Shown here one piece after another: positions 1 through 64,000 of a stretch of DNA of 64,000 nt. Position 1 is the first letter of the stretch; each line of letters starts with the position of its first letter. The stretch is from assembly GCF_026914265.1 (NCBI RefSeq), contig NC_069123.1:53314473-53378472 (forward strand). Direction: 5' to 3'. This stretch comes from Mya arenaria (taxonomy: Eukaryota; Mollusca; Bivalvia; Myida; Myidae). A program made the position numbers and the translations under genes. Under the pieces are notes generated by a model, which was not told where the DNA came from, searched no databases, and saw nothing but the letters and a program-made list of their open reading frames with translations.

Positions 1-3000
1 TAATCGAACCTACCCCTTTCCTTGCATTACAAAATACGCCCATGTTATTTGAACCTACCCCTTTCCTTGCATTACAAAATACGCTCATGTTAATCGAACC
101 TACCCATTTCCTTGCATTACAAACTACGCTTATGTTAATCGAACCTATCCCTTACCTTGTATTACAAACTACGCTCATGTCAATCTAACATACCCCTTTC
201 CTTGCATTACAAACTACGCTCATGTCAATCTAACATACCCCTTTCCTTGCATTACAAACTCCACTCATGTTAATCTAACATACCCCTTTCCTTGCATTAC
301 AAACTCCACTCATGTTAATCGAACGTACCCCTTTCCTTGCATTACAAACTACGCTCATGTCAATCTAACATACCCCTTTCCTTGCATTACAAACTCCACT
401 CATGTTAATCTAACATACCCCTTTCCTTGCATTACAAACTACGCTCATGTCAATCTAACATACCCCTTTCCTTGCATTACAAACTCCACTCATGTTAATC
501 GAACCTATCCCTTACCTTGCATTACAAACTACGCTTATGTTAATCGAACCTATCCCTTATCTTGCATTACAAACTACGCTCATGTCAATCTAACATACCC
601 CTTTCCTTGCATTACAAACTACGCTCATGTCAATCTAACATACCCCTTTCCTTGCATTACAAACTCCACTCATGTTAATCTAACATACCCCTTTCCTTGC
701 ATTACAAACTCCACTCATGTTAATCTAACATACCCCTTTCCTTGCATTACAAACTACGCTCATGTCAATCTAACATACCCCTTTCCTTGCATTACAAACT
801 CCACTCATGTTAATCGAACCTATCCCTTACCTTGCATTACAAACTACGCTCATGTTAATCGAACCTACCCATTTCCTTGCATTACAAACTACGCTCATGT
901 TAATCGAACCTATCCCTTACCTTGCATTACAAACTACGCTTATGTTAATCGAACCTATCCCTTACCTTGCATTACAAACTACGCTCATGTCAATCGAACC
1001 TATCCCTTACCTTGCATTACAAACTACGCTCATGTCAATCTAACATACCCCTTTCCTTGCATTACAAACTACGCTCATGTCAATCTAACATACCCCTTTC
1101 CTTGCATTACAAACTCCACTCATGTTAATCTAACGTACCCCTTTCCTTGCATTACAAACTCCACTCATGTTAATCGAACGTACCCCTTTCCTTGCATTAC
1201 AAACTACGCTCATGTCAATCTAACATACCCCTTTCCTTGCATTACAAACTCCACTCATGTTAATCTAACATACCCCTTTCCTTGCATTACAAACTCCACT
1301 CATGTTAATCGAACGTACCCCTTTCCTTGCATTACAAACTCCACTCATGTTAATCTAACATACCCCTTTCCTTGCATTACAAACTACGCTCATGTCAATC
1401 TAACATACCCCTTTCCTTGCATTACAAACTCCACTCATGTTAATCGAACGTACCCCTTTCCTTGCATTACAAACTCCACTCATGTTAATCGAACGTACCC
1501 CTTTCCTTGCATTACAAACTCCACTCATGTTAATCGAACGTACCCCTTTCCTTGCATTACAAACTCCACTCATATTAATCTAACATACCCCTTTCCTTGC
1601 ATTACAAACTACGCTCATGTCAATCTAACATACCCCTTTCCATGCATTACAAACTCCACTCATGTTAATCGAACGTACCCCTTTCCTTGCATTACAAACT
1701 ACGCTCATGTCAATCTAACATACCCCTTTCCTTGCATTACAAACTCAACTCATGTTAATCGAACGTACCCCATTCCTTGCATTACAAACTCCACTCATGT
1801 TAATCGAACTTACCCCTTTTCCCTGCATTACAAACTACGCTCATGTCAATCTAACATACCCCTTTCCTTGCATTACAAACTCCACTCATGTTAATCGAAC
1901 GTACCCCTTTCCTTGCATTACAAACTACGCTCATGTCAATCTAACATACCCATTTCCTTGCATTACAAACTCAACTCATGTTAATCGAACGTACCCCATT
2001 CCTTGCATTACAAACTCCACCCATGTTAATCGAACTTACCCCTTTCCTTGCATTACAAACTCCACTCATGTTTATCGAACTTACCCCTTTCCTTGCATTA
2101 CTGAAACTACGCCCATGTTAATCGAACCTACCCCTTTCCTTAATTTACAAACTACACCCATGTTAATCGAACCTACCCCTTTCCTTGCATTACAAATTAC
2201 GCTCATGTTAATCGAACCTATCCCTTACCTTGCATTACAAACTACGCTCATGTTAATCGGATCTATCCCTTTCCTTGCATTACAAACTATGCCCACGTTA
2301 ATCGGACCTACCCATTTCCTTGCATTACAAACTACGCCCATGTTAATCGGACCTACCCATTTCCTTGCATTACAAACTACGCTCATGTTAATCGAACCTA
2401 CCCATTTACTTGCATTACAAACTACGCTCATGTTAATCGAACCTACCCCTTTCCTTGCATTACAAAATCCGCCCATGTTAATCGAACCTACCCCTTTCCT
2501 TGCATTACAAACATCGCTCATGTTAATCGAACCTACCCTTTTCTTTGCATTACAAACTACGCCCAAGTTATTCGGACCTACCCCTTTCCTTGCATTACAA
2601 ATTACGCTCATGTTAATCGGACCTACTCCTTTCCTTGCATTACAAATTACGCTCATGTTAATCGGACCTACCCCTTTCCTTGCATTACAAATTACGCTCA
2701 TGTTAATCGAACCTACCCCTTTCCTTGCATTACAAATTACGCTCATGTTAATCGGACCTACCCCTTTCCTTGCATTACAAATTACGCTCATGTTAATCGG
2801 ACCTACCCCTTTCCTTGCATTACAAATTACGCTCATGTTAATCGGACCTACCCCTTTCCTTGCATTACAAATTACGCTCATGTTAATCGGACCTACCCCT
2901 TTCCTTTCATTACAAATTACGCTCATGTTAATCGAACCTACCCGTTTCCTTGCATTACAAACTCCGCTCATGTTAATCGAACCTACCCCTTTACTTGCAT

Positions 3001-3092
3001 TACAAACTCCGCTTATGTTAATCGAACCAACCCCTATCGTTGTTTTACCAACTACGCCCACGTTAATCGAACCTACCCATTTTCTTTCATTA
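1..3092. repeat. 45-bp satellite array, about 68 copies
   Basis: A 45-bp unit is repeated head to tail from the first base of the window, so the array continues upstream. Each unit holds a core CCTTTCCTTGCATTACAAA followed by a variable half. Two main variants (GTTAATCGAACC and GTCAATCTAACA types) alternate irregularly in 1-2100, a higher-order pattern. From about 2200 to 3000 the units are a third, more uniform type carrying ATTACGCTCATG. Because 45 is a multiple of 3 and the unit lacks stops in some frames, long reading frames arise on both strands (1752-3176 plus, 2225-3061 minus). These are repeat translations, not a protein I recognise. Small length changes near 1820 and 2100 shift the frame. 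Confidence 0.97.
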
Positions 3093-3195
3093 TCAGGAAG
3101 CTGGACTGCTTGGTCGACTTTTTTGGAACCGCTTCAGAGTGATAATTTGTGCATAAAAACATATATGTGCATATAAAATGCGATGAAATAGAAAA

Positions 3196-3640
3196 CTATG
3201 ATAGGCCGCTAGGCCGCTCACTTCCCGCCGCTAGGCCGCTGCACTGTTTGATCGACTTTTTGGGAAAATGTTGATATTCGTTTCTGAGCGATGATGTGTG
3301 CATAAAAACCTTTAATTATAATTGCTTTTTGAAGAAAATGCATTTAAAATGCCTTGAAACAAAAACAATTTTATGCAGCTAGGTCGCTAAGCCGCCAGGG
3401 CGCTAACTTTACGCCGCTAGCCCGCTAGACCGCTGAACTGCTCGATCGACCTTTAAGAAAGTTGTATTATTAAGAAATGCATGAACAACAGTTACTGCTT
3501 TGAAATAGAGAATAACTGTAGGCCGCTAGGCCGTCATGCCGCTAATTTCACGCCGATAGGCCGCCCGGCCGTGAGCTGCTTACTTCACGCCGCTAGGCCG
3601 CTAACTTGACGCCATTATGCCGCTAGACCGCTAACTTGAA
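3196..3640. repeat. Degenerate GC-rich repeat (GCCGCTAGGCCGCT-type)
   Basis: Three blocks (about 3200-3245, 3375-3435, 3520-3637) are built from the motif GCCGCTAGGCCGCT and CGCCGCTAGGCC, often followed by AACTTCAC or AACTTGAC. Between the blocks are copies of a segment with 'GATCGACTTTTTGGGAAAATG' character. The region begins just after the 45-bp satellite decays. No coding potential is seen. Confidence 0.7.
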
Positions 3641-4001
3641 TTTTCAAACATACTGAGTAAAGCAATTGTGTTAGTCGTCAGAGAGTTTTGAGATTCACTA
3701 GACGAAATAGTGTCCCTAAGAAGCGTAAATTTGGTATTTATGCCGGCTATAAACTCCTTTAGTAAATGAACAGATATTTTAGATTTTTAATTGCTTGTGT
3801 TTAATATATGTTGCACTTTCTTTAAAAACACTTTAAAAATATTATTCAGTTCCGAAATGGTTATGGCTTCCGTAAACGATTTAGCTTTTTTTTAAAGTCA
3901 GTTGCCTAACGCTCATTTCATGTGTATGTTTAGGCTAATCTGTAAAGCTTACACTTCTAGCATCGGCGTCATACCTCTATCACAGGTTGTTAATAATAAT
4001 G

Positions 4002-4067
<66 letters not shown>

Positions 4068-5745
4068 GGGTTAGATGTTATACCTACGATTAAGCGATAA
4101 ACATTGCTGAAATGAAATGTATAGTTTTTTCACAAATAAAATTGGTCAAAGTGGTATGAAAAGTAAGATTATATGCAAATGAACTGGAGATGTTGAAGTT
4201 GTAAACGAGTTTTTCTCCCACCTCAGACAAGTAGATCCATTAATTTAACCATGCTAGAAATTCTTATCTTGCCCACGGTCGAAGATAAAATGCCCGTATG
4301 GAACTTCTTTTAATGGTCACCACATTGTTATTACCTCCCTTGTTGAAGACTGTCGTCTGTAGCGCATCATGGAAACCTTGTCTGGTGGCAATATTTAGAA
4401 CGCAAGTTAATTATTTCTCGCTTCAAATGTCACCAGAAAACAGTTTTCACGCACCTTTCAAGAAATAATGCTTCACTCTTCTTCGAACTATTTAAAGACC
4501 GATCAGACCATTTACATACTCTGAATCACTGCGCGAATATCCATGACAACCACAAATTATTGCATATCCGTACGCAATTATTTTAACAAAGCACAAAAGA
4601 GTTCCGGCAAAAAATACATTTTTACTTAATTTTGTTTAACTGAGGTGGGAGAAAAAGCTCGGTAAACCTCGTTTCCGCAAAACACCCTACGCTCGGGTCG
4701 GAATGAACTTATCTTACACTCTCGGCCATGGAAGATACTTATAATCTGTTAGGTGTAACATTGAACAACACTGATCGTAGTACCCAACAATTGAATTGTA
4801 AAGGTTTAAGATAAAAATTGACGTCAAATTAAAAAAGTATAAATGTAAACCAAAAGCAGCTTTGCAGGTATTTCGTCCATTGTTTCATGTATTCTACACA
4901 TGCGTGTGAAATATGGTGATTTACATATTGTACACATTTTGAAAAGGTACATTTGAAATTTTACTAGGCAATCAACTTTTAATGCTGCTGTGTATGGCGA
5001 ATTGGGTATATATCCGTTACATGAAGATACGTACGTTTTCCGATAATGATACTGTTTCAAACTGAAGCAGAATAATTATTTACTTATTCAATCCGTTATC
5101 GGTGAGGATGCTATGTTAAAAATTGATAATTATTATAGCAGAATAAATTTCGAATGGATAATGATTAATCCAATTGATTTGGTAAGGCTAAGAACATTCT
5201 CACACGATATTGTTATTATTATGTAAAGTGGTGTAATGATCCACAGATGAACGAAACCCACTTCATTGGCAACGTATTTACAACAATGGCGGGGATATGC
5301 AAATGGAATTGGTGTTTTAACTCCGTATAGTTTCAATAAACTTAATTTGTAATTGAATATTATTTAGATAATATTGTGTCAAAAAATGTTAAAAATGCAA
5401 TAACCTAATTACGTATGTGGTCTCATAATTAAAGAATACATAATTGTAAATATGGTAACTTGGAACGGAACGTCATTGTCATTTGTGTGATTCAAATGAA
5501 AAAGAGGACGAATTTCATTTTATGTTTAAGTTTAAATCATATGTTCGGGTAAGAAATGTCAATTTAAAAGGTTATAACAGAGTTAGATCAAATATGTTTA
5601 AACGTATATAGCTGCTAAATATACACAATTCATCTGTAACAAATATGTATCCGAAGCATTGAATATCGCTCTATTTTATTGATGAAAATATGTTCATTTC
5701 ATTAACTGTTATCTGTAGTTTGTTAGACTTCCTTTCGTGTATAAT
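3641..5745. other. No gene recognised
   Basis: AT-rich sequence with only short reading frames (up to 78 codons) without codon bias or family resemblance. Apart from the microsatellite at 3991-4067 nothing is identified. Part of 4200-4700 has an inverted pair of the phrase 'ctcccacctcag' / 'ctgaggtgggag' about 0.4 kb apart, which could bound an old inverted-repeat element. Confidence 0.6.
3991..4067. repeat. (AAT)n microsatellite
   Basis: An almost pure AAT/ATA trinucleotide run of about 25 units with one GAT interruption near the start. Translated it gives poly-Asn in one frame, but this is not a gene. Confidence 0.97.
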
Positions 5746-6037
5746 ACTATAAGGTCCGGGGGTATACCGGGGATAGCCGGGGAAATGGGCCGTGTTTTTA
5801 CCTTCCCAGTGGCCTCGCAGTGCCGGATGGATGCGGTGGTTTTGTATTCGCGCCAAATATAGCGGGGAATGCGCCTTACTTAGGGTCCCTTGGGTGCGGG
5901 GGCATTTGGCGGGAATTTTACCATCAGTTCGTTCCCGCAGGGCGGGGGTTTTACCCGGGCTTGGCTGGACCGAAAGTCGAAGTCCCCGCTATTCCCCGGA
6001 CCTGGAGGGGTCATGGTTACAATTGACTGGTGCATTA
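5746..6037 (+). mobile_element. GC-rich inverted-repeat element, family A, copy 1
   Basis: A GC-rich island (GGTCCGGGG, GGGATAGCCGGGG, CCCCGCTATTCCCCGG motifs) in AT-rich DNA. It matches, in the opposite orientation, the elements at 6667-6980, 33838-33976 and 34629-35227. Its right end reads TGGTTACAATTGACTGGTGCATTA, the inverse of the left terminus of the other copies. Its own left terminus (TGCACCAGTCAATTGTAACC) is missing, so the copy is truncated there. The island gives overlapping short frames on both strands but no recognisable protein. Probably a non-autonomous DNA element. The superfamily is not determined. Confidence 0.7.
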
Positions 6038-6666
6038 AATAACGTCTGTCTGGTCTTGGCCGTCAGGAAAAAGACAAAGCTGTGTAACAAACAACTATTA
6101 CACCGCGGCTTTTTTCCCGAAGTACTACATGTAATCGTTTTGAGACTTTGAAGAGATATCTAAAGTTTCTAACATTTGAAGTTTCTTCACGTTCGAAAAA
6201 TGTGACGATTTAAAGCTAAAATCATACTGTGAATGAAAGCAATGCTTTTGTCGAATTATTTTCAAGTTCGCTTCAATATACATAGAAGATTAGCACTGAG
6301 CTCAAGAGTCGTTAACAAGAGATCAGAAGTGTTGTATGATTAACTTAACACTCTTATTCAAAATCAATACATACACATCTGTAACAACCTAAATTTTAAT
6401 TGATAAACCTTTAATTACTTACTAAATAATGCATTTATATAAAAAAATACTGATAGCAAGATTGTAACCGTGTACAAGACTGTACATTTCTTGGTATCCT
6501 TCATAAGAACCATTGTTTTCGACATTTATTCGTCCTTTTTTGAATATCCAACACTGATTCCATTAATTGTGGTAAATCATATTTGACAGTAAGAGTGCAT
6601 CTATTGAGACTTGCAAGTGTCAACTGTAATAGGGCTTTAAAATTAAAACAAAATGTGAATGTCTTT

Positions 6667-6980
6667 ATGCACCAGTCAATTGCAACCACGCCCCCACCCC
6701 CGCCCCCCCAGGTCCGGGGAATAGCGGGGTCTTTGACTTTCGGTCCAGTCAACCCCGGCTAAAATCCCCGTCCTGCAGGGACGAACAGATGGTAAAATCC
6801 CCACAAAATGCCCCCGCACCCCAGGGACCCTAGGTAAGGCCCATTCCCCGCTATATTTAAAGCGAAGACAAAACCACCGCATTCACCCGGACTGCCACCT
6901 GAAAGGTAAAAACACGGCCCATTTCCCCGGCTATCCCCGGACCTTGGGGGCCGTGGTTACAATTGACCCGTGCATTATAT
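6667..6980 (-). mobile_element. GC-rich inverted-repeat element, family A, copy 2 (both ends present)
   Basis: The left end reads TGCACCAGTCAATTGCAACC and the right end reads GGTTACAATTGACCCGTGCA. These are inverted copies of each other apart from a few bases, giving terminal inverted repeats of about 25 bp that run on into GC-rich subterminal repeats (CCCCCAGGTCCGGGG / CCCCGGACCTTGGGGG). Length is about 310 bp. No transposase reading frame is present. The right half is the start of the tandem triplication at 6803-7551. Confidence 0.75.
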
Positions 6981-7551
6981 ATGCGGTTGCTGTTGCATTT
7001 GCATTAGAACGTTATTTTGTGCAATACTTCGTATATAGAGAATTCATTATAGACAAAATGCCCCCGCACCCCAGGGACCCTAGGTAAGGCCCATTCCCCG
7101 CTATATTTAAAGCGAAGACAAAACCACCGCATTCACCCGGACTGCCACCTGAAAGGTAACAACACGGCCCATTTCCCCGGCTATCCCCGGACCTTGGGGG
7201 CCGTGGTTACAATTGACCCGTGCATTATCTATGCGGTTGCTGTTGCATTTGCATTAGAACGTTATTTTGTGCAATACTTCGTATATAGAGAATTCATTAT
7301 AGACAAAATGCCCCCGCACCCCAGGGACCCTAGGTAAGGCCCATTCCCCGCTATATTTAAAGCGAAGACAAAACCACCGCATTCACCCGGACTGCCACCT
7401 GAAAGGTAAAAACACGGCCCATTTCCCCGGCTATCCCCGGATCTTGGGGCCGTGGTTACAATTGACCCGTGCATTATCTATGCGGTTGCTGTTGCATTTG
7501 CATTAGAACGTTATTTTGTGCAATACTTCGTATATAGAGAATTCATTATAG
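6803..7551. repeat. 250-bp tandem triplication containing half of a family-A element
   Basis: The sequence starting ACAAAATGCCCCCGCACC recurs at 6803, 7053 and 7303, exactly 250 bp apart. Each unit holds the right half of the family-A element plus about 90 bp of unrelated flank (ending AGAGAATTCATTATAG). Units are nearly identical, so the duplication is recent. The third copy runs into unique sequence at about 7551. Confidence 0.93.
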
Positions 7552-8840
7552 ACATATTGTATAATTTAAATTAGCGTTTGACATCAATTAATCTCGTGTA
7601 AATTACGGTTCATTTTTCATTTGGTATAACTGTATGTATAGATTTATATCAGAACCAGAAGACTATTCCGTATGCTTGTCAGTCAACAAAGACAACATTG
7701 ACTTAACAAAGACATGTAATTTGTACTAAATTACCGCGTTTTTTGAGGAAATGGACAGGTGTTCAATCAAAATACTTAGCCCTACAGTTGACAATGCAGC
7801 AGTCAACTATTTTTACGCGAACCTGTATCAATTACTAATATTATCCAATCAAATTCGTTTATGTTATTGACCGTATGCAAACCGTTGAAGAAACAAAAGT
7901 ATGCAAGAGTTTCAGTCACGTGATTTGTCGAAATAACTATTTCTCACTAATTACTTCTAACATAAAAAAGCTTTTTATTTTACGAACTGATTTTGTTTCA
8001 TTCATTCCGTTTAAATAATATTCATAGAAAATTGTCCTCTATTTGCTTTGTTTATATGCAGAGTAAAACTAGGTCAAGAAAAATTCTCCCAACCGCTTAC
8101 CCAGCGTCTGTTGTCCATCGGTAGCCATATTGAATGATGAATCTTGTTTTGAACGAAAGGTCGGAAAGTGCTAAAGTATTTTCTCAAAAATAACATGGTT
8201 AAACTCAAAGACAAGAAAAATAAGGTACGTATATGGAATCGCTGTAACACGTTTAATACTAAGATAGACACATGAATGATCCTTTATGTCCCTTTTGTCT
8301 GTAAATTCCATTTTTGTATCGGGTAAATGACAACAATTTCCCGAAAAAGTGGTATTTTCTCTCGACTTTTTCTGTAATTGCAAGAAAGGTTTTATTTAAA
8401 GAAGTTTACAGTTATCTTCACTATTGTAGTTTTGCACTATCTAACACCTTGGATATGTCGTACACTGTTTCTAAAAATGATTTTTAAATAAAATTAAAAC
8501 GGTTTTTATCGGCGGCCATTTTGTTTGCCGATTGTTGAAATTGGTGCGATTGAAAGAACTTTGACGTTGTTCCGACAATATAAAAATATGAAACTACTTT
8601 GTATAATGTTAATGAATCATTTTTAACCATTTCCAATTGATGACAATGTTGATCTGTTGTTGTTTTTCCTTTCACCTGTTCATAGTGATCAAGATGGTCG
8701 CCTTCCCGCCCAGTGTTTTGCATTAAAACATATTTTTCTCTACGATTTCGCTTTAATGATGCAATGTTGGTGATGGATAACAGTTTGTGATTAACATGTT
8801 TTTAAACCTTTTTTGACATGGAGGTAATATTTTATTTCAG
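7552..8840 (+). promoter_or_regulatory. Region upstream of KAT6, likely holding its first non-coding exon and promoter
   Basis: No coding exon is seen. A clear 3' splice site (TTTATTTCAG) ends at 8840, just before the KAT6 start-codon exon, so at least one 5'UTR exon lies upstream. A consensus donor AAG|GTACGT follows position 8224, making about 8080-8224 a candidate exon. The element GCGGCCATTTTG at about 8512-8523 is the reverse complement of a YY1-type site, and two further ATGG-core or CCAT-core sequences lie at about 8125 and 8694. Such sites often sit at transcription starts. Exact start is not resolvable by eye. Confidence 0.4.
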
Positions 8841-8945
8841 GTCCACTTTCCCACGGATTAAATCTGGATTTTTCATTAAATATTGAGTAAGATGTGATCA
8901 ATAAATTGCAAAACAGTGTTACTGTATAACATAACAGTCAAGAAA

Positions 8946-26116
<17,171 letters not shown>

Positions 26117-27398
26117 GACTTGTCAGCTAGTGAAAGTGCTCATTAATTAAAACACATGTAGAATTTTTGTACTTCATTAATCCTCTTCAGGGTACTCGAA
26201 CATCACTTATAAATTTAGTTGTCAATTTCAAGTAACTGTTGTATTTTATAAGACGAGTTGTTCAACTTATGCAACATATTATGTACTAGAACTACTTCTG
26301 TATAATTTGTGGGCTGGTCTCAGATTTTTTAATCATAATACATTAACTGTTGTTCTTCATACTTATCATTCCATCATCCCTTCATTTTTGCTAAATCCCA
26401 TGTTTTTGTGAAAAAATGAGGCATTTATATTAGTTTTAAGAAAAATGAAATTTCATATATGTAACATGTTTTTAATAGCAACTCTTTTATTTTTTTATTT
26501 TTCATCTGTGTTTTCTACTTGATGACTAGTTAAATGGCATATGTCTTAGTTGCTACTGGGAGTTAACACGTTGAACCAATGTGCTAAGTGTTCTAGTCCT
26601 GTAAGCCTGTCTTTGGTATAGCTGTCTGACATGGTTTACCTTGCCTATTTGCCATAAGTATTACAGTCAGCAGTAACGGTTGCCTTCTGTATATTTTGTG
26701 TGTATATTTTTGCTCGACCAGCATCAAATGATGTAGTCTTAATGGTGTTGATTGCACTCATTCCATGCAAGCTTTCTTTAGAACTAGGAGTGCATCTTAA
26801 GAGATTATGATCATTTCATATATTCTAAGGTTGTTCATTTAATGTTTGTGATAGATTATTAAAATTATTTCTTGTGTTTTTATGGTTTATTTATTTTATG
26901 AAATTAGGATGTGTTGTACAGAATATATTTTGTTGCCCACATTCAGGTTAAAGTCATTGGGTTATTTAAATGTCTTGATGGTATGCAGAATCTCTCTGTC
27001 AGATCTTTTTGATACTTACAAAGTATATATTTTGAGAAGGTAAAATGTCATCATATTTGATCATGCCTCATTTTAGTCATCATCACTTACTATTTTGTCT
27101 TATTTGTACATACTGAACTCCAATTGTGGATTGTGCATTTACTATTTAATTAAAGAACAATTTGTTGAATTTTACAGCTAGTTGTTTGTTTTGTTGATGT
27201 CATTAAACTGAGCCAATGGTGAAAAAAGAAAACCTTTTCTTGAAGTCTCAACTGAAACTTTCTGTTCGAAAATGGCCCTTTAAAAAGATGCAAAATATAG
27301 CTAGGAAAATTGATGAAATTTGAGATAGTTATAGACTGAGAAGCAAATGCAGTAAAGTACTTGAAATAGCGGCAGGCAGGCTATGAAAGACGAATAAA
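26117..27398 (+). other. KAT6 3'UTR and candidate polyadenylation signals
   Basis: AT-rich, with no coding exon. It follows the TAA stop directly, in the same exon. ATTAAA at 27149-27154 and AATAAA at 27393-27398 are candidate poly(A) signals. A segment at 26782-26852 is a copy of sequence flanking the insertion at 23061-23232. KAT6 and the SelU gene converge here. Confidence 0.5.
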
Positions 27399-27664
27399 TA
27401 TTGTGCCATATTGATAACAAGTTCTGGTGATATTGTTTACCAGGAAATGAATCAACCCCTTTTAAAAGTAGAATGGTTGGCTTTTATTGTAAGTATAATT
27501 TGAAAATAACCAGGCCACAGAACTGCACAACTGGATGTTTGTGGCTCACACGAATATTGTCCAGTCCCTTCTAGAAGAGCTTGTTCCACAAAGTGAAATA
27601 TAGCCTGTTACCCTAACCCTAGTTCACATCTAGGGTCAGTACATTTCATGGTGATAATGAGCAG

Positions 27665-28430
27665 AAGACAAAAAATATTCATATGCTGCCAAAGGTTGGC
27701 GCATAGTTAACACACTGACACAACTTTGTCTTCGCAATAACTTGTGTTATTCTTGATGGGATTCATTTAAACTTCCAAGAATTGTAGAGAATTATGGGAA
27801 AGTGTGACACACAATTCATACTAATTCAAAGATCAAGGTCACACGTCCTAATGCAAAGTGGATTTCATAGCATGCTGAATAATGTCCTTTCCATAATGTT
27901 TTAACTATTAATGGAAATGTTATCAATTTTCACAGTACTGTAGAGAACACTGTGAATGTGTGTTGCATAAGATTCATGCTGTTATTGGCAAGTTTAAGGT
28001 CATACTTGGATGTCAATGTTGTGTCTCAGCAAAATCTAAAAGCTCTACTATTAAAGTAATATGAGAGCTATACTACTCGCCCAGGTGAAGGGCATCACAC
28101 CTTTGTTAAGGCTTTACATGTTAGCACATTTCAGCAACTTTTAAGTCTTGATAAATTGAAAACTAAGATTTTGCATGTAAAAGGACTGCCAAGTGCCATG
28201 GAAGGTGCATCGCACTCAAAAATTGTGCTATTTATCTCAAAAGATCAAGTCAATATTGTTCACTATGGACTTCATAGCAAAACTTCTTGTCTCAGCCATG
28301 ACATTATTATTCATGGCAATTCAAACTTTACAGAATTGTACAATACCATGGTAAGGCGTGTTTCATACAAGATTTGTTCTTTTATCTCATAGGTCAAGTT
28401 TATACTGGTCATAGTTATGACTTTCATTGA
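27665..28430. repeat. Decayed pearl-like repeat between KAT6 and SelU
   Basis: It begins ATGCTGCCAAAGGTTGGCGCATA, resembling the start of the element at 14419, and contains two or three diverged units of 'AATTGTAGAGAA...AAGATCAAGGTCACAC' type. Too decayed for exact borders. No gene is seen. Confidence 0.5.
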
Positions 28431-28443
28431 AACAATTTACAAT

Positions 28444-28449
28444 TTTATT
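28444..28449 (-). terminator. Candidate poly(A) signal (AATAAA) of the SelU gene
   Basis: On the minus strand this reads AATAAA. It lies about 60 bp beyond the SECIS hairpin and about 1 kb past the SelU stop codon, so the mRNA would end near 28425 and include the SECIS. Confidence 0.5.
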
Positions 28450-28507
28450 ATCAAAAACATGCTATATAACATTTAATCTTACTACTTAAGAGTCGCAATG
28501 TGTTAAA

Positions 28508-28588
28508 GACTACCTCCGAACTGAAGTAACATCTATTCACAAACATAATATTTTGTTCATGAATTTCATAAACTCAGCAGAAATAGTC
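28508..28588 (-). promoter_or_regulatory. SECIS element (selenocysteine insertion hairpin) of SelU
   Basis: On the minus strand the order is GACTA, CTGA(G), a short internal loop, ATGA (28569-28566), one A, ATTCATGAACA, the loop AAATATTA, TGTTTGTGAAT, AGAT (28534-28531), a short loop, TCAG, TAGTC. Helix II is 11 continuous pairs including two G-U wobbles. The ATGA/AGAT pair supplies the tandem G-A quartet. The unpaired AA opens the apical loop 12 nt from the quartet. The lower helix is supported by CTGA/TCAG and GACTA/TAGTC. This fits a type I eukaryotic SECIS. It lies about 0.9 kb downstream of the stop codon of a gene with an in-frame TGA. Confidence 0.88.
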
Positions 28589-28889
28589 TATACCACGGAC
28601 CTTATTACATGTGTAATGGTATACAAACTATACATACAATTTTTTCATACAATATTAAATTCAAGCACTTCAAAAACACAACGTGATTTTCATACCATAC
28701 TTTAATACGATTTCACATAAAAATATAATTGGCATTAATTCATAACCATAATATTGATAAACAAAACCTGAGCCAAAAGACGTATTTGAAAAAGGTGAAG
28801 CAACAATGTAAGTCATCTTAAAAGGATTTTAATACTTAAATCCCAGTTCATAAAAAATGGCATTAATTTACATGGCAGTGTCTGCTAAA

Positions 28890-29090
28890 CTTAACCATGG
28901 TAGCAATTCTAAATTGCTCTGCTGGATATTACCATGGTAGGAATTATACAAGGTTCAGCTCAATATCATCATGGTAATAATAGTATATTGTTCTGCTTGT
29001 ACCATGGTAGCAATTATATATTGTCCCAACTTGATATTGCCATGGTAGTTATTCTACATGGATCTGCTCAATGGGCAATGTTCATGGTCC
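28890..29090. repeat. Degenerate ~37-bp tandem repeat in the SelU 3'UTR
   Basis: About six units spaced 33-42 bp apart, each with a [CT]CATGG core (28895, 28932, 28969, 29002, 29040, 29082), mostly as CCATGGTAG, followed by an AT-rich half and a CAGCT/CTGCTTG-type word. They lie between the SelU stop codon and its SECIS. Confidence 0.7.
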
Positions 29091-29473
29091 AGTGTAAACA
29101 TTTACAAGATTTATTTCCATGGATTACAATTTAAACTAAACTATCCAGGTGGAAATACACACTAATTATTTATTTAAAAGGACTTCCCTTGGCCTGCAAC
29201 AAAAACAACACGCTGTTCTTTGGAGAAACCTTATGGATAGTATTTACTACTACTATACTGATCATAAATAGGCATGTATTTACTTCCTAATATTACCGTA
29301 AAAGGTTTAACAGAAATATATTCCAATAACTATACATTCATGTCAAAAATATTATTGCCTGAATTGAATGTATCAATATTTTTTAAAACTTTGAAGATAA
29401 AACTTTGTCCCGGTTAAGGTAAGGGAATAACAATAAATACAAACAACCATGAAACAAAATAACATTGTCTTCA

Positions 29474-31155
29474 CTATGACTTGGGTAAATTTGACCTCTG
29501 GATGGCCTCTCTGACCATGTCAAGGTTTGCAATGTCTCCTATCTTCATTTCATTATGCTGGAATAAGACACCCTGATCTCCTGGCCCCACCACAAACACG
29601 GCTGCAACAAATTGAAAACAAGTGTCATATATAAATAATATACATGTATATACAAGCTACCGAGACATTTGATAATGATTACAAAGGATTAAGAGTAACC
29701 TTTCTTTTGATGAAATTGCTACTACCTTTTAATTTTATTAATCATTTATTTATTCTTTTACCCCAATTTGCAAACCTATTCTTCTATAATTCCTACCAAA
29801 AAATTGAAAAAAACAAGATGTGAAATTTGTTCACAACAAATTGAAAACCTTGATAAAGCTGAGTGTACACAAGCCATGTTAATATTTCATCTACTGTCTG
29901 TGGATGAGTGCCTCCAAAAAGTATTTTTCACCATACTGACAAAGAAGTTACCTCCAAGCAGTCGACCCTCTCCTTTCAAATTGCCTGGGACGCCTTTTTG
30001 CCAGATACTGAACACTTGCCACAGTGACTCGTAGTTAAAAATTCCAGGAATGTTCATCCATCGCTCGTGTGGACCATAAAATCGGCGCTGAAGTCAAATT
30101 TCCTAAACAATCAATAGCTCTTCTTTTCATTGACCTACAAAAACTACCGTACAATTTATTTTTGGAAAAAAAAGTTAAGCTTTAAACTTGTTTAATTGAA
30201 AAATTGCTTTCACTGAAATTGTTTACTCTGTAGAAGTTTTCATTTGTATGGTTGTCATTTCATTGGAACTAATTCACTAAAATAATATCAACACGAAACG
30301 CTAGCAATATGTTGCATAATTAATACATACTGGTAAAATATGGACTGAACAGCTAAAACAAAGTAACATGTACATCCCAGTATGTTTACAACAGACAATG
30401 CCTTGAGTAATCTGTATGCATGAATACCTCAAGGTCCAGATAGACATCTCCCTTGATGAAGGGTTTGAAGTCGTCTGCACCGAATGCCTCATGGACCACA
30501 GCATGCAGGCGGACACCGCGGGCCTCCATCTCCGGTAGGAGAGACGACAGGCCCTCAGCTTCCTGAAATACAGGCAAAAATCAAGGTATAATCCTAAGAC
30601 ACTTGCAAATGGATAATTGACTCAGATATTTTATAAACCCGAGAAGAATGTAAATAATGTTGTGACAGAATGTTTGGATTTGAGTGTAGCTTGGTCTAAG
30701 AAAATACATGAGTATGTTCAACATACCAGGTAATATGAAACATTCTTAGGAAATGACAAAAATCTTAGGAATCACTTACCGCCCTACACAAAGATCATCC
30801 AGGCCTTCGGACAGCCATTATAACTGCCCCACGATTACTCCAGAGTTCACTTGCCTAAATTGAAACAAATAATCTTTATTTGGGAAGAAATAACAACATA
30901 AAACTAATACAAAAGGTGCGTAAGACATGTATACACATGTACATCATCTCATGTATATTATAAGTATGCAAAATGCAAATAACTACTTACACTAAAGTTA
31001 CGTTTCTGTTCATCCAATGATTGTAGTTTGCTTTCTGCCAGATACTGCAGAGAGGCTGCTTGGGGTTTGGTAACCATGGTGGCTGCCAGGTTGCAGATGA
31101 TGGAAGCACCTGCCCCAACAGCTGCTAGACCCATAAACAGTTTTGGCAGGCCCAT
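29474..31155 (-). CDS. SELENOU: Selenoprotein U (PRXL2A/FAM213A-type thioredoxin-fold protein)
   Basis: Peroxiredoxin-like redox protein of the PRXL2/SelU family. Exons in transcript order: 31155-30991, 30854-30780, 30562-30428, 30087-29952, 29601-29474; all joins are GT-AG and phases close exactly, giving 212 aa (human PRXL2A 229). The N-terminus is a hydrophobic anchor-like segment (MGLPKLFMGLAAVGAG) before KPQAASLQYL. Exon 2 reads ELWSNRGAVIMAVRRPG-TGA-SLC, so the family's CxxC becomes U75-S-L-C78. Then come LHAVVHEAF, KGDVYLDLE, a FYGP motif, GNLKGEGRLLGAVFVVGPG and a short C-terminal helix. The downstream SECIS at 28508-28588 supports decoding of TGA as Sec. ATG 31153-31155 is the first in-frame ATG after an upstream stop. 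A splice acceptor before 31194 implies a 5'UTR exon, perhaps ending at 32127 (donor GTAAGT). The alternative, a pseudogene stop, is unlikely because the rest is intact. Confidence 0.93.
30795..30797 (-). other. In-frame TGA read as selenocysteine (U75)
   Basis: Codon 20 of the 25-codon second coding exon. The context is R-R-P-G-[TGA]-S-L-C-R, where the Cys homologs have R-R-P-G-C-x-L-C-R. The exon is 75 nt and phase 0 at both ends, so a gene predictor that skips it still keeps frame and loses the active site. Confidence 0.9.
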
Positions 31156-31194
31156 ACTGCCTGCACGTGGGTTACTGGGTGTTAACACTCAGTC

Positions 31195-33683
31195 CTAAAA
31201 GTAAAACCATTTATGTATATTTCTAAATGAAGTTTACTCATAAGAAAATATATCTGATAAAAAAATAACAGATCTGGATGATACTTACTGAAAAAAGCAA
31301 CATATTTCTGAGTTCTACTTTCCAACTTGCTAAGGCTTTACCATGTTATATATGTAAGTATGGTATATATTAGATTTCACCTTGTTATCAATCTACACTC
31401 AGAGAGCCTCTTTAATAGTCGAATTAGTGTGGCAAGAAGGAAAAGAGCTCCTGCAATTACATTTGCAGAAGTATCCTAAATTATGACCTGCACTAGAAAT
31501 ATTCGTTGAGGCAAGGGAGGCGCATCTCCCCAACCGCAATAATGGTCTACCGTAAGAAAACTATTTCTGACAAAATGGTAGAAAGAGTATGCATAGAAAA
31601 CACAATTTAAAATGCACCAATTTAGTATATATATATATATACAGTATTCCTTTTGGTGTTTGCACAGTTGACAAAAGCATATTCTGTATTATGTTTTCCT
31701 AGCATAACTATCCTATCTACACATACATTAAAACATATGCTAGGAAAACAGTTCTGTGGGTTTTGGGGGGAGGGGTGGGGTGGGTGGAGGGCACATATCT
31801 CCAGCTGCATCCCAAAGTTATCGATACCCTTGTAGTCTCTGAGTCAAAATCTCGACTGCCACTGACACGTTTCCAGACTGTGACCTAAATGCATGCATTT
31901 TTTCTTAATTCTTAAATGCTACAATTTACTGTATAGTTATTTGATGGAAGAGAGTGACCTCTTGTGGGCATCATATTTCTAAAATACAAATGATACATTT
32001 TTTTTTATAAAACAAGAACAACTTTGATACCTGATAAATTTAAACTTAAAAGCAAAATGATGACGAGTAAAACGTTTTTAAAATCTGTATTAAGACTGCG
32101 AGCTGACACTTGTTTTTAATACTTACCCGTTAATCACTTTAATATTAACACACTCTGCCCTTTCCTGAAATCCACTGTGGAATGGATGTTAAAGTCTATA
32201 CTGTACACAAGCAACAGCGATAAGGTACTAGCATCTCTGACATTAAACTCTATACACTTACAATTTAATGTCGTAAAACATTTCAACATAATTTTCAACA
32301 CGAATTCTTATTTTTAAATGATATTGAAGATAAAAAAAAAATGACATTTAGATTATGCATTAGAAGAAAATTGTATTTTAAATTTGACACGCAAATATCA
32401 CATCTGTGCAAAAAAACGGGCACCGAAGTGGACATTTTTCAACGGCTAGAAGCAAATTCCGGCAGACTTAACAAACTTAGAACTGATTTTTAAATCTTTT
32501 ATCAGATCAAATGTTAACTATTGTCCTATCATTTTGCATTATTGTGTAGTAAGAAAAACATTGAAAAATTAGAAAACTTCAATACAGGGCCCTTCTTATG
32601 AAATTATGTACAGTCTCATAGTTATAAAATTTTAACTCATATCAATTTAATCCGTATATACCAGTACAGTTTAAGCTACGCAAACATGTAGTTAATATTC
32701 CTATACAGTAGGGTAAGAACTTCCATATACAATATATGTCAAAAAATAAATTTCCTGTTACATGTGTCGTTTTAACTAAAGCTGTACATAGTTTTATAAA
32801 AATGTAAGCTACTTGTGCTTTACATTGCTGTCTACCATTATTTCTTTTCGGTGTAATCATGGCAGTTGTATCTCATGTACAATTCATCAAGAACATTTTG
32901 AGCTGTATGTCTATTTATTTTCATTGTTTTTTTAAGTAGTTTTACCTGCTTGTAGACTTCTTGTACACTGCTCAATACTTGATGTGCTGTGGTAGTATTG
33001 TATAGTGTAAATATTAATGTCTTAGCTAAATCGGAAGCGTTTATGCTTCAAAGTTATTAGACCCTTTGCGCCTAATCTCCATTTACAGTTTTTACCATGC
33101 TCAACTCTATATTTATCCTGCATTTAATTTCATTCTGAAAGTACATTTTACTTCTCATTTGTCAAAATTACTCAGATATATCATATGTCTCCAATGCCAT
33201 GTGCTTTGCAATGTCTTTTGTACTTTTTCGCAATCAGCTTTTGTATTGATCGAAATTAGATATATTTGCATTTTTAGATTTTAGTTAAAAAAAATCACTG
33301 AATATCAATTCAAACATAAGCATAACGTCTGAATAATCTTGTAAGCATATTTTAATAAACACATTTGTTAGTCACATGTGTTATATTTTATTATTCTCGT
33401 ATGTTTATAATGCTCTAGATATCTATTTAGAATCGGTTTATTTATAAATAATCATATGATATCGTTTATATCTGAACTTTTTTGCTAATACTATTTAATT
33501 ATATACTTATTTTAATGCATTTATTATCTTCCAGATTCTGTGTTGCATTATTGATATGGTATTTGTTTTGCACTTTGTCGGAAAATAGCTGTGCGAGCCA
33601 ATATTGTAAGTAACGTTAACTACATTTACTTGTATCTTGACTCTACAAAATTATTAATTGGATGATTTAACTATCTACCTGTA

Positions 33684-33686
<3 letters not shown>
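31195..33686. other. No coding gene; upstream of SelU
   Basis: AT-rich. A candidate SelU 5'UTR exon lies around 32127-32200 (minus). A small inverted repeat with arms TTTTCCTAGCATA / TATGCTAGGAAAA lies at about 31690-31750, and a short AT run at about 31627-31641. Nothing else recognised. Confidence 0.5.

Positions 33687-33766
<80 letters not shown>
33687..33766. repeat. (AT)n microsatellite
   Basis: Pure AT dinucleotide run of about 40 units, followed directly by a decayed family-A element. Confidence 0.98.
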
Positions 33767-33769
<3 letters not shown>

Positions 33770-33837
33770 CACTTAGACATATTCAGCCGCGCCATTGATG
33801 TTATTACATTAAAATTTTAAAATTCGTCTTGTCATTA

Positions 33838-33976
33838 TTTATGCATCAGTCAATTGTAACCACGCCTCCCCCCCACGGACCCGACACTACGGGGCCACAT
33901 TAAATGTTAAAACACGACGCATATCCCCGATATACCCTCGGACCTTGGAGGCCGTGTATGTCCACAATGGAGCAGT
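33838..33976. mobile_element. Decayed family-A element
   Basis: Begins TGCATCAGTCAATTGTAACC, then CACGCCTCCCCCCCACGG, and ends near GGACCTTGGAGGCCGTG. Compared with the copy at 6667 the middle is missing, so this is an internally deleted relic. Confidence 0.65.
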
Positions 33977-34628
33977 CAACTGGTGGCAGTCAACATTTCG
34001 CCGGTTTACTTTACACCATTACCTTATATTTGTATAGTCTATTGTCTGACAGATTATTGTATAGAGAGCAACGTTAACGTCCGGGGTATAGCTTACATAA
34101 TATTATATCTATATAGGACATCGCTTAGGCAAAAAAATGGTTCGGTAAGAGTTACATCCTTTTCAAAATACGTAGGGTAGGTAGGCTTTTTTATTAGGCT
34201 TTATATGAGAAAGTTATCTTCATCATTGGAGAATGGTGTTAAAGAAACTTCTGTTACAGCGTTCAATGTTTTAAACTACAGTACATATTAAAACACACAT
34301 ATTTACACCGCAACTTCTATTCCTTAAATTAAACATGAAAAACCCAATGTCAAGTGGTTAACAAATCTCGATGCGGTGATAAAGCTACTGTAGTGAACGT
34401 TCAGGGATACATTTTAATAATTTTACTGGTGACATGTGGTCACGGTACATGCATCCCTGTCTCGAGAATCGTTCAAAGACTTAATGATGCCCATTTAGCC
34501 TGACCTTACTGTAGGTGGTGACCGTACGCCGTACATTGTTTAGAAACCAGGAGAAAAAATGTCAGCGCCAAGTGAGATGATACGTTTTCTACATCGCCCA
34601 TTCCAGCGCCCAATTTTCCTTGTACATA

Positions 34629-35227
34629 ATTAATGCGCAAGTCAATTGTAACCACGCCCCCCCCCCCCCCCCTGGTCCGGGGATTAGCGGGGACTTTGAC
34701 TTCGGTCCAGCCAAGCCCGGGTAAACTGCTAGCAAAATCCCCGTCAAATGCCCCCTAACCCCATGGACCCCGTTGGAAATAAGCTTTTGTACTTGTGCAA
34801 ATCTTTACGGGTTATCCTGTGCAATGTACGTCATTTATTATGTTAAACTTTATTTGGTAAAACTTTATTTGGTAATAAATTCGATAGCTTTATCATTAAC
34901 ACTAGAAGTAATTCTTGTTTTAGTAGATCTAGTATTATGTATCTCATGTTAAACTTTCTGTGATATAACTTATTAGGACTCTAAATATCAGGCAAATACA
35001 ATATGTGATATATCTTATATTGATGTAAAATGTACTGTTATTGACATAATGCACGAATAAAACTACTACTACTACTACTACTACTACCCCAGGAACCCAA
35101 GATAAGGCCCATTCCCCGCTATTTTTGACGCGAAGACAAAACCACCGCATGCATGGAAGGTAAAAACACGGTCCATTTCCGAGCCCGGCAATCCCCGGTA
35201 TACCCCTGGACCTGGGGGCGTGGTTGT
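34629..35227. mobile_element. Family-A element split by a later insertion
   Basis: Left half 34629-34773 starts TTAATGCGCAAGTCAATTGT and carries GGTCCGGGGATTAGCGGGG. Right half 35087-35227 starts CCAGGAACCCAAGATAAGGC and ends CCTGGGGGCGTGGTTGT. Together they cover the element order seen at 6667-6980. The interval 34774-35086 interrupts them. Confidence 0.75.
34774..35086 (+). mobile_element. Non-LTR-like insertion with (ACT)n tail
   Basis: About 313 bp of AT-rich sequence unrelated to the flanking element. It begins AAATAAGCTTTTGTACTTGTG and ends GAATAAAACTACTACTACT, a trinucleotide tail. The flanks repeat an imperfect 14-bp sequence (ACCCCATGGACCCC / ACCCCAGGAACCCA), which fits a target-site duplication. 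It looks like the 3' end of a 5'-truncated LINE or a SINE. No reverse transcriptase frame is present. Confidence 0.65.
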
Positions 35228-37290
35228 ATATATATATGTAAAGATCACTTCTTTCAATAAGCAGACGGAGCTGATGATCACAGAACTTCGTTATAAGATC
35301 ATCAGGGCCAATTGTTGCATATTTGATGCTTAAAAGTTCTAAATGTATTTTGTTTTGTAAAAAACATGTTAGTCGCAAATTATCATATAGACTTTATACT
35401 GTGGAACATATCCTTCGTTAATGATTGATATTTTATAAAATTACCATCCTTGATTGTCATTGAACATACATTCCAAACACAAAATACCCGATTACCGTCG
35501 GCCATATATTTGCGAATGAAAATAAATCCTGACTAAAGTCAATTTTATTTCAATGATATATATCGAAAGCATATAATAACTCCGGCATTTCATAAAGTAT
35601 CCTCGGCAATTCTCAAGAAGAAGACGCATTAACACAATGACACTTTACCTATATAATAAGCTCATTCATAAAACAGGCCCATATGGCGTCAAAAAGTTAA
35701 CGTGTTTTCTGATGATTTTGCACGTGCATTTCAAGTTACGAAAGCACATTTAAACTCACTATTTATGCAATTTCTTTTAATAATGGATAAACATATCTAG
35801 AAAACACTCCCCAAACTATGCTGTCCGTTTAGTCTAATAGTAAATGATATATCGAAATACATGAAAACACACTCAAAATGACTGCAAAATGCATATGAAC
35901 ATCACGCATGGGTGTCATTGATCCCAGGAGCTGATCCAGGAATCGACTCGACGCTAGAGGGGATGTAACACAGGGAATAAACCTTTTGAATTGCGCCCTT
36001 TCCTCAGAACCGAAATTTAGTGATTTAAAGTGTTGGCAATGGGGGTTTAAGAGTACTTTCCCAAGAAAATGGCGCATTTTGCGCGTATATTACCTTTTTC
36101 TACTATATTGAAATAAAAAGTAAAAAACAAGTAGTGGATCTGTATGTAAACAAACAAATCGTCTAACGGTTGTGTACATACACGTGGTCTTTTGTGGAGA
36201 AAGCATGCCCAGATATTTTCTTTTTGGAGTATGCTGTTAAAATAAATGTGATCCTGTTTTTAAAGAACGATGCATTAAGTATTGAGTTTGAATGTTCTTT
36301 CGTAGATGTGCACTTTTCTCTCTTTGTAGAGCTTGTTCAGAACATGCTCTGCTTCTTCTGGGGCTGTCATATGTGCATTTTCTAGGTATTTTCGAATGAT
36401 ATCAACTTACGGTTTATATAACCCCTTCTTGTCCATCTAATTTTGCGTTCTGGCTGGTAACGAAACATGTTATGTCCATCGAGATCGAAAACATTAAAAT
36501 GGTCAATTACTGAGAGAGGGGACAAACTGCAGTTGGTCTAATAGAGCCATCATTTCAAAGGATGGGTTATTGTGGATTGTTAAAACATTACGGTTGGTAA
36601 TCAAAGTTATTCTCTAAACAGATTTGGCATCTAGGAAAACAACTAAACACACAGTTCCCGAATTGGGTGATGTGTCTGACACAGTGTTAGTCTGTGGATT
36701 GGGTTTGTACGTTAATTTTAGGACGTCATCGCTCAATTTATGGGTGTTGGTCGCAATGTGAGCAGATACATACAAGTTCATAGTGCACACGTTTAAGGTG
36801 CGCCTGTGTATATTTCTGATACACGGGAGCCCATTTAATGTCCTGCCCGTAAGACGATTAGTTGTTTAGTGAGACGGGGAATCGAAACGAAAGCGCCTTG
36901 GCCAACAGTCAAAAATGAATACACAAGACTACCAGGGTCCACTACTTGTGCCCGTAGCAAAAAAAATCCTGTTCTATATTTCAAACAATAAAAAACACAC
37001 CACAAAACCATTTACCCGCAGAACAGCGTGCTTTGTTTATCCACTGTATCAGCTTAATGCGGAGAACATTGGAAACAAGTTATATCAAATTTAGTTTCAG
37101 AGTGGACACGAAACGAGTTACATATGACACTATAGGAAAACACATGTATTTTGGTGTTGCTGGCGACACCAGGGAGTAAAGTTTAGGGTGTTGTTCGCGA
37201 CAACAGGGAATAATAATAATAATATAATTATCTATATTTGGTAAACATTTTGTGATAATTCATTTATATTAGCTTCGGTCCATCACCATT
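35228..37290. other. No gene recognised
   Basis: AT-rich intergenic DNA with only short frames (up to 82 codons) showing no family resemblance or splice-phase continuity. A short AAT run is at about 37207-37222. Confidence 0.55.
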
Positions 37291-37297
37291 TCACCTA

Positions 37298-38440
37298 ACA
37301 AGAGCCGTCGTAAGACAGCGCGCTCGACTACGCCGCTTTAACTTAGAATACAATAACGATGTAATAATACCAAGTTTGGTCTCTTTATGTAAAACCCAAC
37401 TAAAATTATTCGATACATAAGGTGACTTTGATGCTGCCCTCCCACCAGCCCGCCCAAACAATGACGCAAGTCATTCAAATAACTTGATTTCCCATGATGA
37501 AAATCTGGTTAAGAATATACAAATATGCCTTTCAAAGGAAATTTAAAAAAAATCAAAAAAAATCAAGGGCCATAATTTTTATTTAGGCTGTTTCTTGTTG
37601 TAAGATGGTCGTAAATAATTTTGAATTTTATTAAGTGCATTTAATGAACGGTATAGAAGTTTTTTTATTAAAATCCCAACTTTCCCTTAACTTTTACTTG
37701 CCTAAAACTTTAACCTAAGTCAATCAGGGGCCATAACTTGTATTAAGGATATGGAGTTATGTAACCTCATTGGGTAATGGTCCTGAACAATTGTGTGAAG
37801 TATTAAGTCAATTGAATGAAGCGTATAGAAGTTATTAAACAATATCCCAACCTGCCCTAAAACTTTAACCTAAGTTCCATAGTCAATCAGGGGCCATAAT
37901 TTGTATAAAGGATCATATGGAGTTATCTTACCTCATTATGTGATGGCTCTGAACATCTGTGTGAAGTATTAAGTCAATTGATTGAATGGTATTGGAGTTT
38001 TAAGTGAAAATCCCAACTTGCCCTAAAACTTTAACCTGCCCTAAAACTTTAACCTAAGTCAATCAGGGGCCATAACTTGTTTTAGGATACTATGGAGTTA
38101 TGTAACCTCATTGTGTGATGGTCATGAACAACTGTGTGAAGTATTAAGTCAATTGAACAAACGATATAGAAGTTATTAATAAATATTCCAACTTGCCCTA
38201 AAACTTTAACTTAAGTTCCATAGTCAATCAGGGGCCATAATATGTGTAAAGAATAATATGAAGTTATCTAACCTCATCATGTGATGGCCCTGAACAACTG
38301 CGTGGAGTATTAAGTCAATTGAATATAGGGTATTGGACTTATAAGTGAAAATCCCAACTTGCCCTAAAACTTTAACCAGACGCCGACGCCGACGCTGGGG
38401 CGAGTAGTATAGCCCACATATTCTTCGAATAGTCGAGCAA
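37298..38440 (-). mobile_element. Pearl-like element with ~160-180-bp repeats
   Basis: Left terminus AACAAGAGCCGTCGTAAGAC is the inverse of the [AG]GCTCTTGTT ends of other elements here. The core has about five diverged units marked by CAATCAGGGGCCATAA (about 37721, 37881, 38061, 38225) and CCCTAAAACTTTAACC. It ends after GACGCCGACGCCGACGC, near 38440. Non-coding. Confidence 0.65.
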
Positions 38441-38694
38441 AAACGGACACTAAATTATTACTACATGACATAACAAAAACAATATTTTATGGGATAAAAT
38501 AATTGATAATCAACGAAGTTTGCGACCTTAAACTTTGACCTAGATACACATAGTCTTTCTGTGACGAATATTTCAACTTTCACATATCAATTTTTGGTTG
38601 GCCAGTTACCATGGTTACGCACATGAAACAAGTACTGTGAAAGTGACCTTGACCTTGGATGAACATACCTCGGTTATCTTCGTGATGTGGTTAT

Positions 38695-40300
<1,606 letters not shown>

Positions 40301-41372
40301 TCAATTCAACGAATTTGCTTGTAATAGATATGCAAAATCTGTACCTATATATGCCGTTCTTAAAAAGATGTGTTTGCAGTGTTTCAACAAAAGCTTTTTC
40401 GGATTAGACTAAGTAACAACATTTACAATAGAACTTACTCCAATTGTTCTGCTTACTCCATGTGTAAAAATTTGTGTCGACCTTTCTTACCACTCCACTT
40501 TTTAAAGGTTGGCCTAAAATATATACAGTTTGATTGGCCGTTATTACAGAGTGGACATGAAATGAGTGGGTTCAGTAACATGGCTATGAATGACTGACGG
40601 ACGTAGCGACAGACGAAGAAAAGAATGAAGCTATAGTCCTGAATCTTGGACTGAGGATGACAATTAGGGGACTCTCAAACCCATGTGTGAAACCACTGAC
40701 ACAACCATACACACATACTTGAAATTAAATTTATTTGGCACAGATAAAACCTAACTCTAGACAGAGTTTAACGAGTTATCACAAAATGTAACAGCAATTC
40801 CATACCTCATTACTATTTGAGGTATCAGACAGAATAAAGGCCAAATAAAAGCAATGTTTAGGTTCATTGGTACAGCATCATCCGTTATCTAAATCGAAAT
40901 GTTCAATTTAAACTGTTTAAGACCCCAAAAAGTAGTTTTGAAGGAAAAGAAGAAAGTTTCATTTAAATATATCACTCAATTTTAATTAATGAGAATTGTT
41001 GAAAAGACATAAAAAATAGAAATAATTAGCATAATTAAATAAAAAGTCTCTTTTTTTATTCTTCAGATGAATAATATCAATTTTATGAGGATTGCATGCG
41101 AGACAGTATTAAGACTTAATACAAATTGGTATGACTGTCTTGCAGGAAATGCTCAGGAAATTAACTGCATAATGAAAAAATATTCTCAAAGTTCCGCAAT
41201 TCTTCAATTGAAATTAAATGAATAATATGGGTGTGTTGAACTGTGTTCACATAAGTCTTATCTCGTCAATCCTTTGTACAAACATGTAAGTCATGTACCA
41301 TAAAAATAACATCACTGTGTAGCACAACGAACACACTGTATGTTAAAACCAACATTGTCTAAGGCACTGCCA
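40301..41372. other. No gene; includes LAMTOR2 3'UTR on the minus strand
   Basis: AT-rich. LAMTOR2's stop codon is at 41373-41375 (minus), so its 3'UTR extends leftward here. A minus-strand AATAAA appears at about 40730 (TTTATT on plus) as one candidate end. Nothing else seen. Confidence 0.45.
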
Positions 41373-43601
41373 TCAAGAGGCTGCTATCTTTGAGAGAGGA
41401 TCTTCAAGGTATGTTGCCAATGCCTTTGCCTGGAATGGAGATTAGAACAGGAGGTGGCACTGAGACCAACAATCATCACTGCAACGCAGTTCCATTGTAA
41501 AACCAACAAAATGCAAGTCTGTCAAGTGTAAATCTGAGACATATTTTTTTTTACACCAAGTGTCAGACCCTGACACATTAATACCATATGATATTTACAA
41601 TTTAATATGTTATTTTTTATTTATTTTATGGTGTGTGCAATATAATTTAATAATGTAAACATGAATGCACCCACCTTTGCTTTCAGCATTCCAAACCCCA
41701 CATTTTCCTTGCAACATAAGCATAACAGCAGGTTGGCAACTTTAGTTATTGCCACCTTTCCTTCCTGCAAATGAAAACACATAATATTTTCAGGGAAAAT
41801 AAATTTTAAGAGAAAACATCAGGCACCAGAAACTTTTTACATGATGACCTTGAACTTGACCTGAGGAACGTGTGCTGTAGATTTGTTTTTCATAAAACAG
41901 GAATATCCAAAGATCTTCACAATAAACAAACATATTAAAAAAAGAGGTCCATAATATGCATCAACATTACACAAATCAAGACTGAGTTTTCAATGAAACC
42001 AATGTCCATATTCATGAAATCTTTATCAATAACTGGACCTTGGTGATTTCTTACTTAATTTTATGATCCAATGAACCCAAACATTTCACTCAATTACTTT
42101 TAATAATGTTTTGGAGTAGAATATTGTCTCCAATCACTTTAAAAGGATCTTTTTATCAATTAAATATCATTTAAGTAAACATATTGGTACTGTACACTGT
42201 AAAACTAGACTATTTCCTTCATTACCTGACAATCTAACAGAACAAACTGCAGTTTATCATCTGAGAAAGCCACAGCCCCTGATTTCTGGTAGGTGTTCCA
42301 AATGTTGCTGGCTATAGCAGCAGTCACTGCAGCATCTTTGTCACCATACCCGGAGTAAGCAAGGAGGGCCCCTTCATTGTTCAATAATCTAAAAAATAAT
42401 AAGTTGATTTATTGGAATTTAGAAGGCTGATCTGCACCTGGATACGTCCCTCTTGTAATGGTTAATGTGCAAATAATCTTATTATAACTTAAAAAATGTA
42501 GAAGAAATTGAGAATTATAAACTTCATGTGAAGCGGCATCATCGTGCACTGTCGCTGTGTGAAGGTGTGAAAAACTCCCTCTAGATCTACCGTAAGGCAG
42601 CTGCCAATAGTACAAACTGATGCAATGACAGTGTTGTTCGTAACCTTGTACCATGTATTTGAAATATTTTAATTAGGTATTGAGAATATTTAAGGGGGTA
42701 CAATATATTGCTGTTCCTTATACAATGGCATCGACAACAAATAATTCAATAAAAGACGTCAAAACAAATATGGCAGCTGCTGATTTTGACAAGTATCGTG
42801 GCTGCCAATTTTGACATTTTTTTCAATAAGTCTTTTTCTTGAATATTTTTTGCGTGCGTCCTATTAACCATAGCGTTCTTTAGGCTTAACACAATGATTT
42901 ATGGTATTCAGTGTACCCATATGCATGGTCAAAATGCAAGCTGTGTATAAAAATTATACAATTAATTATGATGGAGAGCATGTGTCTATGTGTCTGTTCA
43001 TTCTTGATATTTAATTGTTACATTATCTTGAAGTAACATTTGAAAGCATGTACACTACATTTAACTTTTGTGAAATACTTGTATCCTTTTATTCTAAAAC
43101 TGAAAAAAGAAACACTGAAATATATGTTTTTTAAAAAATGTAAACTTCTGGTTGCTTTTTCAAGAAAAATATGGCTAATATTTAACTAAAATGATGTTTT
43201 TTATGCATTTTATATCTAACATTTTGTCATGGGCAACTCCGTCACAGTACCACACAGGCAAATAATATTTGGTTGAACAGTTGAAGTGAAGCCAAAACAA
43301 ACTTTAAATTCCAACCATTTATAAAAAAACTATATGATTTCAGTGTGCGTCAACTTCTAGAAATGACTCTAAAATGCACATTATAATGACCAGATACCAT
43401 ATGAAATATATGGGACTAATAACTCCCAGCGAACATTATCTCAACAATTGATAGGATTTATTTGAATAGGATATACACAAAACGCACCGGTATTATTAGA
43501 ATGTAAGTTTTAGTGCGGACAAAACACACTCACAGAGTACTTTGAACACCTCCAGAGTTCGCCTGGCTTAAAATCTGTGTTAGTGCTTTAGGTTTAAGCA
43601 T
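41373..43601 (-). CDS. LAMTOR2: LAMTOR2 (p14, roadblock-domain Ragulator subunit)
   Basis: Subunit of the lysosomal Ragulator scaffold that pairs with LAMTOR3 and recruits Rag GTPases for mTORC1 activation (family knowledge). Exons in transcript order: 43601-43534, 42388-42226, 41764-41675, 41429-41373; total 378 nt = 125 aa, the same length as the human protein. All junctions are GT-AG and in phase (2, 0, 0). The roadblock/LC7 fold spans nearly the whole protein: [70 protein letters not shown] and the C-terminal [12 protein letters not shown] all align with vertebrate p14. Head-to-head with ECD, 161 bp between start codons. No truncation or unusual residue. Confidence 0.96.
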
Positions 43602-43762
43602 GTTAAAACCGAAATATAAAGAGATGCAATAATATTTATCTGTATATTTCTCAACCGGCTACTTCCGCATCATGTGATATTATGTCTAAATCTTTAATGT
43701 AAGAAGCCTTTTCATTGGGCAATAGATAAGGTCATGACCCTGCATTTAGGTCAATAAAAAGC
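43602..43762. promoter_or_regulatory. Bidirectional promoter between LAMTOR2 and ECD
   Basis: Only 161 bp separate the two start codons on opposite strands, so both transcripts must start inside or very near this interval. It holds an ETS-type ACTTCCG (43661-43667) immediately followed by TCATGTGAT (43670-43678), an M-box/CLEAR-related E-box bound by MiT/TFE factors in other animals. No TATA box is obvious. Function is inferred from position and motif only. Confidence 0.6.
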
Positions 43763-46700
43763 ATGGCTGAAAAACAAAACAAGGTTGCTGAAGATGTGGT
43801 TGAATATTTCCTTTATCCGTCTTTGTCTGAATCGACAGACCGAGAGGAATGTGTCAGAGAGCTTGAAGAATGTTTAAAGAATTATATGACCTCATTGAGC
43901 ACACTGCTCATTGATGTTATTTGGCAAAATGAAGGGTTTAAATTGAAATGTGTCCAAGAATCTGGTAAGTACTTTTCATTTTAAGCTATGATTATGCTTG
44001 GATGTTATATTAATATAACTTGTATTCATTAGTCATTCCAAAAAGGGATGACACAGGCTGGCAAACTGCCTAAAGTAACTTTGGCGTGTTAGGAGGAAAA
44101 GCTTGCGCATGAAGGGGCTCGAACACACAAAGGACAAAACAATAGCGTGAAACGTTACTAATACTAGTCCAAATACTTGTACGTTGACGGATTTTTTTTA
44201 GATTTTTGATATGGCAAATCCTTCACGACGTTAGGGATTGGAAGAATCCCGTATAACACATCTATTATTTTAGACTAGAAACGTTACCAGCAATTTAATT
44301 TTGCTGATGGCTATACTTTTTCTGTGTTTTATGTCCAAAACATTGGAGCATTTCAGACACATTATTTTAATCACAGATAAGAAAAACCATGTAGATTTGC
44401 CATCAGTAAGAAGTTTAGAACAATTAAATATGGGATGAACTCTTTCTGCTTTGAGGCTTTAAGTCAGGAAAGGAACAGCCTCCAGAAAGCAGAATTTGAG
44501 GATTTTGAGGTGTTTCACTGAATATCTTGTATCAGAGTTTTATTTTCGGTGGGATGGCTTACACCAATGGGACAAGATGTGGTATTCATATACCAGACAA
44601 GATTTCAGCAGGCATCTTCATTATGAATTCCACTTGTCAAAATTAAATAACAAGGGCTATTAAATGGTTATTTTTGATTGTTTCAAATTTATATATCATC
44701 AGCAACTATCAAACATGTACAAATACTTGTGGGGGGTTTTGTTTGCTAACGTTTATTAGATGTTATGGTCTTGTATATTCAATTAACATTCTTAAACAGT
44801 TACACAATATAGGTTTTTTTAAGGACTTCCTGGTACTGGGCCTTTTTGACCAGACTCCATAATAGTAATACTACTGTAGTCTAAATACCGTAATCAGACT
44901 TAATGATAAAGGGGTTTTGCATAGCATTACTACCGTAAAAAAAACATTGAGCTAGCATGTTCTAAAATAAATGTTAGTAGAACTTATGTTCTCATTTAAC
45001 CAAGAGTCTCACTCTGCCAAACTAAAATTGTTGGTTTCTAGCCCTCATTAATTTTTCAGGCATATCCAGTACTCATGCCTTTTTCTCCATAGTTTCACCA
45101 CTAAAGTAGTTCAGGGGTGAGGGTGGTCTAGTGGTAAAGGTGCTTTTTTCAACTGAAAATATGGCATAAATTTGGCCCTTGTATGCATTCACTTTCGCCA
45201 AAAGTGCTTTTTTCACAAAAACTGGACTGAAAATTTATTATCCCTTCAAAAAGAATAGGCTCATGCTTCAAATGGAGCTTAAATATTAAAACAATATAAA
45301 GCTGTGGAAGGTTTTTTGTTTGAAAAACGTATGGTTTAATTACATCTTTATGCATTTTGTCCCTTTTTTCACAATTCCAAAGGCCTGAGTGCCAAACTAC
45401 ATTATTCAAACTTGTAGAGGACGGGATGCTGGCCTTCAACAACAACCACTTTCAAGCTGTGTTGATGGATTTTTCGAGAATTTTGTCTCAAGATATCCTT
45501 TAGACAAAGCTACCAGTATATCGACTAACTGGACCTGCTATCAGCCTCCTATCTTACAGATATAAAAAATACTTAAACACAACCAAATAGTTTACTAGTT
45601 CATAGGCTGATATTAGGGTGTTTGGCAAGGCTTCATCCTAGTATAATACCTTTCATTGGGCCGATTGTTCAGAACTTTGTTAAAGTTAACAACATTGTTA
45701 ACGTCATCATTGTTAACTTTCAAATCGTTACTGCTCTGGCAGTTTAATGGATAAACTTGTGATCTGCTGTATTTCTGACAAGATTTGAGAAAACTGTTTC
45801 AGCTGTACTTGTTTATATTTAAATATGTGAGCACATCATAAAATATTTCACGTTTAAAAGTTAACAGCGATGTCGTTAATCATGTTGTTAACTTAAATAA
45901 AGTTCTGAACAATCAGCCCAATATTTTATAAATAACATATTTTATTTCATTGATATATCCTGTTTTATCATCTATACAGATGATAATACATTGTCCTTCT
46001 ATTCACTAAATTATTGAAGAACATTAAACTACTTTCTTGCAAATTGAAAGCAATATTTTAATTGGCTGGTTCTATTGCAAAACATGCAAGCAATGGTTAT
46101 TCCCTGACAATTTTCAAGCTATAAAAAACCCAACTTTCATATTTGCAAACTGCAATAAACTGTCAAACTCCTAGCTATTAATATTGACTACAAAATCAAT
46201 CTTGAGCCTTAAGATTTTTGTGCAAAGATTACATGTTAACATATGAAGATCTTCTGGATAGAGTAAAATTATTGGCATTACATCTAAGCCGATTGATAAG
46301 TATGGCTATTGAATTAAAAAAACAACCTAGCTCAACCTGTAATTTAAGGTCTGGATGTTCAAAGAAACTGACCTTGTTCATTTAGGTTAACAAATATTCT
46401 ACATATATACCTCAAGTAAGATCAATAAATATAAATGTTCTGTTTTATCACTGAGTACATGTACATCTGTTATATCATATTTTTTTTAACTTTTATTTTT
46501 GGTTGTTACATGGAAAGAATACACTAGATTTATCTGAATTTTCAAGATAAGAGACTAAAAGTATAATTTGAGGTCGGACACCTGCATTCATATTCAAATT
46601 TCTAGTACGATATTTTGTCATACTCTTACAGATCAGACAGCCCCATTGTCTTTTATTACGGTATTTTTGAGCTGGCTGAGGGGACTTAAATGCAATGTTT

Positions 46701-49700
46701 TCTCAAAGGGAATCTCCACAATACAAAAGGGGGTTTGAGGGACCAAAACACAGCTTTTTAAAAAAGTTACATTTTATGTTCTTTAAGGTTCAATATTTAG
46801 CTAACATGAATATTTATTCATATGCTGTTACCGGTATATTCATGTCTATGTGTTTCAAGAGTGTAGCAAATATTACAAAAAGAAGATTTTTACAGAATAA
46901 CATTCAAAAAGCAGTTGCATTCAAATACACAAGTACTACAAGATAAGAAATAGTTGCAAGAGTCAAATGCCTGACACTGCCCAAATAATATTGTTTTATG
47001 GCTCTGTGGTTATTGCATTTTGTATTAGGAAGTAAATTATAGTCAATACTTTCACAATATATTTTTCTTTGAAAAAAAAATCATAAAAAAGCTACAAGCC
47101 ATTGTGGATGAGATAGTCTGGAACTTTTTGATACAAAAATGTATTAATGTTGTCTGAAGATTTTTCCTTTTGAATGCAAGCAGAATTTCAACAAATCTCT
47201 GATGAAATATTAGCTCAACTCCTTATTTCATCAGAAGAGGTAGCAAAGGCAATTTGTTTCGCCCAAAGGATAGTACTTCAAAACTAAATGAAAATTGAAA
47301 TTTTGGATATTTTAGTTTTGCGCCACCCACTGTGTGTTGTGAAACCAGGCACTTAAATTATATCATGACAGTTTGACTACACAAAATATAAAAGTATAGG
47401 GCAGATCTGTGATTGAATTATTACAAAGTTGATGCAGTGTTTTATAGCAACTGCACAAAAGCTAGAGCACTTCCAATTTCTCCTTTGATTCTAAGAATTG
47501 TTTTTTTCCTTGAACAGGTATAGTTTCATAATTATCGTAGTACCAGCCTTTGGTCACAAATTGCAATTTATTTAATCAACACATAGACACGCATTTCTAG
47601 ATTGGTCTTGTCAATCAATATCTAACTAGTGTTCTGGCAATATCTTCATTTACTTAGATTACTGATGTCATGTACCCTCCCCGTATTGGCTGGCAAGTTT
47701 ATTGGGATGGTTTTGTTTATCAATGCCTTTCATGGGAACATTCTTACTTGGAAGTATTGAGATGAATGAGACATTCTAGAGATTGGTAATGAAAACCTCT
47801 AGAATTGCTAACACAGTGTATTATACTCATGACCACTTATTGTTTGTATTTAGTATGCTGTTACCTGTTCATTTTCACATTTCAGCACGATGACCATATT
47901 GTTTTTTTCGTAAAGCTATTCACTCACTTCTTTCTTGTTGGCAACAAATTTTTCAAACTTTGTGTAAATTGTGTTATTTTACTTGATTTTATAATCAAAC
48001 ACCATTTTCAGCGATAACTAGAAGAAACTCAATTGAACATATATCTTTTTATCTAAGATAAAATTGAGCATTTTCTCAAGCAACTTGTAATACCGGTAAT
48101 CATGTTAAATTGAGCTCTTATTTGATATTCTGATGATGTTTTATCATTGTTACAAGTGGTTGGGTCACATATCACACGAAATGAAGCTTTTTTTGTCTGA
48201 TTCACAAAACTTTATGAGTCCCTTTAATAAAACTTCTGTTACAGATGCAAAGGAGCTGATGTTTCTTTTTCTTAACAGTTTCTACAATGTATGGATTTTT
48301 CTGTCAGAGGTGATGAAGAACTCACATGCATCAAATTGTTTCGTGTTTGTCAGGATCCTGTAATGGATTTTTGATTGATTTGTAACAAATTGTTAGTGTG
48401 GAGGACACATCAGATTAGTAGTGGTATTTCATGTCACTGTTCGTATGATTCTGCTGATTTACTCATCTCATAATCCGTAGTTATTTCCAACTTAAAAACA
48501 TTTATAAGAGTTTATTGCAGAGACCATTTTGAAGTGCTTTACATGGAAAACCAACAAAACTATATTCAATTTGCCAGAACTGAGCATGAACCAAATTAAT
48601 TTGAATTTTTCAATCATTATACATTAAAAACGTTATATCACGAGATTCTACCATATATGACTTCTCACATTGCACCAATAAATGTTTTGCCTCATGGTTC
48701 AAATTGTGTTGTATCAATTCCACCCCTGGAGCAGGGAAATTTGTCAAAATCCCTAGTGTGAAACTCATCCCAGGCATAAACATTTGTTGTAAATCACCTG
48801 CTGTCTAAAGTCCCCTGCATGCAGCCAGTTTGATGGGGGTAAAACATCCATATTTAATATCTAATGATATTAGAGGCATTTTATTACAACTGTTGTCATA
48901 GCTTTCTCATGCACATACATGTATGGCATATCACTGGAAAGGGTACTGGATATTTATTTAACTAATGTAATTAATTTTATTTATTTAAGTGTATCCAAAT
49001 TCTACCTGGTTTTCACATTTACAGGTATTTTAATGCTATTTTCAAGACAATGTACGGTAGTTCAGCAGTAAAGATTGTGTATTTCAGGAAATGTTCCAGG
49101 CCACCTGCATGGGGAGACCTCTTTTGCAGAAAACGTAGAAGATGAATGGTTCATTGTATACCTGCTGTATCAGCTGACCCAGAGATTTCCCGGCCTCGTG
49201 GCCAGGTCAGTGCAAAATGTAGATCTAGAGTTGAGTGCTGAAAGGCTTGCCTGTTTTTTTCATTAAATTCTGTTGAAAAGAAACAAAAGGGAAATGGTTT
49301 GACCTATTTCAGCTAAAAAAGGTCTTTGTTTCCACTAACATCTAAAAAAAATTTAGAGTAGTATATTTACACCTCAACTTCCATTCCTTAAATGAACTGC
49401 CTTTCGGCAATTGCGTTCATCAATCGATGAACGCAACATCTTTGGATATGTTTGGATCGTAATTCATTGCATAACAATATACATGAAAGCTATTGATCTT
49501 GTTATTGGTAGTATTGTGTCTGCAGGTCCCGTAAAATATAGATCAACATTTTTAAAAGTGTTAGTTTATTATATTTTAAATATATTGGTACCAGAAGTGT
49601 TTTAATTTTACGTTTTAAAGTGATTTCAAGTGGTTGATCTTTTCCCGCGTTATTGTGACGTCATTTGAAAAAAATTGAAAAAAATGTTTCCAGTTATAGT

Positions 49701-52700
49701 CGGGTCGTTCTATTTACAGAATGGGTAAAAACGGATTACTGAAAGGTTTTCTTAAATGAAATGAATTTTTTTTTTTAACAATTCTTGAATGAAATAATGA
49801 ACTATTGGTGTAAATATAAGGAATGAATTGTGGGGTTGATGTCATTATCGGGATATGAACGCAATTGGGTTGGTCAAAGTACGTGTGGAGTCCTTCGGAC
49901 TCCACACACATTGACCAACCCAATTGCGTTCATACCCCGATAATGACATCAACCCCGCAATTCATTCCTTAATAATATAGCATGTAGCATAATTGTTTTT
50001 ATCTTTCCATTTTTTTTTTGAGAACCCAGATCCTGTTACTGGAACCAACCAATACCATATATATATGTAAAAACTTTTAGGTATAAATTATACAATTTTA
50101 TCATGTTCACTCAGGAAACTACAAAAATAAATCCACACTACAGCAAAAAAAAGGGTTGGGATGAAAACAATATGATCGGTCAGCTTAGTGAAAAGAATCC
50201 ATTTTTAGCTCTTCTGGCCAAAGGCCAGAAGAGCTTATGCGATGGTAATGTGTACGTAGTATGTGCATCCGTGCAGTCGTGCGTCTGTAAACAATTGCTT
50301 GTGAACACGGTACAGTCTTCAGTTTTGATTGTATCTCGATGAAACTTGTACAGTATATAGATATCCATTAGAGCTCGGTTCATTTCGAAAACCAGCCAGA
50401 TCCGTCCATAAATGCCTAGATTATCATTTATGGGCCATGAAAGTTTTAAAGAAATGCTTCCTATTTTTAGCCAGGTCTGCATGAGCGAATTCTATTTTTA
50501 GCCAAGTTTACATGTACATGTAAATTCAAGTCTAGAGTTAAGGGAGACAATTTGCAAGTCTAGGATTTTGAGAGACAATTTGCTTTTTGCTTCTGCAGTT
50601 GATTTTGTGAATTACTCTGCCTTGTTCTTGTTGAAAGCCCAAAGACCATTTTTTAGCTTTAAGTTCTGTAGTTTGCACATTCATCTTAACAAAATTGGTT
50701 GTGAATGTTTAAGTTATGCACCTGGTGTCATTACTGGCCACACCCAGGGTTCACAGGTTTGGTAAACATAAATCTGGAAAGGTTTGAAAATCTTTTTGTG
50801 TGTTCGTGCATCCATCTCAGCACAATTGATTGTGAATGTTTGTTCAAATTGATCAATGTTGTCCTAGGATGCCCTTGACTGTGACCTTTTGACCAACTTT
50901 TTTTAACTTTTAAAACTATATAAATTTTTACTATGAGTACAGTTTTGAAAGCATTTTTTTTGGTCAGATGACTTTTACTTGGCACATATTAAAATAGTTC
51001 ATGCAACTAATCTGCTTACAATACTTTCTGGGCTCAGATGTTGAACGTGCTACGTTTTCAGGTAACCCAAACACAAAACATAAAGTATATGTCTGTTGCC
51101 TTTTACCCATACATACATGCTCTGGATTGATATGACCACAAATGCCATGCCAGTAGAGCATAGGCCCTTTTGGGCCTCTTGTTTGTTACGCCTTACAGTT
51201 CATTTTACTATTATTTTAATATAACCCTCTTATTTTTTGGAAGAAATCAATTTGGATTTTGTATGACTGTGTCTATGTAAATATATTATCTCCTTACAGG
51301 GTACATGACAGTGATGAAGAATTTCTGCTGATAGAGGCAGCTGATGCCCTCCCCAAGTGGCTTAACCCTGACACTGCAGAAAACAGGGTACCATATTTAC
51401 CCAGTCACCATTGTATCAATACTATCATTTAAATGAAATAGTCTTTATATTTAAGTTTACCCTTTTGAGGTTAGGAAAAGTATGTGTAGCAACTTTTGCT
51501 GCAGTTTTGCGAAATCGTGTTTTTCACGAGAAGCAGTAGTCCCACCAACGCATTCCTCATATTTTGTAGATACCATAACGATACCATAACGATGCATTGC
51601 ACTAGCCTTCTCATACCTGTATGATGCATATCACACATTTACATGTGTCCTGGGTATAAACTACATGCTTGAATTGTTTACAAAGTACCCATACCTGTAT
51701 GTTGTAGCACCACAGAAGTAATCGACTCGTACCCATACAAGTAGTGTTAAACAACCTTTCTAATATTATAACTCGTTAATCAGCTGTGATATACCTTGAA
51801 CCTGTAGGTGTACATCTACAATGGAGAGCTCCACATTATTCCGGTCCCGCAATCCCACACAGATAAAACAATATTTCCACAAACTGTGAACAATATAGGG
51901 GATGCGGTGGATTGTATCCGCAAGAATCCTACCAAGACACGTGCAGCACCGAATATACAGGTTGCCATCAACAACAGGATTAACAAGTATGTGTTTTAAA
52001 TTCAAGGAAATGTTTTTATTTCAAGCATTTTAGGGAATTTAAGATTAATTAACATTTGTAGAATGATATTTTTTAAGAAAATAATTGTAAAATCCTTAGG
52101 CTGTATGCCTATCGTAAGCATTCATGGGTACTCACTCTGTTTACCCGTTGTTTTTTTAAAGTGGATATGAAGTATATAAGAAAATTATGGGTATATTTTA
52201 ATGCTAAGCCCTCGTTGTTTCCAGGTTTCCAGACCTGCTACAGGATCACACACACTACACACACTGCTTCATCCCAGCTCAGATGGCAGCCATTTTGGAT
52301 GAGCGTCCAGATCTCCTTGCCCCTGCTGTCAGAGCCTTTTACTACAGGGACCCCATGGATTTAAAGGTAAAAACTGATGTTGGAGATTGTTATCCTTTGT
52401 GTAAATGAAATTATCTATACATATTGAATTCGAGGATATTGACTTCATTTTTTTGCGAAGCCCACCCCTTGATGTATATTTTTTGCAGCTTCATGTAGTG
52501 GTCCTTTACAAAGATTTTTCAAACTATGACCATCGGATGAAAAATGGCCCCTGCTCAGGGGTCCCGGGTTTTCTAAATACTTATATAGAGTATATACTTT
52601 GAAAATCTTCTTCTCTTAAACTGCAAGGCCAAGACTTTTGGTAATTGGTAAAAAGCCTCATGTAGAGCTGTTTATCAACATCTTAATAACAACTAACTAG

Positions 52701-55700
52701 TTTGTCATTTTAATCAGGTGAGCAATATAGTCATTGTTTTTGTTTATTTCAGTGCTGCAGAACATTTACCTACTTTCGACCTGGCACAAGAATCACACAC
52801 AGGGTAAATAATTGTTAAAAATATTGTACTTGCAAGTTGCAACTGTGTAGTGGCATCGAGCAGTCATTGCGCCATGCTGAAAACTAGATGTAAACATAAG
52901 CTTGTCTACTTATTGAGCCATTGACACTTATGTTAAGTTTTAATGCCTGACGCCCACTCAAACTTTCGATATCATTTATAAGGGTATTGTTCGCTGATTT
53001 TTGTATTAAAATAAATGTCTAAAAATACAGATAAATTTGTGGCATTGGATGAGGAATTACTTATTTTAAGTTCTTACATGTGGATTATAATATATTTTTC
53101 TCAATATCATTTGACATATTTATTCTCTATACTTCAAAACCTTTGGAATGATGACAAATTATTATGGGGGCAACATGCATCTTTAAAACTTTACATGACT
53201 TTGTATGTCAGAATATATTTAAGGTCCTTCATAGAATTACAAATGCACTTATAAAAATAAGTAAAAATGCATCTTTCTTGTAGTAACCTTTGTAACCCTT
53301 GAATGTTTTAGACCCGTATGACGCGTTGCCTATATGCCCAGCTGGTCCACCAGACATTCCAGCCTGATAGGCGAAGTGGCTGGGTTCTTCCAGCAACCTC
53401 CAGCCCAAAGTTCCTGTCACATGATCTGGGCATGAAATTGGTTAGTAATTACTTGTAAAACAGATACTTAACTGTACTGTTCATTGTTTGTAAGCATTTT
53501 GAGTTAGTGGGGATTTAAAATTTATTCAATTTATATGGTTTGAATCTATATTGTAAATGCAAAGTTTTCAAATAAAAATAAAATAAAATGAAAGCTCTTT
53601 TCCTCATATCATTTATTTGCCTCTAGTTTAGCAAATAGCCACATTATTCAAAACTTTTTGAGCACTAAATGAGTACTTCCTTGTTTAGGCCCATGGTTTT
53701 GAGATCCTATGTCACAAGGCCGCTGGAAATGAGGCTACCACTCCGACCAATGACAACATTCCAACAAAAAGTCACCGGTGGCAACAGTATGTCCAGTCCC
53801 TACAGGAAAACAACTACTTTAGGGTATGTGTTGCCATCCATTTAAGGCTAGTGGCTGAGACCTCACTTATAGCTCAGTTCTGTTAGAAAGTGTAAAAGAT
53901 GGGTAAACCAGCTCTAAAGAATGTTACCTATTCCATTAACTACTGAAGCCATATTATACTATGGTTATGTTACAAAATAGGTGTATCATCATGCTTATCT
54001 AGTTTATGACAAGTGGTTACAAGGAAATTTTGATTGTTCTTTACAAGGATTAATTCTATTATCAGGGTTTGAGAGCTTTTTGAAACAGTTATACAGTTTT
54101 TTTGCTGGATATTTGCATCAAAAAGAGTAGGAATTTCCTGTTAATGGATACAAATAGCTTTGGAAACAGGCTTTAGGCCAAAATCCCTCATGCTCAAACT
54201 TAAGTTTCAGGATTTCAGATTTGTATTTTTTATATAGTTTTCATTCCAGACTCTAGTTTTATTGTCATTTAAGGGTGAGCTGGATGGGTCAGTGTTGTAT
54301 AAGAAACTGTTGGACAATGCCTGGAAGTTCTACAAGGAAAATATGCTTTACTCACACAGGTAACATAGCAGCTGGGTTGCTTAAGGATTGCATAATACTA
54401 AGTGTGCCCCAAACTACTTATCTGTACTAAAAAAAAACTTGTGCAAATGAAAAATATATTTTATAAAAGTTGAGGAGTGAGAATGAAGTAGACTTCCTTG
54501 ATCCATCACAATACATTTATTTAGCACTGCCAAATGTTTTGCATATTAAAACAATTTTTTTTCACTACATGCTGAGCACATATATGACTTCTAATTATGT
54601 GGAAAGTTGAACTGTGATTTTCATGTGTACCAATTATTTTCCTTCGATGAAAGGCAAAATGGACATAGTAATGGTAGGTGTGTGCGTGTATGTGTGTGTG
54701 CTTCCAGGCAATCTAGTTTGGAGCACAACTTGAGTCTTTGACGTATTTACTTCAAACTTCATATACAGATAGATCTCATTGAGGAGAAGTGCACTGAACA
54801 GGAATCATAACTCTGGGTTCAGTATTTTTGGAGTTATTGCCCATTGTTAATTTACATACCGGTACTTATTATATTTTTTTTCGGAGCATAACTCGAAAGG
54901 TCTTTTAGGTATTGACTTTAAACTTCATATACATATAGATGTCATTAAAGAGAAGTGCAATGCACAGGAGCCATAACTTTGGCTGGAGTATTTTTTTAGT
55001 TATTGCCCTTTGTTAATTTTCAAACAAATTTTTTGTCCAGAGCATTAGTTGAAAAGTCGTGATATATAAACTTCATATACAGATAATTCTCATTAAGCAG
55101 AAGTGCAGTGCACATGAACCATGACTCCGACAGCAGTATTTTTTAGTTACTGTCCAGTGTTTAATTGTAATCCTATTTTTAGGCAAATTTGATACTGTTC
55201 GTAATTCTGCAGGGGCTATGGCTGTCTGTGACTGTTCTCCTTCTTATTGTCTCAACTACTCATATTGTAAAATTAATATTATTAATTGTGTAGATCTGAG
55301 GATCCTGGAAGCCAGATTCACCAACTGCTGAAGTCAGTGCCTGTGGACGTTGAGGAAAGGCGCTTGGCTGAACACAACCTTCAACCACCCGATGGTAGGC
55401 ATGTTTGTGTGTTCATTTAGGAATGGCTTAATCTCGACTGCTTTCGACATAAAAAATGTTCAAACCCAAGTTATTTTTTCAAAGTTACAGATTAAATACA
55501 CTTCAGTATAAGTACATGTTGTCTCCATTCCTTGAGATGGCTGTGTACTTGTATTATCATACTGGATCACTTAGAACTAAAATTTAACATGGACCTATTT
55601 TAATTTTTTATTTGTTATGTTTAATCATTGCATTGTGAGACATACATTCGTAACATACCTGTACACTTACTTTACAGATGATTCCTGGTTAACACTGACC

Positions 55701-58700
55701 CCAGACTCACTAGATGCCATGTTACAAGAGCGGGGTGGTAACCTTGATGAAGATGGAGACGTGTTTGACCTTGGGAAGGTGGCAGACAGCATGAAGTCAT
55801 TTGTAAAGAAAATCTCCAGTGTAGAGGGAGCAGAGGTTCCAGGGTGAGATTTTATGATAGTTATATATTTATATATTCAATATTAATTAACAAAACATAG
55901 GTTACAGTAGATATTCTCTCAAACAGTAGAGTAAGATGTCATATTGGCATATTTGATGAAGTTGGTCAAATTGACAACAGTTTAAAATAAATTACCTCTA
56001 GATTTATTTTTCCTGGGCCAATGTTCAATATAAATGTTATCCTTATTCTTATACATTGCTCAGTGATTCCATTGAGTCAATTGGTCAATTAATTTTACAG
56101 TCCAATCAAAACACTTAGATTCTACTCATAGATATAAGAGTTGTTTATTGAATACGGCCCCTGGTTTTCTTAGTATGAAGCTATGAAAGAGTGCATTTTG
56201 ACTTGATATTTGAGTGTGATTGACTTTCTGCCATCCTTGCTTTCAGTGCTGATGATGAAGATGATGATGCAGACATTCAGTTTGATGGCAGTGGCTTCAT
56301 CAACGCAATGCAGGAAATGTTTGGTACGAGACCTTTGCCAAGATTTCTGTCTCATAAAATGTTAATGTGATAAAATTGCTTGTGGATAAATTGTTTATTA
56401 ATTACGATAAGATGTTTGTAAAGTAAAGGTTTATTCTTAAAAAAAGGGATAAAACAGAGGTACAAAGAGATTGGTGATTTACATGTGGATGTATGTTTGC
56501 CATGGAAGATGGCCAGAACAAAAACTAGACAAGTATTGAAAGATGGAGTTGTTTTAAATATTCTTTCAATTTTTACAATTTCCCTTGCTATTTCAGAGTT
56601 TGATGACGATGCAAGTGTATCAAGTTCTGACATGAGTGAGTATGGCTGGGAGGATGACTCAGACAACGAAGGTCGGGGAAAAACCAAAATTAAGCGGCCC
56701 CCATCACTTGACAGGTACATGGATGTCATGGACCGGGAACTCGCCAAGACTGATGTTGGGAAAAGCTTTGAAAGGCAGAGCAAACCACAGGCAAAGAAAA
56801 CCACGAAGGTTTGTGTGCATAATGTAACATAGTGATATACTATAACTATTGAAAAGTAATTATCCATTCCAATCTTAAGACCAGGATTATCAGGTCAATT
56901 TAAGTCCCATCAAAACTGTGCAAAACCTTGACTCTGATATAACCTTGAATACATGTAGTGCAAATGTAAGTATGCTATCTTTGTCAGGTGCAACATGTTA
57001 CAGTTATTATATTTTTTTATATTATTATTTATAAGGGCCCTGCAAAAGTTTGCAGTGCTGTATAGTTATCACACTGTCTGTCCACTTTTTTTGGGGTTAA
57101 TTACAATTTTTCATATTATGTTAATTGAAAACCTTTTTATGTGTACTTTTTAAACAACCATCCCTTTCAACACGGAACGCTTTGACACATCATGGCATTT
57201 GCCAATATTTTACTATGCTTAATCATATTTGTGTGTTTTCTTCATCATTTTAAAATATGAACCTATAAAGATCAGTGAATACCTCTTTTATGCCTGCTCA
57301 ATAACTTTAGGAACCTTTGTCCAATCATCACTAAATTTGGTCAGCATGTGTATTGGCATGCTGTCTTAGACACATATAATACCTATACAGTGCAATCCCT
57401 CAAACAGGTGATTTCTTGAGAGCTGTGGATTAGTCACGGTTGAGGCTTTGTCGCCACCTTCATTCCTTCTATTTTTATATGAAATGTACTGACGATTGAT
57501 CGAAACCTAAATAAGTGGAGGACTCGAGCACCATTGGGGGTCCCAAATACACAAATCATACACAATAGCCTATGATTACCTCGAGGTCATAATTTCACAC
57601 AGTTTCTTGAAAGTATGTTCCAAAAAACAACAACAATTGAGATGTGTCAAAATTTTCGCAAGATGAAAAAAATGTTATCATAAATATGACAGATGATAGA
57701 AAAATTCAAAACGTGTGAAAACCGATTATCAATGTTTAAGCATGACCGATTTTAATTGACAAGTTCATTTGGGAATTGTGAAAAGGTTATGATGAGAATT
57801 TTATTGTGAGAAATGTAAATGAGAAATTAACCTAACAATAAAACCCTACCATAATAGTTAACCAGGAATCAACTGTAAAATGAATATCGAAAATGCTATT
57901 CATTCACTTTTTTTTCGCATTAAGTATACGATAGCCTTTGAACATATGAACAATTTCTACAAGGCAATACAAAAACTGTGCCAATGTGTTGTAATTTTTT
58001 AACCAGGTTTTCAACGAAAACCACGTTATAAGAATGAGGTTGTCGTTGGGCGGGCGGGCTGGCGGGCATCAAACATTGGTTTCTTTTCAATAACTTTAGT
58101 TAGCATCGATAGATATTGATGAAACTTGGTGTAAAGGTAGCTTATGGGAAGAGCTAGCTTGGGATTGCTTTTGAGGGGGGTGGGGCTAAGGTCAAGGTCA
58201 CTGTTACTAAAAATAGAAAAATGTTTTCTGCCCAATAACTTAAGTTAGCATTGATAGATATTGACGAAACTTGGTGTGTAAGTTGCTTATGTGAAGAGCT
58301 AGCTTGGGATTGCTTTTGAGTGGGGAGGGGCTAAGGTCAAGGTCACTATTACTTCAAAAAGAAAAATGGTCAAGGTCACTGTTACTTAAAATAGAAAAAT
58401 GGTTTCTGCCCAATAACTTTAGTTAGCATTGACAGATATTGATGAAACTTGGTGTGTAGGTAGCTTATGTGAAGAGCTAGCTTGGGATTGCTTTTGAGGG
58501 GGTGGGGCTAAGATCAAGGTCGCCTGTTACTAAAAATAGAAAAATGTTTTCTGCCCAATAACTTTAGTTAGGATTGATAGATATTGACGAAAGTTGGTGT
58601 GTGTTAGCTTATGTGAAGAGCTAGCTTGGGATTGCTATTGAGGGGGGAGGGGCCAAGGTCAAGGTCACTGTTACTTAAAATAGAAAAATGGTTTCTGCCC

Positions 58701-61375
58701 AATAACTTTAGTTAGTATTGACCGATATTGATGAAACTTGGTGTGTAAGTTGCTTATGTGAAGAGCTAGCTTGGGATTGCTTTTGAGTAGGGAGGGGCTA
58801 GGGTCAAGGTCACTATTACTTAAAATAGAAAAATGGTCAAGGTCACTGTTACTTAAAATAGAAAAATGGTTTCTGCCCAATAACTTTAGTTAGCATTGAC
58901 AGATATTGATGAAACTTGGTGTGTAGGTAGCTTATGTACAGAGCTAGCTTGGGGTTGCTTTTGAGGGGGGTGGGGCTAATGTCAAGGTCGCCTGTTACTA
59001 AAAATAGAAAAATGGTTTCTGCCCAATAACATAAGTTAGCATTGATAGATATTGATGAAACTTAATGTGTAGGTAGCTTATGTGAAGAGCTAGCTTGGAA
59101 TTGCTTTTAAGTGGCGAGGGGCTAAGGTCAAGGTCACTATTACTAAAAATAGAAAAATGGTTTCCGCCAACAGTAATTTTCTGTTACGTCTCTTTTTGAT
59201 AAAAGTAAAGATAAAGTCATACAACAAATTAATTGGCTATAATTTCTGATTGCCAATAACAAAAACCTGGTTTCGTCACATTGTGGCGCTTCTAGTTTTT
59301 ATATATATATTGGGAAATGAAATATTATGAATATTATTTAATACATGTAATATGTAATATTAGTTACAGATGTAATTTTGCTTTATAATGATGAAGTAAA
59401 TGTTGAGAAATTTTAAACTTATATAAGCAGGGTTCGAATTTAACTTTGAGGAGCACTCGCAAAATTTTGCGACTGCTTTTTGAGGCAACTCGCAAAATGA
59501 AAAATCAACTTGCAATTTTATTATTTGCTTTATTCCCTTATAATATTGTCTAATTAAAGTAGATGTATATTTACACCTAAGACATATTATGAATATCAAA
59601 AAACACAATTTTGAGTGACTCGACTACTAGAACTTGTTGATGGCTTATTCTTTTTGGGGGGTACAAATGACTCATCGGATGCTGGCCGCTTTTTTGATAA
59701 CAAATTGTTCACTTTGGCACTTTGAAGGGTGGGGGGGGGGGGTATATTTACCCTCGCCATCGGGCAATACTCATACGGCAAGCACGCTGCAGATTTCATT
59801 AAGTCTATAGATAAGTATTAAAAACAATAACATTATAAATTTAAAATGAATAAAAGCAACAGTAAATGTAGCGTGGATGCTTTGGACTATAAAATTTATC
59901 TATTTGTCTATTCACTTTGACAGTTGGGCGGATATTCAAAGGTTGATGGGTTTTACTTATAGTGCGCGAAAGCGCTAAATTTAGCCAATGATTGAGCTAG
60001 GTCATTACGTCATTTGTATTCACTTTGTATAATGCACGCCTCGGAGCATCCCAGAAAGATTCGAGTATTGCCTTTTCCGTATTTGTTCTATTTTTGAAAA
60101 CTTACTAGAGCGTGACTCCGTACTGACTTCTCTATACTGGTAGAGTAAACATTCCACTGATATTGGCTGTTTACACTCGACTACGAAGCGGAGTTATTAA
60201 GTTCATGTTTATTCTACTTTCCTTTTAACATTTTGTTGTCTAGAAAAAGCCACTCGCAGAATTTTGCGAGCTTGAATAAAAGTCACTCGCAATTTGCAAA
60301 TGTCGCTCGCATTTTGCGAGCATGCGAGTCTAAATTCGAACCCTGATAAGTAAGGTAAAATATTACGAGACGACTTCAAACTTTGAAAATAAGGCATTTT
60401 ATGACTAAATTGGAAACTCAGGGTAGCCCGAAACATTTGGATTACACGAGGTTTTAGGTAGGGACATGGCATCCTCAAGTTTTTTACAGTTTTATTGTAC
60501 GTAATACATAATGTATCATATATATATTTTGGTCAGGATATGCAATAAATGGTAGTAAAAAGCAATTTCATGCTTAACTTTTGTCAGATTTTTGGCCATT
60601 TGTATACTTGGAAATTCTGAACTGTTGAATTCTGTACTATTTTCACTGGATTGCTGAAAGTCCAGACATTTCCATTGAAATGGAAACGTCTCCATACACA
60701 AATAATGATCTTTTCTGAATTTAAGTAACATTAATATCTCTTTAAAGTAGATGTATATGATGATTGACTGATAGATTCTTAGTTAAATACTAAATAACAC
60801 GCCTTCAAATTGCACCCCCTTTCAAATAATATGCTTTCATTTTTGTGGCCTTTATCACTCCTGTGATGGCACTAGTTTGTTTCTGTTTTATCTGTATCAT
60901 TTGTACAATTAGCTATCTTAAAAAACTGCAGGAGCCATCTGGAAACAATTCCAAGCCACCAAAGGACATAGATGAGGAGGATGATGACTTCCAACCAGTG
61001 GACATCGACCTGAATGCTGTGAAGAATTTGTTGGAGTCATACGGTGCCCAGGAAGGACTTGCCGGCCCCACCTCCAACATCCTGGGCAGCATGGGGCTGG
61101 TTCTGCCCCCTAACTTGGACCACACACCCAACGGAACTACACCTACTAATGAGAATATTGAAACTATAAGTGCTCCATTACCAGCTGAGGGGAACAAAGA
61201 TAAGCCCCAACCGCCCACAGTTCCCCCCAGGGTCAGGGAGAAAGGTAAGCCAGCTCCTCCACCCCGCCCGGTGGTCCCACCCCGAAAGGGGCAATCAAGC
61301 CCTAAATCCCAGGCAGCCAAACCACCACCAAGAGTTTCCCGTTCAAGAATTGACAGCAAGGAAACAGATGTCTAA
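43763..61375 (+). CDS. ECD: ECD (ecdysoneless/SGT1 family)
   Basis: Conserved regulator linked to R2TP, PRPF8-dependent splicing, cell cycle and, in flies, ecdysone synthesis (family knowledge). Exons: 43763-43964, 49088-49205, 51300-51387, 51808-51986, 52225-52366, 52753-52803, 53312-53440, 53689-53823, 54274-54359, 55294-55394, 55678-55843, 56247-56323, 56597-56808, 60932-61375; 2130 nt = 709 aa (human 644). Phases close at every junction. Family landmarks: IWQNEGFKLK, NVEDEWFIVYLLYQLT, FLLIEAADALPKWLNP, NGELHIIPVP, HCFIPAQMAAIL, AFYYRDPMDL, CLYAQLVHQTFQPDRRSG, DLGMKLAHGFEILC, DDSWLTLTPDSLDAML, acidic stretches in exons 12-13 and VDIDLNAVKNLLESYGAQEG. After about residue 628 the tail is proline-rich (PTVPPR, PVVPPR) and ends KETDV. 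The start ATG is the first of its frame and matches the divergent promoter. Confidence 0.94.
43965..49087 (+). other. ECD intron 1 (5.1 kb)
   Basis: No exon of another gene is seen on either strand. It is AT-rich and holds the MITE at 45655-45922. Short frames on both strands lack family resemblance. A TGGTCTAGTGG word at about 45125 resembles a tRNA A-box, but no B-box or cloverleaf follows. Confidence 0.6.
45655..45922. mobile_element. 268-bp MITE with long inverted ends, ECD intron 1
   Basis: Left end ATTGGGCCGATTGTTCAGAA and right end TTCTGAACAATCAGCCCAAT are inverted copies with one mismatch. The similarity continues inward through AAGTTAACAACA and GTTAACG/CGTTAA words for about 75 bp per side. 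Small size and no reading frame point to a non-autonomous DNA element. Confidence 0.85.
49817..49971. repeat. Long perfect-type hairpin in ECD intron 2
   Basis: Arms of about 75 bp around a tight centre GGAGTCCTTCGGACTCC. Outer ends are TAAGGAATGAATTG and CAATTCATTCCTTA-like. Only a few mismatches are visible between the arms. A shorter hairpin TGCGTTCATC/GATGAACGCA lies upstream at about 49412-49435, and both share CAATTGCGTTCAT, so they may belong to one foldback element spanning about 49360-49980. Confidence 0.92.
50207..51184 (+). mobile_element. Dispersed element with palindromic ends, ECD intron 2
   Basis: It starts with a perfect 13-bp hairpin AGCTCTTCTGGCC / GGCCAGAAGAGCT (50207-50219, 50223-50235). 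It ends AGGCCCTTTTGGGCCTCTTGT, a second short palindrome followed by the CTCTTGTT terminus shared with other elements here. The interior has ATGAAACTTGTACAGTATA and CATTACTGGCCACACCC words and no long frame. Non-autonomous; the superfamily is not determined, but a Helitron-like 3' hairpin is possible. Confidence 0.7.
54660..55245. repeat. Decayed tandem repeat (about 3 units) in the ECD intron before exon 10
   Basis: Three diverged units begin at GGAGCACAACTTGAG (about 54719), GGAGCATAACTCGAA (about 54894) and AGAGCATTAGTTGAA (about 55037). Each has CTTCATATACAGATAGAT and GAGAAGTGCA followed by CATAACT. Likely the remains of a pearl-like element. Borders are approximate. Confidence 0.6.
58000..59300 (+). 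mobile_element. Pearl-like element with ~145-180-bp tandem core, last ECD intron
   Basis: The left end AACCAGGTTTTCAACGAAAA has its inverse AAAACCTGGTTT near the right end (59262-59273), and the unit ends GTGGCGCTTCTAG. About eight units carry CTGCCCAATAACTTTAGTTA, GATATTGATGAAACTTGGTG, GAAGAGCTAGCTTGGGATTG and GGGGCTAAGGTCAAGGTCAC. Some units hold an extra duplicated AAGGTCACTGTTACTTAAAA piece. Non-coding. Confidence 0.8.
59429..60347. mobile_element. 919-bp inverted-repeat transposon, last ECD intron
   Basis: Perfect 15-bp terminal inverted repeats CAGGGTTCGAATTTA (59429) and TAAATTCGAACCCTG (60347), flanked by a 5-bp ATAAG on both sides. Subterminal DNA on both ends repeats CTCGCAAAATTTTGCGA-type palindromes. 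A minus-strand frame 59799-59596 begins with ATG and encodes a 67-aa peptide rich in Pro, Ser and Lys (KKRPASDESFVPPKKNKPS), which looks protein-like but matches nothing I know. CAGGG...CCCTG ends resemble hAT elements, though the apparent duplication is 5 bp rather than 8. Non-autonomous. Confidence 0.85.
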
Positions 61376-62937
61376 CAGTCTGCTTATGATGTTCATTACC
61401 TAATTAAAACAACGTTTTTATATTGTGAATTATATGATCTTTTTTTAAGCTTACTAGTACCTGTTTTTCAAAGACAAGAAGTCGAGGTATTGTCATGGCC
61501 TTGGCTTCCTGACACTTCAACCTTTGCAATATCTGAGAAACATTCAAAATATTTCAACCTTTTGGACCTTCAACTTTAATAATTATTGAGTTATGCCATT
61601 TTTTGAGCGTTCACTCCACAGAGCTCTTGTTAAGGTATCGTGATGAGGTCATATTGCATAATAATTATCATTCTCTCAAAAATATAGCACATCTTGTACA
61701 GTTTTCTTTTTAGAAATGTTTATGCCTTCACTGTCATATGTCTCTGCTCCTTCTTCGTGAAATTTTTCACATTTTTTGTTTTAATTTAAACAGAAGATGT
61801 TCTCTCGCAATAATGATCTGCAATATGCAAATACTCTTTTTTATATAATTATGTTAAGCCTAGCTATTGTAACAGTAATTTCTATCTACAGATATGTGTA
61901 GTTCCTTCTTTTAATCAAACAAGATTACCATGCTTTATTATTGTTACCACATTTTATATTGTATCAGCTTAAGTATACATGTACATCATTTTTTTTAAAC
62001 ATTTACTTTTTATACATTGTTCATTTCAAGCATTGACTGGATGTGACTTGTCCTTCATGAAACTTATCTATATGTATGTTTTAAATTGGAACTGACATTT
62101 CTTTCTGCAAAATAGAGAGTTAAATAGAGAGTTTGAGAAATCTCTAAAGTGGTAGTGGACATAATTATAATGCCAATAGTTTACTGCTTAATTCCTGTAA
62201 ATAGCTTTTTACTGATTGCTAAGAAAACTTTTCAAATCAATGTCAACGAAAATTCAATATTTGGTACTGTATATGTAATACAATGAATCAAGGGCTCATC
62301 CCACTACAGATTTAACTCCACATAAAAATTGAAAGAGTTATGTCCTTTTTGCTTTGCACCATTGAATTGTGATTTGATTGATCAAGCATTGTTTAGACAA
62401 AATGTTTATACATGTATATTGTATATGCTTAAATTGTAAACAACATTCCTCTAAATGTATTACCTAGTCATAATATAGGATTAATAAGCAGTGTTAAACC
62501 GTCCACGGATTTGCACTAGAATTGGTGAATATTTTATTTATATTGTTAGCATCTTTGTGACCTTAAATACTCTCTCAGCCTGTGCTCAATCATTTTGTTT
62601 TGTTGACAACATTGACCATTCAAAACATATTTTGCTAGTGAACTATAGTTTACATGATCATTTTGAGACTTGAAATGTTTTTAACTGAACAGTAAAATAT
62701 GGTTTTGTGTGTATCTGGAGTTGGTTTCTGGTCACATTGATCAGCTCTTCCTTTCATGATCACATTTCATGTTCTAGTCCCAACTTCTTATTTGCTATAC
62801 AACATACTGCAAAGTGTGTTCAATAAAACATAGATACTAGCAACAATATGAGAGAAAAAAAGAAGTTGTATCTCCTTTAATATGGCAAAGTTATGTTTTA
62901 ATTCATTTATTATTTTAGCTTGTTTGTTCATCAAAGA
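61376..62937 (+). other. ECD 3'UTR and downstream DNA
   Basis: AT-rich, no coding exon. ATTAAA at 61403-61408 is a proximal and AATAAA at 62822-62827 a distal poly(A) candidate. Between about 61450 and 61630 lies a fragment ending CACAGAGCTCTTGTTA, the shared terminus of the repeat elements described above. Confidence 0.5.
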
Positions 62938-63298
62938 GTCATTGTCATGACTTAGTGCTGTCGGGTCAGCAGCACTGTCATTGCCATGACTCAGTGCTGT
63001 CAGATCAGCAGCACTGTCATTGTCATGCCTCAGTTCTGTCGGGTCGAATGCGCTGTCATTGTCAAGACTTAGTGCTTTTGGGTTGGCAGTGCTGTCATTA
63101 TCATGACTTAGTGCTGTCGGGTTGGCAGTGCTTTTATTGTCTTGACTTAGAGCTGTCGGGTCGGCAGCACTGTCATTATCATGACTAAGTGCTGTCAGGT
63201 CGGCAGTGCTCTCATTGTCATGACTCAAGTGTTGTCGCGTCGGCAGTGCTCTCATTGTCACGACTCAGTGCTGTCAGGTCAGAAGTGCTGTCATTGTA
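62938..63298. repeat. 39-bp minisatellite, about 9 copies
   Basis: The unit is about 39 bp (CATTGTCATGACTTAGTGCT followed by GTCGGGTCAGCAGCACTGT), with about nine copies differing at several positions. Thirty-nine is a multiple of 3, so both strands stay open. The minus strand (63261-62788) gives a 13-residue repeat of the form LSHDNDSAADPTA. One unit has an extra base near 63225, which breaks strict periodicity. More likely non-coding than a protein. Confidence 0.93.
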
Positions 63299-64000
63299 GT
63301 GGAAATTGTTTTGAATTGGCCATTATTCAAAAAGCTCAAGATATGCAAAATTAATGAAACTTAGTACAGATGTTGCAAGAGTCAATATGCATATGTGTAT
63401 TAAGGCTCTGTCTTTTTTGATTTGTCAAATAATGCCCCTTTTCTCCTAAAAGTAGCAGGCCAGCATTTGCATTTCCTTCTAGGCGCTTTTGACCTTGTGC
63501 CATAACCTTCATGTGTTCAGTTTATCTCTTTTGTTTGAATGTAGTTCATTTATTACATTTTCTTAGCATAAACATGCCATCAAACATGTGTCTTCTAGGA
63601 GAGACATAGTTTTTTAAATCATTATTTAATGCACTGATTCTGATAAACAAAATATTGTACATCAGAATGTTGATATCATTGTAGGTTGTACTTTTACCGT
63701 CTTACATGTGTCAAAGTGTTGTGGCTTGTAATTGTATTAAAGCATTCAGTGTTGTGTCAATGAATGTTCAGGTTGACATGCACCCCTGTAGAACCTGGCC
63801 CCAATTTCTTGAAAATACTTAAGCACTATATTATACCCAAGCACCAATAGGAATCGCCTTGTCCTGTACGTCTGTTCTGAGACATTGGGACAATAATATG
63901 TTTTTAGATGTCGACTTCAAACTTGATACACAAATTTACTGTATTGAGGAGAATTGCTGCATATGGCATTTTTAGATTTAATGCTATTTGATTATTTGTA
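63299..64000. other. No gene recognised
   Basis: AT-rich DNA with scattered phrases (GAAACTTAGTACAGATGTTG, AATAATGCCCCTTTT) typical of the decayed repeat elements in this window. No exon is seen before the window ends. Confidence 0.5.

What the first reader, a model, noticed from the sequence alone, without database searches (positions are those of the whole stretch)
28508..31155. PRXL2A-family gene is a genuine selenoprotein (SelU): in-frame TGA plus SECIS
The second coding exon has TGA exactly where the family's first active-site Cys lies (R-R-P-G-U-S-L-C-R). All other exons are intact and in phase. A hairpin meeting SECIS rules (ATGA/AGAT quartet, 11-bp helix II, AA at the apical loop start, paired lower helix) lies about 0.9 kb past the stop, just before an AATAAA. 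Sec-containing members of this family are known from fish, birds and some invertebrates, while mammals have Cys. Automated annotation would call this a premature stop or skip the exon.
Basis: partly seen in the sequence, partly recalled or inferred. Interest (0 to 1): 0.88.

Follow-up and report, generated by a model that had tools for sequence, protein, structure and literature searches.

The report
Clam SelU selenoprotein gene, misannotated
A soft-shell clam redox gene appears to use a stop-like TGA codon, with an RNA hairpin after the gene, to insert the rare amino acid selenocysteine in its active site; this kind of gene is already known from other animals, but the clam's public record has the site cut out.

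Summary
Five minus-strand exons splice into a 212-aa peroxiredoxin-like 2A (PRXL2A/SelU1) protein. One in-frame TGA (30797-30795, codon 75) sits at the first residue of the active-site motif: R-R-P-G-U-S-L-C-R. About 0.9 kb past the stop, some 60 nt before an AATAAA, lies a hairpin that meets my SECIS rule. It is the only such site on either strand of the 64-kb window, and 0 of 5000 shuffled 3' UTRs matched it in full. The source is Mya arenaria or a very close relative: the public Mya PXL2A-like protein equals this one minus 11 residues around the TGA. Relatives' records break at the same place: of 120 listed N-terminal matches 117 end exactly at RRPG; of 120 listed full-query matches 38 begin two residues after the site. 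Sec-containing SelU1 is already reported from invertebrates, fish, birds, reptiles and platypus, so this is a new member of a known kind with a correctable annotation error. Not shown: transcripts, SECIS function, selenium incorporation. Rfam's models did not recognise the hairpin.

The parts
30991..31155 (-). coding exon 1, start codon at 31155-31153, N-terminal hydrophobic segment
30780..30854 (-). coding exon 2 (75 nt, phase 0 at both ends), carries the active site GAVIMAVRRPGUSLCRA
30795..30797 (-). in-frame TGA, codon 75, proposed selenocysteine (U of U-x-x-C)
30428..30562 (-). coding exon 3
29952..30087 (-). coding exon 4
29474..29601 (-). coding exon 5 with TAG stop (29476-29474)
28507..28589 (-). 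SECIS-type hairpin in the 3' UTR: helix I, ATGA (28569-28566) / AGAT (28534-28531) quartet, helix II 28564-28554 with 28545-28535, apical loop 28553-28546 beginning AAA
28444..28449 (-). AATAAA, proposed poly(A) signal

Best explanation
This is the clam's SELENOU1 (PRXL2A) gene. The ribosome decodes UGA at codon 75 as selenocysteine because the SECIS hairpin in the 3' UTR recruits the SECIS-binding protein, the Sec elongation factor and Sec-tRNA. The product is a thioredoxin-fold, peroxiredoxin-like redox protein whose U-x-x-C motif takes the place of the mammalian C-x-x-C. Shown here: gene structure, codon position, homology, a SECIS-type fold rarer than chance, and the broken site in relatives' records. 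Inferred: recoding, the redox chemistry, and nonsense-mediated decay of the mRNA when selenium is short (the last exon junction lies 286 nt after the TGA).
For: Intact 212-codon frame apart from one TGA. PF13911 E 5.2e-17. Public Mya arenaria protein P0002 is identical apart from lacking VRRPGUSLCRA. In the 120 homologues listed of 141 found, the Sec position holds Cys in 65, Trp in 1, is missing in 7, and 47 begin after it, 38 of them two residues after. In the N-terminal profile search (120 listed of 311 found) 117 end exactly at RRPG, 2 continue with Cys and 1 has no RRPG; those ending there include Dreissena, birds, platypus, Callorhinchus and a record named Selenoprotein U of Agkistrodon. 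SECIS-type hairpin unique in the window and not matched in full by any of 5000 shuffles. A Cys-form snail relative folds confidently (pLDDT 92.8) with human prostamide/prostaglandin F synthase as best solved match. Sec-form SelU1 in invertebrates is reported in PMC3473315 (sections 8 and 11 read).
Against: Rfam's models give no SECIS match up to E 10. My SECIS rule had no positive control on known SECIS elements. The apical loop has only 8 nt, the lower end of the 8-20 nt quoted for a SECIS-like type I model made for Asgard archaea (passages of PMC11227280). Earlier signals at 29174-29169 and 29115-29110 (AATAAA) and at 28833-28828 and 28706-28701 (ATTAAA) could end some transcripts before the SECIS. 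4 of 982 sampled 111-nt windows of similar GC fold as well in plain energy (the sample may include overlaps with the hairpin itself and tandem repeats). No transcript, second-species SECIS or protein evidence was available. The public Mya model skips the site.
Confidence: 0.95

Rival explanations
1. The gene makes a shortened protein without the active site: exon 2 is spliced at an inner GT (after GCT, at the Val codon GTC) or skipped whole, as public gene models have it.
For: P0002 (Mya) lacks residues 70-80 and P0003 (Mactra) lacks the whole exon-2 stretch. Mytilus, Bulinus and Branchiostoma records lack the same stretch after ...MA. Exon 2 is 75 nt, phase 0, so skipping keeps the frame.
Against: The exon ends in a full GTAAGTGA donor whereas the inner site reads GTCCGA (sequence). 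The short form would lose the motif taken to be the active site, and it is what a gene predictor must do to avoid a TGA; it also leaves the SECIS unexplained. The Branchiostoma record has the same cut although a Sec-family SelU is listed for that species (table passage of PMC3473315).
Confidence: 0.03
2. A decaying pseudogene or sequencing error: TGA is a damaged Cys codon or a true nonsense change.
For: A single base separates TGA from Cys codons.
Against: The remaining 137 codons, splice sites and stop are intact; many other records break at the same residue (117 of 120 listed); a SECIS-type hairpin is present.
Confidence: 0.01
3. TGA is read through by a near-cognate tRNA, without selenium, and the hairpin is a chance fold.
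For: Rfam does not recognise the hairpin.
Against: TGA lies exactly at the redox Cys position and the hairpin has the quartet, the AA loop and both helices at once.
Confidence: 0.01

Closest known systems
Selenoprotein U1 (SELENOU1; PRXL2A/FAM213A/C10orf58), Sec form of fish, birds, reptiles, platypus and invertebrates
   Same: Same family and same UxxC position; the same RRPG break in database records; Sec forms described in PMC3473315 section 8 and passages of PMC3316567
   Different: Nothing basic; another species. Lottia gigantea is credited with one SelU in PMC3473315, subfamily not stated in the parts that I read
PRXL2A (adiporedoxin/PAMM) of placental mammals
   Same: Homologous, about 50% identity over 82-88% of the query in several mammal rows; CXXC motif needed for redox activity (passages of PMC5150245)
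   Different: Cys instead of Sec
Prostamide/prostaglandin F synthase (called SelU3 in PMC3473315; the name PRXL2B is recalled)
   Same: Sister family with the same fold and CxxC
   Different: Much weaker sequence match: 43.8 bits with X at the Sec position, against 196 bits for a squirrel PRXL2A (P0016) with Cys there

Membership tests
Selenoprotein U1 (Sec-containing PRXL2A) | AhpC-TSA_2 / peroxiredoxin-like 2 domain | tested here: met
   PF13911 62.7 bits, cut-off 27
Selenoprotein U1 (Sec-containing PRXL2A) | closest to PRXL2A rather than PRXL2B/2C | tested here: met
   named rows are mostly PRXL2A; prostamide/PGF synthase only 43.8 bits. No tree was built and no PRXL2C was compared
Selenoprotein U1 (Sec-containing PRXL2A) | in-frame TGA at the first Cys of CxxC | tested here: met
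   30797-30795, codon 75; 65 of 120 listed homologues have Cys there
[quoted passage not shown]
   by my own rule scan and shuffles and fold z -4.7. The rule was recalled, then compared with passages of PMC11227280 and section 11 of PMC3473315; it had no positive control. Against: Rfam's models gave no SECIS match up to E 10
Selenoprotein U1 (Sec-containing PRXL2A) | score by a dedicated SECIS predictor | not testable with these tools
   none offered
Selenoprotein U1 (Sec-containing PRXL2A) | mRNA holding both exon 2 and SECIS | not testable with these tools
   no clam transcript data; relatives were seen only as protein fragments
Selenoprotein U1 (Sec-containing PRXL2A) | selenium in the protein | not testable with these tools
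   needs 75Se labelling or mass spectrometry

The most novel reading that the evidence does not exclude
The 75-nt, phase-0 exon 2 may be a selenium-conditional exon: with selenium it is translated through UGA, without it the mRNA is destroyed or an in-frame isoform lacking the active site is made. The two public bivalve models (inner donor in Mya, whole-exon skip in Mactra) would then be real low-selenium isoforms.
Probability: 0.05. Interest if true: 0.5.

Novelty: new member of a known kind. Interest (0 to 1): 0.27.

Why it matters
It corrects a public gene model whose active site has been cut out, and adds a bivalve to the Sec-form SelU1 set. It also shows a cheap signature: records that end at RRPG, or begin at LCREEA, mark Sec-type SelU1 genes that ordinary annotation splits or trims. 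Five named gastropod records (Patella, Littorina, Batillaria, Babylonia, Nucella) carry Cys, whereas the five named bivalves that I recognised (Mya, Mactra, Dreissena, Mytilus, Solemya) and two other gastropods (Bulinus, Plakobranchus) have the site missing, cut or ending at RRPG. If borne out in DNA, that means loss of Sec within molluscs, and it would qualify the statement in PMC3473315 that all its invertebrate SelU1 proteins contain Sec.

Tried and rejected
Rfam scan of the window at gathering scores and of 27500-31200 at E up to 10: no SECIS; the two weak hits (a Bacillus sRNA and DLEU2_4) are on the other strand and below their families' cut-offs, taken as chance. The genome search on the window's own genome was tried six times and never answered, so paralogues and the Sec machinery in this genome were not checked. 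The paper PMC6885538 on molluscan selenoprotein P is not held; its title was seen only in a reference list. Literature: ten searches. 'Mya arenaria' with 'selenoprotein' gave two papers, on fish and reindeer vesicles by title, not opened; 'SelU'/'selenoprotein'/'bivalve' and 'selenoprotein U'/'mollusc'/'SECIS' gave two each, none on a bivalve SelU by title. So no bivalve SelU paper was seen in these listings of an open-licence library; that does not show that none exists. Pseudogene, sequencing error and plain readthrough were considered and rejected (see rivals). tRNA scan: none in the window.

A first splice had wrong borders for later exons and gave a broken frame; one search has the corrected ones. 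The queries typed for differ from the spliced product at two junction residues (E for A at 80, G for A at 170); searches had X and Cys at the Sec position. The corrected sequence was used. In one search, the 17 N-/C-terminal fragment pairs sharing a longest-contig length come from 24 C-terminal and 18 N-terminal rows picked by eye from longer lists, so this is an illustration, not a count. The length limit of that protein search (about 41-130 aa for a 74-aa query, though rows up to 152 aa are listed for the profile) favours truncated records; it does not explain why they end at the same residue. P0025 (Dreissena), counted among the 38, aligns badly at its start.

Full report
What is there. On the minus strand five exons splice into 639 nt: 212 codons and a TAG stop, with GT/AG introns and one internal TGA at 30797-30795, codon 75. 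The product matches Pfam AhpC-TSA_2 at 5.2e-17. Its best database match is a 201-aa PXL2A-like protein of Mya arenaria that is letter for letter the same except that residues 70-80, VRRPGUSLCRA, are missing. The window is therefore from Mya arenaria or a very close relative. The missing stretch fits a splice at the GT of the Val codon GTC in place of the exon's own GTAAGTGA donor, which removes the TGA (sequence). The Mactra antiquata model joins the equivalents of exon 1 and exon 3. Mytilus, Bulinus and Branchiostoma records lack the same stretch.

Is the TGA a Sec codon? In the 120 listed homologues (of 141 found) the aligned position holds Cys in 65 and Trp in 1, is missing in 7, and 47 start after it, 38 of them two residues after. 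The Trp row may be a TGA read under another code; that is a guess. A search with the 74 residues before the TGA gave 3 of 3 matches ending at RRPG. With a 9-sequence profile, 117 of 120 listed (311 found) end exactly there, 2 go on with Cys and 1 has no RRPG. Among those ending at RRPG are Dreissena, several birds, platypus, Callorhinchus and a record named Selenoprotein U; birds, reptiles and platypus are reported to carry Sec SelU1 (PMC3473315 section 8). So the clam breaks where known Sec-type genes break. The length window of the search favours short records, but not a common end point. DNA of these relatives was not available, so their stop codon was not seen.

The SECIS. The 111 nt 28490-28600 fold at -33.1 kcal/mol, z = -4.7, 0 of 200 shuffles as good. 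The hairpin has a long helix I, ATGA and AGAT forming the quartet, an 11-bp helix II, and an 8-nt apical loop beginning AAA. A rule scan finds it as the only site on both strands of 64 kb with strict and looser limits. In 5000 shuffles of the 3' UTR 20 had a raw match, 3 also folded with both helices, and none of these reached -20 kcal/mol, against -27.8. In plain energy it is less extreme: 4 of 982 sampled windows of similar GC fold as well. The rule was first recalled, then compared with passages of PMC11227280 and section 11 of PMC3473315, which says that almost all invertebrate SECIS other than many of the sponge's have the AUGA_AA pattern. The rule had no positive control. Against: Rfam's models did not match the hairpin even at E up to 10. 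It begins about 0.9 kb after the stop and ends some 60 nt before AATAAA 28449-28444; earlier signals exist at 29174-29169 and 29115-29110 (AATAAA) and at 28833-28828 and 28706-28701 (ATTAAA), so transcripts ending there would lack it.

How it works. Sec insertion at UGA directed by a 3' UTR SECIS is established in eukaryotes; that it happens here is inferred. Mammalian PRXL2A needs its CXXC for redox activity (passages of PMC5150245), so the clam's U-x-x-C is probably the redox centre. A Cys-form snail relative (P0008, 36-sequence alignment) is predicted with pLDDT 92.8, with human prostamide/prostaglandin F synthase as nearest solved fold and peroxiredoxins next. The active-site position was not mapped onto those structures by a tool. 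If UGA were not recoded, exon junctions up to 286 nt downstream would make the mRNA a candidate for nonsense-mediated decay (established rule, inference here).

Novelty. Sec-containing SelU1 is published for invertebrates, fish, birds, reptiles and platypus (PMC3473315 section 8 read; PMC3316567 passages), and Lottia is listed with one SelU (table seen in a passage). This is a further, bivalve member. What is new is modest: the corrected clam model, the RRPG/LCREEA fragment signature, and the hint that five named gastropods have Cys while the named bivalves, and the gastropods Bulinus and Plakobranchus, look Sec-type.

Noticed in passing
window 28894-29068: The 3' UTR holds a decayed tandem repeat of about 37 nt (4.8 copies, 63% matches) around an ACCATGGTA motif, upstream of the SECIS in the transcript.
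   Followed up: no
window 8898-26116 (+): A convergent neighbour, perhaps one gene: an ORF with a SAMD1-type winged helix and a linker-histone-like domain, ORFs at 13324-13824 and 16211-17221, and an 863-aa ORF rich in Ser, Gln and Met; the latter ORFs have no Pfam match. It looks like KAT6A/B (that name is recalled, not from a call).
   Followed up: partly
P0022: An unnamed-source SelU1 relative has Trp at the Sec position (RRPGWRLCREEA); possibly TGA read under a code with TGA=Trp.
   Followed up: no
P0012, P0025, P0134 (Dreissena polymorpha): Dreissena SelU1 seems annotated in separate pieces: an 88-aa record ending RRPG and a 137-aa record beginning MCRAEA, all three listed with the same chromosome-size contig length; P0025 hints at a second copy.
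   Followed up: partly
window 1-3092: Satellite array, 45-nt unit, 68.6 copies, 91% matches; it gives long chance ORFs on both strands.
   Followed up: no
window 14484-15910, 38793-39833, 58088-59168: Further tandem arrays with units of about 145-363 nt; the first and third have the GGTCAAGGTCAC motif in their printed units.
   Followed up: no
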